This document shows positions 1 to 64,000 of a stretch of 64,000 bases of DNA, piece by piece (the stretch's first letter is position 1; the number at the start of each line of letters is the position of its first letter). The position numbers were made by a program, and so were the translations under genes. The stretch spans positions 2,418,001 to 2,482,000 of the forward strand of contig NZ_CP015596.1 of NCBI RefSeq assembly GCF_001644575.1, in the 5' to 3' direction. The stretch is from Mycobacterium adipatum (lineage in GTDB: Bacteria; Actinomycetota; Actinomycetes; Mycobacteriales; Mycobacteriaceae). A model generated the notes under the pieces. The model was not told the DNA's origin, ran no database searches, and worked only from the letters and a program-made list of their open reading frames with translations.

Positions 1-193
1 CGTGCCGCACCTCCATGAAGTACCAGATCACCAGCTGCGATTTCACCGCGGCGATGGCCAACACGACGACCGTCACCCCCACGTTGAGGACGTGCGCCGA
101 ACCGGTGTCGCGGGCCGCCAGCCAGGACACCAGGGTGACCGCGGTGAGCAGCACCCAGGTGATGGTCAGCGGGTTGCGGACATATCGCGCCAT
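1..193 (-). CDS. COX4/NorF-like small membrane subunit, partial (3' end off left edge)
   Basis: The reverse strand reads from an ATG at 193 for 64 codons and runs off the left edge. The product begins MARYVRNPLTITW and shows two hydrophobic stretches (about residues 9-25 and 37-55) followed by an IWYFMEVRH-like segment, the pattern of the prokaryotic cytochrome c oxidase subunit IV / NorF family. The start lies one base past the stop of the NorE-like gene, so the two are co-transcribed and probably translationally coupled. The pairing of a subunit III-like and a subunit IV-like protein supports the family call. The catalytic heme-copper subunit is not visible here and could lie beyond the left edge. 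The family call is inference from hydropathy and context. Confidence 0.7.
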   Translation of the reverse strand, partial: MARYVRNPLTITWVLLTAVTLVSWLAARDTGSAHVLNVGVTVVVLAIAAVKSQLVIWYFMEVRH

Positions 194-194
194 G

Positions 195-776
195 TCAGCG
201 CATCCCGTAGAGCAGAGCGAACAGGACGAGCCACAGCACATCGACCATGTGCCAGTAGGTGGCGCCGGTCTCGACGAACGAAATGTTCTTCCTGGCAGGA
301 TCTCTCAGGTTGCGGATCACGAAAGAGAGAATCACCAGGCCCAGCATGACGTGGCACAGGTGCAGACCCGTCATCACGTAGTAGAACATGAAGAACACGT
401 TGGTGCCGGGGGTGACGCCGGCAAGGACCTCCGGAACGTATTCGAACAGTTTCAGGACCGGGAATGCGGCCCCGAGGGTCAACGCAAATCCGATGAGCCG
501 CACTCCATCTGCTGTCTTCTCGGACCGCGCGGCGGAGGTGCCGAGTGCGACGAACAACGAGCTGGTGAGCAAAACCACCGTGTTGGCCGCACCGATGTCG
601 AGGTTCAGCCGAGCCTGACTCTCCAAGAACAGCTCTGGATCTTGGCCGCGGTAGTACATGTACGCCAGGAAGTAGCCGGCGAAGATGATCAGGTCGCCGA
701 TGACGAAGAACCACATGCTCGACTCGCCCGGAATGTGGCCGCGGGTCTTGGCTTCTCGTTGCAGGAGATCGGTCAC
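195..776 (-). CDS. Heme-copper oxidase subunit III-like protein (NorE family)
   Basis: A 193-residue membrane protein starting with GTG at 776, which overlaps the upstream stop by 4 bp (GTGA). It has about five membrane segments, a conserved MWFFVIGDLIIFAGYF stretch near residue 22, and TGLHLCHVMLG and ETGATYWHMVDVLW motifs near the C terminus. These match the subunit III fold of cytochrome c oxidases and NorE of nitric oxide reductase clusters. Such subunits stabilise or tune heme-copper oxidases and hold no metal themselves. No subunit I or II gene lies within the window, so its oxidase partner is unknown. It sits third in a four-gene leftward operon behind two paralogous membrane proteins. 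Confidence 0.8.
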   Translation of the reverse strand: MTDLLQREAKTRGHIPGESSMWFFVIGDLIIFAGYFLAYMYYRGQDPELFLESQARLNLDIGAANTVVLLTSSLFVALGTSAARSEKTADGVRLIGFALTLGAAFPVLKLFEYVPEVLAGVTPGTNVFFMFYYVMTGLHLCHVMLGLVILSFVIRNLRDPARKNISFVETGATYWHMVDVLWLVLFALLYGMR

Positions 777-1489
777 GCGTTCTCCAGCTCGTCGTCGGGC
801 TGGTTCTTGATGGAGCGGTGGATGCAGACGTAGACGATGATCTGCCACGGCACGTAGATCACCATCGCGAACCAGAACGTCATCAGCCCGTTCCAGGCGA
901 AGGGCCCGGATGTGGCGATCCACACCGGTGCGGCCATCAGTTCGGTGACGTACTGCCAGACGGTGTAGTAGCCAAGCCATTTCGGCAACACGCTGTTGGT
1001 GTCCAGGATGATGGCCAGGCCGAAGGCAAGCCACATCACGCAGAAACAGCCCAGCGAGCCGATGTAGGCGAGATATCCGAAGTCGTAGAGCATGGCCAGA
1101 ACCGACGGGTCGTAACCAGTGCGGAATGCCCCGAGGCCGAAGCAGAACATCGGGAACAGCATGCCGACGATGGCACCGGACATCGAGCCGACCATCAGCG
1201 AATAGCGGAACACCGGACTCACCGACATGCGTTTGATCTGGATGAGGTACACCGCGTTGGACAATGGTGCCAGCCCGAAACAGAGCGTCAGGATGGCGCA
1301 GGCGACCAGCAGGCTGTCCGACTGCATGAAGTCGACGATCTGCGGTGGTGAACTGCTCGGTGAGCGCGGCGGCATCATCCCGCTCAGTGGGACGAAAACG
1401 ATGCCGAACAGGGTGAAGAAGAACGGCACCGTCGCGAAGGCGAGCCACTGGTCGAGCTTGGGGCGGCGGCGCGCCGGCGCGAGGATCAC
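773..1489 (-). CDS. Polytopic membrane protein, paralogue of the upstream gene
   Basis: A 238-residue protein starting with GTG at 1489, inside a 4-bp GTGA overlap with the preceding stop; the start was chosen for that coupling and because the preceding codons are the frame-shifted tail of the upstream gene. It has about six hydrophobic helices. Near the C terminus the pattern LPKWLGYYTVW followed by SGPFAWNG resembles FPRWVAHFNV followed by TGPLAWDG in the upstream gene, so the two are diverged duplicates. I do not recognise a named function. Tight coupling to NorE/NorF-like genes suggests a role with a membrane oxidase or redox complex, which is inference only. Confidence 0.75.
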   Translation of the reverse strand: MILAPARRRPKLDQWLAFATVPFFFTLFGIVFVPLSGMMPPRSPSSSPPQIVDFMQSDSLLVACAILTLCFGLAPLSNAVYLIQIKRMSVSPVFRYSLMVGSMSGAIVGMLFPMFCFGLGAFRTGYDPSVLAMLYDFGYLAYIGSLGCFCVMWLAFGLAIILDTNSVLPKWLGYYTVWQYVTELMAAPVWIATSGPFAWNGLMTFWFAMVIYVPWQIIVYVCIHRSIKNQPDDELENA

Positions 1490-2190
1490 ACCAACACCGC
1501 CTGCTCGCTGCCCTGGCGGTTCACGGCCCGCAGGACAACCGGGAACATCACCACCAGGTAGGTCGCGAGCACCACGATCCGCAGGGTGAAGGACGCCGAA
1601 CCATCCCAGGCCAAGGGGCCGGTCTTGAACAGCACCGAGAACGCTCCGGGGGCCAAGAGCAGGGCGGCCGCCACATTGAAATGCGCCACCCACCGAGGAA
1701 AGATCGGCTGGGAGCGTTCGTCGAGATAGATGCTCGCCGCGAAGCAGAGGTTCTGCACCACGATGGTGCCGACCGGTGCGATGAAGAAGAACCACGCCAT
1801 ATCGTTGAGCAAGCTGATCAATTGCGGATCGCGGTCGGGTCGGAAAGCGGCCACCCCCCAGCAGTAATCGGCGAGGATGAGCGCGGTGGTGCCGGTCCCG
1901 ACACAGATGATGTACGCGTAACTGAAGACGCTGCTCGAGGTGGCAGTGCGGGAGATCTGCACGGCGATCACCGCGAACAGTGGTACCAGCGATCCGGCGA
2001 TCAGGTTGCACAGGATCACCACCCCGAGGATGGCGGTGTGGTGCTCCCGGAAGAACGCGGCAACCTGCTCCGGTGTCATCGTCGGCGACAACGGCGGAGC
2101 GAACACCGGGAAGAGCACGAAGGCGAGCGTGAACAGGGCCATGGCCGGGGGCGCCGTCCACAGCAGAATGCGTTGACCCCGGGTGTTCAT
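1486..2190 (-). CDS. Polytopic membrane protein, first gene of the NorE/NorF-like operon
   Basis: A 234-residue product from an ATG at 2190 with a purine-rich stretch (GGGCAGGT) just upstream. Six hydrophobic segments are visible. An extramembrane N-terminal loop carries TPEQVAAFFREHH, and an FPRW-x12-PGAF stretch with TGPLAWDG near the C terminus is shared with the next gene. It is the promoter-proximal member of the four-gene leftward operon. The two 14-bp palindromes at 2216-2261 lie 26-71 bp upstream of its start, where a repressor would block transcription. No family function recognised. Confidence 0.75.
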   Translation of the reverse strand: MNTRGQRILLWTAPPAMALFTLAFVLFPVFAPPLSPTMTPEQVAAFFREHHTAILGVVILCNLIAGSLVPLFAVIAVQISRTATSSSVFSYAYIICVGTGTTALILADYCWGVAAFRPDRDPQLISLLNDMAWFFFIAPVGTIVVQNLCFAASIYLDERSQPIFPRWVAHFNVAAALLLAPGAFSVLFKTGPLAWDGSASFTLRIVVLATYLVVMFPVVLRAVNRQGSEQAVLV

Positions 2191-2215
2191 CGGTACCTGC
2201 CCATCGCCTGGCTGC

Positions 2216-2261
2216 TAGCCGTTCGGCTATCCAGCGTGATGTCACAGTAGCCGATCGGCTA
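2216..2261. promoter_or_regulatory. Two tandem TAGCCG-N2-CGGCTA palindromes (putative repressor operators)
   Basis: TAGCCGTTCGGCTA at 2216-2229 and TAGCCGATCGGCTA at 2248-2261 share both 6-bp arms; the second is a perfect palindrome. Their centres are 32 bp apart, close to three helical turns. They lie directly upstream of the leftward oxidase-subunit operon and about 85 bp downstream of the stop of echA (2345), so they most likely control the leftward operon. The form fits a TetR-family operator, but no regulator gene is adjacent within the window. Confidence 0.7.
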
Positions 2262-2344
2262 GTTCGCCTCAAGGCCCCATGCGCCAATGGTCACTTGGAC
2301 CCGGGCTGCGCCGCGATGGTGCGTCAAGTAGCCTCTGGCCCAGT

Positions 2345-3061
2345 CTATTTCGCCTTGTTCATCACCTTGTCGGCGGCGTCCCAGTGTTCCTGGGAGACCC
2401 AGAGCCTCGCGAACGCCGTCACGGCCTCGGTGGTCGTGGCGCCGTTGATCACCCGCTTGATCTCGCCGGCTGGGCGGCGCGCCAGCAGCTGCGCAGTCTC
2501 ACGCCAGGTGTCGGCGAATGTGGCGCGTGGCACCACCTGGTCGATCAGGCCGACCCGCTCGGCCGTCGCGGCATCCAGCACGCGTCCGGTGCCGGCCAAC
2601 AGCAGCGCCTGACTGCGACCGACGAGTGCGCCGAGGCGCTCCGCACCGCCCCAGGCCGGCATGATCGCCAGCGAGATCTGATTGAACCCGATCCTGATGT
2701 CATCGGCGGCGATCCGGATGTCGGCGGCCACGGCCACCTCGGCACCGCCTCCGAGCGCATGTCCGTTGAGCGCGGCGATCACCGGCCCGGGGAACCCCGC
2801 GATGCGATCGCAGATGGTGCGCATCCGCCAGGCCATCTCGGCCGCCTCCAGTTCGGTGCGCAGCAACGCAAGTTCCTTGAGGTCGCCCCCGGACACGAAC
2901 GCCTTGTCGCCGGCGCCGGTGATCGCGAGCGCGCGGGCGCCGGCCGCGCCGTCCAGGGCCGCGTTCAGCGCGTCCATCGTGTCCAGCGAGATGGCATTGC
3001 GGGCGTGGGGACGGTCGATGGTGATGACCGCCAGTTCGCCGTCCAATTCAAGGTCGACCAT
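2345..3061 (-). CDS. Enoyl-CoA hydratase/isomerase family protein (crotonase fold)
   Basis: A 238-residue crotonase-fold protein. ATG at 3061 is preceded by GGAG with suitable spacing and gives the normal N terminus (MVDLELDGELAVITIDRP). The oxyanion-hole region NGHALGGGAEVA and the CoA-binding RPHARNAI stretch are present. In the two places where hydratases carry catalytic glutamates (the PEI-LG and AME regions) this protein has non-acidic residues (NQISLAIMP and SQALLLAG), so it may not be a classical hydratase. It is divergent from a neighbouring acyl-CoA ligase across operator-like repeats, which suggests a shared role in breaking down a CoA-activated carboxylic acid. Confidence 0.85.
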   Translation of the reverse strand: MVDLELDGELAVITIDRPHARNAISLDTMDALNAALDGAAGARALAITGAGDKAFVSGGDLKELALLRTELEAAEMAWRMRTICDRIAGFPGPVIAALNGHALGGGAEVAVAADIRIAADDIRIGFNQISLAIMPAWGGAERLGALVGRSQALLLAGTGRVLDAATAERVGLIDQVVPRATFADTWRETAQLLARRPAGEIKRVINGATTTEAVTAFARLWVSQEHWDAADKVMNKAK

Positions 3062-3078
3062 CAAGCATTCTCCAATTT

Positions 3079-3117
3079 CGGTATTGGCATTCTCGGCGAG
3101 TGAGAATAGCATCGCCA
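3079..3117. promoter_or_regulatory. Two degenerate copies of the TGAGAAT-N3-ATTCTCA operator
   Basis: Between the divergent echA and fadD genes, 3079-3095 reads CGGTATTGGCATTCTCG and 3101-3117 reads TGAGAATAGCATCGCCA. Each keeps one good half (ATTCTC or TGAGAAT) of the perfect 17-bp palindrome found at 4735-4751. The position suits divergent control of both genes by one regulator. The copies are imperfect, so the call rests mainly on the better copies at 4735 and 7556. Confidence 0.45.
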
Positions 3118-3147
3118 GCATCTGCCCGGCCTCCCGGAGGTGCTGTC

Positions 3148-4737
3148 ATTTCGATTCGAAAAATCCCTGCTGAGCTGAGTGAACGGTACGTGGAGCAGGG
3201 GTGGTGGACGCCGGAAACGCTCGGTCAGTTGCTGGCCGACGGGTTGCGGGCCAGCCCGGACACCGGTTTCGTCGTGCACTCCGCGACCCGGCCCTTTTCT
3301 GGCACGTTCGGTGACGTCGAGCGTGGCGCGCGTCGGCTGGCCGCCGGGCTGCACGAACGCGGGGTGCGGGCCGGCGATGTGGTCGCCTTGCAGTTGCCGA
3401 ATTGGATGGAGGCCGCGGTCGCCTTCTGGGCCTCGGCCTTCCTCGGTGCGGTGACCGTCCCGATCGTGCACTTCTACGGCCGCAAGGAGCTGGCCCACAT
3501 CATCGCCACCGCCAAGCCGAAGGTGTTCATCAGCACCGCGGCATTCGGCCGGATGAGCTATCACCCCGACCTGTGTGCCCAGGTGCCGATCGTCGGATTG
3601 GTCGGCGCCGCCGGTGACCTGGCATTCGAGCGGCTGCTGGCCGACGAGCCGATGGCCGGCACGGTCGATGCCGACCCGGCCGCGCCCGCGCTCATCGCGT
3701 TCACCTCCGGAACCACCCGGGAGCCCAAGGGGGTCATCCACAGTCATCAGACGTTGAACTGCGAGACGCGCCAGCTGCTGGCCAACTATCCGCCCGGGCG
3801 CGGGCGCCAGCTGACCGCCACCCCGGTCGGACACTTCATCGGCATGCTCGGGGCGTTCCTGATCCCGGTGCTGGAAGGTGCGCCCATCGACCTGTGCGAT
3901 GTGTGGGATCCGGGCCGCGTGCTCGAGATCATCGAGCGCGACGGGTTGTCGATCGGTGGAGGTCCGCCGTACTTCGTCACCAGCCTGATGGACCATCCGG
4001 ACTTCAGCGACGCGCATCTGGCCAAGTTCTCCACCGTCGGACTCGGCGGCTCGACGGTCCCGTCGGCGGTCACCCGGCGGCTGGCCGACCTGGGTCTTTT
4101 CGTTTTCCGCTCGTACGGCAGCACCGAACATCCCTCGATCACGGGATCGGGGGTCGGCGCGCCGGAGGACAAGCGCCTGTTCACCGACGGCAGTGTTCGG
4201 CCGGGCGTCGAGATCCGGCTCGGGCCCGATGGCGAGATCTTCAGCCGCGGCCCCGACCTGTGTCTGGGCTATACCGATGCGGAGTTGACCGCGAAGTCCT
4301 TCGATGACGAGGGCTGGTACCGGACCGGCGATATCGGGGTGCTGGACGAGGACGGCTATCTCACCATCACCGATCGCACCGCGGACCTCATCATCCGCGG
4401 CGGTGAGAACATCAGCGCTCTCGAGGTCGAGGAGGTGTTGCTCACCATGCCCGCGGTGGTGGAGGCCGTCGTGGTGGCGGCTCCGGACGAGCGGCTCGGC
4501 GAGCACGTCGCGGCGGTGCTGCGGATCCGGCCCGGCGCGGTGATGCCGACTCCCGAGCAGGTGCGCGCCCACTTCGAGCAGGCCGGTGTGGCCCGGCAGA
4601 AGTGGCCCGAGGAGTTGCGTCAGGTGCCCGAGGGCCAGGACTTTCCACGGACCGCCAGCGGCAAGGTGCAGAAGTTTCGGGTACGGCAGGAGATCGCCGC
4701 GGCCGCACCCGGAGGCGTTGCCACATCCCGCACATGA
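3148..4737 (+). CDS. Acyl-CoA synthetase, cyclohexanecarboxylate-CoA ligase (AliA)-like
   Basis: An ANL-superfamily ligase of about 529 residues that would activate a carboxylic acid to its CoA thioester through an acyl-adenylate. Visible motifs are the P-loop FTSGTTREPKGV (about residue 185), YGSTEHPS, YRTGDIG, the hinge region DLIIRGGENISALEVEEVL and the catalytic lysine in TASGKVQKFR (about K506). The start is unusual. GGAGG at 3136-3140 is 7 nt before an in-frame ATT at 3148, giving a family-like N terminus (ISIRKIPAELSERY). The nearest in-frame GTG, at 3100, lacks a ribosome site and would add 16 residues. It is followed by an amidohydrolase and a second ligase. Confidence 0.85.
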   Translation: MSIRKIPAELSERYVEQGWWTPETLGQLLADGLRASPDTGFVVHSATRPFSGTFGDVERGARRLAAGLHERGVRAGDVVALQLPNWMEAAVAFWASAFLGAVTVPIVHFYGRKELAHIIATAKPKVFISTAAFGRMSYHPDLCAQVPIVGLVGAAGDLAFERLLADEPMAGTVDADPAAPALIAFTSGTTREPKGVIHSHQTLNCETRQLLANYPPGRGRQLTATPVGHFIGMLGAFLIPVLEGAPIDLCDVWDPGRVLEIIERDGLSIGGGPPYFVTSLMDHPDFSDAHLAKFSTVGLGGSTVPSAVTRRLADLGLFVFRSYGSTEHPSITGSGVGAPEDKRLFTDGSVRPGVEIRLGPDGEIFSRGPDLCLGYTDAELTAKSFDDEGWYRTGDIGVLDEDGYLTITDRTADLIIRGGENISALEVEEVLLTMPAVVEAVVVAAPDERLGEHVAAVLRIRPGAVMPTPEQVRAHFEQAGVARQKWPEELRQVPEGQDFPRTASGKVQKFRVRQEIAAAAPGGVATSRT

Positions 4738-4751
4738 GAATATGATTCTCA
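4735..4751. promoter_or_regulatory. Perfect 17-bp palindrome TGAGAAT-ATG-ATTCTCA (putative operator)
   Basis: Seven-base arms are perfectly inverted around a 3-bp centre. The site starts at the stop codon of the upstream acyl-CoA ligase and ends 21 bp before the ATG of the amidohydrolase gene, close to its ribosome site AAGGAG. A near copy (one arm mismatch) precedes the Mce-associated pair at 7556-7572, and degenerate copies lie between echA and fadD. The recurrence within one gene cluster suggests a cluster-specific repressor, not encoded in the window as far as I can see. Confidence 0.65.
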
Positions 4752-4772
4752 CTAACCGAAAAGGAGCATCTC

Positions 4773-5963
4773 ATGGGTCAACTGTCGCATCGGGTCGACA
4801 TACCGTTTCCGCTGTTCGATGCGGACAACCACCTCTACGAGCCTCCGGAGGCCATGACCAAGTACCTCCCCAAGGAGTACAAGGACATCGTCCAGTACGT
4901 AGAGGTCAACGGCCGCACCAAGATTGCGCTCAAGGGTCAGATCAGCAACTACATCCCGAACCCCACCTTCTCGGTCGTGGCCAAGCCCGGCGCCTGGGAG
5001 GAGTACTTCAAGTTCGGTAACCCGGACGGCAAGAGCAAGCGGGAACTGTTCGGCGAGCCGATGAAGGCCATTCCTGCGTTCTTCGAGCCCGAACCGCGCA
5101 TCAAGGTGATGGACGAGCTGGGCGTCGACCGAAGCCTGATGTTCCCGACGCTGGCCAGCCTCATCGAGGAGCGGCTCTCCGATGACCCGGTGGCCATCCA
5201 CGTCATCGTGCATGCGCTCAACGAGTGGCTGCACGAGGTCTGGGGTTTCAACTACCAGAACCGGATCTTCACCACCCCGGTGATCACCCTGCCGATCGTC
5301 GAGAAGGCGATCGAGGAGCTGGAGTGGGCGGTCAAGCGTGGGGCCCGCGCCATCCTGATCCGTCCCGCGCCGGTGCCCGGGTTCCGCGGACCCCGGTCGT
5401 TCGCGCTACCGGAGTTCGATCCGTTCTGGGAGCGTGTCGTGCACCACGACATCTTCGTGGGCATGCACTCCAGCGACAGCGGCTACTCGCGCTACACCTC
5501 CGAATGGGATGGTGCCGCGCAGGAGATGCTGCCGTTCCAGACCAACGCGATGTCGATCCTCAACGAGTGGCGTCCGATCCAGGACGCGGTGGCCTCCTGG
5601 GTCATCCACGGTGCGCTGTTCCGCTTCCCGACGCTGAAGGTCGGCATCGTCGAGGCAGGGTCCAAATGGATGTTCCCGCTGCTGGATTCGATGGCCGAGG
5701 TGTACAAGAAGGCGCCGGAGGCGTTCCTCGGTAATCCGATGGAAGAGATCAAGAACCGCATCTATGTCAGCCCGTTCTACGAGGAGGGCATCGACGATCT
5801 GATCAACCTGGTCGGCGTCGATCAGGTGCTCTACGGCTCGGACTGGCCGCACCCGGAGGGCCTGGCGGAGCCGACCCACTACATCACGGCCCTCGAGCAT
5901 CTCGCGCTGGAGGACCAGGCCAAGATCATGGGCGGCAACCTCGGGCGTCTGGTCACCACATAG
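4773..5963 (+). CDS. Amidohydrolase family 2 protein (ACMSD-like TIM barrel)
   Basis: A 396-residue protein with ATG at 4773 and AAGGAG at 4761-4766. The N terminus carries LFDADNHLYEP, the metal-binding motif of the amidohydrolase-2 / ACMSD family. Near the C terminus YGSDWPHPEG supplies the conserved Asp and His; MHSSDSGYS lies mid-protein. Members of this family act as metal-dependent decarboxylases or hydrolases on acidic, often ring-derived substrates. Here it lies between two acyl-CoA ligases, so it probably acts in the same catabolic route, perhaps on a ring-cleavage or CoA-ester intermediate. The substrate is not determined by the sequence. Confidence 0.85.
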   Translation: MGQLSHRVDIPFPLFDADNHLYEPPEAMTKYLPKEYKDIVQYVEVNGRTKIALKGQISNYIPNPTFSVVAKPGAWEEYFKFGNPDGKSKRELFGEPMKAIPAFFEPEPRIKVMDELGVDRSLMFPTLASLIEERLSDDPVAIHVIVHALNEWLHEVWGFNYQNRIFTTPVITLPIVEKAIEELEWAVKRGARAILIRPAPVPGFRGPRSFALPEFDPFWERVVHHDIFVGMHSSDSGYSRYTSEWDGAAQEMLPFQTNAMSILNEWRPIQDAVASWVIHGALFRFPTLKVGIVEAGSKWMFPLLDSMAEVYKKAPEAFLGNPMEEIKNRIYVSPFYEEGIDDLINLVGVDQVLYGSDWPHPEGLAEPTHYITALEHLALEDQAKIMGGNLGRLVTT

Positions 5964-5971
5964 TTCCGCGA

Positions 5972-7462
5972 GTGACCTACCACCCCAGGTGGCAGACCAT
6001 CCCGGAGATGGTCTGCAGCGTCGGCGACCGTTTCGGTGATTCCGAAGCGGTCGTCGACGGGCCGCTGAGGATCAGTTATGTCGAACTGGCGCACCGTGTT
6101 CGATGTGCTGCCGGCGCGTTCGCCGAGTTCGGGATCGGCAGAGGTGATCGGGTTGCGATCTGGGCCCCCAACTCGGCGGCGTGGCTGATCGCGGCCTTCG
6201 GCCTGGTCACCGCCGGCGGCGTACTCGTGCCGGTGAATACCCGGTTCAAGGCCGAAGAGGCCGCCGACATCATCACCCGCAGCGGCGCGAAGGCCGTCCT
6301 GGTCCAAAATGGTTTTCTGGGACAGGATTTCAGCGTGCCCGAGGGCTTTCCGGCGATCGAGATCACCTCGGACTTCCTGAGCAGTGGCCGGCCCTACGAA
6401 GCGCGGGGCCTGCTCGGCACGGACATCGCCGATGTCATCTACACCTCCGGTACCACCGGCCGGGCCAAGGGCGTGATGATGAATCACGAACAGACACTGC
6501 GGCTCTACAGCGAGTGGTGCGATCTCGCCGACCTGCGCCAGGGTGACCGGTACCTGATCGTCAACCCGTTCTTCCACACCTTCGGCTACAAGGCCGGATG
6601 CATCGCCTCGCTGATCCGGGGCGCCACCATCCTGCCGGTTGCGGTGTTCGACGTGCCCGCCGTGGTCGATCTGGTCGAATCCGAACGGATCACGATGCTG
6701 CCGGGAGCGCCGACGCTGTATCACTCGCTGCTGGCGGTGCCCGACAAGCATCGGCTGGCGACCCTGCGCGCCGGGGTCACCGGGGCCGCCGACATCCCGG
6801 TGGAACTCATCCGTCGGGTGCACGAGGAGTTGCCGTTCCAGACCCTGGCCACCGGATACGGACTGACCGAGGCCGGCACGGTCACGTTGTCGCGCCCCGG
6901 CGACTCGTTCACCGATATTGCCACCACCGCGGGCAAGCCCTGTGACGGTGTCGAGGTGCGGATCGCCTCCGACGGTGAAGTGCTGGTGCGGGGCTACACC
7001 GTGATGCAGGGTTATCTGGACGACCCGGTGGCCACCGCGGAAACGATCGATCCCGACGGCTGGCTGCACACCGGAGATCTCGGCACCCTCGATGAGGCCG
7101 GGCGGCTCACGATCGTCGGCCGCAAGAAGGACATGTTCATCGTCGGCGGCTTCAACGCCTACCCCGCCGAGATCGAGGGCTTCCTGCTCGAGCATCCGGC
7201 GGTGCGCCAGGCCGCGGTCATCGGTGTTCCCGACGAACGGATGGGCCAGGTCGGCAAGGCCTTCGTGGTGTTGCACCCCGAGGCGAAGGAAGCGACGGGG
7301 GAAAGCGGCGGGGGCGGCGTGAGCGCGCCGGAACTCATTTCCTGGAGTCGGGAGCGCATGGCCGGGTATAAGGTGCCGCGGTACGTAGAGTTTCTGGATG
7401 AACTGCCCCTGAACGCCACCGGCAAAGTCATGAAGGACCGCCTTCAGGGCCTGGCGCGCTGA
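5972..7462 (+). CDS. Acyl-CoA synthetase, FadD3-like
   Basis: A 496-residue ANL ligase starting with GTG at 5972, nine bases after the amidohydrolase stop. Motifs: YTSGTTGRAKGV (about residue 157), NPFFHTFGYKAG, ATGYGLTEAG, LHTGDLG, KDMFIVGGFNAYPAEIE and catalytic lysine in NATGKVMKD (about K485). The FFHTFGYKAG and GGFNAYPAE stretches resemble FadD3, the ligase for the steroid-derived propanoate HIP in actinobacteria, but no other HIP pathway gene is nearby, so the substrate is open. A Gly/Glu-rich insert (EATGESGGGGV, near residue 445) precedes the C-terminal lobe. It is probably co-transcribed with the amidohydrolase. Confidence 0.88.
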   Translation: MTYHPRWQTIPEMVCSVGDRFGDSEAVVDGPLRISYVELAHRVRCAAGAFAEFGIGRGDRVAIWAPNSAAWLIAAFGLVTAGGVLVPVNTRFKAEEAADIITRSGAKAVLVQNGFLGQDFSVPEGFPAIEITSDFLSSGRPYEARGLLGTDIADVIYTSGTTGRAKGVMMNHEQTLRLYSEWCDLADLRQGDRYLIVNPFFHTFGYKAGCIASLIRGATILPVAVFDVPAVVDLVESERITMLPGAPTLYHSLLAVPDKHRLATLRAGVTGAADIPVELIRRVHEELPFQTLATGYGLTEAGTVTLSRPGDSFTDIATTAGKPCDGVEVRIASDGEVLVRGYTVMQGYLDDPVATAETIDPDGWLHTGDLGTLDEAGRLTIVGRKKDMFIVGGFNAYPAEIEGFLLEHPAVRQAAVIGVPDERMGQVGKAFVVLHPEAKEATGESGGGGVSAPELISWSRERMAGYKVPRYVEFLDELPLNATGKVMKDRLQGLAR

Positions 7463-7555
7463 GCGGACGCACAGCGCGGAAATAACATTTCCGCAGGAAA
7501 ACGGTCATGTCTGGACGCGCTGGCGATGCGGTATCGTCGAGGGATCAGCAAAATC

Positions 7556-7572
7556 TGATAATGCCATTCTCA
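7556..7572. promoter_or_regulatory. Operator-like palindrome TGATAAT-GCC-ATTCTCA
   Basis: It matches the perfect palindrome at 4735-4751 in 13 of 14 arm positions (one G-to-T change in the left arm). It lies 21 bp before the start of the first Mce-associated gene, the same distance as the 4735 copy from the amidohydrolase start. The matching distance argues for a common regulator of both units. Confidence 0.6.
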
Positions 7573-7593
7573 TTATTGGCACAGGAGGTCACG

Positions 7594-8385
7594 ATGCCGA
7601 CGTTCAAGCGCGGGAAAGCTACGCCGGACGCCGATGAGGCGGACGTCGCGGAGCTGTCCGCCGAGGAGGCGGAGGCGCTGGCCGCGGCGGCCGAGGCCGA
7701 GGCGGCCGCAGCGCGGGCCCGTGCCAATGTGCTGAAGGTGCAGCAGGCCAAAGTCGAACGGGAAGCCGAACGGGAAACCGAGGTACACGACGAGGTGTCC
7801 GGGGCCGAGGACGAGGTCGCCGAGAAGGACACCGGGGACACCGGTGCCGCGGGGGACTCCGCACCGCTGACGCCCGCCGCGCCTCGCCGCAGACGACTCG
7901 CGACCGCCGCCAGATACGCCGCGGTGTGCCTGGCGGTCATCGCCATCGCGGCGTTGGCCAGTACGAGTGCCTGGATCGTGGTCAAGCACCGTCAAGCCGA
8001 ACATCAGCGCGACCTCGCCGCGCAGTTCTCGGCCGCCGCACGTCAGGGTGTGGTGTCGTTGATGTCGTTGGATTTCAACCGCGCCAAGGACGATGTGCAG
8101 CGCATCGTCGACAACTCGACCGGCCAGTTCCGCGAGGATTTCCAGGCCCAGGCCGAGGAGTTCGCCAAGGTTGCCGAATCATCGAAGGTCGTCACCGAGG
8201 CGAACGTCACCGCGACCGCCGTGCAGACAATGACCGAGGACACCGCCGACGTGCTCGTCGCGGCCGCGTCGACCATTACCAACGCGCAGGGCGCGAAGGA
8301 CGACCCCCGCAGCTGGCGGCTCATCGTGAGCATGGCCCGCGACGGTGACCAAATCAAGATGGCGAAAGTCGAGTTTGCGCCGTGA
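7594..8385 (+). CDS. Mce-associated membrane protein (orphan Mas)
   Basis: A 263-residue protein with ATG at 7594 preceded by AGGAGG at 7583-7588. The first 115 residues are acidic and Ala/Glu-rich, with coiled-coil potential (an AEEAEALAAAAEAEAAAARARAN-type stretch) and cytosolic character. A single membrane helix follows at about 110-130 and then a soluble domain (about 135-263) typical of Mas proteins that accompany Mce lipid importers. No mce or yrbE genes are present, so this is an orphan pair. Orphan Mas proteins (OmamA/OmamB class) are known to stabilise Mce complexes encoded elsewhere. Its position behind catabolic ligase genes suggests that import and breakdown of the substrate are co-regulated. 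Confidence 0.8.
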   Translation: MPTFKRGKATPDADEADVAELSAEEAEALAAAAEAEAAAARARANVLKVQQAKVEREAERETEVHDEVSGAEDEVAEKDTGDTGAAGDSAPLTPAAPRRRRLATAARYAAVCLAVIAIAALASTSAWIVVKHRQAEHQRDLAAQFSAAARQGVVSLMSLDFNRAKDDVQRIVDNSTGQFREDFQAQAEEFAKVAESSKVVTEANVTATAVQTMTEDTADVLVAAASTITNAQGAKDDPRSWRLIVSMARDGDQIKMAKVEFAP

Positions 8386-9020
8386 CCGTGAAGAACGACG
8401 AAGAGCTGTTGACCGCTGAGGCAGTCGACACCGTGGACAGCCCGGACGACGCCGAGGCGAGCGCCGAGCCGACGACGGTGGCGGCCACACCACCGGATCG
8501 GCCCGCCGGACCCCTGCGCCGGGTGTTGCAGGGCGCTGCACGTTTCTGGGTTGTCATCGTGTTGATCACCGCTCTGGCGGTGACCGGGGGTGTGACCGCG
8601 TGGTTGTACGTCAACCAGTACCGGCCCGACCAGGCCACCGGAAGTGCCGCTGCCGACTCGGCACTCAACGCCGCCAAGGACGGAACCGTTGCGTTGCTGT
8701 CGTATTCGCCGGAGACTCTCAACGAGGACTTCACCAACGCCAAGACACACCTGACCGGTGATTTCCTGAATTACTACAACCAGTTCACCGAGCAGATCGT
8801 CACGCCCGCGGCCACCAAGAAATCGGTCAAGACGACGGCGGCGATCGTGAACGCCGCGGTGGCCGAGCTGCATCCGGAATCGGCCGTGGTGCTGGTGTTC
8901 CTCAATCAAACCACCACCAGCACCGAGAACCCGGACGGATCCTTTTCCACCAGTGCGGTCAAGGTCGGGCTGACGAAGGTGGGCGACGCCTGGCTGATCT
9001 CGTCCTTCGACCCGGTGTAG
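8382..9020 (+). CDS. Mce-associated membrane protein (orphan Mas), second of pair
   Basis: A 212-residue protein from GTG at 8382, overlapping the previous stop by 4 bp (GTGA). It has an acidic N-terminal tail, one membrane helix (about residues 49-72) and a periplasmic domain of about 140 residues with ETLNEDFTNAKTHLTGDFLNYYNQF and a C-terminal DAWLISSFDPV, the usual Mas ending. Mas proteins are normally encoded in pairs, as here. The shared architecture and coupling suggest the two proteins act as one unit at the inner membrane. Confidence 0.8.
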   Translation: MTVKNDEELLTAEAVDTVDSPDDAEASAEPTTVAATPPDRPAGPLRRVLQGAARFWVVIVLITALAVTGGVTAWLYVNQYRPDQATGSAAADSALNAAKDGTVALLSYSPETLNEDFTNAKTHLTGDFLNYYNQFTEQIVTPAATKKSVKTTAAIVNAAVAELHPESAVVLVFLNQTTTSTENPDGSFSTSAVKVGLTKVGDAWLISSFDPV

Positions 9021-9079
9021 CGGTCCCGGCGGCGGTGCCCCAGGCGACCTCGATCGGCCGTGCCGATACATTGACCGCG

Positions 9080-9706
9080 GTGACCATCTCAGCGATCCTG
9101 CCGCTGCCGGCCTCGGTGGCAAGCAACCGGGCTTCGGTGCTCACCCCGGTCGAGGGCGAGTCCGCACTGGTGCGGATCGTGCGCGCACTGGCCCCGGCGG
9201 TCACCGAGGTGCTGGTGACCTCCGATGATGCGCTGATCGATGATGTTCGCGCGGGCCTGGCCGGTGTGTCGGCGCGGGTCATCGCGGCCGGCGTGAACGC
9301 GAGCACCGCAGACTGTCTGACGGCAGCCACGGGTCACCTTCGGACCGGCGCCGCCACACATGTGCTGGTGGCCGACCACCGCCATCCGGTGATGTCGCGT
9401 GACCTGATCGACCGCGTCATCACCGCCCTGTCGGACGGCGCGGCGGTGGTGGTCCCGGTGCTGCCGGTCACCGACACCGTGAAACAGGTTGACGAGCAAG
9501 GGGTTATCCAGTCCACCGTGGACCGTTCGGAGCTCGCGATCACCCAGTACCCCTACGGCGCCGCGGTCCCGCGGCTGGGCGATCTGCGCACCGTTCTGAA
9601 CGCCGGAGCCGAGCTGGTGCGCGTCGCCGGGGACGCCGACGCGATCCCGTTCGACCTGCCGGCAGATGCCGCGCTGCTGGCCGCGGTCATCGCCTGTCGG
9701 CGTTGA
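9080..9706 (+). CDS. Degenerate IspD-family (MEP cytidylyltransferase-like) protein
   Basis: A 208-residue protein from GTG at 9080. The C-terminal half has the IspD layout: VLVADHRHPVMSRDLIDRVI where IspD has HDAARP, TDTVKQVDEQGVIQSTVDRSELAITQYP where IspD has DSVK...TVDRxxLxxxQTPQ, and a final loop. The N-terminal nucleotide-binding signature (LAAGxGxR...K) is replaced by ILPLPASVASNRASV, lacking the glycine-rich loop, and QTPQ is changed to TQYP. It is probably inactive as a cytidylyltransferase or has a new role. It converges on and overlaps by 20 bp a paralogue that keeps the motifs. Confidence 0.65.
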   Translation: MTISAILPLPASVASNRASVLTPVEGESALVRIVRALAPAVTEVLVTSDDALIDDVRAGLAGVSARVIAAGVNASTADCLTAATGHLRTGAATHVLVADHRHPVMSRDLIDRVITALSDGAAVVVPVLPVTDTVKQVDEQGVIQSTVDRSELAITQYPYGAAVPRLGDLRTVLNAGAELVRVAGDADAIPFDLPADAALLAAVIACRR

Positions 9707-10418
9707 CCGTCGCGGCCAGCAGATGCTCGGCCAGTCGGATGTCCGGAGGATAGGTGACTTTGAGATTGCTTGCGGCACCGCCGAACACCCGCACCTCGAC
9801 ATCGGTGAAATGTTGGACGCACGCCGAGGTGTCGGTGCCGTCGAAACCCTGGGCCTCGGCGCGGCGATAGGCCTCGAGCAACGGTCCGGCCCGGAAGGCC
9901 TGCGGTGTCTGGACCCGGACCAGGCGTCCGGTCAGGGGCTCCAACCCGCCGTCGGGTAGCGGCCGGGCCAGGCCCGAGGCGGGCAGCGCGGGCACGGCAC
10001 CGCCATAGGCGCGGGCAGTATCCAGTGCGGTTCGCATCAGGTCCGGGCCGGCCAAGGGTCGGGCGGCGTCGTGGATGAGCACGACGTCCACGGCCCCGCT
10101 CTCGATATCGGCACACAGGTGGCCCAACACGTTGAACTCCGAATCGTGGCGACTCTCGCCGCCCTCGACGAGTTCGACCGCGATACCGGGCAGGTCCTCG
10201 TGCAGCGCGCGAGCCGCCACGTCCCGCTCACCGCGTCGGTACACCAGAATCACCCGGTCGATTCCGGCGGTCTCGGCCACTGCCCGCACCGACCAGGACA
10301 GCATCGACGCGCCGGCCAGCCTCAGGTAGGCCTTGTTGCCGTCGGCGCCGACCCGTGAGCCCATCCCGGCGGCGAGCACCACGCCGACCGCGGCGCGGGG
10401 ACCGGACACAGTGGACAC
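9687..10418 (-). CDS. 2-C-methyl-D-erythritol 4-phosphate cytidylyltransferase-like protein (IspD paralogue)
   Basis: A 243-residue protein starting with GTG at 10418. It has all the usual IspD signatures: VVLAAGMGSRVGADGNKAYL (Arg and Lys for CTP binding), VLIHDAARPL, RVQTPQAFR and near the C terminus NLKVTYPPDIRLAE with the substrate-binding lysine. IspD makes CDP-methylerythritol in the non-mevalonate isoprenoid pathway. The main mycobacterial ispD sits elsewhere beside ispF and carD (recalled from M. tuberculosis), so this is likely a second copy or a related CDP-sugar-alcohol enzyme. It is oriented tail to tail with a degenerate paralogue. Confidence 0.75.
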   Translation of the reverse strand: MSTVSGPRAAVGVVLAAGMGSRVGADGNKAYLRLAGASMLSWSVRAVAETAGIDRVILVYRRGERDVAARALHEDLPGIAVELVEGGESRHDSEFNVLGHLCADIESGAVDVVLIHDAARPLAGPDLMRTALDTARAYGGAVPALPASGLARPLPDGGLEPLTGRLVRVQTPQAFRAGPLLEAYRRAEAQGFDGTDTSACVQHFTDVEVRVFGGAASNLKVTYPPDIRLAEHLLAATVNADRR

Positions 10419-10486
10419 CCGCTCACGCTAGCCTGTGCGGTCGGTGAACCGGTGCAGGCCGGAACCATCGGGGAGAGGATGATCGG

Positions 10487-11749
10487 GTGAGCGTTTCCAC
10501 ACCACCGCCTTCGGGTCCCGCCGCGGCGCACCGCCTTCGGCGGATGTCGGGCCGTGACCCGCATGAGCCGCACCGCACCGCCACCCCGCTGGAACTGCTC
10601 TTCGATCTCACCTTCGTGGTCGCGTTCGGCGTCGCGGCATCGGAGTTCGCCCACGCGATGGCCGCCGGTCATGTCGGGGCGGGACTGGCGGGCTTCGGAT
10701 TCGCGATCTTTGCGGTCTGCTGGGCCTGGATCAACTTCACCTGGTTCGCCTCCGCCTACGACACCGACGACTGGGTGTACCGGCTGATGACGATGGTCCA
10801 GATGGTGGGCGTGCTGATCCTGGCCCTCGGCGTCCCGGACCTGTACGCCTCGCTGGAGCACGGCGGGCATGTCGACAACGCGGTGATCGTGGCCGGGTAC
10901 GTCGTGATGCGGGTCGCGATGGTGGGGCAGTGGCTGCGGGCGGCCCGACAGGATCCGGCCCGGCGCAGCACCTGCCTGACCTATGTCGCGGCCATCGCGG
11001 TTGCCCAGGTGGGTTGGATCGCCGCGATCTTCGTGCACACCTCGCTCGCGGTCACGTTCGGCATCGTGGTGGCGTTGATCGGTGTCGAGATGCTCGGACC
11101 CTTCCTTGCCGAGCGCCGGGCCGGCGGCACCCCGTGGCACGCCCACCACATCGCCGAACGCTACGGACTGATGGCGATCATCGCGCTGGGCGAGGGCGTG
11201 GTCGGCACGGTGGCGACCTTGTCGGCGGTGGTCCACGACCAAGGCTGGACCACCGACGCGGTCCTGGTCGCGCTGGCCGGCACCGGGCTGACCTTCGGCA
11301 TGTGGTGGCTGTTCTTCATGGTGCCCTCGGCGCAGTTGCTGCATGCGCACCGCGAAACCTCGTTCTGGTTCGGCTATCTGGCGATCCTGCTGTTCGGTGC
11401 GATCGTCGCCACCGGCGCCGGTCTGCACGTGGCGGCCTACTACCTCGAGGAGCACTCGGTGCTGAGTTCGCAGGCAACGGTGCTGTCGGTGGCGATACCG
11501 GTCGGGGCCTACATCGCGGTGATCTATCTGCTGCACGCGCTGCTGCTGCGCAGCGTGAACGCGGTCCACCTCATGTTGGCCGTGCTGACCGTGGCGGTCC
11601 TGGTGGGTGCGGTGGTGCTGGCCCTGTCCGGTGTGTCGATGGCACTGTGCCTGCTGGTCGCGTCGGCGGCGCCGATGGTGGCGGTGATCGGCGATGAGTG
11701 GGTGGGTCACCGGCACACCGCGGCCAAGCTGGCCGCCCGGATCGGCTAG
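10487..11749 (+). CDS. Low temperature requirement protein A (LtrA) family membrane protein
   Basis: A 420-residue polytopic membrane protein starting with GTG at 10487 behind GGGGAGAGGA. The N-terminal TPLELLFDLTFVVAFG and the internal HIAERYGLMAIIALGEGVVGT are the defining motifs of the LtrA family (first described from cold growth in Listeria; biochemical role unknown). About eleven hydrophobic segments fill the rest. Its stop overlaps the stop of the convergent MFS gene within a shared CTAG at 11746-11749. No operon partner is evident. Confidence 0.88.
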   Translation: MSVSTPPPSGPAAAHRLRRMSGRDPHEPHRTATPLELLFDLTFVVAFGVAASEFAHAMAAGHVGAGLAGFGFAIFAVCWAWINFTWFASAYDTDDWVYRLMTMVQMVGVLILALGVPDLYASLEHGGHVDNAVIVAGYVVMRVAMVGQWLRAARQDPARRSTCLTYVAAIAVAQVGWIAAIFVHTSLAVTFGIVVALIGVEMLGPFLAERRAGGTPWHAHHIAERYGLMAIIALGEGVVGTVATLSAVVHDQGWTTDAVLVALAGTGLTFGMWWLFFMVPSAQLLHAHRETSFWFGYLAILLFGAIVATGAGLHVAAYYLEEHSVLSSQATVLSVAIPVGAYIAVIYLLHALLLRSVNAVHLMLAVLTVAVLVGAVVLALSGVSMALCLLVASAAPMVAVIGDEWVGHRHTAAKLAARIG

Positions 11750-13011
11750 CCGCGCGCCGGTTCGAAGGTCTCCAGCAGGGACCGTTCCTGCTCGGCCTTC
11801 ATCAGTCGCCGGGCCTTGCGCCGAGTGACCAGAATGCCGATGACGGCCAGCACCCAGACGATGTACTGCAGCGTCCAGGCGTGCCGGAACGACTCGACGG
11901 AGTATCCGCCCTCGTGGTCGAGGACCCAGCCCATCGCCTGCATCAGCAGCAGGGAGGCCAGGAAGCCGCCCATGTTGACGAAGCCCTGCGCGGTGCCCAG
12001 GGTGGCGCTCGGATTGAACGTGCGGGCGAAATCGAAGCCCACCATCGAGCCGGGTCCACCGACGGAGATGATGACGACGAGCACGACGAGCAGCCACAGC
12101 GGCGCCTGGCCAGGCAGGGCCAGCACGATCGTCCAGATCAACGCATTGCTGCCGATGATGGCCAGGACCATCAGCGAGCGCTTGTGTGGGTAGCGGCCGG
12201 TCAGGACGCCGAGCACGATGCCGGCGGAGATCGCGGTCACGACCGAGATGGTGAGCAGCATGCCGGCCACCGCACGGGTCTGGCCCTGGGCGGCGGTGAC
12301 GTAGGGGACACCCCACATCAGGGCGAAGGCGGTGACCGAGAACTGGGTGCCCATATGGGTGAAGAACCCGAGCCGGGTGCCCGGACGCATCCACACCGTG
12401 CGCAGGCTGGTCATGGTGTCTCGCACCGTCATGGTCTCGGTGGTCACGAGCCGGCCGGACGGCGTGTTCTGCAACAGGGCGGCCGCGAGCACCATGGTGA
12501 GCACGCCGAACGCGGTGACCGACAGGTACGCCGATGTCCAGCCGCTGACCCCCAGCAACGCCAGGAACGGCACCGCGGAAAGCACCTGCCCGAGTTGGCC
12601 GCTGATCCCGGTGAGCTGCGTCAGCAGCGGCACCCGCTTGGCGGGGAACCAGTGGGGCACCAGCCGCAGCACGGAGATGAAGGTGACGGCGTCACCGAGC
12701 CCGACGACAGCACGTGCGGCCAGGGCCATCGGCAGTGAGTCGGTGAGCGCGATGGCGAGTTGTCCGGTGACCATCAGCGCGGCGCCGGAAACGATCAGCA
12801 GCTTGGAGCCGTAGCGGTCCAGCAGCACGCCGGCGGGGACCTGGGCGCCGGCGTACACGATGATCTGCAGCACCACGAATGTCGACAGCACGCTGGGCCC
12901 CGCGTGGAAGCGGTCGCCGGCCTCCAGGCCGGACACGCCCAGAGTGGTCCGGTTGAGCACCGCCACCACGTATGCCAGGAGTCCGGTGGCCCAGATGATC
13001 CAGGGACGCAC
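11746..13011 (-). CDS. Major facilitator superfamily transporter
   Basis: A 421-residue carrier with about twelve membrane segments, GTG start at 13011 and a ribosome site (AGAGGT) 6 nt upstream. The loop between segments 2 and 3 has LLDRYGSKLLIVSG, the MFS motif A position, and the mid loop has TGRYPHKRSLMVL. It resembles the anion:cation symporter / nitrate-type permease branch, but the substrate is not clear. It is transcribed toward ltrA. A GGTGAG-ATCC-CTCACC inverted repeat at 13090-13105 lies about 80 bp upstream and could be its control site. Confidence 0.85.
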   Translation of the reverse strand: MRPWIIWATGLLAYVVAVLNRTTLGVSGLEAGDRFHAGPSVLSTFVVLQIIVYAGAQVPAGVLLDRYGSKLLIVSGAALMVTGQLAIALTDSLPMALAARAVVGLGDAVTFISVLRLVPHWFPAKRVPLLTQLTGISGQLGQVLSAVPFLALLGVSGWTSAYLSVTAFGVLTMVLAAALLQNTPSGRLVTTETMTVRDTMTSLRTVWMRPGTRLGFFTHMGTQFSVTAFALMWGVPYVTAAQGQTRAVAGMLLTISVVTAISAGIVLGVLTGRYPHKRSLMVLAIIGSNALIWTIVLALPGQAPLWLLVVLVVIISVGGPGSMVGFDFARTFNPSATLGTAQGFVNMGGFLASLLLMQAMGWVLDHEGGYSVESFRHAWTLQYIVWVLAVIGILVTRRKARRLMKAEQERSLLETFEPARG

Positions 13012-13840
13012 GCGGACCTCTTTCGGTGATGTCGGGAAGGGTTGCCCGGCAATCGTCCCAAATTCGTGGGATGAATCTCCAGTTATTTATGGTGAGATCC
13101 CTCACCGATATTGCTGGATGCGGTATCTGAACAGTCCGTCGCGCATCGGTCCGGTAGCTGGGCGGCGGGATCGGCCCGACGAACAACCTGATGCGGGCGG
13201 CTGTCGATCCGCCCAAGGGTCACCGCGCGGCAGGCGGGGCACCACGCAGCGGCCCGGGCGGGGAGGCTGGCGGGGACCTCGGACCGGGGGTGGCGCACGC
13301 CGCACACCGCTGGCAACGACACGGCGCGGCCGGTGGTGCGGGCATCACCGGCCGCCGGCCCGCCCGACGGGGACCCGGTCGCGGTGGGTCGCCGCCGCAC
13401 CCGGCGACGACCGGTGGGCGCGGCAGCGACCTGCGGGCGGTGCGAAACCGGATGCGCGGACCGACGCCCGTTGGTCCGAAAGGGCCCGGTGCGGTGGTAT
13501 TCGTGCGTACCACCGGCGGTGCCTTCGGGCGCGCCGGCGCGCGCGGTGCTTCGGTCGGCGCCGCCGTCGGAATGGGGCCATCCGGCGCGCCCGCGGCGGT
13601 GTCGGGGTCAGGCGTCACCCGGATCTTGGCGACCGGAGTCGGCAGGCAGCTGCAAAACTTACCGATCAGTAATAATTTCCAGCAAACTAAATTGCGGCCG
13701 TCGGGCCGCTGGGTGGACACATATGGGCGATGTGTTCTCTCGTGGATGGCATTCTCGATGCCGCCGCGGGTGCCGGAGAACATGAAATTCTTAGATAACG
13801 ATTTCATAACGGCATCGCGCTGATCTGGGAAGTTATAGCT
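13012..13840. other. Long non-coding stretch upstream of fas, with a very GC-rich block
   Basis: About 830 bp between the MFS start and the fas control region holds no gene I can support. From about 13110 to 13630 it is extremely GC-rich with long open frames in several directions whose products are Pro/Arg/Gly/Ala low-complexity. From 13640 it becomes AT-richer, with GAAAT...ATTTC inverted arms near 13783-13805. It could hold a long leader, an untranslated RNA or a decayed gene. Confidence 0.4.
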
Positions 13841-13848
13841 ACTCGACC

Positions 13849-13953
13849 GTAACCACCTGCATGCAGGACGTTTGTCCCGCAGAGGATTGACCCGCGTGGT
13901 GACCTTTGTTACCCAACGTATGGTTACCCGTCCGTAGAACTCGCCAGTAACCA
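13849..13953 (+). promoter_or_regulatory. Cluster of GTTACC/GTAACC half-sites upstream of fas (candidate FasR region)
   Basis: Four copies of one hexamer occur within 105 bp: GTAACC at 13849, GTTACC at 13908, GGTTACC at 13922 and GTAACC at 13947. TGGTTAC (13921-13927) and GTAACCA (13947-13953) form a perfect 7-bp inverted repeat with a 19-nt spacer. GGTGAC-CTTT-GTTACC at 13898-13913 is a second near-palindrome. The block lies 265-370 bp before the fas start. In mycobacteria the TetR-type activator FasR binds inverted repeats in this promoter; assigning these sites to FasR is inference. Confidence 0.5.
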
Positions 13954-14217
13954 TTTAGAGGCGGAAAATTGCCCTAGCTCTTATGACACTCTTAGTGGGG
14001 TTGGGCTGCCCTCCGGGCACGTCCGGATCCGGGACCAGGTGATGCCGGATCGCCCGGACGACACCAGTCCAACGGAGATTCAAAGCCGAATCACCGCAGA
14101 CCACCAGGACGACGGGACCGTCGGGGATCCCGTACGCATCCTCGCCGCGACGACGCGGCACACCGGTACGAACAGCGACAGTGCGTGAAGAAGACTGCAC
14201 CGAGGGAGATACAAGAC

Positions 14218-17200
14218 GTGACGATCAACGAGCACGACAGGGTGACAGCCGGTACCAAGAGCAGCCTGGGCGAGGGTTCGTTGTCGGGCGCGCACGCGCT
14301 CGTCGATCTGCTGAACGCCGGTGAGCCGTACGCCGTCGCGTTCGGCGGTCAGGGCGGCGCCTGGTTGGAGAGCCTGGAGGAGCTGGTCAGCTCCGCCGGC
14401 ATCGAGTCCGAACTCAGCGAGCTGGTCGGCGAGGCCGCGCTGCTGCTGGAACCGGTGGCCCGCGAGCTCGTCGTCGTGCGTCCGATCGGTTTCGAGCCCC
14501 TGCAGTGGGTGCGCGCGCTGGCTGCCGAGGAACCGCTGCCCGATACCAAGCAACTCACCACCGCCGCCATCTCCGGCCCCGGCATCCTGCTGACCCAGAT
14601 GGCCGCCATCCGCGCACTGACGCGCCAGGGTCTGGATCTGATGGGCACCCCGCCCGTCGCGATGGCCGGCCACTCCCAGGGCATCCTGGGCGTCGAGTCG
14701 CTCAAGGCGAAAGGCACCCGCGATGCCGAGCTGCTCGCCCTGCTCCAGCTGATCGGCGCCGCCGGTTCGCTGATCTCGCGCCGCCGCGGCATGGTCGGCC
14801 GCGGGGACAAGAGTCCGATGGTCTCGGTGACCAACGTCGACCCCGCCCGGATCGCCGAACTGCTCGAAGACTTCTCCACCGACGTGCGCACCGTGCTGCC
14901 CCCGGTGCTGTCCATCCGCAACGGCCGCCGCTCGGTCGTCATCACCGGGACCCCCGAACAACTCGGCCGCTTCGAGCTCTACTGCTCGAAGATCACCGAG
15001 AAGGAAGAAGCCGAGCGGAAGAACAAGCTGCGCGGTGGCGCGGTGTTCGCGCCGGTGTTCAATCCCATCCAGGTCGAGGTCGGATTCCACACCCCGCGCC
15101 TGGCCGACGGCGTGGCGCTCGTGGACCGCTGGGCCGCCAAGTGCGGTATCGACCCCGAGCTGGCGCACGCCATGACCGAGTCGATCTTCGTCAGCCCGAT
15201 CGACTGGGTCGCCGACGTGGAAGCCCTGCACACCGCGGGTGCCCGCTGGATCATCGACCTCGGCCCCGCCGACACGCTCACCCGCCTGACCGCCCCGGTG
15301 ATCCGCGGGCTGGGCATCGGCATCGTGCCGGCCGGCACCCGTTCCGGTCAGCGCAGCCTGTTCACCGTCGGCGCGGTGCCCGAGGTGCCCGCCCCGTGGA
15401 GCAGCTATGCGCCGACGACGGTCGCCCTGCCCGACGGGTCGGTCAAGCTGTCCACCAAGTTCACTCGCCTCACCGGCCGGTCGCCGATCCTGCTGGCCGG
15501 GATGACCCCGACCACCGTGGATGCCAAGATCGTCGCCGCGGCCGCGAACGCCGGGCACTGGGCCGAGCTCGCCGGTGGTGGCCAGGTCACCGAGAAGATC
15601 TTCGAAGACCGCGTCGCCGAACTGACCCAGCTGCTGGAGCCGGGCCGCGCCATCCAGTTCAACTCGCTGTTCCTGGACCCGTACCTGTGGAAGCTGCAGC
15701 TCGGTGGCAAGCGCATCGTGCAGAAGGCGCGCCAGTCCGGTGCCCCCATCGACGGTGTCGTCGTCACCGCGGGCATCCCCGAGCTGGATGAGGCCGTCGC
15801 GCTCATCGAGGAACTCAACGAGATCGGCATCACCCATGTGGTGTTCAAGCCGGGCACCGTCGACCAGATCAAGTCCGTCATCAAGATTGCGGCCGAGGTT
15901 CCGGGCAAGGACGTCATCGCCCACATCGAGGGCGGCCGCGCCGGTGGTCACCACTCGTGGGAGGACCTCGACGACCTGCTGCTGGCCACCTATGCCGACC
16001 TGCGCAAGCTGTCCAACATCACCATCTGCGTGGGCGGCGGCATCGGCACCCCCGAGCGGGCCGCCGACTACCTGGCCGGACGTTGGGCGCAGGACTACGG
16101 CTTCCCGCTGATGCCGGTCGACGGCATCCTGGTGGGCACCGCGGCGATGGCCACGCTGGAGGCCACCACCTCCCCGGCCGTCAAGCAACTGCTCGTCGAC
16201 ACCAAGGGCACCGATGTCTGGGTCGGGGCCGGAAAAGCGCAGGGCGGCATGGCCTCCGGGCGCAGCCAGCTCGGCGCCGACATCCACGAGATCGACAACA
16301 CCGCCTCGCGCTGCGGGCGACTGCTCGACGAGGTCGCCGGTGACGCCGACGCGGTCGCCGAGCGCCGCGACGAGATCATCGCCGCGATGGCCGACACCGC
16401 CAAGCCGTACTTCGGCGATGTCTCCGACATGACCTACCTGCAGTGGCTGGACCGCTACGTGGAGCTGGCGATCGGCGACGGTGACTCCACCGCCGATACC
16501 AAGGCCGCCGACTCGCCGTGGCTCGACATCACCTGGCGCGATCGCTTCGAGGAGATGCTCAAGCGCGCCGAGGCCCGCCTGCACCCGGCCGACTCCGGTC
16601 CGATCGACACCCTGTTCGCCGGCACCGAGGGTGCGGCCCTGCTGGAGCATCCCGCTGCCGCGGTGGACACCCTGCTCAACCGGTACCCGGACGCCGAGAA
16701 CATCAAGCTGCACCCGGCCGATGTGCCGTTCTTCACCACCCTGTGCAAGACCCCCGGTAAGCCGGTCAACTTCGTGCCGGTCATCGACAAGGACGTGCGC
16801 CGCTGGTGGCGTAGCGATTCGCTATGGCAGGCCCACGACGCCCGCTACACCGCCGACCAGGTCTGCATCATCCCCGGCACCGCGGCCGTCGCGGGTATCA
16901 CCCGGGTCGACGAACCGGTCGGTGAGCTGCTGGACCGCTTCGAGCAGGCCGCCATCGACGAGGTGAGCGCAACAGGCGCGGTGCCGGTTCCTGTGGTGTC
17001 CCGCCGCCAGGCCAGCGCCGCGGTCACCGGACCCATTGCGGTGGTGCTGGATTCGCCCGACGTGTTGTGGGCCGGCCGCACCGCCATCAACCCGGTGCAC
17101 CGCATCGGCGCCCCCAGCGAGTGGCAGGTCAACGAGAACCGCTCCGCGGTGCACCCGTCCACCGGTTCGCGGATCGAGCTGACCGATGCCGGTGTCACGC

Positions 17201-20200
17201 TGAGTGTTCCGCTGTCCGACATCTGGATCGACATCAAGTTGACGCTGCCTGCGGCCACGGTCAACGGCGGTATGCCGGTGGTCACCACCGAGGACGCCGC
17301 CGCCGCCATGCGCGCCGTGCTGGCCATCGCCGCCGGCGTCGACGGGGTGGATGCGCTGCCCACCGTCGTCGACGGCACCGCGACCGTCACCGTCGGCTGG
17401 GACCCGGAGGAGGTCGCCGACCACACCGGTGTCACCGCCACCTTCGGCGCCCCGCTGGCGCCGGGGCTGACCCTGGTGCCCGACGCCCTGGTCGGCCGCT
17501 GCTGGCCGGCGGTGTTCGCCACCATCGGATCGGCCGTCACCGATGCCGGGTTCCCGATCATCGAAGGTCTGCTGAGCCTGGTGCACCTGGATCACGCCGC
17601 GCACCTGCTGGCCCCGATGCCGAAGTCGGAGGCCGAGTTGACGGTCACCGCAACGGCTTCGGAAGCCGTCGACACCGAGGTCGGCCGGGTGGTGCCGGTC
17701 AGCGTCGTCATCAGCGATGCCGAGGGCACCGAATTGGCGCGCCTGGAAGAGCGTTTCGCCATCCGCGGCCGCACCGGGGCCGTCGAGCTGGAAGACCCGG
17801 TGCGTGCCGGCGGGGCGATGACCGACAACGCCACCGACACCCCGCGTCGTCGCCGCCGTGACGTCACCATGACCGCGCCCACCGATATGAGCGCGTTCGC
17901 CGTGGTGTCCGGCGATCACAACCCGATCCACACCGACCGTGCCGCAGCGCTTCTCGCCGGGCTCAAGGGCCCGATCGTGCACGGTATGTGGCTCTCGGCC
18001 GCCGCCCAGCACGTGGTGACCGCCACCGACGGTCGCGCCACCCCGCCGGCTCGCCTGGTGGGCTGGACCTCCCGCTTCCTGGGCATGGTGTTGCCCGGCG
18101 ACGAGATCGAGTTCCGGGTCGACCGCGTCGGCATCGACCGGGGTGCGGAGATCATCGAGGTCACCGCGAAGGTCGGCGGTGACCTGGTGATGGCCGCCAG
18201 CGCGCAGCTGGCCGCCCCGAAAACCGTGTACGCCTTCCCCGGTCAGGGCATCCAGCACAAGGGCATGGGCATGGAGGTTCGCGCCCGGTCCAAGGCCGCC
18301 CGCAAGGTATGGGACACCGCCGACAAGTTCACCCGCGACACGTTGGGCTTCTCGGTGCTGCACGTGGTCAAGGACAACCCGACCAGCCTGATCGCCTCCG
18401 GTGTGCACTACCACCACCCCGAGGGCGTGCTCTACCTGACGCAGTTCACCCAGGTCGCCATGGCGACGGTGGCCGCCGCCCAGGTCGCGGAGATGCGTGA
18501 ACAGGGTGCCTTCGTCGAAGGGGCCATCGCCTGCGGGCACTCCGTCGGCGAATACACCGCGCTGGCCTGTGTTTCCGGCGTCTACGAGCTCCCGGCGCTG
18601 CTGGAGGTGGTCTTCCACCGCGGCTCCAAGATGCACGACATCGTCCCGCGCGACGAGAAGGGCCGCTCCAACTACCGGCTCGCCGCGATCCGCCCGTCGC
18701 AGATCGACCTGGCCGACGATGACGTCACCGCGTTCGTCGAGGAGATCTCGCAGCGCACCGGTGAATTCCTGCAGATCGTGAACTTCAACCTGCGCGGTTC
18801 GCAGTACGCCATCGCCGGCACCGTTCGCGGCCTGGAGGCCCTGGAGGAGGAGATCGAGCGGCGTCGCGAGATCAGCGGCGGCAAGCGCTCGTTCATCCTG
18901 GTGCCCGGTATCGACGTGCCGTTCCACTCCGAGGTGCTCCGCGTCGGCGTCGCCGACTTCCGTCGCTCGCTGGAGCGGGTGATGCCCACCGATGCCGACC
19001 CGGAACTGCTGGTGGGCAAGTACATCCCCAACCTGGTGCCGCGTCCGTTCACACTGGACCGCGACTTCATCCAGGAGATCCGCGACCTGGTGCCGGCCGA
19101 GCCGCTGGACGAGGTCCTCGCCGACTACGACACCTGGCGCAACGAGCGTCCGCGTGAGCTGATGCGCAAGGTCGTCATCGAGCTGCTGGCCTGGCAGTTC
19201 GCCAGCCCGGTGCGCTGGATCGAGACCCAGGACCTGCTGTTCATCGAGGAGGCCGCCGGCGGCCTCGGTGTCGAGCGGTTCGTCGAGATCGGCGTCAAGA
19301 CCGCGCCGACGGTGGCCGGCCTGGCGACCAACACGCTGAAGCTGCCCGAGTACTCGCACAACACCACCGAGGTGCTCAACGCCGAGCGGGATGCCGCGGT
19401 GCTGTTCGCCACCGACACCGACCCGGAGCCCGAGCCCGAAGAGGCCTCTGCGCCTGAGGTTTCGGCCGAGGCGGCCCCGGCCGCCGCCGCGCCTGCCGCG
19501 GCACCGGCACCGGCCGCCGCGCCGTCGGGTGGCCCGCGGCCGGACGACATCACCTTCGATGCCTCGGACGCGACACTGGTGCTCATCGCGCTGGCGTCGA
19601 AGATGCGCATCGACCAGATCGAGCCGCTGGACTCCATCGAGTCCATCACCGACGGTGCGTCCTCGCGGCGCAACCAGATGCTGGTGGACCTCGGTTCCGA
19701 GCTCAACCTGGGTGCTATCGATGGTGCCGCCGAGGCCGATCTGTCCGGCCTCAAGGCGCAGGTGACCAAGCTGGCCCGCACCTACAAGCCGTTCGGCCCG
19801 GTGCTGTCGGATTCGATCAACGATCAGCTGCGTACGGTGTTCGGTCCGTCCGGTAAGCGTCCGGCCTACATCGCCGAACGTGTCGCCAAGACATGGGAAC
19901 TGGGGCCGGGCTGGGCCAAGCACGTCACCGCCGAGGTGGCGCTGGGCACCCGTGAGGGCTCCAGCGTCCGCGGTGGCAGCATGGGCGGCCTGCACGAGGG
20001 CGCCCTGGCCGACGCCGCCTCGGTCGACAAGGTCATCGACGCCGCGGTCACGGCGGTCGGTGCGCGCAAGGGCATCCCGGTCAGCCTGCCGTCCTCTGGT
20101 GCCGCCGGTGGCGGTGTCGTGGACTCGGCGGCCCTCGGTGAATTCGCCGAGCAGGTCACCGGGCCGAACGGTGTGCTGGCCAATGCGGCCCGCACCATCC

Positions 20201-23200
20201 TGGGTCAGCTGGGTCTGGACGACCCGGTCAACGCGGACGAGACCGTCAGCGACGCCGACCTGATCGACCTGGTCACCACCGAGCTCGGCTCGGACTGGCC
20301 GCGGCTGGTCGCCCCGGTGTTCGACGCCCGCAAGGCCGTCGTGTTCGACGACCGGTGGGCAAGCGCGCGTGAGGATCTGGCCCGGCTGTGGCTGCTGGAC
20401 GAGAGTGACATCGACGCCGACTGGCAGCGGCTGTCTCAGAGCTTCGAGGGGGCCGGCAACATCGTGGCCACCCAGGCCAGCTGGTGGCAGGGCAAGGCCC
20501 TGGCGTCCGGACGCAACGTGCACGCCGCGTTGTACGGCCGGGCCGCCGCCGGTGCGGAGAACCCGGACAAGGGCGGCTACGCCAACGAAGTCGCGGTGGT
20601 GACGGGTGCTTCCAAGGGCTCCATCGCCGCATCGGTGGTCGCCCAGCTGCTGGAGGGCGGCGCGACCGTCATCGCGACCACCTCACGACTCGACGATGAC
20701 CGGCTGGCGTTCTACCGCACGCTGTACCGCGATCACGCCCGGTTCAACGCCACGCTGTGGGTGGTTCCGGCCAACATGGCGTCGTACTCGGATATCGACG
20801 CGCTCGTCGAGTGGGTCGGGACCGAGCAGACCGAGAACCTGGGCCCCAAGGCCATTCACCTCAAGGAGGCGCAGAACCCGACGCTGCTGTTCCCGTTCGC
20901 CGCGCCGCGGGTCGGCGGGGATCTCTCCGATGCGGGCGCGCGCTCCGAGATGGAGATGAAGGTGCTGCTGTGGGCCGTGCAGCGGCTCATCGCCGGCCTG
21001 TCGCATCTGGGTGCCGAGCGGGACATCGCCTCGCGCCTGCACGTGGTGCTGCCGGGTTCGCCCAACCGGGGCATGTTCGGCGGTGACGGCGCCTACGGCG
21101 AGGCCAAGGCGGCGCTGGACGCCGTGGTCACCCGGTGGAAGGTCGAATCCTCGTGGAGCCAGCGTGTTTCGCTGGCGCACGCGCTGATCGGCTGGACCAA
21201 GGGCACCGGCCTGATGGGTCACAACGACGCCATCGTCGGTGCCGTCGAAGAGGCCGGGCTGACGACCTACACCACCGCCGAGATGGCCGCCAAGCTGTTG
21301 GCGCTCTGCGATATCGAATCCAAGGTGGCTGCCGCGCGCCAGCCCATCGAGGTCGATATGACCGGTGGGCTCGGGGAGATCGAGATCGACATGGCCGAGC
21401 TGGCCGCCAAGGCCCGCGAGGAGATGTCGGCGGCAGCAGCCGAGGACGAGGACGACGAGGCGGAAGGCATCATCCGTGCCCTGCCCTCGCCGCCGCGCGG
21501 CTACGCCGCGGCACCGCCGCCGGCGTGGGATGACCTCGACGTCGATCCCGCCGACCTGGTGGTGATCGTCGGTGGCGCCGAGCTCGGACCGTATGGTTCC
21601 TCGCGTACCCGCTTCGAGATGGAGGTCTCCGGCGAGCTGTCTGCCGCGGGCGTCCTGGAGCTGGCCTGGACCACCGGGATGGTGAAGTGGGAAGACGATC
21701 CCAAGCCGGGCTGGTACGACACCGAGACCGGTGACCTGGTCGACGAGTCCGAACTCGTCGAGCGCTACCACGACGCCGTGGTCGCCAAGGTCGGTATCCG
21801 GGAGTTCGTCGACGATGGCGCGATCACCCCGGATCACACCGCGCCCCTGCTGGTTTCGGTGTTCCTGGACAAGGACTTCAGCTTCGTGGTGTCCTCGGAG
21901 GCCGACGCCCGCGGTTTCGCCCAGTCCGATCCGGAACACACCGTGATCGCGCCGGTCCCCGACAGTGGTGACTGGCAGGTGACCCGCAAGGCGGGCACCG
22001 AGATCCGGGTGCCGCGCAAGGCCAAGATGTCCCGCACCGTCGGCGCTCAGGTGCCGACAGGGTTCGACCCGACGGTGTACGGCGTGAGCCAGGACATGGC
22101 GAGTTCGGTGGACCGCCTCGCGCTGTGGAACCTGGTCACCACGGTGGATGCGTTCCTGACCGCGGGCTTCACCCCGGCCGAGCTGATGCGGTGGGTGCAT
22201 CCGAGTCTGGTGGCCTGCACGCAGGGCACCGGTATCGGTGGGCTCACGTCCATGCAGCGGATGTTCCACGGAAACATGCTGGGTCAGAGCAAGCCGAACG
22301 ACATCCTGCAGGAGGTGCTGCCGAACGTCTTCGCCGGCCATGTCGTGCAGTCCTACATCGGCAGCTATGGCTCGATGATCCACCCGGTCGCGGCTTGCGC
22401 GACGGCGGCGGTGTCGGTGGAGGAGGGCGTCGACAAGATCCAGTTGGGCAAGGCCGATTTCGTGGTCGCCGGCGGCTACGACGACCTGACGCTGGAGGCC
22501 GTCACCGGCTTCGGTGACATGTCGGCCACCGCCGACACCGAGGTCATGCGCGCCAAGGGGATCAGCGATGCGAAGTTCTCCCGCGCCAACGATCGTCGTC
22601 GCCTGGGATTCGTCGAATCCCAGGGCGGCGGAACGATTCTGCTGACCCGCGGTGACCTCGCGGTGCAGATGGGTCTGCCGGTGCTTGCGGTGGTGGCTTA
22701 CGCCTCGTCCTTCGGCGACGGCGTGCACACCTCGATCCCGGCTCCCGGGCTCGGTGCGCTGGCATCCGGTCTCGGCGGCACGCAGTCCCGGTTGGCCCGT
22801 TCCCTGGCCAAGCTGGGGGTCGGTGCCGATGACATCGCCGTCATCTCCAAGCACGACACCTCGACGCTGGCCAACGATCCCAACGAGACCGAGCTGCACG
22901 AGCGGCTCGCGGCCTCGATGGGACGCTCGAAGGGTGCACCGCTGTTCGTGGTGAGCCAGAAGAGCCTCACTGGTCACGCCAAGGGCGGTGCCGCGGCCTT
23001 CCAGATGATGGGGCTGTGCCAGATCCTGCGCGACGGCGTCATCCCGCCGAACCGCAGCCTGGACTGCGTCGACGACGAGCTCAACCATGCCAAGCACTTC
23101 GTGTGGGTCCGGGAGGCACTGCATCTGGGCGAGAAGTTCCCGATCAAGGCCGGTCTGGTGACCAGCCTCGGGTTCGGCCACGTGTCGGGTCTGGTGGCGC

Positions 23201-23448
23201 TCGTGCACCCGCAGGCGCTGCTGGCCGCACTGCCCGCCGATCAGCGTGCCGACTACCAGGCGCGGGCCAACGCCCGTGTGCTGGAGGGGCAGCGGCGACT
23301 CGCCTCGGCGATCGCCGGTGGGCCCGCACTTTACGAGAAGCCGGCCGATCGCCGGTTCGGTCACGACACCCCGGAGAAGCGTCAGGAAGCGGCCATGCTG
23401 CTCGATCCCGACGCCCGCCTGGGTGCTGACGACCACTACTCGAAGTGA
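14218..23448 (+). CDS. fas: Type I fatty acid synthase, single chain
   Basis: A 3076-residue multifunctional enzyme making C16-C26 acyl-CoA in the cytosol. GTG at 14218 gives the M. tuberculosis-like N terminus VTINEHDRV; GTG 14185 would add 11 unrelated residues. Domains in order: acetyl transferase (GHSQG, Ser153), FMN enoyl reductase (MTPTTVDAK and AGGGQ, about 425-458), dehydratase with a MaoC-like hotdog (GDHNPIHTD, about 1231), malonyl/palmitoyl transferase (GHSVGEY, Ser1442), an Ala/Pro/Glu linker (about 1731-1778), ACP (DSIESITDGASSRRN, Ser1815/1816), ketoreductase (TGASKGS; Tyr2293, Lys2297) and ketosynthase (Cys2727, His2879, His2920). All key residues are present. acpS follows after 29 bp. 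Confidence 0.98.
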   Translation: MTINEHDRVTAGTKSSLGEGSLSGAHALVDLLNAGEPYAVAFGGQGGAWLESLEELVSSAGIESELSELVGEAALLLEPVARELVVVRPIGFEPLQWVRALAAEEPLPDTKQLTTAAISGPGILLTQMAAIRALTRQGLDLMGTPPVAMAGHSQGILGVESLKAKGTRDAELLALLQLIGAAGSLISRRRGMVGRGDKSPMVSVTNVDPARIAELLEDFSTDVRTVLPPVLSIRNGRRSVVITGTPEQLGRFELYCSKITEKEEAERKNKLRGGAVFAPVFNPIQVEVGFHTPRLADGVALVDRWAAKCGIDPELAHAMTESIFVSPIDWVADVEALHTAGARWIIDLGPADTLTRLTAPVIRGLGIGIVPAGTRSGQRSLFTVGAVPEVPAPWSSYAPTTVALPDGSVKLSTKFTRLTGRSPILLAGMTPTTVDAKIVAAAANAGHWAELAGGGQVTEKIFEDRVAELTQLLEPGRAIQFNSLFLDPYLWKLQLGGKRIVQKARQSGAPIDGVVVTAGIPELDEAVALIEELNEIGITHVVFKPGTVDQIKSVIKIAAEVPGKDVIAHIEGGRAGGHHSWEDLDDLLLATYADLRKLSNITICVGGGIGTPERAADYLAGRWAQDYGFPLMPVDGILVGTAAMATLEATTSPAVKQLLVDTKGTDVWVGAGKAQGGMASGRSQLGADIHEIDNTASRCGRLLDEVAGDADAVAERRDEIIAAMADTAKPYFGDVSDMTYLQWLDRYVELAIGDGDSTADTKAADSPWLDITWRDRFEEMLKRAEARLHPADSGPIDTLFAGTEGAALLEHPAAAVDTLLNRYPDAENIKLHPADVPFFTTLCKTPGKPVNFVPVIDKDVRRWWRSDSLWQAHDARYTADQVCIIPGTAAVAGITRVDEPVGELLDRFEQAAIDEVSATGAVPVPVVSRRQASAAVTGPIAVVLDSPDVLWAGRTAINPVHRIGAPSEWQVNENRSAVHPSTGSRIELTDAGVTLSVPLSDIWIDIKLTLPAATVNGGMPVVTTEDAAAAMRAVLAIAAGVDGVDALPTVVDGTATVTVGWDPEEVADHTGVTATFGAPLAPGLTLVPDALVGRCWPAVFATIGSAVTDAGFPIIEGLLSLVHLDHAAHLLAPMPKSEAELTVTATASEAVDTEVGRVVPVSVVISDAEGTELARLEERFAIRGRTGAVELEDPVRAGGAMTDNATDTPRRRRRDVTMTAPTDMSAFAVVSGDHNPIHTDRAAALLAGLKGPIVHGMWLSAAAQHVVTATDGRATPPARLVGWTSRFLGMVLPGDEIEFRVDRVGIDRGAEIIEVTAKVGGDLVMAASAQLAAPKTVYAFPGQGIQHKGMGMEVRARSKAARKVWDTADKFTRDTLGFSVLHVVKDNPTSLIASGVHYHHPEGVLYLTQFTQVAMATVAAAQVAEMREQGAFVEGAIACGHSVGEYTALACVSGVYELPALLEVVFHRGSKMHDIVPRDEKGRSNYRLAAIRPSQIDLADDDVTAFVEEISQRTGEFLQIVNFNLRGSQYAIAGTVRGLEALEEEIERRREISGGKRSFILVPGIDVPFHSEVLRVGVADFRRSLERVMPTDADPELLVGKYIPNLVPRPFTLDRDFIQEIRDLVPAEPLDEVLADYDTWRNERPRELMRKVVIELLAWQFASPVRWIETQDLLFIEEAAGGLGVERFVEIGVKTAPTVAGLATNTLKLPEYSHNTTEVLNAERDAAVLFATDTDPEPEPEEASAPEVSAEAAPAAAAPAAAPAPAAAPSGGPRPDDITFDASDATLVLIALASKMRIDQIEPLDSIESITDGASSRRNQMLVDLGSELNLGAIDGAAEADLSGLKAQVTKLARTYKPFGPVLSDSINDQLRTVFGPSGKRPAYIAERVAKTWELGPGWAKHVTAEVALGTREGSSVRGGSMGGLHEGALADAASVDKVIDAAVTAVGARKGIPVSLPSSGAAGGGVVDSAALGEFAEQVTGPNGVLANAARTILGQLGLDDPVNADETVSDADLIDLVTTELGSDWPRLVAPVFDARKAVVFDDRWASAREDLARLWLLDESDIDADWQRLSQSFEGAGNIVATQASWWQGKALASGRNVHAALYGRAAAGAENPDKGGYANEVAVVTGASKGSIAASVVAQLLEGGATVIATTSRLDDDRLAFYRTLYRDHARFNATLWVVPANMASYSDIDALVEWVGTEQTENLGPKAIHLKEAQNPTLLFPFAAPRVGGDLSDAGARSEMEMKVLLWAVQRLIAGLSHLGAERDIASRLHVVLPGSPNRGMFGGDGAYGEAKAALDAVVTRWKVESSWSQRVSLAHALIGWTKGTGLMGHNDAIVGAVEEAGLTTYTTAEMAAKLLALCDIESKVAAARQPIEVDMTGGLGEIEIDMAELAAKAREEMSAAAAEDEDDEAEGIIRALPSPPRGYAAAPPPAWDDLDVDPADLVVIVGGAELGPYGSSRTRFEMEVSGELSAAGVLELAWTTGMVKWEDDPKPGWYDTETGDLVDESELVERYHDAVVAKVGIREFVDDGAITPDHTAPLLVSVFLDKDFSFVVSSEADARGFAQSDPEHTVIAPVPDSGDWQVTRKAGTEIRVPRKAKMSRTVGAQVPTGFDPTVYGVSQDMASSVDRLALWNLVTTVDAFLTAGFTPAELMRWVHPSLVACTQGTGIGGLTSMQRMFHGNMLGQSKPNDILQEVLPNVFAGHVVQSYIGSYGSMIHPVAACATAAVSVEEGVDKIQLGKADFVVAGGYDDLTLEAVTGFGDMSATADTEVMRAKGISDAKFSRANDRRRLGFVESQGGGTILLTRGDLAVQMGLPVLAVVAYASSFGDGVHTSIPAPGLGALASGLGGTQSRLARSLAKLGVGADDIAVISKHDTSTLANDPNETELHERLAASMGRSKGAPLFVVSQKSLTGHAKGGAAAFQMMGLCQILRDGVIPPNRSLDCVDDELNHAKHFVWVREALHLGEKFPIKAGLVTSLGFGHVSGLVALVHPQALLAALPADQRADYQARANARVLEGQRRLASAIAGGPALYEKPADRRFGHDTPEKRQEAAMLLDPDARLGADDHYSK

Positions 23449-23477
23449 CGGAAAGCGAGTCGGCTAGCGTCTCAGGG

Positions 23478-23867
23478 ATGGGCATCGTGGGAGTAGGGAT
23501 CGATCTGGTGTCGATTCCGGATTTCGCCGAGCAGGTCGACCAACCTGGCACCGTTTTCGCCGAGACCTTCACGCCGGGGGAGAGGCGCGACGCCGCGGAC
23601 AAGAGTTCGTCGGCGGCGCGCCACCTCGCGGCGCGGTGGGCGGCCAAGGAAGCGGTGATCAAGGCATGGTCGGGGTCGCGCTTCTCGAAGCGGCCGATGC
23701 TGCCGGAGGGGATCCACCGCGATATCGAGGTGGTCACCGACATGTGGGGCCGTCCGAAGGTGCGGCTGTCCGGGGCGATCGCCGAGCATCTCAAGGATGT
23801 GACCATCCACCTGTCACTGACGCATGAGGCCGACACCGCCGCCGCGGTGGCGATACTCGAAGCCTGA
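23478..23867 (+). CDS. acpS: Holo-[acyl-carrier-protein] synthase
   Basis: A 129-residue phosphopantetheinyl transferase that moves 4'-phosphopantetheine from CoA to the ACP serine of Fas. ATG at 23478 gives MGIVGVGIDLVSIPDF; an upstream GTG overlapping the fas stop is in frame but would add 11 residues not found in the family. The magnesium-binding Asp in GIDLVSI and the Glu in WAAKEAVIKAW are both present. The 29-bp gap after fas suggests one transcript, as in the fas-acpS operon of M. tuberculosis. Confidence 0.96.
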   Translation: MGIVGVGIDLVSIPDFAEQVDQPGTVFAETFTPGERRDAADKSSSAARHLAARWAAKEAVIKAWSGSRFSKRPMLPEGIHRDIEVVTDMWGRPKVRLSGAIAEHLKDVTIHLSLTHEADTAAAVAILEA

Positions 23868-23870
23868 TTG

Positions 23871-23935
23871 CCGCGAGCGTGCGTGTCTGCAGCCCGACAC
23901 GCCGCCCGCGGGCGGGAGTTTGCGCACGCTCGCGG
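23871..23935. terminator. Nested hairpin element after acpS (possible terminator or intergenic repeat)
   Basis: A perfect 13-bp inverted repeat, CCGCGAGCGTGCG at 23871-23883 and its complement at 23923-23935, encloses two smaller structures: GTGTC...GACAC (23883-23900) and the perfect 14-bp palindrome CCGCCCGCGGGCGG (23902-23915). There is no U tract. It starts four bases after the acpS stop and ends 27 bp before the peptidase start. Similar GCGAGCGTGCG hairpins recur between genes in mycobacteria (from memory), so it may be a dispersed repeat with terminator function. Confidence 0.6.
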
Positions 23936-23962
23936 GCGACGGCTGCGGACTAGCCTTGAGCC

Positions 23963-25297
23963 ATGAGTGAACTCGCCGCGCGCGTCCGTGAGCTGCTGCC
24001 CGCCGTGCGGGCAGATCTCGAAGAGCTGGTGCGTATCGAGTCGGTGTGGGCCGACCCGGCGCGCCGGCCCGAGGTGTACCGCAGCGCCGAACTGACGGCG
24101 AAGCTGTTCTCCCAGGCCGGTTTCGGTGACGTGCGCATCCTCGAAGAGGGCGGCGCGCCCGCGGTGATCGCCCGCCACCCGGCCCCCGACGGTGCGCCGA
24201 CGGTGCTGCTCTACGCCCACCACGATGTGCAGCCCGAGGGCGACAGCGCGCAGTGGCACTCACCGCCGTTCGAGCCGACCGAGCGCGACGGCCGGCTCTA
24301 CGGCCGCGGCACCGCCGACGACAAGGCCGGTATCGCAACACATCTCGCCGCCATCCGGGCCTTTGACGGCAACCTGCCGGTCGGTGTCACCGTCTTCGTC
24401 GAGGGCGAGGAGGAGTCGGGTTCGCCCTCACTGCCGGCGCTGCTGGCCGCCCATCGCGAACTGCTGGCCGCCGACGTGATCGTCATCGCCGACTCGGACA
24501 ACTGGGGCGTCGACATCCCGGCGCTGACGGTGTCACTGCGCGGGCTGGCCGACTGTGTGGTCGAGGTGGCAACCCTGGACCACGGCCTGCACTCGGGCCT
24601 GTGGGGCGGCGTGGTGCCCGACGCGCTGAGCGCGCTGATCCGGGTGCTGGCCAGCCTGCACGACGATGACGGGAACGTGGCCGTCGAGGGTCTCTTCGAG
24701 GCGACCGCCGCCGAGGTCGAGTTCAGTGAGGAACGGGTGCGCGCGGACTCCGGTCTGCTCGACGGGGTACAGCAGATCGGTTCGGGTCCGGTGGTGCAAC
24801 GGATGTGGGCGCGGCCGGCGATCACCGTCATCGGCATCGACACCACACCGATCGACAAGGCGTCGAACACCCTGGTGCCGAGTGCCCGGGCCAAGGTGAG
24901 CATGCGGGTGGCCCCCGGCGGGGACGCCCGAGAGCATCTGGCGGCCTTGACGCGGCATCTGCAGGAGCATGCGCCGTGGGGTGCGCGGGTCACCGTCACT
25001 CCCGGCGACGTCGGGCAGCCCTACGCCATCGACGCGTCCGGTCCGGTGTACGACGCTGCCCGGCGAGCGTTTCAGATCGCCTGGGGTCGCGAGCCGATCG
25101 ACATGGGGATGGGTGGCTCGATCCCGTTCATCGCCGAATTCGCCGCCGCGTTCCCGGATGCCAAGATCCTCGTCACCGGAGTGGAGGATCCGGGCACCCA
25201 GGCGCACAGCATCAACGAGAGCCTGCACCTTGGGGTGCTGGAGCGGGCGGCGACGTCGGAGGCGTTGTTCCTGGAGGCCCTGGGCTCAGACCGATAG
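23963..25297 (+). CDS. M20 family metallopeptidase (dipeptidase)
   Basis: A 444-residue zinc peptidase of the M20/ArgE-DapE-carnosinase group. Metal and catalytic motifs are visible: YAHHDVQPEG (His-x-Asp), GRGTADDKAG (bridging Asp), VEGEEESGSPS (general-base Glu and metal Glu), DSDNW, LHSGLWGG (lid-domain His) and a C-terminal metal His in GTQAHSINE. ATG at 23963 gives a full N terminus. It corresponds in place to M. tuberculosis Rv2522c, next to acpS and bcp. Its 3' end overlaps the convergent bcp gene by 12 bp. It probably hydrolyses small dipeptides or N-acyl amino acids; the substrate is unknown. Confidence 0.9.
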   Translation: MSELAARVRELLPAVRADLEELVRIESVWADPARRPEVYRSAELTAKLFSQAGFGDVRILEEGGAPAVIARHPAPDGAPTVLLYAHHDVQPEGDSAQWHSPPFEPTERDGRLYGRGTADDKAGIATHLAAIRAFDGNLPVGVTVFVEGEEESGSPSLPALLAAHRELLAADVIVIADSDNWGVDIPALTVSLRGLADCVVEVATLDHGLHSGLWGGVVPDALSALIRVLASLHDDDGNVAVEGLFEATAAEVEFSEERVRADSGLLDGVQQIGSGPVVQRMWARPAITVIGIDTTPIDKASNTLVPSARAKVSMRVAPGGDAREHLAALTRHLQEHAPWGARVTVTPGDVGQPYAIDASGPVYDAARRAFQIAWGREPIDMGMGGSIPFIAEFAAAFPDAKILVTGVEDPGTQAHSINESLHLGVLERAATSEALFLEALGSDR

Positions 25298-25759
25298 GTC
25301 GCGGCGCAGCTTGGCCACGTGACCGGTGGCCTTGACGTTGTACTGCGCGACCTCGATGACGCCCTTCTCGTCGACCAGGAAGGTCGACCGGATGACGCCT
25401 TGCACGGTCTTGCCGTACATGGACTTCTCGCCGAAGGCGCCCCAGGCGGTCAGCACCTTCTTCTCCGGGTCCGACAGCAGCGGGAAGGTCAGGCCCTCGG
25501 CATCGCGGAACTTGGCCAGCTTCTCGGGCTTGTCCGGTGAGATCCCGATGACGTCGAGTCCGGCATCGTTGAGTTCGGCGAGGCTGTCCCGAAAATCGCA
25601 GGCCTGCTTCGTGCAACCCGGGGTCGACGCCGCGGGGTAGAAGTAGACGATCACCTTGCGGCCTGTGAAGTCGGACAGCGTGACGGTGTTGCCGTCGGCG
25701 TCGGGGAGGCTGAAGGCGGGTGCCTTGTCGCCGACGGCCAGCCGCGGGGTCTGTGCCAT
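25286..25759 (-). CDS. bcp: Peroxiredoxin Q / bacterioferritin comigratory protein
   Basis: A 157-residue thiol peroxidase, the same length as M. tuberculosis Bcp (Rv2521). ATG at 25759 follows an AAAGG ribosome site. The thioredoxin-fold peroxidase motif YPAASTPGCTKQACDF places the peroxidatic Cys at 49 and the resolving Cys at 54, the 1-Cys-to-Cys spacing typical of PrxQ. It reduces hydrogen and organic peroxides using thioredoxin. It is convergent with the M20 peptidase gene and divergent from a DUF3618 gene. Confidence 0.95.
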   Translation of the reverse strand: MAQTPRLAVGDKAPAFSLPDADGNTVTLSDFTGRKVIVYFYPAASTPGCTKQACDFRDSLAELNDAGLDVIGISPDKPEKLAKFRDAEGLTFPLLSDPEKKVLTAWGAFGEKSMYGKTVQGVIRSTFLVDEKGVIEVAQYNVKATGHVAKLRRDLSV

Positions 25760-25840
25760 GCGTGGATGCGCCTTTCTTTCGTCGACCGGGGCAGCGTGGT
25801 CGGCTCCGGCTGCTCTAGGGTAATTCGGTACGCCGACGAC

Positions 25841-26080
25841 ATGGAGGACACAGTGGCTGATCGGGATCCCGAGGCGATCAAGAAGGACATCGACCAGGCT
25901 CGTGATCAACTGGCCGCGACGGTGGACAGTCTTGCCGTGCGGGCGAATCCTCACCGTCTGGCCGAGGATGCCAAGGCGAAGATCGTGGCGTTCGTGACCA
26001 AGCCCCCGGTCCTGCTGACGCTGGCCGGTGCCGGCACCGTGGTCGTGGTGGTGGTGATCCGGCGGATCAGGCGCCGCTGA
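25841..26080 (+). CDS. DUF3618 small membrane protein
   Basis: A 79-residue protein (MEDTVADRDPEAI) with the DUF3618 pattern: a charged helix AIKKDIDQARDQLAATVDSLAVRANP, a basic linker and one C-terminal membrane helix (about 57-73) ending in RRIRRR. ATG at 25841 was chosen; GTG four codons later is an alternative. Its place beside bcp matches Rv2520c in M. tuberculosis. The last 14 bp overlap a small reverse-strand gene. Function unknown; such proteins are anchored with the helix bundle in the cytosol. Confidence 0.85.
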   Translation: MEDTVADRDPEAIKKDIDQARDQLAATVDSLAVRANPHRLAEDAKAKIVAFVTKPPVLLTLAGAGTVVVVVVIRRIRRR

Positions 26081-26246
26081 CGCTGTTGTAGCGGCGCCGA
26101 CGGGGTCGCAGCCAGTCCGTCAGCGAGAAGGTGGGCGGGTTGGCGGTGCGGCCCAGGCGGCTGCAGCTGATGACCGCTGCGACGCTGTCCAGCGGCGCGC
26201 CATCGGATGTGGCGGCCGAGGAGCTCGGTGCGCGCTCGGCTGGCAT
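26067..26246 (-). CDS. Small basic protein, 59 aa, hypothetical
   Basis: The reverse strand from ATG at 26246 reads 59 codons, starting MPAERAPSSSAATSDG and ending LTDWLRPRRRRYNSVSGA. GAGGA lies 9 nt upstream of the ATG, a good ribosome site. The composition is Ser/Ala-rich at the N terminus with a basic Trp/Arg/Tyr C-terminal patch. It converges on the DUF3618 gene with a 14-bp overlap. The distinct C-terminal motif and proper start signals make it a likely real gene; I do not recognise its function. Confidence 0.5.
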   Translation of the reverse strand: MPAERAPSSSAATSDGAPLDSVAAVISCSRLGRTANPPTFSLTDWLRPRRRRYNSVSGA

Positions 26247-26557
26247 CAGCTAATTCCTCATTTCGTCCCCGGGTCGTTCACCGCGACCCGGCGACGCGGG
26301 CTGCAGCTAACTCAGCGTAGCACGCCACCTGTGTGGGGTGGTCAACTTAATACGCCGCTTCTAGCTGGCGCTTTTTGGTTGCCAGCTACGTTTTCTGGCC
26401 TTGTTGCGGTCGCAATGTTTCGTTTCGAGCGACTTTCAGCACATCGGCGCGGTATGTCGCTTGATTTATTGACGCACCCGTCGGCCGCAACCGTAGCAGT
26501 GATTCCGCCGGCCCGAGCCGTCCGCCGGTGAACGCCGGGTAAGCACTACTGGCCGAG
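26247..26557. other. Intergenic stretch with one 8-bp hairpin
   Basis: About 310 bp of lower GC than its surroundings between the small gene and the lipoprotein. It contains TAGCTGGC (26362-26369) and GCCAGCTA (26381-26388), a perfect 8-bp stem with an 11-nt loop followed by CGTTTTC on the plus strand, a possible weak terminator. No gene is supported; open frames here lack start signals and family features. Confidence 0.4.
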
Positions 26558-27004
26558 TCAGGCCGGACCGGTGACCGGCTGATACCAATATTCGCCCGTA
26601 CCGGTGAGCACCGCGCCGACGAGCTCATCGGTCACCAGCATCGCGGAGCGCTGCGGGTCCGTCGGTTCGGGGCTCAGCACCCGCGGGGCCCGTTCGATTT
26701 TGCTGTCGAGGGGAATGCCCGTATCGGGATTCGGTGCGCAATCCGTTCCGTACGGGTCTTTGCCGACGAGTAGATCGGCGACCGCCGACGCGGTATTGCG
26801 GAGCGGCTCGGCCTTGGCGGCGACACACGGGGCGAATATCTGGGATGCCGCCGGCGACGGACCGAACTCGGTGGGCGGCGCAGCAAGATAGAGCGGTGAC
26901 TGGGCGATGGTCTGGATCTGGACTCCGCACCCGCTGAGGACCGTCATGCCTAGTAGAAGGCAGGCAAGCGACCGCCGGACTCGGGTCTCGCAGCAACGTG
27001 CCAT
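26558..27004 (-). CDS. Putative secreted lipoprotein, function unknown
   Basis: A 148-residue protein from ATG at 27004 with GGAGG 8 nt upstream. The N terminus (MARCCETRVRRSLACLLLGMTVLSGC) is a lipoprotein signal peptide with twin arginines and an LSGC lipobox, so the mature protein would be acylated at Cys26 and face outward. The mature part has PYGTDC and FAPCVAAKAEPL, two cysteines that may pair. No domain is recognised. It is flanked on both sides by AT-richer DNA, and its upstream side faces a tRNA gene. Confidence 0.75.
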   Translation of the reverse strand: MARCCETRVRRSLACLLLGMTVLSGCGVQIQTIAQSPLYLAAPPTEFGPSPAASQIFAPCVAAKAEPLRNTASAVADLLVGKDPYGTDCAPNPDTGIPLDSKIERAPRVLSPEPTDPQRSAMLVTDELVGAVLTGTGEYWYQPVTGPA

Positions 27005-27297
27005 CGCAGGTCCTCCCACCCTGGCACCCTCCCCGCGGAGTGCGTGTTCTTTTTCCGCTGAGCTCACTGGGATGTATCGGCTATCGGAAAAGGCGGTTGA
27101 AGAATTTACGTATTGGACAATTTGATGCGGCGGTGATCAATTTGCTGAACGAATTGTGATCATTGCACAGCGCGTCGCGCAATGGATAGTTTTTGTATCG
27201 CTTATGTTGGATGGTTCCGAATGAACTCGGAGGTCAATTTCCCTGCGGATGGCCCGCCCGGTCGCTCGGGCCGCACGACCGAGAACCTGCATACGAC
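27005..27297. other. AT-richer intergenic region upstream of the lipoprotein gene
   Basis: About 290 bp with markedly lower GC than the window average, between the lipoprotein start and the tRNA-Lys terminator. TGATCAATT and AATTGTGATCA near 27133-27164 form an imperfect inverted repeat, a possible regulator site, and GGCCCG...CGGGCC near 27251-27272 forms a short hairpin. It probably contains the lipoprotein promoter (leftward). No gene is supported. Confidence 0.4.
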
Positions 27298-27323
27298 AAA
27301 GGCCCTGCCGAAGCAGGGCCTTT
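27298..27323 (-). terminator. Intrinsic terminator for tRNA-Lys
   Basis: A perfect 11-bp stem, AAAGGCCCTGC and its complement, closes a 4-nt loop at 27309-27312. On the reverse strand it starts 4 nt after the encoded CCA end of tRNA-Lys and ends in a short T run. The position and form are those of a factor-independent terminator. Confidence 0.85.
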
Positions 27324-27327
27324 GCGG

Positions 27328-27403
<76 letters not shown>

Positions 27404-27563
27404 GCGTTGGAGACAATAACAGCACCAACGCGCAGAGGTGAAATCCGCATGACGATGGCGGTTCCAGCGCTTCGTGGACGGCCGGTTGTCGGAGATTCCC
27501 TTAGACTATTGCCAAGTGGCCGTGATCCCGCGGGTCCGTGTGAATCAAAGTGGAGCAGAACAG

Positions 27564-28784
27564 ATGGTGCAGGTCTCGCCGGTGGGCAGCGCGCGTCGGC
27601 GCAAGACGTGGCCAACCATGATCGCGGTGGCGCTGACCACGGTGTTCGCGGTGGCCGCGTGCAGTGGCAATCAGGCCCCCGAGCAGCCGAAGACCATTGC
27701 GGACAAGGGCACCCCGTACGGAGACCTGCTGATACCCAAGCTCACCGCGTCGGTCACCAACGGTGCCGTCGGCGTCACGGTCGACGAGCCGGTCACCGTC
27801 ACCACCGCGGGCGGCGCCCTCGGGCCCGTCAGCCTGACCGACGAGAACGGCGCTCCGGTCCCCGGCGAGTTCAGTGCCGATGGCCTCACCTGGTCGAGCA
27901 CCGACCCGCTGGAGTACAACGCGAGCTACACCCTCAATGCCCGCTCCTCGGGCCTCGGCGGTCAGGCCGCCACCACCGCGACCTTCGAGACCCACTCGCC
28001 GGAAAACCTGACGATGCCCTACCTGCTGCCCAACGAGGGTGAGGTCGTCGGCGTCGGTCAGCCCATCGCGGTCCGTTTCGACGAGAACATCACCAACCGT
28101 GCCGCCGCCGAGAAGGCCATCAAGGTCACCACCACCCCCAAGGTGGATGGTGCTTTCTACTGGCTCAACAACCGCGAGGTCCGGTGGCGCCCAGCCGAAT
28201 ACTGGAAGCCCGGGACCAAGGTCGCCGTCGAGGTCAACACCTACGGGGTGGAGGTCGGCGACGGCCTGTTCGGGCAGGACAACGTCAGCACCAACTTCAC
28301 CATCGGCGATCAGGTGATCGCGGTCGCCGATGACGCCACCAAGACGCTCACCGTGCGCCGCAACGGCGAGGTCGTCAAGACCATGCCGATCTCGATGGGC
28401 AAGGACAGCTCGCCGACCAACAACGGGGTGTACATCATCGGTGACCGGTACGCCGAGCTCGTGATGGACTCGTCGACCTATGGCGTTCCGGTCAACTCTC
28501 CCAACGGGTATCGCACCGAGGTGGACTACGCGACCCAGATGTCCTACAGCGGCATCTACGTGCACGGCGCCCCGTGGTCGGTGGGCAGCCAGGGCTACAG
28601 CAACGTCAGCCACGGGTGCCTCAACGTGAGCACCTCCAACGCCCTGTGGTTCTACGAGAACACCAAGCGCGGCGATATCGTCGAGGTCGTGGGCACCGTC
28701 GGATCGCAGCTCCCCGGCACCGACGGACTCGGCGACTGGAACATCCCCTGGCCGCAGTGGAAGGCCGGTAACGCCAGCGCCTAG
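27564..28784 (+). CDS. ldtB: L,D-transpeptidase 2 (LdtMt2-type lipoprotein, LppS)
   Basis: A 406-residue cell-wall enzyme that forms 3-3 (meso-DAP to meso-DAP) peptidoglycan crosslinks and is a target of carbapenems. ATG at 27564 is preceded by GGAG. A lipoprotein signal ends at VAAC (Cys33). Two Ig-like domains follow (about 50-140 and 145-250), then the YkuD catalytic domain (about 250-380) with the motif [12 protein letters not shown], catalytic Cys352. The last stretch, [20 protein letters not shown], matches the C-terminal cap of LdtMt2 (Rv2518c). Its stop overlaps that of the convergent next gene in a shared CTAG. Confidence 0.96.
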
Positions 28785-29272
28785 CTCGTCGGGGGCTCGC
28801 TCGCGCAACGCTCCAGTGCGGCAAGTGATTCCTCGATGTAGCCGGCCGGAAACGGTGGCATGCCGACCTGTTCGCGGAAGCTCTGCGGGGTGTCGGTCCA
28901 GTCATAGGTGATCGTCACGTCGGTGCCATTGCCGTTGGGGCGCAGGTCATAACGCCACCACCACCCGCCTGGATTGTGGTTGCCGGACTCGTCGAGCTGG
29001 CCGGGCAGCCAGGCGATGGTTCGGTCTTGCTCGAACTCGGTGACCAGGTTGTGCATCACGTAGTGCCCGCCCGCGAACTCCAGGAACATGTTGATCACGA
29101 AGATCTGGCCGACCCCGGTGATCGGTTCGGGGTCCACGGCGTCGCGCACCCAGTCGCCGGGCTCGGTGTGCTGATGGCGCGCCGGGTCGGACAGCACCGA
29201 GAACACCGCGCTCGCGGTCGCCGGGATGGTGCGGGTGACCACGTAGCGCTCCTGGTCGGCCCGGCTGGTCAT
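28781..29272 (-). CDS. SRPBCC (START-like) domain protein
   Basis: A 163-residue protein from ATG at 29272, in a 4-bp ATGA overlap with the upstream DUF899 gene. It begins [24 protein letters not shown], the typical first strand and helix of polyketide cyclase/START-like proteins, and ends with a long helix ([13 protein letters not shown]). Such proteins form a hydrophobic pocket for lipids or cofactors. The coupling to a DUF899 thioredoxin-fold gene suggests a shared function, unknown. Confidence 0.85.
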
Positions 29273-29958
29273 GCCGTGGCTCCCTGGCCGTAGGCGCGGG
29301 CGACATCGGGTGAGTCGAGCCACTTCGAGTAGGTCGGGGACTGGGGCCAGCCGGCCGGGGAGTCCTGCCACACTTCCTGGCGACCGAAGGGCAGGATGTC
29401 GATCAGCGCGAAGCTGTGGCTGAGCTGTTCGGTGCCGCGGCCGTTGGTGTGCCAGGTGCGGTAGACCGTGTCGCCGTCCCGGAGGAAGACGTTGACCGCG
29501 AATCCTTCCCCGGGCGCGGCATCGACGTCGGCGCCGAAGCTGCTTTCCGACGACGAATACCAGTCCATCTTGTTGCCGACCTTCTCGCGGTAGGCGAGTG
29601 CCTCCTCGATCGGGCCGTTGGTGACGATCACAAACCGCGCGTCGTAGTTGTCCAGGAAGTCCAGCCGGGTGAACTGCGAGGTGAATCCCGTGCAGCCGCC
29701 GCACTGCCACTCCGCGCCGTCGGTCCACATGTGGTGGTAGGTGATCAGCTGCGACCGGCCGCCGAAGACATCGGCCAGCCGCACCGGCCCGTCGGCGCCG
29801 ATCAGGGTGTACTCGGGCAGTTCCACCATCGGCAGCCGGCGTCGTTGGGCGGCGATCGCATCGAGCTCGCGGGTGGTGGCCTTCTCTCGGCGGCGCAGAT
29901 CGGCCAGGGCGGTCTTCCAGGTGGCGGCGTCCACCACAGCGGGTTTTGCGGTCGTCAT
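29269..29958 (-). CDS. DUF899 thioredoxin-like family protein
   Basis: A 229-residue protein with ATG at 29958 and AAGGAG 8 nt upstream. It has the DUF899 signatures: RRREKATTRELDAIAAQRRRLP near the N terminus, YHHMWTDGAEWQCGGCTGF with a Cys-Gly-Gly-Cys pair, and VWHTNGRGTE-like late motif (YRTWHTNGRG). The CGGC pair in a thioredoxin fold suggests redox activity, although no substrate is known. It is the first gene of a two-gene leftward operon. Confidence 0.88.
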   Translation of the reverse strand: MTTAKPAVVDAATWKTALADLRRREKATTRELDAIAAQRRRLPMVELPEYTLIGADGPVRLADVFGGRSQLITYHHMWTDGAEWQCGGCTGFTSQFTRLDFLDNYDARFVIVTNGPIEEALAYREKVGNKMDWYSSSESSFGADVDAAPGEGFAVNVFLRDGDTVYRTWHTNGRGTEQLSHSFALIDILPFGRQEVWQDSPAGWPQSPTYSKWLDSPDVARAYGQGATA

Positions 29959-30083
29959 GGGCAGTCTCCTTCACAGTGATTCGTGTCGGTATAGACCCAC
30001 TGTGCGGTTCGAACTCATCGCGCGCGGTACTGTCCGTCAAACAAAGGGTTACCTAAGACATGTGGAAGTGAGTCGACCGAAAA

Positions 30084-30839
30084 ATGAGTGGTGAAGGTTC
30101 CGATATCGCCGGATTGCGTGTGCTCGTCGTCGGCGCGTCCTCGGGCATCGGGCATGCCGTCGCGGTCCGCGCCGCCGAGCGCGGCGCCAAGGTGGCGGTG
30201 GCCGCACGCCGGATGGACCTGCTGACCGAGCTGGCCGAGCAGATCGGTGGCTCGGCGTTCGAGCTCGACGTCGAGGACCCAGGGGCCATCGGCCGGGTGG
30301 TGGCCGAGGCTGCGCAGACCCTCGGCGGCTTCGACGCCGTCGTGTTCACCAGCACGGTGGCTCCGATGGCGCATATCGAGGACACGGACGTCGCCACCTG
30401 GATCCACGCCTTCAACGTCAACACCCTGGGCGCCAACGGTGTCCTGCGCGCCGTGCGCCCGCACCTGTCCGACACCGGGGTCGTGCTGATTGCGTCCAGC
30501 CACGATGTGGGGCGGCCGCGTGCCGGGGTCGCCGCGTACAACGCCAGCAAGGCCGCGCTCAACGAGATTCTGCACTCCTGGCGCAGCGAGCACCCCGACC
30601 TGGCGATCCTGCGGGTCGGTATCGGCCCGACCGAGGACACCGAGATTCTGCGCGGCGCCGACAGGGAGCTGCTGGCGCTGCTGTTCAAGTCGTGGACAAA
30701 GCACGGACAACTGCCCGCGCAGATGTCGGCGCTCAACGACGTTGCCAACACCCTGGTTTCGCTCGTCGGTACGGCCTACCTGAACCCCAGTGTGGTCCCC
30801 GAGGTGGTGCAGCTGGCACCGCGGATCCGGCGGGGCTAG
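30084..30839 (+). CDS. Short-chain dehydrogenase/reductase
   Basis: A 251-residue classical SDR. The cofactor loop GASSGIG is near residue 18, a catalytic Ser lies in LIASSHD, and the catalytic Tyr/Lys pair in AAYNASKAAL. The Arg-Arg after the second strand (AARRMDLL) suggests NADP preference. ATG at 30084 has only a weak ribosome site. A small zinc-binding protein gene follows after 86 bp. The substrate is unknown. Confidence 0.88.
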   Translation: MSGEGSDIAGLRVLVVGASSGIGHAVAVRAAERGAKVAVAARRMDLLTELAEQIGGSAFELDVEDPGAIGRVVAEAAQTLGGFDAVVFTSTVAPMAHIEDTDVATWIHAFNVNTLGANGVLRAVRPHLSDTGVVLIASSHDVGRPRAGVAAYNASKAALNEILHSWRSEHPDLAILRVGIGPTEDTEILRGADRELLALLFKSWTKHGQLPAQMSALNDVANTLVSLVGTAYLNPSVVPEVVQLAPRIRRG

Positions 30840-30925
30840 GCTGGGGCCGAGGCCGCCGTGCGGCCTGTGCGAACCGTTGACCCGGCCGGGCCGAGGGACA
30901 TATTCCCGAGGGACGGAAAGATTGA

Positions 30926-31141
30926 GTGCAACAATCGCAGGCCTGTGCCGTATGCGGCGGACCGACGACCTACACCTCTGGTGGCGCCGCCGGTGACGGT
31001 GTCTGGTACCAGCCCGGCGTGCACGACCGCATCTGCTCCAACCAGCATTGCGAGGGCGCCGATCCCGCACACCAATGGATGCTGCTGCCGGAAGACCCGG
31101 CATTGAAACCGCTGAACCCGACCCCGCGGGAAATCTTCTAG
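30926..31141 (+). CDS. Small cysteine-rich (putative zinc-ribbon) protein
   Basis: A 71-residue protein from GTG at 30926 preceded by GGGACGGAAAG. It contains CAVCGG and CSNQHCEG, four cysteines in a CxxC...CxxxxC layout that could bind zinc, plus conserved-looking HQWMLLPEDPALKPLNPTPREIF at the end. Function unknown. A strong hairpin follows 11 bp after its stop. Confidence 0.7.
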   Translation: MQQSQACAVCGGPTTYTSGGAAGDGVWYQPGVHDRICSNQHCEGADPAHQWMLLPEDPALKPLNPTPREIF

Positions 31142-31151
31142 AAACGCAAAC

Positions 31152-31179
31152 GGTGGGAGGGCCGAAAGGCCCTCCCACC
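31152..31179. terminator. 12-bp hairpin with GAAA loop, bidirectional terminator
   Basis: GGTGGGAGGGCC (31152-31163) and its perfect complement (31168-31179) close a GAAA tetraloop. It lies between the end of the small cysteine-rich gene (plus) and the 3' end of tRNA-His (minus), 6 bp away, so it can end both transcripts. No U tract is present, as is common in mycobacteria. Confidence 0.75.
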
Positions 31180-31185
31180 TGCGCG

Positions 31186-31258
31186 GGTGGCTGACGGGAC
31201 TCGAACCCGCGACAGCCAGGATCACAACCTGGTGCTCTACCAACTGAACTACAGCCAC
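31186..31258 (-). tRNA. tRNA-His (GTG anticodon)
   Basis: The reverse strand gives acceptor GTGGCTG/CAGCCAC, D arm with AGTTGGTA, anticodon stem CCAGG/CCTGG with loop TTGTGAT (anticodon GTG) and T arm TTCGAGT. The base before the 5' end (31259) supplies the extra G-1 that pairs with discriminator C, as expected for tRNA-His. CCA is not encoded. It sits between the hairpin terminator and orn. Confidence 0.94.
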
Positions 31259-31304
31259 CATTGCCGCCGCAGCGGCGTTGACGATCTTAACCGTATCGGG
31301 GGCG

Positions 31305-31934
31305 TTAAGCCGAATCGGTTTCCTGTGGCGCGTCGGTCGACGCGCCCAGCTCGGCAGCGACGGCCGCAATCTCGCTGGTCGACGGCCCGGGGGCGGCCAC
31401 GAAGGCGGTCTGGCGGTAGTACTTCAGTTCCTGGATCGATTCGTGGATATCGGCGAGGGCTCGGTGCGCGAGGCCCTTCGCGGGCTGGCCGAAATAGATG
31501 CGCGGGTACCAACGCCGGCACAGCTCCTTGATGGAGCTGACGTCGATCATCCGGTAGTGCAGGAAGGTGTCCAGCGTCGGCATGTCGCGGGCGATGAACC
31601 CACGGTCGGTGGCGATCGAATTGCCGCACAGCGGAGCGGTATTCGCGGATTTGACGTGACTACGGATGTAGTCGAGCACCATCTTCTCCGCGGTGGCCAG
31701 GTCGATGTCGGAGGCCAGCACCTCCTTGTCCAGGCCGGACTTGGCGTGCATCTTGGCCACCACCTCGACCATCCCGGACAGGTCGTCGGGTTCGGCGTGG
31801 ATCACCACGTCGATGCCGTCGCCGAGGACGTTGAGGTCGGCGTCGGTGACCAGCGCCGCAATCTCGATGAGCTTGTCGGACTTCAGGTCGAGCCCGGTCA
31901 TCTCACAGTCGATCCACACGAGTTCTTCACGCAC
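31305..31934 (-). CDS. orn: Oligoribonuclease
   Basis: A 209-residue DEDDh 3'-5' exonuclease that degrades 2-5 nt RNA and pGpG-type dinucleotides. GTG at 31934 gives [16 protein letters not shown], aligned with M. tuberculosis Orn (Rv2511). Active-site residues are seen in WIDCEMTG (Asp, Glu), NSIATDRGF (Asp) and [10 protein letters not shown] (His, Asp). The C-terminal tail ([12 protein letters not shown]) is the usual actinobacterial extension. It is divergent from the HerA-like ATPase gene and next to tRNA-His. Confidence 0.95.
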
Positions 31935-32015
31935 GGAGATCCACAGTATTCGCACCGCCGGCAATCAGCTGACCGCACCTGCCTTCGCGGGGCGTATTCA
32001 GTAGTGTCTGGCCCC

Positions 32016-33602
32016 ATGACCGCAGAACCGACCGCGACCCCGGCGCAGCAGATCGCCGCAGGTTATGCGGTGGAAGGGCAGGCCCTGGAGCTGGGCACCG
32101 TCGTCGTCGACGGGGTGGTCGACCCGAGCGCGGCGGTGCGGATTCCGCTGGCGATGGTCAACCGACACGGTCTGGTGTCCGGCGCCACCGGAACCGGTAA
32201 GACCAAATCGCTGCAGGTGATGGCCGAGCAGTTGTCGGCGGCCGGGGTGCCGGTGTTGATGGCCGATGTCAAGGGCGATCTGTCCGGGCTGTCGCGCCCG
32301 GGTGCGGCGGGCGACAAGATCACCCAGCGTGCCACCGACACCGGTGACCCCTGGGCGGGCACGGCCTACCCGGTGGAGTTCCTGACGCTGGGCACCGGGG
32401 GCATCGGGGTTCCGGTGCGCGCGACGATCACCAGCTTCGGACCGATCCTGCTGTCAAAGGTGCTGGGGCTCAACGCGACTCAGGAGTCGACGCTCGGGCT
32501 GATCTTTCACTGGGCCGACCAGAAGGGCCTCGCCCTGCTGGACCTGAAGGATCTGCGGGCGGTCATCCAGTACCTCACCAGCGACGAGGGAAAGCCGGAA
32601 CTCAAGGCGCTGGGCGCGGTGTCCACCACGACGGCCGGGGTCATCCTGCGGGCGTTGGTCAACCTGGAGGCCGAGGGCGCCGACACGTTCTTCGGCGAAC
32701 CCGAACTGGAACCCAAGGATCTGATCCGGCTCGACACGTCGGGCCGCGGCGTCATCTCGCTGCTGGAACTGGGCGCCCAAGCCGCCCGCCCGGTGATGTT
32801 CTCGACCTTCCTGATGTGGGTGCTGGCCGATCTGTTCACCACCCTTCCCGAGGAAGGTGACCTGGACAAACCCAAACTGGTGTTCTTCTTCGACGAGGCG
32901 CATCTGCTGTTCGACGGCGCCTCCAAGGCCTTCCTGCAGCAGGTCGAGCAGACGGTGAAACTGATCCGGTCCAAGGGCGTCGGGGTGTTCTTCTGCACGC
33001 AGCTGCCCACCGACGTCCCCAACGATGTGCTGAGCCAGCTCGGCGCCCGGGTGCAGCACGCGCTGCGCGCGTTTACCCCTGATGATCAGAAGGCGCTGTC
33101 CAAGACGGTGCGCACCTACCCCAAGACGAAGGTCTACGATCTCGAAAGCGCGCTGACCTCACTGGGCATCGGGGAGGCCATCATCACCGTGCTCTCGGAG
33201 AAGGGCGCGCCGACGCCGGTGGCATGGACCCGGATGCGGGCTCCGCGGTCGCTGATGGACACCATCGGACCGGACGCCATCCGGGCCGCCGCGGCCGCCA
33301 GCCCGCTGCAGGCGATCTACGGGCAGACGATCGACCGGGAGTCGGCCTACGAGCGGCTCACCGCCCGCCTTGCCCCACCGCAACCGCTGCCCGCCGACCC
33401 GTTGCCGCCGCCGCTGCCCGTCCCCGGGGGCGTCGCCGATGCGGGCGGCACGGTGAGATCGCGCGGCACCGCCGAGCCGAGCCTGCTGGACAAGATGGCG
33501 GCCAGCCCGGCATTCAAGAGCGCCATGCGCTCGGCGGGCACGGTGATCGGCCGCGAGATCACCCGCAGCATCTTCGGCACCGGACGCCGCCGTCGCCGCT
33601 GA
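32016..33602 (+). CDS. HerA/DUF853-type P-loop ATPase
   Basis: A 528-residue protein of the helicase HerA-like DUF853 family, corresponding to Rv2510c in M. tuberculosis. Walker A GATGTGKT is at residues 56-63, Walker B LVFFFDEAH at about 288-296, and an arginine-finger region follows (QLGARVQHALRAFTPDD). A Pro-rich linker (about 450-480) leads to a basic tail (GRRRRR). Such proteins are thought to be DNA-translocating ATPases, but no role is established for this branch. ATG at 32016. Confidence 0.9.
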   Translation: MTAEPTATPAQQIAAGYAVEGQALELGTVVVDGVVDPSAAVRIPLAMVNRHGLVSGATGTGKTKSLQVMAEQLSAAGVPVLMADVKGDLSGLSRPGAAGDKITQRATDTGDPWAGTAYPVEFLTLGTGGIGVPVRATITSFGPILLSKVLGLNATQESTLGLIFHWADQKGLALLDLKDLRAVIQYLTSDEGKPELKALGAVSTTTAGVILRALVNLEAEGADTFFGEPELEPKDLIRLDTSGRGVISLLELGAQAARPVMFSTFLMWVLADLFTTLPEEGDLDKPKLVFFFDEAHLLFDGASKAFLQQVEQTVKLIRSKGVGVFFCTQLPTDVPNDVLSQLGARVQHALRAFTPDDQKALSKTVRTYPKTKVYDLESALTSLGIGEAIITVLSEKGAPTPVAWTRMRAPRSLMDTIGPDAIRAAAAASPLQAIYGQTIDRESAYERLTARLAPPQPLPADPLPPPLPVPGGVADAGGTVRSRGTAEPSLLDKMAASPAFKSAMRSAGTVIGREITRSIFGTGRRRRR

Positions 33603-33608
33603 CGGGCG

Positions 33609-34415
33609 CTACTCGCCGCCGAGCTTCTTGTAGACCGCGCCGACGATTGGGGTGACGATGGCCCGCGGTGCGTACCCGCTGGCCACCGACATCGCCTTGG
33701 ACGTCAGGCCGGGCACGATGCGCATCTTGTTGGCTTCCAGCGCGTCCAGCGACACCTTCGCGGTGTACTCGGTGTCGATCCAGAGGAAGTCCGGGATCAG
33801 CCGCTCCACCAGCGACTGCTCGGAGACATCGGGCAGCTCGGTGCGCACCGGGCCGGGCGCCAGCAGCGTGACGTGCACGCCGTCCTTCTTGACCTCGCCG
33901 CGCAACGACTCGCTGAAGGTGTTCGCAAACGCCTTCGTCGCCGCGTAGGTGGCGTTGTTGGGGATCGGGGAGTTGCCCGCCGCCGAGCCCGAGATCAGGA
34001 TGCCGCCGGCCTTGCGGGCCAGCATGCCGGGCAACACCGCCAGACAGAGATCGTGCACGGCTACGGCGTTGAGCTGAACCTGGGCCTTCTCCCCGGCCGG
34101 GTCGAGCTTCGCCAGCGGCCCGAAGGTCGCCGTCCCGGCATTGGCGCACAGGATGGAGATGTTGCGGCCGGCGAGTTCGTCGCACAGCACCTCGCGGGCG
34201 GCCGGGTCGGCGAGGTCGAGTGCCCGGACCTCCACCGTCACACCATGTCGTTCGGTGATCCGCCCGGCCAGCTCGGCGAGTACCTCGCCGCGGCGTGCCG
34301 TGATGATCAGGTGGTGGCCACGGGCGGCCAGATCGAAGGCCAGGGCCTCGCCGATGCCCTGGGAGGCACCGGTGACGACTGCGCGGGCATCGGGGTGGGG
34401 CGCGGGTACGGGCAT
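33609..34415 (-). CDS. cmrA: Mycolate beta-ketoreductase
   Basis: A 268-residue SDR closely matching M. tuberculosis CmrA (Rv2509), which reduces the 3-oxo group of the newly condensed mycolic acid precursor after Pks13. ATG at 34415 gives MPVPAPHPDARAVVTGASQGIG, the family N terminus; an ATG at 34451 is in frame but overlaps the divergent gene start. Cofactor loop TGASQGIG, NAG motif (CANAGT), catalytic Ser in SGSAAG, and Tyr157/Lys161 in ATYAATKAF. Its place between the HerA-like ATPase and an MFS gene is as in M. tuberculosis. Confidence 0.93.
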   Translation of the reverse strand: MPVPAPHPDARAVVTGASQGIGEALAFDLAARGHHLIITARRGEVLAELAGRITERHGVTVEVRALDLADPAAREVLCDELAGRNISILCANAGTATFGPLAKLDPAGEKAQVQLNAVAVHDLCLAVLPGMLARKAGGILISGSAAGNSPIPNNATYAATKAFANTFSESLRGEVKKDGVHVTLLAPGPVRTELPDVSEQSLVERLIPDFLWIDTEYTAKVSLDALEANKMRIVPGLTSKAMSVASGYAPRAIVTPIVGAVYKKLGGE

Positions 34416-34449
34416 GGCAGAAATCGTAGGGACCGTTAGGGTGGCGCCC

Positions 34450-35775
34450 ATGAGCAGCCCCGGGTCGGCGCCGCCTGCGGCCCGGCGGTCACAGATTCTG
34501 TCCTGGGTTCTCTACGACTGCGGGGCCACCGGCCTGAACGCGATCGTCGTGACCTTCGTCTTCTCCGTCTACCTCACCAGCGCGGTCGGCGAGGGCCTGC
34601 CGGGGGAGACCACGCCGGCGAGCTGGCTGGGCCGGGCGCTGACGGTGGCCGGTGTCATCGTCGCGTTGCTGGCACCGGTGACCGGTATCTGGGTGAATGC
34701 CCCGCATCGCCGCCGCCGCGCCCTCGCGCTGCTGACCGGGGTGGTGGTGATCCTGGCCGCCTCGATGAGCCTGATCCGGGCGGACCACCACTACCTGTTC
34801 GCCGGCTTGGCGTTGCTGGCCCTGGCGGCGGCCTGCAACGACCTGGCCACCGTGCCGTACAACGCGATGCTCGGCCAGCTCACCACGCCGCAGAACTCCG
34901 GGCGGGTCTCCGGTGCGGGCCTGGCGGTCGGCTACGCCGGCACCGTGGGGCTGCTGCTGATCGTCTACGTGGCCTTCATCTCCGGCGACGGCGGCGTGCT
35001 GGGGCTGCCCACCGACGACGGCCAGAACGTCAGCGCCGCGATGCTGCTCACCGCGGCGTGGTTCGCCGCGTTCGCGTTGCCGTTGTTGATCAAGGCGCCG
35101 TCCCCGCCGCCGGACGAGAACCACCGGCCGATCGGATTTTTCGCGTCCTACCGGGTGCTGTGGTCGGAGGTGCGCAGCGAATGGCGCCGTGACCGCAATG
35201 TCGTCTTCTACCTGATCGCCAGCGCGATCTTCCGGGACGGGCTCACCGGGGTGTTCACCTTCGGGGCGGTGCTCGGGGTGAACGTCTACGGCATCTCGCC
35301 GGCCAGCGTGCTGCTGTTCGGCGTGTGCGCCTGTCTGGTGGCGGCCATCGGGGCGGTGGCCGGTGGACTGCTCGATGACCGGTTCGGGGCCAAGCCGGTC
35401 ATCCTCTGCGCGTTGACGCTGATGATCGCCGTGGGGCTGACGCTGATGACGTTGTCGGGCCAACTGGCGTTCTGGATCTGCGGTCTGCTGTTGTGCCTGT
35501 TCATCGGGCCCACACTGTCGGCGGCGCGGACCCAGATGCTACGGATGTCGACCGAGGGCAAGGAGGGCGTCGCCTTCGGTCTGTACACGACGACCGGACG
35601 CGCGGCGGCCCCGCTGGCCCCGTGGTTGTTCTTCGTGTTCATCGATGCGTTCGGCACGGACCGCGCCGGGATGGGCGGGTTGTGCGTGGTGCTGGCGCTC
35701 GGGCTGGTGCTGATGCTGGGGGTGCGTACCCCGCGGATGTCCCGGGCGGCCAACCTCCCCGGACATCACCCCTAG
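34450..35775 (+). CDS. MFS transporter, UMF1/Atg22-like family
   Basis: A 441-residue carrier with about twelve membrane helices, equal in place to Rv2508c. The N-terminal SQILSWVLYDCGATGLNAIVVTFVFSVY is the vacuole effluxer Atg22-like (UMF1) signature, and LATVPYNAMLGQL is the conserved mid motif. ATG at 34450 overlaps nothing but lies 35 bp from the start of the divergent cmrA. Its stop shares CTAG (35772-35775) with the convergent next gene. Substrate unknown. Confidence 0.88.
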   Translation: MSSPGSAPPAARRSQILSWVLYDCGATGLNAIVVTFVFSVYLTSAVGEGLPGETTPASWLGRALTVAGVIVALLAPVTGIWVNAPHRRRRALALLTGVVVILAASMSLIRADHHYLFAGLALLALAAACNDLATVPYNAMLGQLTTPQNSGRVSGAGLAVGYAGTVGLLLIVYVAFISGDGGVLGLPTDDGQNVSAAMLLTAAWFAAFALPLLIKAPSPPPDENHRPIGFFASYRVLWSEVRSEWRRDRNVVFYLIASAIFRDGLTGVFTFGAVLGVNVYGISPASVLLFGVCACLVAAIGAVAGGLLDDRFGAKPVILCALTLMIAVGLTLMTLSGQLAFWICGLLLCLFIGPTLSAARTQMLRMSTEGKEGVAFGLYTTTGRAAAPLAPWLFFVFIDAFGTDRAGMGGLCVVLALGLVLMLGVRTPRMSRAANLPGHHP

Positions 35776-36518
35776 CCGATCGGGCTGCAGATCGTCAGGC
35801 CCGATCCGGTGCGCTGCTGCACCTGGGCGCCGTCGATGCTGATCGAGCAGTTCACCTTCCGCCCGACGTTGATGATGGTGACACTGGCCGACTGCTGGGC
35901 CGGCTGCGCCAGATTCACTGTCTTGCTCCATGGCAGCAGCACGTTGAACTCGGTCTGCAGCACACCGCCGTCGTCGACATAGGTGACGTTGATGGCCCGG
36001 CCCTCGCCGGTCACGGTGTAGGTCACCGTCTCGGTGGCGCCGGGAGCGCTCGACCCGCCGGGCACCGAGGGTGCGGTGGTAGTGGCCGGGGCGGGCCGGC
36101 TGGTGGTGGTGGTGGGTCGGCGGGTGGTGGTCGGCGCCGTGCTGCTCAGCGTCGGCTCGGCCGTGTTGTTCTCCGACAGGGTGGGCACCGGTGCCACGAC
36201 GGTCTGCTGCTGGGAGCTGTTGACGATGACCAGCGCGATGACCAGACCGATGACGGTGACCACCGCGATGGCGGCCGCGATCCACAGCCAGCGCGGGGTG
36301 CCGGGCGGCTCTGGGGGCTCCCCGCCGACCGGCGGTGGACCTCCATAGGGCCCGGCCGTCTGGTCGTAGCCGTATGCCGGGTACGCCGGTAGTGGTTCGG
36401 TGGGACGCATGCCGTACGGGCTCTGGCTCGCATAGGCAGGATCGGAGTATCCGGGGTGTCCGGAATGGCCACCGTCGAACCGCTGCGTCGGTTCGTCCCT
36501 GCGTGGAGAATCGGTCAT
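35772..36518 (-). CDS. Proline-rich membrane protein with MmpS-like extracytoplasmic domain
   Basis: A 248-residue protein; ATG at 36518 with GAGGT 7 nt upstream. A cytosolic Pro/Tyr/Gly-rich region (about 1-75), one membrane helix (about 79-103), a Thr/Pro/Ser linker with TTTRRPTTTTSRPAP and a C-terminal beta domain (about 165-248: TVTYTVTGEGRAINVTY, NVGRKVNCSISIDG, TICSPIG) that resembles the MmpS fold, with two cysteines likely paired. It matches Rv2507 in position. Function unknown; the layout suggests a wall-spanning accessory protein. Confidence 0.82.
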   Translation of the reverse strand: MTDSPRRDEPTQRFDGGHSGHPGYSDPAYASQSPYGMRPTEPLPAYPAYGYDQTAGPYGGPPPVGGEPPEPPGTPRWLWIAAAIAVVTVIGLVIALVIVNSSQQQTVVAPVPTLSENNTAEPTLSSTAPTTTRRPTTTTSRPAPATTTAPSVPGGSSAPGATETVTYTVTGEGRAINVTYVDDGGVLQTEFNVLLPWSKTVNLAQPAQQSASVTIINVGRKVNCSISIDGAQVQQRTGSGLTICSPIG

Positions 36519-36598
36519 TGCCACCTCATGTGGTCACACGCTACCCGTGAGGCCTGGGAAAGGGTGGCGACTGATCGGTTGCTGTGGCTGAGCGCAAC

Positions 36599-37189
36599 TC
36601 AGCGTGCGGCCGCCAGCGCTGCGACGGTCATCGCGCGCAGGATGCTCCGCGAAGCGTGGTCTGTGCTCGGCATTTTGACGCTGTGCGGGGTGGAGTTGAG
36701 CAGCCCGAAGACGGCGTGTGCCTTCAGGCGCGCCTCGGTCTCGTCCAGCCGGTCATCGACCTGTCGCAACACGTCCACCCAGATTTCGACGTACTGGCGT
36801 TGCGCCTTGCGGACCTGGCGTTTGGCCACCGGCGGCAGGTGCCCGAGGTCGCGGTCCTGGATGCGGATCAGGTTGGATTCGCCGAGCACGAAGTCCAGGT
36901 GGAAGTCGATCAGGCCGTCTAGTGCGGTGCCGGCGTCGGCGGACGCCTCGACCACCTCACGGGCCCCGGCCAGCAGCCGGGTGCTGATCCCGACCAGCAG
37001 CTCGACGAGCAGGGCCTCCTTGTTCGGGAAGTGTCGGTAGATGGCCGGACCACTGACTCCGGCTGCCGCGCCGATGTCCTCCAGCCGGACCGAGAGGTAG
37101 CCGTGTTCGGCGACCAGACGTTCGGCGGCGGCGATGAGTTGGGTCCTGCGATCGGATTTGGCCTTGCTGCGCGGAGTCTCGGTGGTCAT
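36599..37189 (-). CDS. bkaR: TetR-family repressor of branched-chain keto-acid genes
   Basis: A 196-residue TetR protein. The N-terminal helix-turn-helix is seen in VRLEDIGAAAGVSGPAIYRHFPNKEALL (about residues 34-61). ATG at 37189 has GGAG upstream. It matches Rv2506 (BkaR) by sequence type and by facing the accD1/accA1/bkd cluster, which that protein is reported to repress. Two operator-like repeats (37219-37261) lie between the two divergent starts, so it likely controls itself and the eight-gene operon. In M. tuberculosis fadD35 and scoAB lie between; here they are absent. Confidence 0.88.
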   Translation of the reverse strand: MTTETPRSKAKSDRRTQLIAAAERLVAEHGYLSVRLEDIGAAAGVSGPAIYRHFPNKEALLVELLVGISTRLLAGAREVVEASADAGTALDGLIDFHLDFVLGESNLIRIQDRDLGHLPPVAKRQVRKAQRQYVEIWVDVLRQVDDRLDETEARLKAHAVFGLLNSTPHSVKMPSTDHASRSILRAMTVAALAAAR

Positions 37190-37218
37190 CTCGGCTCCGT
37201 TCCGGCATAGACATTTCA

Positions 37219-38818
<1,600 letters not shown>

Positions 38819-38823
38819 GCGAG

Positions 38824-40803
38824 ATGACCTTCGAAACCGTTCTGGTCGCCAATCGCGGTGAGATCGCGGTGCGGGTCATCCGCACGCTGCGGACCATGGG
38901 CATCCGCTCGGTTGCGGTGTACAGCGATGCCGACGCCGCGGCGCGGCATGTCTCCGAGGCCGACACCGCGGTGCGGATCGGGCCGGCACCGGCACGACAG
39001 AGCTATCTCGACATCGAAGCCATCGTGTCGGCCGCGCGACGCACCGGGGCCCAAGCGGTGCACCCCGGCTACGGATTCCTGGCCGAGAACGCCGAATTCG
39101 CCTCGGCTCTGCACGCGGCGGGCATCGTCTTCATCGGCCCGCCGGTGCCGGCGATCCAGACCATGGGCGACAAGATCGCGGCCAAGGCGGCGGTCTCGCA
39201 GTTCGATGTGCCGGTGGTGCCGGGCATCTCGCGGCCCGGGCTGACCGATGACGACCTGATCGCCGGCGCGCCCGGGGTCGGCTTCCCGGTGCTGGTGAAA
39301 CCGTCGGCCGGTGGCGGGGGCAAGGGCATGCGGGTCGTGCACGAGGCGTCCGAGCTGCCGGCCGCGTTGGCCAGTGCGCGCCGCGAGGCGGCCTCGGCCT
39401 TCGGCGATGACACGCTGTTCCTGGAGCGGTTCGTGTTGCGCCCCCGGCACATCGAGGTCCAGGTGCTCGCCGACGGGCACGGCAACGTCATCCATCTTGG
39501 TGAGCGGGAATGCAGCCTGCAGCGCCGGCATCAGAAGGTCATCGAGGAAGCGCCGTCGCCGCTGCTGGACGCGAGCACCCGCGCCCGCATCGGCGCGGCG
39601 GCCTGCAACACCGCGCGCAGCGTCGACTACACCGGCGCGGGGACGGTCGAGTTCATCGTGTCCGCGGACGCGCCCGACGAGTTCTTCTTCATGGAGATGA
39701 ACACCCGACTGCAGGTCGAGCACCCGGTCACCGAACTGGTCACCGGCGTGGATCTCGTGGAGCAGCAGGTGCGTATCGCCGCCGGCGCCGAACTGGGGAT
39801 CTCGCAGGACGACATCGTGCTGAGCGGGCATGCGATCGAGGCCCGGGTGTACTCCGAGGACCCGGGAAACGGCTTCCTGCCCACCGGCGGGACGGTGCTC
39901 GACGTCGTCGAAAGCCAGGACGCGCGGGTCGATTCGGGGATCTATCCCGGCACCGTGGTGGGCAGTGACTACGACCCGATGCTGGCCAAGGTCATCACCC
40001 ACGGTGCGGATCGGGACACCGCGCTGCATGCGTTGGACCGCGCACTGGCGCAGACCGCCGTGCTCGGCGTGACCACCAATATCGACTTCCTGCGCTTCCT
40101 GCTGGCCGATGCGGATGTCGCCGCCGGACTCTTGGACACCGGCCTGCTGGATCGGCGCACACCCGACTACGTTGCGCCCCAACCCACCGACCACGAGCTG
40201 ATGGCCGCCGCCGTCTACCGCTGGCTGGACACCTGGGCGGCCGCCACCGGCGATCCGTGGTCGGTGCCCTCGGGTTGGCGCACCGGTGCGGCCGCGCCGA
40301 CGGTTCAGCGGCTCGGCGCGGGGGACCGGGTGGACCATGTCCGGATCACCGGCACCCCGGACCGGGCGATCGCCGAGGTCGAACACGGCGCGAGCTATGA
40401 GATCAGCGCAGTGCGCCGGGGGCGGGAACTCGACCTCGTCGTCGACGGGATCGGCACCCGCTACATCGTCGCCCACGACGCCGGGCAGGTCTGGCTCGCA
40501 GGGCCGCAGCGCACCATCGCGGTACGGGAGGTGCGCGAAGCACCGGTGCGGCCAGATGACGCCCACGCCGGGGACGCCGAACTGCTCAGCCCAATGCCCG
40601 GCGCTGTGGTCGCCGTCGGTGTCACCGACGGCGCCGAGGTCGCCACCGGCTCGGTCGTGGTGACCGTGGAGGCGATGAAGATGGAACACGCGCTCTCGGC
40701 ACCCGTCGACGGGGTGGTCGAGCTTCTCGTCGCCGTCGGCGACCAGGTCAAGGTGGGTCAGCCGCTGGCCCGAATCATCGCATCGAAGGAGGCTCAGGAA
40801 TGA
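38824..40803 (+). CDS. accA1: 3-Methylcrotonyl-CoA carboxylase alpha (biotin carboxylase/BCCP) subunit
   Basis: A 659-residue chain matching AccA1 (Rv2501c). ATG at 38824 gives [21 protein letters not shown]; a GTG at 38815 overlapping the accD1 stop is an alternative. Biotin carboxylase domain (about 1-450) with [16 protein letters not shown] loop, [29 protein letters not shown] and [17 protein letters not shown]-like linker follows, and a C-terminal biotinyl domain with [11 protein letters not shown] (biotin on Lys619). The stop overlaps fadE19 by 4 bp (ATGA). Confidence 0.95.
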
Positions 40804-41963
40804 GCGATTATCTGTCGACCGGCGCACTGCCCGACGACTACGCCCAACTCGCCAAGACGGTCCGTGATTTCGCGCAGAGCGTCGTCGCGCCCGTTGCCGC
40901 CAAACACGATGAGGAACACAGCTTCCCGTACGAGGTGGTCGCCGGGATGGCCGAGATGGGGCTGTTCGGTCTGCCGTTCCCCGAGGAGTACGGCGGCATG
41001 GGCGGTGACTACTTCGCTCTGTGCCTGGCCCTGGAGGAACTGGGCAAGGTGGACCAGAGCGTGGCCATTACGCTGGAGGCCGGTGTCTCGCTGGGCGCAA
41101 TGCCGGTGTACCGGTTCGGCAACGATGCGCAGAAGCAGGAGTGGCTGCCGCTGCTGGCCAGCGGCAAGGCGCTCGGCGCGTTCGGGCTCACCGAGGCCGG
41201 TGGCGGCAGCGACGCCGGCGCCACCAAGACGACCGCCAAGGCCGATGGCGGCGACTGGGTGATCAACGGCTCCAAACAGTTCATCACCAACTCGGGTACC
41301 GATATCACCAAGCTGGTCACCGTCACCGCGGTCACCGGCGAGACCGGCACGGGCACGAAGGAGATCTCGTCGATCCTGGTGCCGGTGCCCACCAAGGGAT
41401 TCACCGCCGAACCCGCCTACAACAAGGTCGGCTGGAACGCCTCGGACACCCACCCGCTGAGCTTCGACGATGTCCGGGTACCGCAGGAGAACCTGCTGGG
41501 GGAACGTGGCCGCGGGTATGCCAACTTCCTGCGCATCCTCGACGAGGGCCGCATCGCGATTGCCGCGCTGTCGGTGGGCGCGGCGCAGGGCTGCGTGGAC
41601 GAGAGCGTGAAATATGCAAGGGAGCGTGAGGCTTTCGGCGCCGCGATCGGCAGCTACCAGGCGATCGCCTTCAAGATCGCCCGGATGGAGGCCCGCGCCC
41701 ACGTGGCCCGCACCGCCTACTACGACGCCGCCGCCCTGATGCTGGCGGGCAAACCCTTCAAGAAGGCCGCCTCGGTCGCCAAGCTGGTGGCCAGCGAAGC
41801 CGCCATGGACAATTCGCGCGACGCCACCCAGATCTTCGGCGGCTACGGGTTCATGAACGAGTACTCGGTGGCCCGGCATTACCGGGACTCCAAGATCCTC
41901 GAGATCGGCGAGGGGACGACCGAGGTGCAGTTGATGTTGATCGGACGGGAGCTCGGACTGTGA
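40800..41963 (+). CDS. fadE19: Acyl-CoA dehydrogenase, isovaleryl-CoA dehydrogenase-like
   Basis: A 387-residue flavin acyl-CoA dehydrogenase (Rv2500c type). Motifs: [17 protein letters not shown] and [13 protein letters not shown] in the beta domain, [24 protein letters not shown], and near the C terminus [46 protein letters not shown]. In this operon it most likely oxidises isovaleryl-CoA to 3-methylcrotonyl-CoA, the substrate of AccA1/AccD1. Starts with ATG in a 4-bp overlap and ends in a 4-bp overlap with the next gene. Confidence 0.92.
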
Positions 41964-42451
41964 ACGATGTGCCCAAGAAGATCGTCGAGCAACGCGGCCT
42001 GTGGTTCGAGGAGTTCGAGACCGGTGTGCTGTACCGGCACAAGCCGGGGCGCACCATCACCGAGGCGGACAACGTCCTGTTCACCACGCTGACCATGAAC
42101 ACCCAGGCGCTGCACCTGGATGCCGCGTTCTCCGATGCGCTGCCCCCGTTCCACCAGCGGTTGGTGAACTCGATGTTCACGCTGTCGACACTGGTGGGGT
42201 TGTCGGTCACCCAGCTGACCCAGGGCACCATCGTCGGCAACCTCGGCTTTTCCGACATCGCCTTTCCCAAGCCGCTGTTCCACGGCGACACGCTCTATGC
42301 GGAGTCCGAGGTGATCGACAAGCGGGAATCCAAGAGCCGGCCCGGCGAAGGTATCGTCACCTTCGCCCACACCGGACGTAACCAGCACGGTGACATCGTG
42401 GCGACCGCGTCGCGGAAAACCATGGTGCGCAAGAAGCCTCAGGAGGGCTAG
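41960..42451 (+). CDS. MaoC-like hotdog dehydratase
   Basis: A 163-residue single hotdog domain protein (Rv2499c type) from GTG at 41960 overlapping the fadE19 stop. It has GRTITEADNVLFTTLTMNTQALHLDAAF, the MaoC hydratase-like helix with catalytic-type Asp and His (AD...N...H), and FGDTLYAESEV-type strands (LFHGDTLYAESEVIDKRES). In the leucine operon the open step is hydration of 3-methylglutaconyl-CoA to HMG-CoA, so this protein is a candidate for it; that assignment is inference. Confidence 0.85.
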   Translation: MNDVPKKIVEQRGLWFEEFETGVLYRHKPGRTITEADNVLFTTLTMNTQALHLDAAFSDALPPFHQRLVNSMFTLSTLVGLSVTQLTQGTIVGNLGFSDIAFPKPLFHGDTLYAESEVIDKRESKSRPGEGIVTFAHTGRNQHGDIVATASRKTMVRKKPQEG

Positions 42452-43263
42452 TGCCACTCGACAACATCGGCCCGGCCTGGATCTTCTGCCCGGCCGACCG
42501 TCCGGAACGATTCGAGAAGGCCGCGGCCGCCGCCGACATCGTGATTCTGGACCTGGAGGACGGCGCGGGCGACAAGCCCGCCGCCCGGGCCGGCATCGTC
42601 AACGCACCGCTCGACCCGGCCCGCACCGTGATCCGGATCAATCCACACGGCACCGAGGACCAGCGCCTCGACCTGGAGGCCCTGCAGCGCACCGCCTACA
42701 CCACCGTGATGCTGCCCAAGTGCGAGGCCGCCGATCAGGTGACCGCGCTGGCACCGCTGGAGGTGGTCCTCATCGTCGAGACCCCGCTGGGTGCGCTGAA
42801 GGTGGGCGAGACCGCCGCGGCCGCCAACACCATCGGGGTGATGTGGGGCGCCGAGGATCTGTTCGGGTCACTGGGCGGGACGCTCAACCGGTTTCCCGAC
42901 GGGTCCTACCGCGAGGTCGCCAAACACGTCCGCTCTCAGTCGCTGCTGGCCGCCAAGGCCCACGGCAAGCTGGCGCTGGACTCGGTCTACATCGACATCA
43001 AGGATCTCGATGGGTTGCGCGCCGAAACCGACGATGCCGTCGCGGTGGGCTTCGATGTCAAGGTTGCCCTGCATCCGACGCAGGTCACAGTCATCCGGGA
43101 GGGCTACGCACCGTCTGCCGAGCAGGTGGACTGGGCGCGACACGTGCTGGCGGCGGCGACAAACCAGCGGGGCGCATTCGCCTTCGAGGGCATAATGGTG
43201 GATGCCCCGGTACTGCGGCGGGCGGAGCGGATCGTCCAGCTTGCGCCTCACCCCGGTAGCTAG
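42451..43263 (+). CDS. citE: CitE-like beta-hydroxyacyl-CoA lyase
   Basis: A 270-residue CitE-family lyase matching Rv2498c. GTG at 42451 overlaps the previous TAG by one base. Motifs: RPERFEKAAAAADIVILDLEDGAGD (magnesium-binding acidic residues), VIRINPHGTED, VMLPKCEA, VLIVETPLGAL and WGAEDLFGSLGG. The M. tuberculosis enzyme is reported to cleave (R)-HMG-CoA and citramalyl-CoA, linking leucine and itaconate breakdown. Here it would end leucine degradation with acetyl-CoA and acetoacetate. A gap of 95 bp separates it from bkdA. Confidence 0.9.
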   Translation: MPLDNIGPAWIFCPADRPERFEKAAAAADIVILDLEDGAGDKPAARAGIVNAPLDPARTVIRINPHGTEDQRLDLEALQRTAYTTVMLPKCEAADQVTALAPLEVVLIVETPLGALKVGETAAAANTIGVMWGAEDLFGSLGGTLNRFPDGSYREVAKHVRSQSLLAAKAHGKLALDSVYIDIKDLDGLRAETDDAVAVGFDVKVALHPTQVTVIREGYAPSAEQVDWARHVLAAATNQRGAFAFEGIMVDAPVLRRAERIVQLAPHPGS

Positions 43264-43269
43264 CCGGCG

Positions 43270-43284
43270 CCCCTGACCAAGGGG
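43270..43284 (+). terminator. Short GC hairpin between citE and bkdA
   Basis: CCCCT (43270-43274) and AGGGG (43280-43284) enclose a 5-nt loop, 7 bp after the citE stop. There is no U tract. It might reduce read-through or protect transcript ends between the carboxylase/lyase genes and bkdABC, which have their own strong ribosome site. Weak evidence. Confidence 0.35.
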
Positions 43285-43358
43285 GTCGCACCGACCGCAG
43301 CCGTGCCGAGCACCTCGCGGAATGGCGGCCGAACATGTCGCCACCTGAAGGAGGCGGT

Positions 43359-44450
43359 ATGGCTGGTTTCGATGACGCGACGGTTGACGACGGGCTGGTG
43401 CAATTGCTCCGGCCGGACGGAACGCCGAGTGACGAACACGGTGCTGCGGGCTACCGCCGTGACCTACCGCCGGAAACGCTGGCCTGGCTCTACGAGCAGA
43501 TGGTCCTCACCCGCGAACTCGACACCGAATTCGTCAACCTGCAGCGCCAGGGTGAACTCGCCCTGTACGCCTCCTGTCGCGGTCAGGAAGCCGCTCAGGT
43601 CGGCGCGGCGGCGTGTCTGCGCAAGACCGACTGGCTGTTCCCGCAGTACCGCGAACTCGGCGCCCTGTTGACCCGCGGTATCGCGCCCGCGCAGATGGGT
43701 GCGGTGTGGCGCGGGACCTGGCACGGCGGACTGTCGTTCACCGATAAGTGCTGCGCACCCCTGTGCATCCAGATCGGCACGCACGGGCTGCACGCGGTGG
43801 GCGCGGCGATGGCGGCCCAACGCCTCGGCGAAGACTCGGTGACGGTGGCCTTCATGGGCGACGGTGCGACCTCCGAGGGTGACGCGCATGAGGCACTGAA
43901 CCTGGCCGCGGTGTTCCAGACGCCGTGCGTGTTCTTCGTGCAGAACAACCAGTGGGCGATCTCGGTGCCGGTCAGCCGTCAGCATGGCGCGCCGTCGCTG
44001 GCCCACCGTGCGGCCGGCTACGGTATGCCGGCCGTGCGGGTCGACGGCAACGATGTGCTGGCCTGTTTCGCGGTGATGGAGCGGGCCGCCCAGCGTGCCC
44101 GCCACGGCGGCGGGCCGACCTTCATCGAGGCGCTGACCTACCGGATGGGTCCGCACACCACCTCCGATGACCCCACCCGCTACCGATCGGCGCGCGATGT
44201 CGAGCAGTGGGCGGCACGGGACCCGATCGCCCGGTACGCGACGTATCTGAGAACTGTTGGTGTGCTGACGGATCGGATCACCCAACGGGTGCAGAGCCGG
44301 GCCGACCGGCTGCGCGGTGAGTTGCGTGATGCCGTCGTCGGTGCACCCGACAGGAACATTGAGGAGGTCTTCGACACCGTCTACCACGACATCACCCCGG
44401 AGCTGGCGCGGCAGCGCGACCAGTTGCTCGTGGAGCTGGGGAAGGACTGA
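43359..44450 (+). CDS. bkdA: Branched-chain 2-oxoacid dehydrogenase E1 alpha
   Basis: A 363-residue E1 alpha chain (Rv2497c type). ATG at 43359 follows a strong AAGGAGG site; an ATG-equivalent start at 43335 is less likely. The thiamine diphosphate motif runs from GDGATSEGDAHEALN to NN (FFVQNNQWAISVPVS), and the phosphorylation-loop equivalent is MGPHTTSDDPTRYR. E1 decarboxylates branched-chain 2-oxoacids such as 2-ketoisocaproate and transfers the acyl group to lipoyl E2. Four bases separate it from bkdB. Confidence 0.94.
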   Translation: MAGFDDATVDDGLVQLLRPDGTPSDEHGAAGYRRDLPPETLAWLYEQMVLTRELDTEFVNLQRQGELALYASCRGQEAAQVGAAACLRKTDWLFPQYRELGALLTRGIAPAQMGAVWRGTWHGGLSFTDKCCAPLCIQIGTHGLHAVGAAMAAQRLGEDSVTVAFMGDGATSEGDAHEALNLAAVFQTPCVFFVQNNQWAISVPVSRQHGAPSLAHRAAGYGMPAVRVDGNDVLACFAVMERAAQRARHGGGPTFIEALTYRMGPHTTSDDPTRYRSARDVEQWAARDPIARYATYLRTVGVLTDRITQRVQSRADRLRGELRDAVVGAPDRNIEEVFDTVYHDITPELARQRDQLLVELGKD

Positions 44451-44454
44451 GACC

Positions 44455-45495
44455 ATGACACAGATCATCGAGCGGTCGCCGATGCACGGTGACGATCTGC
44501 CCGAACCGCGCCCGTCCCTGCTGACCATGACCATGGCCCAGGCCATCACCGGTGCACTGCACGATGCAATGGCGGCCGATGACCGGGTGCTGGTGTTCGG
44601 GGAGGACGTCGCGACGTTGGGCGGGGTGTTCCGGGTGACCGAAGGATTAGCCGAAACCTTCGGAACGCAGCGGTGTTTCGATACTCCGCTGGCCGAATCG
44701 GCCATCATCGGGATCGCCATCGGGATGGCGGTGCGCGGATTCGTCCCGGTTCCCGAGATCCAGTTCGACGGATTCTCGGCCCCGGCCTTCGATCAGATGG
44801 TCAGCCATCTGGCCAAGTACCGGATGCGCACCCACGGCGATATCGACATGCCGGTCACGGTGCGCATCCCGTCGTTCGGGGGTATCGGTGCGGTGGAACA
44901 TCATTCGGAATCCACCGAGGGCTACTGGCTGCACACCGCGGGGCTGAAGGTGGTGGCGCCCTCGACCCCGTCGGATGCATACTGGCTACTGCGCCAGTCG
45001 ATCGTCTGCCGGGACCCGGTCATCTACCTGGAGCCCAAACGTCGGTACTGGACCCGGGGGACCGTTGACACCGCGGAGCCCGCGTTGCCCTTCGGGCGAG
45101 CCTCATTGGCGCGCAACGGAACCGACGTCACCGTGGTGACCTACGGTGGTCTGGTCGACACCGCGCTGAGTGCGGCCGAACTGGCCGCCGGCCAGCACGG
45201 TTGGGACCTGGAGGTGATCGATCTGCGCACGCTTAACCCGCTCGATTTCGACACCGTGGCCGACTCGGTGCGCCGCACCGGGCGTTGTGTGGTGATGCAC
45301 GAAGGCCCGCGGACCCTCGGGTTCGGCGCCGAGCTGGCGGCGCGGATCTCCGAGGAACTCTTCTACGATCTGGAGGCTCCGGTGTTGCGTGCCACGGGAT
45401 TCGACACCCCCTACCCGCCGGCCCGGCTGGAGAAGCTGTGGTTGCCCGGGGTGGACCGCCTGCTGGACTGTGTGGAGAAGGCGCTGAGGCAATGA
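44455..45495 (+). CDS. bkdB: Branched-chain 2-oxoacid dehydrogenase E1 beta
   Basis: A 346-residue E1 beta chain (Rv2496c type) from ATG at 44455. Motifs: [74 protein letters not shown], and [30 protein letters not shown]. The C-terminal transketolase domain carries [13 protein letters not shown] and [21 protein letters not shown]. It forms the E1 heterotetramer with BkdA. Its stop overlaps bkdC (ATGA). Confidence 0.94.
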
Positions 45496-46592
45496 CCGAG
45501 CTGCTCGAATTCCGCGTCCCCGATCTCGGCGAGGGCCTGGAGGAAGCCACCGTCACCGGCTGGTCGGTGGCCGTCGGGGACGAGGTGGCGCTGAACCAGA
45601 CCTTGTGCACGCTGGAGACCAACAAAGCCGAGGTGGAGATCCCCAGCCCGTTCGCCGGGCGCATCGCCGAACTCGGTGGGCGCGAAGGTGAAACACTGGC
45701 GGTCGGCGCGGTGCTGGTGCGCATCGCCGGGCAGCCGCAGACGGCGGTGCTGGTGGGTTACGGCACCGACGACCGGATGGACACCTCCCGGCGGGCGCGG
45801 GCCAAGCCGCCGGTCCGCAAACTGGCGCGCGATCTGGAGGTGGACCTCACCACGGTGGCGCCCTCGGGGCCGGACCGCATCGTCACCCGCGAGGATGTTC
45901 TCGCCGCGGCGGCCACCCCGGAGATGCGGGCACCGTCGGGCGTGCAGGCCGAGATGGCCCGACGGATGTCGCTGTCCCGTCAACAAATTCCCGATGCTCA
46001 TGCCGGTGTGCAGGTGGACTGCACGGCGCTGCTGCGGCTGCGGGATCGTTTGCAGCTCACACCGTTCGTACTCACGTTGCGGTTGTTGACGATGGTGCTG
46101 CAACGCCACCCGCTGCTCAACGCGACCTGGGTGGACACCGCAGACGGCCCGCGCATCCACCCGCATTCGGCGGTGCACCTGGGTATCGGAGTGGCCACCC
46201 CGCGCGGACTGCTGGTGCCGGTGCTCGCCGACGCCCAACGGTTGCGCACCCGGGAACTCGACGCCGAGGTGACCCGGTTGGTCGAGGGTGCCCGCAATGG
46301 CGGTCTGCGCCCCACCGAGCTGATGGGGTCGACGTTCACGGTGTCGAACTTCGGTGCGCTCGGACTTGATGACGGGGTGCCGGTGATCAACTACCCGGAG
46401 GCGGCCATCCTCGGGATGGGTTCGCTCAAACCGCGGGCCGTGGTGGTCGACGGGGAGGTGGTCGCGCGCCCGACGATGACGCTGACCTGTGCCTTCGACC
46501 ACCGGATCGCCGATGGCGCGCAGGTCGCGGCGTTCCTGGGTGCGCTGCGGGAACTGCTCGAGACGCCGGAACTGGCGTTGGCCGACCTGTAG
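45492..46592 (+). CDS. bkdC: Branched-chain 2-oxoacid dehydrogenase E2 (dihydrolipoamide acyltransferase)
   Basis: A 366-residue E2 (Rv2495c type). A single lipoyl domain (about 1-80) with [10 protein letters not shown], lipoylated on Lys45; a peripheral subunit-binding domain (about 98-135: [34 protein letters not shown]); and the catalytic acetyltransferase domain ending in [18 protein letters not shown] with His337 and Asp341. The E3 would be the shared Lpd encoded elsewhere. It is the last gene of the leucine operon. Confidence 0.94.
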
Positions 46593-46604
46593 ACCGGCGC
46601 CTCG

Positions 46605-47357
46605 TCAGCTCTTCTTCGCTGCGGCCAGCCGGCGCTGGAACTCCGGTGACTCGATGGAGCGCGCCTGCGGGGCGATCTCCACGTCGACGGCGATCGCGTG
46701 TTGCTCGCTGTCGAGAAATCCCGGGTTGGCGGTCGCACGCATCGAGGCTTTGGTCGCGATGACCACGTCGCGCGGCGCAGCGGCGGGGCCTGCTGCGAGT
46801 TCTTGCGCGGCGGCCACCGGGTCGTCGGCGATGTCGAACGCCAGGCCGTATCGCAGAGCCTCTTGGGCGTCGAATCGCTTACCGAACAGCAATGCCGCCC
46901 GCGCCACCTGCGGCCCGACGCCGCGTTGCAGCATCCAGGTCGCCCCACCTCCGGGATGAATGCCCAACTTCTGGAATCGTGGATCGAAAAGTGCTGCGGG
47001 ACCGGCAATTCGGACATCGGCCGCGAGCGCGAGATTGAGTCCGGCGCCGACCGCCGCGCCGTTGACGGCGGCAATGGTGGGCAGGATGCAGTCGGCGAGG
47101 GCCAAGAACCCGTCGTAGATGACGCGCAGTCCCTCCTCGGCGGCCTCACCCAGTGCGGTCAGGTCGGCGCCCGCGCAGAACGCCTTACCCGCGCCGGTGA
47201 CCACGACGGCGTGCACGTCGGTGTCGGCCTCGGCGGCGTCGACCGCGGCGCGCAGGGCCGCCGAGATCTCGGCGGTCACCGCGTTGCGGCGGTCGGGGTC
47301 GTTGACGGTGATGGTGGCGACGCGGTCCGCGACGTCGACGAGAACGAGGTCTGACAT
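46605..47357 (-). CDS. echA14: Enoyl-CoA hydratase/isomerase family protein, EchA14-like
   Basis: A 250-residue crotonase-fold protein from ATG at 47357 resembling EchA14 (Rv2486). CoA-binding [24 protein letters not shown] and oxyanion-hole [19 protein letters not shown] are present. The hydratase glutamate positions ([14 protein letters not shown] region) are not acidic, so it may catalyse a different crotonase reaction. It converges on bkdC with a 12-bp gap and is divergent from the Gly/Ala-rich protein gene; 237 bp separate the two starts. Confidence 0.85.
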
Positions 47358-47594
47358 GGCCTCAGGCTACGGATCGCCTGCGCGGCGCGTCGCCGGAGGT
47401 CGGCCTGGCATCCGGCGGGCGCGGGAAGCCCTGATCACCGCGGCTGTCCTGGCATTTTGCCCGGTTCTGTCACAGCCCCGGATCTCCTTTGCATCGGAAC
47501 GGTAACCCTCCCAACTGTCGCACCGGGAAGTTGCATCTATGTCATTTACCTTTCTCTCTGACTGCGACGTCAATATGAAAGCGCTTGGGGTGAC

Positions 47595-50500
47595 ATGGTG
47601 AGTAAGTCAAATCGACTGGCCGTCAGCATGATTGCGGCGGCGGCGTTGTGCACGCCGCCTCTTTTGCTGAGCGCAACGGCTCAGGCGCAACCGGCGTGGC
47701 AGTCGAGCGCTGGCGGGGTGCCCTGCGTCGGCATGGTGCAGCAGCTCGCCGCGTCGCCCCCTGATGTGGGTCAGTCGTTGCAGGGCATCGCGGCACCGTT
47801 CACCGGTGCGGGCGCGGCCCCCGTTGTCATCCCGCCTGCCACTGCTGCCGGCGCCATTCCCGGCGCGGCTGGTGGCGGTGCGGCCGGCGGGGCAGGCGCT
47901 GGTGGTGCCGGCGCGGCTGGCGCTGGTGGCGCTGGTGGCGCCGGTGGCGCCGGTGCGGCCGGCGCTGGTGGTGGTGCCGGTGCGGCTGGCGCTGGTGGCG
48001 CCGGTGCGGCCGGCGCTGGTGGTGGTGCCGGTGCGGCTGGTGCTGGTGGTGGCGGTGCAGCTGGAGCCGGTGGTGGTGCAGCTGGAGCCGGTGGTGGTGC
48101 AGGTGGCACGGGTGGTGCCGGCGGTGCCGGGGCACCTCTGGCGGGTGGCGCGCCCGTCGCGGGTGGAGCACCCGTCGGCGCGCCGCTCGTGGATGCCGCG
48201 GGCGCTGCGGGCGGCGCCCCGGCCGGAGTCGTGGATACCGCCGGCGCGCCGCTCGCGGCTGCCGCAGGTGATGGTGCACCGCTCGCGGATGCGGCGGCCC
48301 ATGTCGGCCAGGGCGGTGTCCCGGGTGCCGGCGGGGGCGAGGGTGCTGGCGGCGGTGGTGCGCCGGGTGGCGGCGTGGTTCATCCCGCGGGCGCGAATGT
48401 CGGGCCCGCCGGTCCGCCGGCCGGCCCGATCGTCGATGCGGCTGCGGTCGTCCCGCCGGCAGGTGATGCGGGCGTTCCCGCGGCGGCAGTCGTTGATGGC
48501 GCCGCGGCTGCTCCCGCGGCCGCCGCGCCGGTGATCGGTGGCGGTGAAGGCGCGGCTCCTGCCGCGGCGGCGATCGGTGGCGGTGATGCCGGTGCTGGCG
48601 CAGGCGGTGCGGGTGGTGCCGGTGGTGGTGGCGCTGCCGGCGGTGGTGCCGGTGGTGGCGCTGCCGGTGGTGGCGCGGCGGGCGGCGGTGCTGGTGGTGG
48701 TGGCGCGGCGGGCGGCGGTGCTGGTGGTGGAGGCGCTGCCGGTGGTGCCGGCGCAGGTGGAGCAGGTGGTGGCGCTGCCGGTGGAGCCGGTGGTGGCGCG
48801 ATTCCCGCCGGAGCTGTCGTTGAAGGCGGCGGGGTCGGCGGTGCTCCCGTCGAGCTTGCCGTGGCTGCGCCTCCGGTTGAGGTGGCCTTGCCGCCGGTTG
48901 AGGTGGCCGCACCTCCGGTGGAGGTGGCTGCGCCTCCGGTCGAGGTCGCATTGCCGCCGGTTGAGGTGGCCGCGCCCCCGGTCGAGGTCGCGTTGCCGCC
49001 GGTCGAGGTGGCCGCACCTCCGGTGGAGGTGGCTGCGCCTCCGGTCGAGGTTCACGCGCCTCCGGTTCAGGTGGCGGGGCCTCCGGCAGAGATCTCGGTG
49101 CCCGATATCGACATCGAGGTGCCCGACATCAGCATTCCGGGGATCGATGTGCCCGGTGGTGCCGGCGTTCCCGGTGGAGTTGTCGGTGGCGCCCCCGGCG
49201 CCGCGGTCGGCGGTGCTCCCGCGGCCGTGGTCGCTGATGCCGGAGCAGCGGCCGCCGCTCCCGGTGGCGCCGTTGTCCAAGCTGCGGCACCGGCGGTGGC
49301 CGGAGGCGGTACTGCCGGCGGCGGTGCCGCGGGTGGTGCCGGAGCAGCAGGCGGAGGTGCCGCCGGTGGCGGCGCTGGTGCGGGTGGTGCCGGAGCGGGC
49401 GGCGCTGGTGCCGGTGCAGACGCGGCTGCTGTCGGTGGCGGTGCCCCGGCAGCCGGTGCTGCGGGTGGCGGAGCCCCAGCCGGCGCCGGTGCCGCAGGCG
49501 GTGCTCCGGCAGGTGCCGGTGGCGGTGCTCCGGCAGGTGCCGGTGGTGGTGCCCCGGTCGGTGGGGGTGCGCCCGTGGGTGGCGGCGCTCCCGTCGGTGG
49601 CGGTGCCCCGGTCGGTGGGGGTGCGCCCGTCGGTGGCGGTGCCCCGGTCGGTGGGGGTGCGCCCGTCGGTGGCGGTGCCCCGGTCGCGGGCGGCGCGCCC
49701 GCCGGAGCTCCTCTGGTGGACGCAGCCGGTGTGCCTGCGGGAACGCCGCTGGTGGATGCCTCGGTGGTGGGTCCGCTGATGGCGAATACCGGACTCAATG
49801 GAGGGATCCTCGACAACGCAGCCGGTGCGGCACCCGGCGGCCTGGCCGCTGCCGAAGGAGTCATCGCTCAAGGCCCCGGCGGCGGGGGACTTCCGCTCGC
49901 CGACGCCGCGGGCACCGGTGGTGGACTTCCGCTCGCGGATGCAGCCGGCGTCGGGGGCCCGGCAGCCGGCGCGCTCGAAGACGCGGCCGCCGTGGCGATC
50001 CCCGCGGGTGATGCGGGCGCCGGTGCCGGTGGTGCCGGTGCCGGTGGCGGCGGTGGCGCAGGTGGTGCCGGAGCGGGCGGCGGTGGCGCAGGTGGTGCCG
50101 GAGTCGGCGGCGGTGGCGCGGCCGGTGGCGGCGGTGCCGGTGGAGCTGGTGGCGGTGGCGCGGCCGGCGGAGCTGGTGCCGGCGGTGCTGGTGGTGCCGG
50201 TGGTGGTGCGGCTGGCGGTGGCGCAGGAGGCGCTGGAGCCGGCGGTGGTGCAGGAGGCGCCGGTGGCGGCGCGGCCGGCGCTGCCGGTGGTGGTGCGGCT
50301 GGTGGCGGTGGAGCTGGTGCCGGTGGTGCCGGAGCGGGCGGTGCTGGTGGTGCCGGTGGCGTGAATGCCGCGATCGTCGGACCGCTGATGGCGAGCACGG
50401 GCGGGCTGGGAGCTGTGCAGGCCGTCACCGCACCGGCGGTGGCAGCCGTTCAGGCGGCAGCCCCCGCAGCCGCGGTGGGAGGCAGCGGTGCGGGAGTGAC

Positions 50501-50885
50501 CGGCGGTACCGCCTTCGCCGGCATTCCCGGAGTCGTGGCTCCCGCGGCTGGTGCCGCATCGGGGATTCCGGGGATGGTCATGGCACCGCTGGCCGGTGTC
50601 ACCGGCATCCTGGCCGAGATGCTTCCGCAGCCCTCGCTCGGTATGCCGAGCGGGACAGGCCTGACCGGAATGCTGCCGACACCTCAGCTGAACATGCCGT
50701 CGGTGAGTGGACTCCCGGTGCCGGTGCCCACCCAGGTGTCCATGCCGACCGACCTGGTCTGCGAAGGCGTGGCCGGATGGTCGTTGTCGACGCCGGGAAC
50801 CGGCAGTGTGATGCCGGACGCCACAGCAGCGGCAACGGTCCGGCAGGACGACTGGGACCAGTCACCCAAGCGTGCAGCGCAGTAG
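47595..50885 (+). CDS. Secreted Gly/Ala-rich repeat protein, PGRS-like without PE domain
   Basis: A 1096-residue protein. Residues 1-31 form a Sec signal peptide (MVSKSNRLAVSMIAAAALCTPP...ATAQA) with a likely cut after A31. The mature chain is almost wholly low complexity: GGAG/GAGGAG blocks (about 90-180, 330-405 and 810-920), a PPVEVA heptad block (425-501), an acidic VPDIDIEVPDISIPGIDVPG stretch, GGGAPV hexad repeats (652-693), and recurring PLVDAAG/VGPLMANTG-type units. Only two cysteines remain after processing, Cys44 and Cys1056, one near each end. A non-repeat C-terminal domain (about 980-1096) is Pro/Met-rich. It lacks the PE domain and GGAGGX triplet regularity of PE_PGRS proteins. 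No known function. Confidence 0.85.
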   Translation: MVSKSNRLAVSMIAAAALCTPPLLLSATAQAQPAWQSSAGGVPCVGMVQQLAASPPDVGQSLQGIAAPFTGAGAAPVVIPPATAAGAIPGAAGGGAAGGAGAGGAGAAGAGGAGGAGGAGAAGAGGGAGAAGAGGAGAAGAGGGAGAAGAGGGGAAGAGGGAAGAGGGAGGTGGAGGAGAPLAGGAPVAGGAPVGAPLVDAAGAAGGAPAGVVDTAGAPLAAAAGDGAPLADAAAHVGQGGVPGAGGGEGAGGGGAPGGGVVHPAGANVGPAGPPAGPIVDAAAVVPPAGDAGVPAAAVVDGAAAAPAAAAPVIGGGEGAAPAAAAIGGGDAGAGAGGAGGAGGGGAAGGGAGGGAAGGGAAGGGAGGGGAAGGGAGGGGAAGGAGAGGAGGGAAGGAGGGAIPAGAVVEGGGVGGAPVELAVAAPPVEVALPPVEVAAPPVEVAAPPVEVALPPVEVAAPPVEVALPPVEVAAPPVEVAAPPVEVHAPPVQVAGPPAEISVPDIDIEVPDISIPGIDVPGGAGVPGGVVGGAPGAAVGGAPAAVVADAGAAAAAPGGAVVQAAAPAVAGGGTAGGGAAGGAGAAGGGAAGGGAGAGGAGAGGAGAGADAAAVGGGAPAAGAAGGGAPAGAGAAGGAPAGAGGGAPAGAGGGAPVGGGAPVGGGAPVGGGAPVGGGAPVGGGAPVGGGAPVGGGAPVAGGAPAGAPLVDAAGVPAGTPLVDASVVGPLMANTGLNGGILDNAAGAAPGGLAAAEGVIAQGPGGGGLPLADAAGTGGGLPLADAAGVGGPAAGALEDAAAVAIPAGDAGAGAGGAGAGGGGGAGGAGAGGGGAGGAGVGGGGAAGGGGAGGAGGGGAAGGAGAGGAGGAGGGAAGGGAGGAGAGGGAGGAGGGAAGAAGGGAAGGGGAGAGGAGAGGAGGAGGVNAAIVGPLMASTGGLGAVQAVTAPAVAAVQAAAPAAAVGGSGAGVTGGTAFAGIPGVVAPAAGAASGIPGMVMAPLAGVTGILAEMLPQPSLGMPSGTGLTGMLPTPQLNMPSVSGLPVPVPTQVSMPTDLVCEGVAGWSLSTPGTGSVMPDATAAATVRQDDWDQSPKRAAQ
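48867..49097 (+). repeat. Eleven 21-bp units encoding (A/L)PPVEVA heptads
   Basis: Eleven consecutive 7-residue units, mostly APPVEVA or LPPVEVA, occupy residues 425-501 of the Gly/Ala-rich protein. The last units drift (APPVEVH, APPVQVA, GPPAEIS). Third codon positions vary between copies, so the protein sequence is kept while the DNA diverges. The stretch is Pro-, Val- and Glu-rich and would form an extended or beta-type rod between Gly-rich blocks. Confidence 0.9.
49548..49673 (+). repeat. 36-bp tandem repeat encoding GGGAPV hexads
   Basis: A 36-bp unit coding for two GAPVGG hexads occurs exactly at 49602-49637 and 49638-49673 and with one mismatch at 49548-49583, with a half-unit (18 bp) at 49584-49601. 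Near-identity at the DNA level points to recent slippage or duplication, unlike the older heptad block. Copy number probably varies between strains. Confidence 0.9.
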
Positions 50886-51476
50886 GTAGCGGTAGTACAG
50901 CGCGCGCCGGATCACGGCGCCGGGCAGCACGTCGCCGGCCACGCGTCGAATCTCGTCGAGAGATTCACGCGGGTCGGCGACGGCCACGCCGATCTCCGGG
51001 ACCTCGGAATGCCGCCACGACCCCACGCGCACCGCAGGCAGGCATATCGCCGACCAGATCCAGTCGCCGACAGTCTTGTTCGCGCTGAGACCGACGACGG
51101 CGATGGTGCCGCCCGGATTCAGCATGTCGCGCGCCCGGACCAGGGCTTCGCGGGTGTCCATGTGATGCAGGCTCGCCACGAACGTGATCAGGTCGAATCG
51201 CTGCGATCCGGGATCGAAGGCCTCGAAGGCGGATTGACGGACCCGAACCCCGGGCAGAGCCCTGACCCGCTCGCCGGCCCGCCGCGCGGACAACGGGTCG
51301 GGATCGATCGCGGTGACGGTGTGTGCAACCGGTGCCAGCCGTTGTGCCAGCAACCCGTCGCCGCAACCGACGTCGAGCACGTCACCCCCACGACATGCCG
51401 CGATCGTGAGCAGCCACCGATGGTAGGCCGTGTTGTGGTTCCAGTAGTCACGGCGATTCGAGTTGGCAGCCCCCAT
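50862..51476 (-). CDS. Class I SAM-dependent methyltransferase
   Basis: A 204-residue methyltransferase from ATG at 51476. The SAM-binding motif I is VLDVGCGDGLLAQRL, motif post-I is VTAIDPDP and motif IV FDLITFVASLHHM, as in UbiE/Methyltransf_11 proteins. Its first 29 bp overlap the end of the upstream ABC transporter ATPase gene on the same strand, so it is translated with that operon. Its last 24 bp overlap the convergent Gly/Ala-rich gene. Substrate unknown; the transporter link suggests a small peptide or amine. Confidence 0.88.
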   Translation of the reverse strand: MGAANSNRRDYWNHNTAYHRWLLTIAACRGGDVLDVGCGDGLLAQRLAPVAHTVTAIDPDPLSARRAGERVRALPGVRVRQSAFEAFDPGSQRFDLITFVASLHHMDTREALVRARDMLNPGGTIAVVGLSANKTVGDWIWSAICLPAVRVGSWRHSEVPEIGVAVADPRESLDEIRRVAGDVLPGAVIRRALYYRYLLRCTLG

Positions 51477-53127
51477 GACCGTCCACTGTGCCAGTTCCGG
51501 ACAACGAGGTGCGGCTAGCGTCGGTAGAATCTGCGAGGCGGTCCGGCGGCACCGCCGCCAGCAGCGCGCGGGTGTATTTCTGTTCTGGCGCGGCGAAAAG
51601 TTTAGCGGCGGAGCGGTATTCGACACATTCGCCGGCGCGCAGCACCAGCACGTCGTGGCTCACCCGTTGGATCACCGCCAGGTCGTGCCCGATGAACAGG
51701 TAGGTCAGTTCGAGATCGCGCTGCAGCTCCAGCAGCAGATCCAGCACTCTCGCCTGCACCGACACATCCAGGGAAGCGGTGGCCTCATCGAGGATCAACA
51801 GTTCCGGCGCCACGGCGAGCGCCCGCGCAATACTGACCCGCTGACGTTGTCCGCCGGACAGCTCGTGCGGGTAGCGGGTGGCGAACGCCGCGGACAGACC
51901 GACCGAATCGAGGAGTTCGGCGACCCGGGCGACCCGCTGTGCGCGGTCGCCCACCAACCGGTGCACGACGAGCGGCTCCGCGATCGACGCGCCCACCGGC
52001 ATCCGCGGGTTCAGGGTGGCAAACGGATCCTGCATCACCAGGCTGATGCGTTGCCGGACGGTCTTACGCTGTGCGCCAGGTACATGCAGCACGTCGACGC
52101 CGTCCAACACGGCACTACCCGATTGGGGTGTGACCAGACCGGTCAGTGCCGAGGCGACCGTAGACTTGCCGGAGCCGGATTCGCCGACCAGACCCAGGGT
52201 GGTGCCCCGGCGGATCTGGAACGACAGATCCTTGACCGCGTGCACCACCGAGCGTCCCGCCGGCGTGCGCACCGGAAAGCGGACGTCGAGCCCGTCGACC
52301 TGCAACAGCACCGGAGCGTCGGCGGCCGGCGCGGGAGGTCCGTCACCGCCCAATACCGGACGCGCACTGAGCAGTTCGCGAGTGTAGGGTGCGCTCGGAC
52401 GAACAAAGATGTCGTCGACATTGTCCTGCTCGATCACCTCGCCGTCCCGCAACACCGTCACCGAATCGGCAACCTCGCCGATGACCCCGAGGTCATGACT
52501 GATCCACATCACCGCGGTGCCGAAATCGCGCTGGAGGTCCCGGATCAGTTCGATGATCTGCGCCTGCGTGGTGACATCCAGCGCGGTGGTGGGTTCGTCG
52601 GCGACCAGCAGTTCGGGATCGCAGGCCAAGGCGATGGCGATCATCACCCGCTGGCGTTGTCCGCCGGAGAGCTGATGCGGATAGCTGCGCAGCCGGTGCG
52701 GCGGGTCGGGAAGACCGACGGCCTCCAGCAGCTCCAATGCCCGCGAGCGGGCCTGCCGACGCGTCTGATTCTTGTGTGTCTCCAGCGATTCGGTGATCTG
52801 GCGTTCGACTGTCAGCAACGGATTCAGCGACGTTCCGGGGTCTTGGAAAACGAATCCGATCCGTCCGCCGTGCACCCGGCGCAACGCGCGGGCCGATGCC
52901 CCCACGAGTTCCTGGTCGCCGGCGAGAACGCTGGAGCCACGCACCTGCGCGCCGGGGGCGTCGAGCAGGCCGGTCGCGGCGAGCACCGTCATCGACTTGC
53001 CGGAACCGGACTCACCGACGATGCCGAGGGTCTGCTCCGGTTCGACACGGACCGACACATCGCGCACGATCCGCCGCCCTCCGATGCGCACAGCCAGGTC
53101 GCGGACGGCCAGCACCGGCGGGCTCAT
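51448..53127 (-). CDS. Peptide/nickel-type ABC transporter, fused double ATPase
   Basis: A 559-residue protein with two ABC ATPase domains in tandem (DppD-DppF fusion). Domain 1: GESGSGKSM (about residue 36), [27 protein letters not shown]. Domain 2: GESGSGKST (about 314), [28 protein letters not shown]. Oligopeptide-binding C-terminal extensions (PYTRELL and KYTRALL) follow each domain, as usual. ATG at 53127 overlaps the upstream permease stop (ATGA). It powers import by the two permeases and binding protein encoded upstream. Confidence 0.93.
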
Positions 53128-54005
53128 CGTCGTCTCCGGGCTTCGATCATGGTGCGCTGCTTGGGATCCAGCACATCGCGCAGACTGTCACCCAGCAGAT
53201 TGCAGGCCAGCACGATGACGAAGATGGCCAGCCCGGGGAACACCGCCATCCACCACGCCAGCGTGACGAAACCCTGAGAGTCGAAGATCATCCGCCCCAG
53301 CGAGGGTGCGGGCGGCTGCAATCCCAGACCGAGGAAGGACAGCGCAGCCTCGGACAAGATGGCGAACGCCAGCGATAGCGAGAGCTGAACGATGAGCGGG
53401 CCGGTGATGTTGGGCACGATGTGCCGGGCCAGGATGTACCCCGAGCCGGTGCCCATGGTGCGCGACATCGCGACATACGGCTCGACCCGTACCGAGAGGG
53501 TGCTCGCGCGGGCCACTCGGGCGAAGATCGGGATGTAGACGATGCCGATCGCCAGAATCGTGGTGGTGAGCCCCGGTCCGAGCACGGCGACGATGGACAG
53601 GGCGAGTAGCAACACCGGGAACGCGAACATGACGTCGACCATCCGCATCACCACGGTGTCCAGCCAGCCGCCGCGATAACCCGCCAGCACCCCCAGTGTC
53701 ACACCGAGGACCGCCGCGAACGTCACACTGATGACGGCCACCTTCATCGACGCCTGCACGGCGATCAGAACCCGTGACAGCACATCGCGGCCCAGTTCAT
53801 CGGCGCCCAGCCAGTGCGCTCCGCTCGGCGGGCGCAGAGCCTGCGGAACGTCCACGTCGTTGACACCGTACGGCGCGATCCACGTCGCGGTCAGCGCGAT
53901 CACGAGCACGGCGAGCAGCGTCAGGGCACTCAGCACGGTCACCGGATTTCCTGCCAACAGTCGCCAGGCCCTGGTGCGCTCGTCGACGATCCCGTGTTCG
54001 GTCAT
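53124..54005 (-). CDS. Peptide/nickel-type ABC transporter permease (DppC-like)
   Basis: A 293-residue permease from ATG at 54005 with the DppC/OppC pattern: N-terminal helix, HWLGADELGRDVLSRVLIAVQASMKVA, and the EAA loop YVAMSRTMGTGSGYILARHIVPNITGPLIV that docks on the ATPase. About six membrane helices. It overlaps the DppB-like gene by 4 bp and the ATPase gene by 4 bp. Confidence 0.92.
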   Translation of the reverse strand: MTEHGIVDERTRAWRLLAGNPVTVLSALTLLAVLVIALTATWIAPYGVNDVDVPQALRPPSGAHWLGADELGRDVLSRVLIAVQASMKVAVISVTFAAVLGVTLGVLAGYRGGWLDTVVMRMVDVMFAFPVLLLALSIVAVLGPGLTTTILAIGIVYIPIFARVARASTLSVRVEPYVAMSRTMGTGSGYILARHIVPNITGPLIVQLSLSLAFAILSEAALSFLGLGLQPPAPSLGRMIFDSQGFVTLAWWMAVFPGLAIFVIVLACNLLGDSLRDVLDPKQRTMIEARRRR

Positions 54006-54952
54006 GACAGCCGGATCCTCGGATCGACGACCGCGTACAGCAGATCCACCAGCAGATTGACCGCAAGGAACAGCACCGCCATCAGCAGGACCGCGCCCTG
54101 GATCACCGGATAGTCCCGCGCGGCCACCGAGTTGAACACCAGCCGGCCCAGACCGGGCCACGCGAACACCACTTCCACGACGATGACGCCGCTGAGGATG
54201 GTGGCCACCTGGATTCCGGTGATGGTGAGGATCGGGACGAGCGCGTTGCGCACGGTGTGGCGCATCGTCACCAATCGGGGTGGGAGCCCTTTGGAGCGTG
54301 CGGTGCGGACGTAGCCCATCGCGGACACCTCCAACACCGCCGATCGGACATAGCGGGTCATGATGGCCGCCGCGACCAGGCCCACGGTCAACCCGGGCAG
54401 CATGACGTGGCGCAGCCAGCCGCCCGGATCCTCCAGCAGCGGTCGATACCCCGAGGTGGGCAGCCAGCCCAGCACCGTGGAGAACAACGAGATGAGCAGG
54501 ATGCCCAGCCAGAAGTCGGGCACCGAGACGCCGAATTGGCTGGTGATACGGACGATCGCGTCGCTGGCCCGGCCTTCGCGCAGCGCGGAGTAGACGCCGG
54601 CCGGCAGCGCGATCGCGAGCGCCAGCACAATGCCGACGAACGCCAGGGACACCGTCGCGGGCAGCCGGTCCAGGAGGAGTTCGGTGACCGGATCTCCGTT
54701 GCGAAAGCTGACTCCCAGATTTCCGGTTGCGGCGTGCCCGAGGTAGCCGAAGAACTGGCTGATCAGCGGTTCGTCGAGCCCGCTTGCTTCGCGTAGCGCT
54801 TCGTAAGCCGCTGGTGTGTAACGGGTTCCGAGTGCCAGCCGCACCGGGTCGCCGGGGACCAGGTGGACCAGTGCGAACACCACGATGAGCACGCCCACCA
54901 GCACCACCAGTGAGTACGCCAGCCGCCGGGCCAGGAACGCCAGTACCGTCAC
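54002..54952 (-). CDS. Peptide/nickel-type ABC transporter permease (DppB-like)
   Basis: A 316-residue permease from GTG at 54952 in a GTGA overlap with the binding-protein gene. N-terminal LARRLAYSLVVLVGVLIVVFALVHLVPGDP is the DppB/OppB signature; the EAA loop is YVRTARSKGLPPRLVTMRHTVRNALVPILT; FAWPGLGRLVFNSVAARDYPVIQG is the conserved late loop. It pairs with the DppC-like permease to form the channel. Confidence 0.92.
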   Translation of the reverse strand: MTVLAFLARRLAYSLVVLVGVLIVVFALVHLVPGDPVRLALGTRYTPAAYEALREASGLDEPLISQFFGYLGHAATGNLGVSFRNGDPVTELLLDRLPATVSLAFVGIVLALAIALPAGVYSALREGRASDAIVRITSQFGVSVPDFWLGILLISLFSTVLGWLPTSGYRPLLEDPGGWLRHVMLPGLTVGLVAAAIMTRYVRSAVLEVSAMGYVRTARSKGLPPRLVTMRHTVRNALVPILTITGIQVATILSGVIVVEVVFAWPGLGRLVFNSVAARDYPVIQGAVLLMAVLFLAVNLLVDLLYAVVDPRIRLS

Positions 54953-56472
54953 GGGTTTGCACCGCCGGAGTCCAGGGCGGCGTCGCGGAACCGGATCGCC
55001 TTGTCACGGCGGGCCTGGTAGCCGGACAGCCCGGGTGTCCAGGCCTGGATGACCGCGGGGTTGTACAGGTACAGGTAGCTCACCTCGTCGGCGATCAGGG
55101 TGGCGGCCTGTGCGTAGTCCGCTTTGCGCGCTGCGACATCGGTCTCGGTGCGGCCGGCGTCGAGCAGCCTGTCCACCCGTGGATCGGAGAATTTCTGGGC
55201 GTTGCTGGTGCCGTCGGTGTGGTGCTGAGCGTAGTAGAAGTCATCGGGGTCGATGTTGCCCAGCCATCCCATCATCAGCATGTCGAACCGTCCGCTGTTC
55301 TGTTCGTCGAGCCAGGTCGCGAAGTCGACGGTGCGGATGTTCACGGTGATGCCAAGGGGCGCAAGGTTGTCGGCGATCACCTGGGCGGCAGTGACGGTCT
55401 GCGGGTACTCGGTGGTGACCAGCAGGTCCATGGACGACGGTGTCACGCCGGCCTCCTGCAGCAGCGCGCGGGCCTTGTCCAGGTCCCGGCGGTAACGGTC
55501 ATAGGGCACGAACCACGGGTTGCCCTCGGGGATCGCCAGTTGATTCGCTTGCGCGGTACCGTAACTGGTGGCCTGCAGGATCGACAGTCGGTCGATGGCG
55601 TAGGCCACCGCTCGGCGGACGCGCACGTCGTTCCACGGTGGGCGGGCCAGGTTGAGCGCCAGGTACCAGTAGTCGTTACTCGGCGTCTGCGCCAGGTGCA
55701 GCGAATCGTCGTTGCGCAACTGGTTCACCCGTTGGGGTGGCACCGCATCGGTCCAGTCCACCTCACCGGCCTGCAGAGCGGACAGAGCGGTGGATGGTTC
55801 GCTGATGAATCGGTAGGTCACGCCGGCGATGTTCGGGGCACCGTCCCAATATCGGGAGTTGGCGCGCAAGGTGATCGAGTCGCCGCGCTGGTGGGAGACG
55901 AAGGCGAACGGGCCGGTGCCGACCGGATGCGTGGCGATCCGACCTTCCTCGACATTGCGACGCTGCACGATCGCCATTCCCTTGAACCCGCCGAGGTTGG
56001 TCAGCAGATTCGGCGTCGGGCGTGCCAGCGAGATACGCACCGTGTGGTCGTCGACGGCGCTGATGTCGGCCAGCGCGCTGAGTTTGTCGACGTTGGTGAG
56101 TTCTTCGTCGATGATGCGGCGGTAGGAGTAGACGACGTCGTCGGCGGTGAACGGACTGCCGTCGTGAAAGGTCACGTCCGGCCGCAGCCGGAACGTCCAG
56201 ACCAGCTGGTCCGGTGAGATCTCCCAGGACTGCGCGAGCGCCGGACGCATGATCAGATCGGCGTCGGGTTCGACCAGCGTGTCGAACACGTTCTCCAGGA
56301 CTTCGAACGAGAAATACGCGCTGGTCTTCTGCGGGTCCAACTGGTCGGGTTCTCCGGCGATCGCGGCAACCAGGTTGCCCGCGTCCTGGCCGAGGTCGAC
56401 CCGCTGACCGGTGGAGCATCCCGCGGACGCGACCACGACGACGGCGGCGATGATGGCCGCGACCAGTCGCAT
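54949..56472 (-). CDS. ABC transporter substrate-binding lipoprotein (family 5, DppA/OppA-like)
   Basis: A 507-residue family 5 solute-binding protein. ATG at 56472 with GGAAAG about 10 nt upstream; a GTG three codons earlier is too close to the ribosome site. Lipobox ASAGC at Cys19. The SBP_bac_5 motif is seen in LAQSWEISPDQLVWTFRLRPDVTFHDGSPFTADDVVYSYRRI, and YWYLALNLARPPWNDVRVRRAVAYAIDR is the second conserved block. It would bind the peptide, nickel complex or other substrate on the outer face. First gene of the leftward transporter operon. Confidence 0.92.
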   Translation of the reverse strand: MRLVAAIIAAVVVVASAGCSTGQRVDLGQDAGNLVAAIAGEPDQLDPQKTSAYFSFEVLENVFDTLVEPDADLIMRPALAQSWEISPDQLVWTFRLRPDVTFHDGSPFTADDVVYSYRRIIDEELTNVDKLSALADISAVDDHTVRISLARPTPNLLTNLGGFKGMAIVQRRNVEEGRIATHPVGTGPFAFVSHQRGDSITLRANSRYWDGAPNIAGVTYRFISEPSTALSALQAGEVDWTDAVPPQRVNQLRNDDSLHLAQTPSNDYWYLALNLARPPWNDVRVRRAVAYAIDRLSILQATSYGTAQANQLAIPEGNPWFVPYDRYRRDLDKARALLQEAGVTPSSMDLLVTTEYPQTVTAAQVIADNLAPLGITVNIRTVDFATWLDEQNSGRFDMLMMGWLGNIDPDDFYYAQHHTDGTSNAQKFSDPRVDRLLDAGRTETDVAARKADYAQAATLIADEVSYLYLYNPAVIQAWTPGLSGYQARRDKAIRFRDAALDSGGANP

Positions 56473-56592
56473 ATCCGTCACTTTCCGTGCGCGCCGGCCC
56501 CGAGTGGGCGTCGGCCTACAGCTGAAAATGCGGCTACCCGCGTCGCACACTCTTTACACCTGTGGCCGCACTCGGCGGACCGGCGGACGAAT

Positions 56593-56886
56593 TCAGACGT
56601 CGCTGGTGGTGTACCGCGTCTTCACCGGCGGGGCGGTCAGGAGCGCGGGCACCGCGGTGAGCTTGCCCTCGCCGGCCCGGAACGCGCGGTAGGCCTCGTC
56701 GTGTTCGACGGACTCCCACAGTTCGTAGATCAGCCAGTGCCCCTCATCGGTCTCGTCGACGAGCACATCGGTTCCGAGATTGCCGGGGAAGGCCCGGGTG
56801 TCGACCAGGGCGCGGCGGAAGATGTCGCGCGCTTCGGCGACGCTATCGGGCTTGATCTTGAGTTCGAGGACAACGGTGACCGGCAT
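56593..56886 (-). CDS. Antibiotic biosynthesis monooxygenase (ABM) domain protein
   Basis: A 97-residue ferredoxin-fold protein from ATG at 56886. VVLELKIKPDSVAEARDIFRRAL and DEGHWLIYELWESVEHDEAYRAF match the ABM family of small dimeric monooxygenase-like proteins (cofactor-free quinol oxidases, heme-degrading or unknown). It lies just downstream of the phytochrome-phosphatase on the same strand (23-bp gap), so it may be co-transcribed with it. Role unknown. Confidence 0.85.
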   Translation of the reverse strand: MPVTVVLELKIKPDSVAEARDIFRRALVDTRAFPGNLGTDVLVDETDEGHWLIYELWESVEHDEAYRAFRAGEGKLTAVPALLTAPPVKTRYTTSDV

Positions 56887-56909
56887 GTCCGACAACATAC
56901 CGCCGGGGA

Positions 56910-59162
56910 TCAGAGGCGTTGCAGCGTGATGATGGTGACGTCGTCATCGGTCTCCGAGGATGCCAGCGCCTTCGAGATCGTCGACGCGCTGCGGTCGCCG
57001 GCCCGGCCGATCGCGTCGGCGAGTCGGTCCAACCCCGCGTCGATGGTGGAGTCCCGTCGTTCCACCAGTCCGTCGGAGTACATGACGAGCCCTTGTCCGC
57101 GGTCCACGGTGAACGCGCTCGGTGCGTAGCTCACACCACGCACCCCGATGGGAGGTGACAGTTGCACCGGTGCCTGCTCGATCACCGGCCCGGTGCGATA
57201 GGGCGGCAGGTGTCCCGCCGAGGCTGCCTCGACCTGCCCGGATTCCAGATCGACCCGCACGAGGATCACGGTGGCGAAGGTGCGCGGCATCAGGTGCAAG
57301 CTGAACGCGTTCAGTTGTGCCAGTGCCTCAGCCGGCGTGGCCCCGGCAAACAACTGCGAGCGCAACGCGTTACGAAGTTGGGCCATCGCCCCGGCGGCAC
57401 TGAGCCCGTGTCCGGCGACATCGCCCAGCAGTGCGATGAGGCGACCGTCGGGCAGCTGGAACGCGTCATACCAGTCGCCGCCCACCCGGCCCCCGGCGGC
57501 CGGCCGGTAGTCGGCGGACAGCTCCCAGCCCTCGATGGTCGGAATCGACGCGGGCAGCAGGCTGCGCTGCAGCATCTCGGCGACGCGGAACGCTCCTCGG
57601 GTGCGCCGGTACAACTCCTCGACGAGGTGGCCGCGCAGCGCCTCGGCGGTCTCGAGTTGGATGGATGTCCAGGGTTCACAACACTTCTCGACGACCTCGC
57701 GCCAGCGCTCGAAGGATCGGCGGGGGCTGAGCCGCACTCCGTCTCCCTCGCGCACGGCGATGGCCTTGTTGTGCGGGTCCCCGCCCCAGTCCACTGCGCG
57801 CAACGCTTCCTCGCGAAACCAGATCACGTATTGTTCGTCGGGCAGATTCAGCGCCAGTGCGCCCGCGGCGTCGTGCAGATCCAGTTCGGGGAATTCGTCG
57901 GACAGCCGTTCGGTAGAGGTCATCTCCGCGCCGGAGTCCCGCGCCCAGGAAGCGACCGCGGCCACCACATCGGCCGGCGGGACCTCGCCCAGCACATGGT
58001 ATTCACCGCCGAGGCTGACCGCGACCCCGGCGGCGGGTAGCAGGTCCAGCAGGCTGGGGTAGCCCAGCAACGCCGACGCGACCGAATCGCTCTCGTTGAG
58101 TGTCGCGGCGGTCAGGTGGGCGAGCATCGACTGCGACGCCAGGCGCTCGCGCAGCTGATCTTCGTCAAATCGGTCGACCAGTCGCAAAGACAGTGTGGAA
58201 CCGAGGAATTCGGCTGCGGCCCGGACGCCGTAAGGGGGTAGATGCGGTCCGGCGTAGTGGTGGCAGGCGATCAGACCCCAGAGCCGGCCATGGCGCAGCA
58301 GTGAGATGGACATCGACGCGCGCACACCCATGTTCTGCAGGTACTCGATGTGGACCGGCGAGACGCTGCGCAGGGTGGCGTGCGTCAGGTCCAACGGCGT
58401 GCCGACGTCCGGGTCCACGGCGGGCACCAGTGGGGCCGGAACATAGTCGACATCGGAGATCAGACGCAGCCAGTTCTTCTCGTACATGGCCCGGGCCTGC
58501 GCGGGGATGTCACTGGCCGGATAGTGCAGGCCGAGAAAGGAATTGAGGTCCTCACGTTTGCATTCTGCGACGACTTCCCCGTTGTAGTCGCGGTCGTAGC
58601 GATACACCATCACCCGGTCGAATCCGGTCAGATCGCGCACCGCCCGGGCCGCCGTGTCGTACAGCTCGCCGATCGAGGTGGCCCGGTTGAGTTCCTCGAC
58701 GGAGTTGCGCACCGCCTGAAAGGTGTTCGGGAAGGAGAACGGCCGCTGCCCGTACGCGATTTCGAGCTCGACCAGCAGCACACCGCCCGGTTCTCGATGC
58801 AGCAGCGCGTCGAAGGGCCGCGCACGTCCGGCGACGGTGAGTTCCAGCTCCAGCGGATTGCGTTGCCGCAGATCGCCGAAAGTCTGTGCCGACTGTTGAA
58901 CGCGGTCGGCCTGCGCGGCGCCGATGAGTGCCGACAGGTGCCTGCCGAGGACCTCATCGACGGACACCCCGAGCAGATCGCCGACGTTCGCGCTGATCTG
59001 CCGGATCTCGAAATCACGTTCCCGAACCACCGCCAGCACCCCGCGCGGCTGGACGCTGCCCGGAATGTGGATCGGCTCACGGGCGCAGTTGTCGAGGTCG
59101 ATGGGCGTGCCCGCGGGCAGCAGATCGCCGTCGGCGTCGCCGTCGGTGGTGTGACGCGAAAT
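56910..59162 (-). CDS. Bacteriophytochrome-PP2C (RsbU/SpoIIE-type) phosphatase
   Basis: Sensor-effector fusion of about 750 residues. PAS: NCAREPIHIPGSVQPRG with chromophore Cys26 in the ATT-start numbering. GAF: YRYDRDYNGEVVAE, PASDIPAQAR, SPVHIEYLQNMGV and ACHH, the bilin pocket. PHY: tongue motif SPRRSFERW. PP2C output: GGDWYD, GDVAGHG, YSDGLVERR and a final DDVTIITLQR, with metal-binding Asp residues. This predicts a red/far-red photoreceptor that dephosphorylates a STAS partner. The first ATG/GTG/TTG in frame is GTG at 59039, after the Cys; the frame is open back to TAG at 59274-59276. ATT at 59162, 7 nt after GGGGG, is the best start giving a full sensor. Confidence 0.85.
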   Translation of the reverse strand: MSRHTTDGDADGDLLPAGTPIDLDNCAREPIHIPGSVQPRGVLAVVRERDFEIRQISANVGDLLGVSVDEVLGRHLSALIGAAQADRVQQSAQTFGDLRQRNPLELELTVAGRARPFDALLHREPGGVLLVELEIAYGQRPFSFPNTFQAVRNSVEELNRATSIGELYDTAARAVRDLTGFDRVMVYRYDRDYNGEVVAECKREDLNSFLGLHYPASDIPAQARAMYEKNWLRLISDVDYVPAPLVPAVDPDVGTPLDLTHATLRSVSPVHIEYLQNMGVRASMSISLLRHGRLWGLIACHHYAGPHLPPYGVRAAAEFLGSTLSLRLVDRFDEDQLRERLASQSMLAHLTAATLNESDSVASALLGYPSLLDLLPAAGVAVSLGGEYHVLGEVPPADVVAAVASWARDSGAEMTSTERLSDEFPELDLHDAAGALALNLPDEQYVIWFREEALRAVDWGGDPHNKAIAVREGDGVRLSPRRSFERWREVVEKCCEPWTSIQLETAEALRGHLVEELYRRTRGAFRVAEMLQRSLLPASIPTIEGWELSADYRPAAGGRVGGDWYDAFQLPDGRLIALLGDVAGHGLSAAGAMAQLRNALRSQLFAGATPAEALAQLNAFSLHLMPRTFATVILVRVDLESGQVEAASAGHLPPYRTGPVIEQAPVQLSPPIGVRGVSYAPSAFTVDRGQGLVMYSDGLVERRDSTIDAGLDRLADAIGRAGDRSASTISKALASSETDDDVTIITLQRL

Positions 59163-59343
59163 AGCTCGACCCCCAGGTTGAAGTGCGGTCTTCCCGCCTC
59201 GAGAGTGCCAGGTCAGTGCGCGTCCGGTTACATCGACTCCGGGCTTGCCGTAAGCTCGGGCACAGTCAGCGTTCTAACTTGCCCGGTTGAGCAACAGCCC
59301 GTGAGAGATTGCGCCCGAATCAACGCATCCGCGAGGTATTGAG

Positions 59344-59721
59344 ATGCCCAACCCATTCGTTTCTGGTCCGTCATCGCTGGTGTGCACCGAAACATGGCGT
59401 GCCACCACCGTGGTGATCAGCTGCTCCGGCGTGGTCGACATGCTCACCGCGCCCCACATGGGCCAGCTCATCGCCAGCGCGCTGGACAAACGGCCGGCCG
59501 CCGTCGTGATCGACCTGACCGACACCACCATGTTCGCCTCGTGCGGGATGTCCCTGCTGGTGGAGACGCAGGAGAAGCTGCCCGACGAGGCCGCCCTGAT
59601 CGTCGTCGCCGACGGACCGGTCACCCGACGCCCCCTTGAGCTGGTGGGGCTCTCGGCGTTCCTGACCATCTGCTCGACGGTGGATGAGGCGCTGCAGGAG
59701 GCGCAACCCGCCGAGGGCTGA
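59344..59721 (+). CDS. STAS-domain anti-anti-sigma factor
   Basis: A 125-residue STAS protein from ATG at 59344 behind GAGGT. The phosphorylation-site region reads DLTDTTMFASCGMSLLVETQ, with Ser66 where SpoIIAA/RsbV proteins are phosphorylated (DSSG region, here ASCG). In partner switching, the unphosphorylated form binds an RsbW/SpoIIAB anti-sigma kinase and frees a sigma factor. It is divergent from the phytochrome-PP2C across a 181-bp shared promoter region and is its probable substrate. No kinase or sigma gene is adjacent. Confidence 0.88.
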   Translation: MPNPFVSGPSSLVCTETWRATTVVISCSGVVDMLTAPHMGQLIASALDKRPAAVVIDLTDTTMFASCGMSLLVETQEKLPDEAALIVVADGPVTRRPLELVGLSAFLTICSTVDEALQEAQPAEG

Positions 59722-59754
59722 GACACCCGTGGGCGCTTCGTGCACCATGGGCCC

Positions 59755-60510
59755 ATGACCGTCGTATTCGTTCATGGGAACCCGGAAACCAGTGCCATCT
59801 GGGGGCCGCTGATACGCGCCCTGGACCGCGACGACATCGTCACGCTGTCGCCACCCGGGTTCGGCGCGCCATTGCCCGACGGATTCGACCCGAGCTACCT
59901 GGGCTACCGGGACTGGCTCGAAGACCAATTGGAACGCATCGATGCGCCGATCGACCTGGTCGGCCACGACTGGGGCGGCGGTCACGTGGTCAACGCCGTT
60001 ATGCACCGCCCCGAACTGGTCCGCAGCTGGGTCAGCGATATCGTCGGTGTCTTCGACCCGGACTATGTCTGGCATGACCTCGCCCAGATCTGGCAGACGC
60101 CCGACGCCGGCGAGCAGCATGTCGCGGCCATGATGGCCGGTCCCGTCGCCGAGCGCATCGCGAATGCTGTCGCGATGGGCATCGGACCCGATATCGCGCC
60201 GGCGTTGGTGGCGGCCCAGAACGAGGACATGGGCGCTGCGATCCTGCGGCTGTACCGCTCGGCCGCCCAGCCGGTGCTCGCCGAGGCGGGCGCCGCGTTG
60301 GAGAACGCCGCGGCGCGTCCCGGTCTGGCGATCCTGGCCACCGAGGACCATTTCGTCGGCTCGGAGCAGATCAGGCGGCGGGCCGCCGACCGGGCCGGGG
60401 CCCGCACCGAGGTGCTCCAGGGCCTCGGACACTGGTGGATGATCGAGGACCCGGCGCGCGGCGCGGACGTGCTGAGGCGGTTCTGGGCCACACTCGACGC
60501 TGCGGAATAG
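59755..60510 (+). CDS. Alpha/beta hydrolase, haloalkane dehalogenase/epoxide hydrolase-like
   Basis: A 251-residue alpha/beta hydrolase from ATG at 59755. HG motif VFVHGNPE near the N terminus; nucleophile elbow GHDWGG with Asp72 in place of Ser, as in haloalkane dehalogenases and epoxide hydrolases; acid in ATEDHF; catalytic His226 in GLGHWWMIEDP. The short cap domain (about 125-185) is consistent with a small substrate. Function beyond the class is unknown. A 33-bp gap separates it from the SDR gene. Confidence 0.85.
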   Translation: MTVVFVHGNPETSAIWGPLIRALDRDDIVTLSPPGFGAPLPDGFDPSYLGYRDWLEDQLERIDAPIDLVGHDWGGGHVVNAVMHRPELVRSWVSDIVGVFDPDYVWHDLAQIWQTPDAGEQHVAAMMAGPVAERIANAVAMGIGPDIAPALVAAQNEDMGAAILRLYRSAAQPVLAEAGAALENAAARPGLAILATEDHFVGSEQIRRRAADRAGARTEVLQGLGHWWMIEDPARGADVLRRFWATLDAAE

Positions 60511-60543
60511 GTAGTCGAGGCCGGGTCGCCGTACCCTGGCGCG

Positions 60544-61968
60544 GTGACCGCGATCGATCCGGAGAAGCTGCGCACCTGCCTGCAGGTGCTGTCCGAGGTC
60601 GAATCGTTGCACCCCGAGCACCCCGATGCGGTTGCTGTGCGACGTGCCACGGCCGGCATCTGGAAGTCGGTGCGCAAGGCGCGCCGGCACGCCAAACGCG
60701 ACGAGGTGGCCGCCGCCGACAAGGCCGTCATCGCCGCGACCGCCACCGGTGCACCCGGGCGTATCGACGACGAGACCGCCGGGCTGCCGCTGGTGTCGGC
60801 GACCACCGGCGCTTCCGCGGGGACGCTGCTGCGCTCGCGGGCCTGCTACATCTGCAAGCAGCACCACACCGTGGTCGACGCGTTCTACCACCAGCTGTGC
60901 CCGGAGTGCGCCGCGTTCAGCCACGCCAAGCGCGAAGCCCGCACCGACCTGACCGGCCGCACCGCCCTGCTGACCGGCGGTCGCGCCAAGATCGGCATGT
61001 ACATCGCGTTGCGGCTGCTGCGTGACGGTGCGCACACCACCATCACCACCCGCTTCCCGAACGACGCGGTGCGCCGATTCGCGGCCATGGAGGACAGCGC
61101 CGACTGGCTGCACCGGCTGCGCATCATCGGTATCGACTTGCGTGATCCCGCGCAGGTGGTGGCGCTCGCCGACACCGTGGCCGCCCGCGGCCCGCTGGAC
61201 ATCCTGATCAACAACGCCGCGCAGACGGTGCGTCGGGCACCCGGCTCGTACTCGGCGCTGGTCGAGGCCGAGCGCACCCCGCCGGCGGAGCTGTCCCGGG
61301 TGGACGTGGTCACCTTCGACCGGGTCAGCGACGCCCATCCCGCGGCGCTGGCCGGCAGCCTGGCCGAGCACCAGACCCCGCACGGGATCATGGAACTGGC
61401 CCTTACCGCCCGCAGCGCCTCGCCCGAACGGATCGCCGCCGGGACCGCCATCGATGCCGGCGGACTGCTGCCCGACACCGCGCCGGTCAACAGCTGGACC
61501 CAACGGGTGCACGAGGTGGATGCGATGGAGCTGCTGGAGGTGCAGCTGTGCAACCAGACCGCGCCGTTCATCCTGGTGAGCCGGCTGCGCCCGGCGATGG
61601 CCGCCTCCCCGGCGCGCCGCAAGTACGTGGTGAACGTATCGGCGATGGAGGGCCAGTTCGGCCGCCGCTACAAGGGCCCGGGTCACCCGCACACCAATAT
61701 GGCCAAGGCGGCGCTGAACATGCTCACCCGCACCAGCTCCGCGGAGATGCTGGAGCAGGACGGCATCCTGATGACCGCGGTGGACACCGGCTGGATCACC
61801 GACGAGCGTCCGCACCCGACCAAGCTGCGGCTGGCCGAGGAGGGCTTTCATGCGCCGCTGGACCTGGTCGACGGCGCCGCCCGCGTCTACGACCCGATCG
61901 TGCGCGGTGAGGCCGGCGAGGATCTGCACGGCTGCTTCCTGAAGGATTACCGGCCCAGCGACTGGTAG
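60544..61968 (+). CDS. SDR-fold protein with N-terminal zinc ribbon
   Basis: A 474-residue protein from GTG at 60544. Residues 1-95 are helical and charged; residues 100-125 hold CYICKQ...LCPECAAF, a CxxC/CxxC zinc ribbon; residues 140 onward form a Rossmann SDR with LLTGGRAKIGMYIAL, DLRDP and NNAAQTVR. Ser366 (NVSAMEG) and Lys388 (NMAKAAL) fit the catalytic set, but the residue four before the lysine is Thr384 rather than Tyr; Tyr376 is the nearest tyrosine. An inserted segment (about 240-330) is also unusual. The active site is probably altered. Function unknown. Confidence 0.8.
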   Translation: MTAIDPEKLRTCLQVLSEVESLHPEHPDAVAVRRATAGIWKSVRKARRHAKRDEVAAADKAVIAATATGAPGRIDDETAGLPLVSATTGASAGTLLRSRACYICKQHHTVVDAFYHQLCPECAAFSHAKREARTDLTGRTALLTGGRAKIGMYIALRLLRDGAHTTITTRFPNDAVRRFAAMEDSADWLHRLRIIGIDLRDPAQVVALADTVAARGPLDILINNAAQTVRRAPGSYSALVEAERTPPAELSRVDVVTFDRVSDAHPAALAGSLAEHQTPHGIMELALTARSASPERIAAGTAIDAGGLLPDTAPVNSWTQRVHEVDAMELLEVQLCNQTAPFILVSRLRPAMAASPARRKYVVNVSAMEGQFGRRYKGPGHPHTNMAKAALNMLTRTSSAEMLEQDGILMTAVDTGWITDERPHPTKLRLAEEGFHAPLDLVDGAARVYDPIVRGEAGEDLHGCFLKDYRPSDW

Positions 61969-62064
61969 CTGGACCCCATTTCCGCGCGAAATTGCAGATA
62001 TCGCGTGAAAGTGCGAGTGGCTCGCGCAGAAACAGCAATCTCGCACCGAAGAACACCAGAACAG

Positions 62065-62138
62065 CGCCCCCGGCAGGAATCGAACCTGCGACCTAGAGAT
62101 TAGAAGGCTCTTGCTCTATCCAACTGAGCTACGGAGGC
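62065..62138 (-). tRNA. tRNA-Arg (TCT anticodon)
   Basis: The reverse strand gives acceptor GCCTCCG/CGGGGGC (one G-T pair), D arm GCTC...GAGC with AGTTGGATA, anticodon loop CTTCTAA (anticodon TCT) with a mismatch at the top of the anticodon stem, and T arm GCAGG-TTCGATT-CCTGC. CCA is not encoded. No integrase or repeat of the 3' end is seen nearby. Confidence 0.9.
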
Positions 62139-62296
62139 AACGCGGCTGAGTGTATCGTGCGCAACCCCCGTCCCCGCCACGAGTGACACCCGCCGAACAC
62201 CGCGCAAAAGCTGTCCCCTAGTAACCGGCCGCCGACTAGCGTGGACGCTGCGTCGCGGCCGCCAGGGGAGCGCCACGCAGGAGGAGAGTTCGCGCG

Positions 62297-63763
62297 ATGA
62301 GCAAGGTGCCGTTGGATGCGGCGGGGCTGCCCCAGAAACTGAACGGCGTCGACACGCTGCTGCACCGGGGGGAGGCCAATCCCCGTACCCGCTCCGGCAT
62401 CATGGGCGTCGAATTACTTGACACCACCCCCGATTGGGAACGCTTCCGCGCGGTGTTCGACCAGGCGTCGCGCAAGGTGCTGCGGCTGCGTCAAAAGGTG
62501 GTCATGCCGACGCTGCCGACGGCGTCGCCGCGCTGGGTGGTCGACCCCGACTTCAACCTCGATTTCCACGTGCGACGGGTCCGGGTCCCCGAACCGGGCA
62601 CCCTGCGCGAGGTGCTCGACCTGGCCGAAATCGCGTTGCAGTCACCGATGGACATCACCCGCCCGCTGTGGAGTGCCACGCTCGTCGAGGGTCTCGCCGA
62701 CGGACGCGCCGCCACGATCCTGCATCTCAGCCACGCCGTCGCCGACGGGGTCGGCACCGTGGAGATGTTCGCCCACATCTACAACCTGGAGCGCGACGTC
62801 GAGATCGGCGAGCTTGCGCCGCTGCCCATTCCGCAGGATCTGTCGGCCAACGACCTGATGAAGCTCGGGATCAACCGGCTGCCCATGAAGATCACCAACA
62901 GCGTGCTGGGTCTGCTCGGCGGTGCGGCGCACGCGGTCACCAATGTGGTGCGTGATCCGGCGGCGGCGGTCAGCGGCGTGGTGGACTACGCGTTGTCGAC
63001 CACTCGGGTGTCCCGGCCGGTGGCCGACCATTCGCCGCTGCTGCGCCGGCGCAGCCTGTCCTCGCGCAGTGAGGCCATCGACATCGTGTTCGCCGATCTG
63101 CACAAGGCGGCCAAGGCGGCCGGCGGTTCCATCAACGACGCCTACCTGGCCGGGTTGTGCGGAGCGCTGCGGCACTACCACGATGCCCTCGGCGTCCCGA
63201 TCGACACCCTGCCGATGGCGGTGCCGGTGAACCTGCGTTCCGATGACGACCCGGCCGGCGGAAACCGGTTCGCCGGCATCAATCTGGCCGCGCCCATCGG
63301 CATCGCCGATCCGGAACGCCGCATCAAGGCGATCCGCTCGCAGATGACCAGCAAGCGCGAGGAACGCGCCATCGACATGGTCGGCACGATCGCGCCGATC
63401 GCCAGCTTCCTGCCCGACGCCGTCCTCGAATCGGCGGCCAGTTCGGTGGTCAACTCCGATGTGCAGGCCAGCAATGTGCCGGTCTACCCGGGGGACACCT
63501 TCATCGCCGGGGCAAAGGTGCTGCGGCACTACGGACTCGGTCCGCTGCCGGGAGTGGCGATGATGACGGTGCTGGTGTCGCGCGGCGGTTACGTCACCGT
63601 CACCACCCGCTATGACCGCGCGGCATTCGTCGATGACGCCCTGTGGGCGCGCTGCCTGCTGCGGGGCTTCGACGAGATCCTGGCACTCGGCGGGGACGGC
63701 CGAACCGTGCCGGCCTCCTTCGCCGTGGAAACCTCTTCACCGAACGGGAGTGCTGCGCAATGA
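62297..63763 (+). CDS. Wax ester synthase/diacylglycerol acyltransferase (WS/DGAT) family protein
   Basis: A 488-residue acyltransferase from ATG at 62297 with GGAGGAGAG just upstream, matching Rv2484c in place and type. The catalytic motif is SHAVADG (His146, Asp150), where most family members have HHxxxDG, so the first His is Ser. PLWSATLVEGL, NLRSDDDPAGGNRF and SNVPVYPGDTF are other family blocks. It would transfer acyl groups from CoA to diacylglycerol or alcohols for storage lipids. Its stop overlaps the next gene (ATGA), implying coupled expression. Confidence 0.9.
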   Translation: MSKVPLDAAGLPQKLNGVDTLLHRGEANPRTRSGIMGVELLDTTPDWERFRAVFDQASRKVLRLRQKVVMPTLPTASPRWVVDPDFNLDFHVRRVRVPEPGTLREVLDLAEIALQSPMDITRPLWSATLVEGLADGRAATILHLSHAVADGVGTVEMFAHIYNLERDVEIGELAPLPIPQDLSANDLMKLGINRLPMKITNSVLGLLGGAAHAVTNVVRDPAAAVSGVVDYALSTTRVSRPVADHSPLLRRRSLSSRSEAIDIVFADLHKAAKAAGGSINDAYLAGLCGALRHYHDALGVPIDTLPMAVPVNLRSDDDPAGGNRFAGINLAAPIGIADPERRIKAIRSQMTSKREERAIDMVGTIAPIASFLPDAVLESAASSVVNSDVQASNVPVYPGDTFIAGAKVLRHYGLGPLPGVAMMTVLVSRGGYVTVTTRYDRAAFVDDALWARCLLRGFDEILALGGDGRTVPASFAVETSSPNGSAAQ

Positions 63764-64000
63764 GTTCGGCGGACGGGCAACCGGGCGGATCGAAGATCAT
63801 GCGGCTACCGGGCACGGTGGCCGAGATCGAGGCGAGCCCCGAGGGGCCGCAGGTGGGTGCCTTTTTCGATCTGGACGGCACCCTGGTCGCCGGATTCACC
63901 GGCGTGCTGATGACCCGGGATCAGTTGCGGCGCGGCCAGATGAGCGTCGGCGAGTTCATCGGGATGGTGCAGGCCGGTATCAACCACCAGCTGGGCCGAT
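63760..64000 (+). CDS. HAD-hydrolase/acyltransferase (PlsC-like) protein, 5' part only
   Basis: The first 80 codons of a gene cut by the right edge. GAFFDLDGTLVAGFTGVLMTRDQLR is the HAD motif I (nucleophile Asp in DLDGT) and the start matches the bifunctional HAD-PlsC protein Rv2483c, which also follows the WS/DGAT gene in M. tuberculosis. Such proteins combine a phosphatase domain with a 1-acylglycerol-3-phosphate acyltransferase domain (beyond the edge here). Coupled to the upstream acyltransferase gene. Confidence 0.85.
   Translation, partial: MSSADGQPGGSKIMRLPGTVAEIEASPEGPQVGAFFDLDGTLVAGFTGVLMTRDQLRRGQMSVGEFIGMVQAGINHQLGR

What the first reader, a model, noticed from the sequence alone, without database searches (positions are those of the whole stretch)
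56910..59721. Red-light partner-switching module: bacteriophytochrome-PP2C divergent from a STAS protein
The leftward gene joins a complete PAS-GAF-PHY photosensory core (bilin Cys motif, PASDIP, ACHH, PHY tongue SPRRSF) directly to a SpoIIE/RsbU-type PP2C phosphatase with GGDWYD and DDVT motifs. The adjacent divergent gene is a STAS anti-anti-sigma factor with Ser66 at the phosphorylation site. Together they predict light-controlled release of a sigma factor without a histidine kinase output. Photobiology in mycobacteria is little described, and no RsbW kinase or sigma gene is adjacent, so the partner may be a general stress sigma such as SigF elsewhere (inference).
Basis: partly seen in the sequence, partly recalled or inferred. 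Interest (0 to 1): 0.8.

Follow-up and report, generated by a model that had tools for sequence, protein, structure and literature searches.

The report
Red-light phosphatase switch in mycobacteria
A mycobacterium carries an intact-looking red-light sensor fused to a phosphatase, next to the kind of protein such phosphatases act on; relatives place the same sensor beside genes of stress-sigma-factor switches, and its translation appears to start at an unusual AUU codon, so light probably feeds into the stress response, though nothing has been tested at the bench.

Summary
Window 56910-59162 (-) encodes a 750-aa PAS-GAF-PHY bacteriophytochrome fused to a SpoIIE/RsbU-type PP2C; 59344-59721 (+) is a divergent STAS protein with Ser66 at the phosphorylation position. 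Usual start rules miss the bilin Cys; the likely start is ATT (59160-59162) behind a strong Shine-Dalgarno, kept as ATT/ATC/ATA/ATG in 16 of 16 clade loci. Full-length orthologs occur in 79 of 396 genus genomes (80 loci), with bilin and PP2C key residues invariant. Partner-switching genes lie within about 1.5 kb in 34 of 80: this STAS (16), another STAS plus RsbW-type kinase (9), REC-PP2C (5), PP2C-RsbW fusion (4). The own genome has rsfB-rsbW2 and sigF loci elsewhere; the STAS is closest to that RsfB (46%). Best model: light sets PP2C activity on STAS/RsfB and so SigF. Against: no canonical heme oxygenase here (2 of 16 in the clade), only MhuD; light response, substrate and sigma factor are untested. 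The fusion architecture is already known; the mycobacterial wiring and start codon look new.

The parts
56910..59162 (-). Bacteriophytochrome-PP2C: PAS-GAF-PHY core joined to SpoIIE/RsbU-type PP2C; 750 aa from the proposed ATT start
59160..59162 (-). Proposed non-canonical ATT start codon
59169..59174 (-). Shine-Dalgarno-like GGGGGT, 6 bases before the ATT
59085..59087 (-). Codon of the bilin-attachment Cys26
59344..59721 (+). STAS anti-anti-sigma protein (125 aa), divergent, Ser66 in the phospho-acceptor position (FASCGM)
59163..59343 (.). Shared intergenic region of the divergent pair (181 bases)
56593..56898 (-). ABM-fold (PF03992) small protein, 11 bases after the phytochrome stop, probably same operon (inference); role unknown

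Best explanation
A light-input arm of a mycobacterial partner-switching circuit. The phytochrome core binds a bilin at Cys26 and photoconverts between red and far-red states; the change passes down the PHY helix into the fused PP2C domain and alters its dephosphorylation of the divergent STAS protein at Ser66, and perhaps of its paralog RsfB. Unphosphorylated STAS then binds an RsbW-type protein and frees a sigma factor, most likely SigF. An RsbW2-type kinase encoded elsewhere re-phosphorylates it. Translation of the sensor starts at AUU behind a strong Shine-Dalgarno, which should keep its level low and sensitive to IF3. Shown by sequence: architecture, residues, conservation, synteny, start-codon conservation. 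Inferred: chromophore, light response, substrate, kinase, sigma factor, IF3 control. The sign of the light effect is unknown.
For: Domains and motifs. Full-length orthologs in 79 of 396 genus genomes, 80 loci. Partner-switch genes within about 1.5 kb in 34 of 80 loci, in several places on the tree (families confirmed on representatives); this STAS in 16 of 16 clade loci and 0 of the other 64. In L015 and L016 the phytochrome is followed by REC-PP2C, HK and REC (66-69%, 62%, 88-90% identical to the own-genome copies) that in the own genome adjoin rsfB-rsbW2, much as reported for M. smegmatis, where RsbW2 phosphorylates RsfB at Ser63 and RsfB controls SigF (PMC7693655, abstract and passages). 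The STAS is nearest to the own RsfB-type protein, 46%, whose matches include the solved RsfB 8ih8 (second of 6). A SigB/F/G-family gene above cut-off lies at C1:4908570-4909241 with an RsbW-like match upstream of it. Start: aligned codon ATT 10, ATC 4, ATA 1, ATG 1 of 16; Shine-Dalgarno duplex -9.6 to -13.1 kcal/mol in 16 of 16; infC has ATC at the homologous place in 30 of 30 loci examined.
Against: No PF01126 heme oxygenase in this genome, and in only 2 of 16 clade genomes. No kinase or sigma gene beside the window pair; the link to SigF is by paralogy and by relatives, and the RsbW adjoining the phytochrome in 9 loci is only 40-43% identical to own-genome RsbW proteins. In L015 and L016 the RsbW-type gene beyond REC is only 34-36% identical to RsbW2, and no RsfB was found there. 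25 of 80 loci show neither a partner-switch nor a heme-oxygenase gene in the flanks searched; 21 show heme oxygenase instead. No SigF-type promoter was found between the window genes with the pattern used. The STAS scores below NCBIfam's anti-sigma-antagonist cut-off (45 against 53.45) and has Ala before the Ser where Bacillus proteins have Asp (Bacillus motif recalled), though the own RsfB-type protein has the same Ala. Five of 16 clade loci have a usual start codon further upstream in frame, with weak Shine-Dalgarno (-2.2 to -5.8), and L052 has one besides ATG at the site. The full-length AlphaFold model is poor (pLDDT 69.2, pTM 0.36).
Confidence: 0.6

Rival explanations
1. The phytochrome-PP2C acts mainly on RsfB or another of the eleven STAS proteins, and the adjacent STAS is a sink or a branch to an output other than SigF (a non-sigma partner switch).
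For: Eleven STAS domains and three strong RsbW-type domains in the genome; other lineages keep the phytochrome with a different STAS and kinase; 64 of 80 orthologous loci lack this STAS.
Against: The STAS is the divergent neighbour in 16 of 16 members of the clade, which argues for a functional pair.
Confidence: 0.25
2. In this clade the protein is no longer a light sensor: without heme oxygenase it works as apo-protein or with another ligand, and the PP2C is regulated otherwise.
For: PF01126 is missing in 14 of 16 clade genomes against 21 of 63 other phytochrome genomes (Fisher p 0.00013, relatedness and assembly gaps not corrected).
Against: Bilin Cys, the Asp of PASDIP, pocket His residues and tongue motifs are invariant in 80 of 80 loci, the clade included. 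MhuD is present and reported to make some biliverdin (passage); two DUF2470 proteins exist (role not tested).
Confidence: 0.12
3. Translation does not start at ATT; the protein starts at the GTG 59039 called by the usual rules, or at a CTG, and the conserved ATH codon is incidental.
For: The usual rules give GTG; a 709-aa protein with that start is in the database. Chance ATH with equally strong Shine-Dalgarno occurs in frame in 5 of 64 non-clade loci. The first dozen codons after the ATT show no clear third-position bias.
Against: That GTG is not kept throughout the clade (GTT in L055, GTA in L057) and would remove the Cys; codons -11 to +15 around the Cys differ mainly at third positions (0.063, 0.031, 0.355). 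10 of 16 loci have a stop before any usual upstream start, and 8 of these also have none between ATH and Cys.
Confidence: 0.05

Closest known systems
Phytochrome-SpoIIE/PPM fusions in a phytochrome survey (PMC9587094, passages)
   Same: The same sensor-to-phosphatase architecture is named there among phytochrome effectors.
   Different: Seen were a results sentence and a figure legend naming the domain; the passages hold no mycobacterial system, partner genes or start codon.
M. smegmatis SigF partner switch RsfB-RsbW2-MSMEG_6131 (PMC7693655, abstract and passages)
   Same: STAS plus RsbW2 kinase plus PP2C logic; similar gene order in the own genome; a REC-PP2C of this type adjoins the phytochrome in relatives.
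   Different: There the PP2C has a receiver domain; the term 'light' occurs 0 times in the main text.
RsbU and sensor-PP2C linker mechanism (PMC12143880, passages)
   Same: N-terminal sensor coupled through a helical linker to a PP2C that acts on STAS proteins.
   Different: PAS, receiver, GAF and HAMP inputs are listed; 'phytochrome' occurs 0 times in the main text.
Conserved AUU/AUA starts with extended Shine-Dalgarno in S. aureus (PMC13009471, passages)
   Same: Conserved non-canonical start with strong Shine-Dalgarno; infC also non-canonical; about 10% of AUG output in poor medium there.
   Different: Other genes, other phylum; measured there, only inferred here.

Membership tests
Bacteriophytochrome photosensory core | PAS-GAF-PHY with N-terminal bilin Cys, DIP motif, pocket His, PRxSF tongue | tested here: met
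Bacteriophytochrome BphP (NCBIfam NF041576 equivalog) | Score above curated cut-off (1040 bits) | tested here: not met
   345.1 bits; only residues 55-559 of the 787-codon frame match
Bacteriophytochrome photosensory core | Bilin binding and red/far-red photoconversion | not testable with these tools
   needs spectroscopy
RsbU/SpoIIE-type PP2C | SpoIIE domain with metal-binding Asp motifs | tested here: met
RsbU/SpoIIE-type PP2C | Dephosphorylates a STAS protein | not testable with these tools
   gene context only
STAS anti-anti-sigma (RsfB/RsbV type) | STAS domain above Pfam cut-off with phospho-acceptor Ser | tested here: met
   43 bits against 22.6; Ser in 16 of 16
STAS anti-anti-sigma (RsfB/RsbV type) | Above NCBIfam TIGR00377 cut-off | tested here: not met
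   45 bits against 53.45
Complete partner switch in one locus | Adjacent RsbW kinase and sigma gene | tested here: not met
   none among the families searched beside the window pair; a kinase adjoins the ortholog in 9 of 80 loci
IsdG/MhuD heme-degrading ABM protein (for 56593-56898) | Trp and His at the heme-site positions of MhuD | tested here: not met
   Phe for Trp and no His in 14 of 14 in a MAFFT alignment with the own MhuD ortholog; Trp66 position recalled, His75 also in PMC8801480
Non-canonical (AUU/AUC/AUA) start | Conserved codon with Shine-Dalgarno | tested here: met
   16 of 16 loci, 15 non-canonical and one ATG; no usual start at all for a Cys-bearing product in 8 of 16
Non-canonical (AUU/AUC/AUA) start | Initiation at that codon, IF3 sensitivity | not testable with these tools
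   needs N-terminal mass spectrometry or reporters

The most novel reading that the evidence does not exclude
A clade of mycobacteria runs a light-to-SigF switch without a canonical heme oxygenase: the phytochrome takes its bilin from MhuD (trace biliverdin, or mycobilin as a new phytochrome chromophore), and its AUU start puts sensor synthesis under the same IF3 discrimination as infC, holding the receptor at a level matched to scarce chromophore.
Probability: 0.15. Interest if true: 0.85.

Novelty: new variant of a known kind. Interest (0 to 1): 0.62.

Why it matters
It would give mycobacteria a defined red-light input into the SigF stress response, whose M. smegmatis regulon includes carotenoid synthesis (PMC7693655, passages), in about a fifth of the sampled genus genomes (79 of 396). 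It offers a natural phytochrome-to-serine-phosphatase pair for mechanism and optogenetics, raises a testable question about bilin supply without canonical heme oxygenase (missing in 35 of 79 phytochrome genomes), and shows a conserved non-AUG start on a sensor gene.

Tried and rejected

SigF promoter: the pattern G[GT]TT-N14-18-GGG[TCA][AT], within about 330 bases upstream of the Cys codon on both strands, gave no hit for the window and scattered hits in seven other loci. The published consensus GGWWT-N16-17-GGGTAY was not scanned.

Full-length structure: too poor to judge the sensor-phosphatase linker; no fold search was run with it.

Literature on a mycobacterial phytochrome or phytochrome partner switch: 2 papers; 1; 0; 1; 1; 31 papers, 15 listed. 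No title or abstract start listed describes a mycobacterial phytochrome; passages of PMC9587094 and PMC10979010 were read, the latter on photocobilins with predicted STAS/SpoIIE interaction. Only open-licence papers are held. Passages of PMC8256260 and PMC8131568 were also read.

Rows dropped: five genomes with partial, split or fragmentary orthologs (G260, G169, G015, G075, G102) are outside the 79/80 counts; the first four were set aside (2 of 4 have PF01126) and G102 fell in the no-phytochrome group. L129 (33% identity) is outgroup only. Of loci L005-L016, eleven repeat clade or genus loci and were not added to counts; L015 was used only for synteny. The control threshold of -9.5 kcal/mol was chosen after seeing the clade's values. 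Part of the printed output was cut; clade values were printed again.

Full report
WHAT IS THERE. The minus-strand frame ending at 56910 encodes PAS_2, GAF, PHY and SpoIIE domains. 112 solved-structure sequences match; most of the 60 shown are named phytochromes or photoreceptor histidine kinases, the best over residues 57-557 of the 787-codon frame. The STAS gene 59344-59721 (+) is divergent. An ABM-domain gene follows the phytochrome after 11 bases on the same strand.

START CODON. The ORF listing begins the frame at GTG 59039, downstream of the bilin Cys. Upstream the frame is open to a stop at 59274-59276 and holds DNCAREPIHIPG but no ATG, GTG or TTG. Orthologs share one place: an ATH codon, mostly ATT TCG CGT, behind GGGGGT or GGGGAGGT. 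Over the 16 clade loci the codon is ATT 10, ATC 4, ATA 1, ATG 1; its first two bases are invariant; Shine-Dalgarno duplex energies lie between -9.6 and -13.1 kcal/mol. In 10 of 16 a stop precedes any usual upstream start, and in 8 of 16 no usual start can give a Cys-bearing protein; 5 have a usual start further upstream with weak Shine-Dalgarno, and one has ATG at the site. Codons -11 to +15 around the Cys differ mostly at third positions (0.063, 0.031, 0.355), so they are translated; the first dozen codons after the start show no clear bias. Control: in the 64 other loci ATH with an equally strong Shine-Dalgarno occurs in frame in 5 (three of them the same place in sister loci), and in the other two frames in 5 and 3. 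Second control: infC has ATC behind a strong Shine-Dalgarno at the homologous place in 30 of 30 loci examined (40 genomes searched, 39 with a match); in 13 of the 30 no usual start lies upstream in frame within 60 codons, in 17, the own genome included, one does. A near-identical 750-aa form is in the protein database, so some pipeline has accepted this start. PMC13009471 (passages) describes conserved AUU/AUA starts with extended Shine-Dalgarno in S. aureus.

DISTRIBUTION AND CONSERVATION. Full-length orthologs: 80 loci in 79 of 396 genus genomes (five genomes with fragments not counted). Cys26, Asp218, His271, His301, His302, WGG, the P-R-S-F of the tongue and the PP2C Asp residues 563, 581, 697, 740 and 741 are each 80 of 80. 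The 16 STAS-bearing loci form one clade with SH-aLRT 100 (quick method, no bootstrap).

NEIGHBOURS. Within about 1.5 kb on each side (less for L107 and L128), of 80 loci: this STAS divergent in 16; a different STAS plus RsbW-type kinase downstream in 9; REC-PP2C in 5 (several only in part); PP2C-HATPase fusion in 4; heme oxygenase in 21, of which 16 divergent; none of these in 25 (L129 excluded). Pfam confirms representatives of the partner-switch types. In the longer loci L015 and L016 the REC-PP2C is followed by HK and REC like those of the own rsfB-rsbW2 locus, then by a different RsbW-type gene, 34-36% identical to RsbW2; RsfB itself was not found there. All neighbour labels need 13 changes on the tree against 46.8 in shuffles, so they follow lineages.

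CIRCUIT IN THE OWN GENOME. Four SpoIIE matches, eleven STAS, 22 HATPase_c_2 matches of which three exceed 60 bits, one PHY, seven SigB/F/G matches of which one is above cut-off with an RsbW-like match (30 bits or less, over its cut-off) just upstream on the same strand. L134 carries STAS - RsbW - REC - HK - REC-PP2C. This resembles rsfB-rsbW2 in M. smegmatis, where RsbW2 is the kinase of RsfB Ser63, RsbW1 holds SigF, and a REC-PP2C was said (data not shown there) to dephosphorylate RsfB (PMC7693655, passages). The window STAS is 46% identical to the L134 STAS, its best paralog among loci held; the next, L018, is 36%.

CHROMOPHORE. PF01126 is absent from the own genome. It is present in 126 of 396 genus genomes: 42 of 63 phytochrome genomes outside the clade, 2 of 16 within it, 80 of 313 without a counted ortholog, 2 of 4 set aside (not corrected for relatedness). 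So 35 of 79 phytochrome genomes lack it. The own genome has a clear MhuD ortholog. PMC8801480 (passages) reports mycobilins as main and biliverdin as minor MhuD product. Two DUF2470 proteins exist; that HugZ-type heme oxygenases carry this domain is recalled, and activity is untested.

MECHANISM. Sensor, effector, substrate-type partner and the downstream kinase and sigma types are all present. That light changes phosphatase activity, that this STAS is the substrate, and that SigF is the end point are inferences. The sign of the light effect cannot be told.

VERDICT. A real, conserved, probably functional module; a new variant of a known kind, with an unusual start codon and an open chromophore-supply question.

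Noticed in passing
L147 and L148-L176 (infC): infC has ATC behind a strong Shine-Dalgarno at the homologous start in 30 of 30 genus loci examined.
   Followed up: yes
window 59163-59343; L049-L064: The divergent intergenic region holds a conserved element CTGGCACTCTCGAG: exact in 8 of 16 loci, variants in 6, absent in L056 and L057 (read by eye). Possible promoter or operator.
   Followed up: partly
window 56593-56898: ABM-fold gene 11 bases after the phytochrome, in 14 of 16 clade loci, 69-95% identical to the window's; function unknown.
   Followed up: partly
L080 and 20 other loci: Heme oxygenase adjoins the phytochrome in 21 of 80 loci, in 16 of them divergent, in the place the STAS gene holds in the window clade.
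   Followed up: partly
L129 (G158): A distant phytochrome-PP2C (33% identical) in one genus genome, and other phytochrome matches at 32-41% identity.
   Followed up: no
window 60544-61965: SDR-family protein with about 130 residues before its Rossmann part, beyond the alpha/beta hydrolase 59740-60510 that follows the STAS gene.
   Followed up: no
window 51448-56550: Genes that read as a peptide-type ABC transporter (two ATPase halves in one protein, permeases, binding protein) beyond the phytochrome operon; judged from ORFs only.
   Followed up: no
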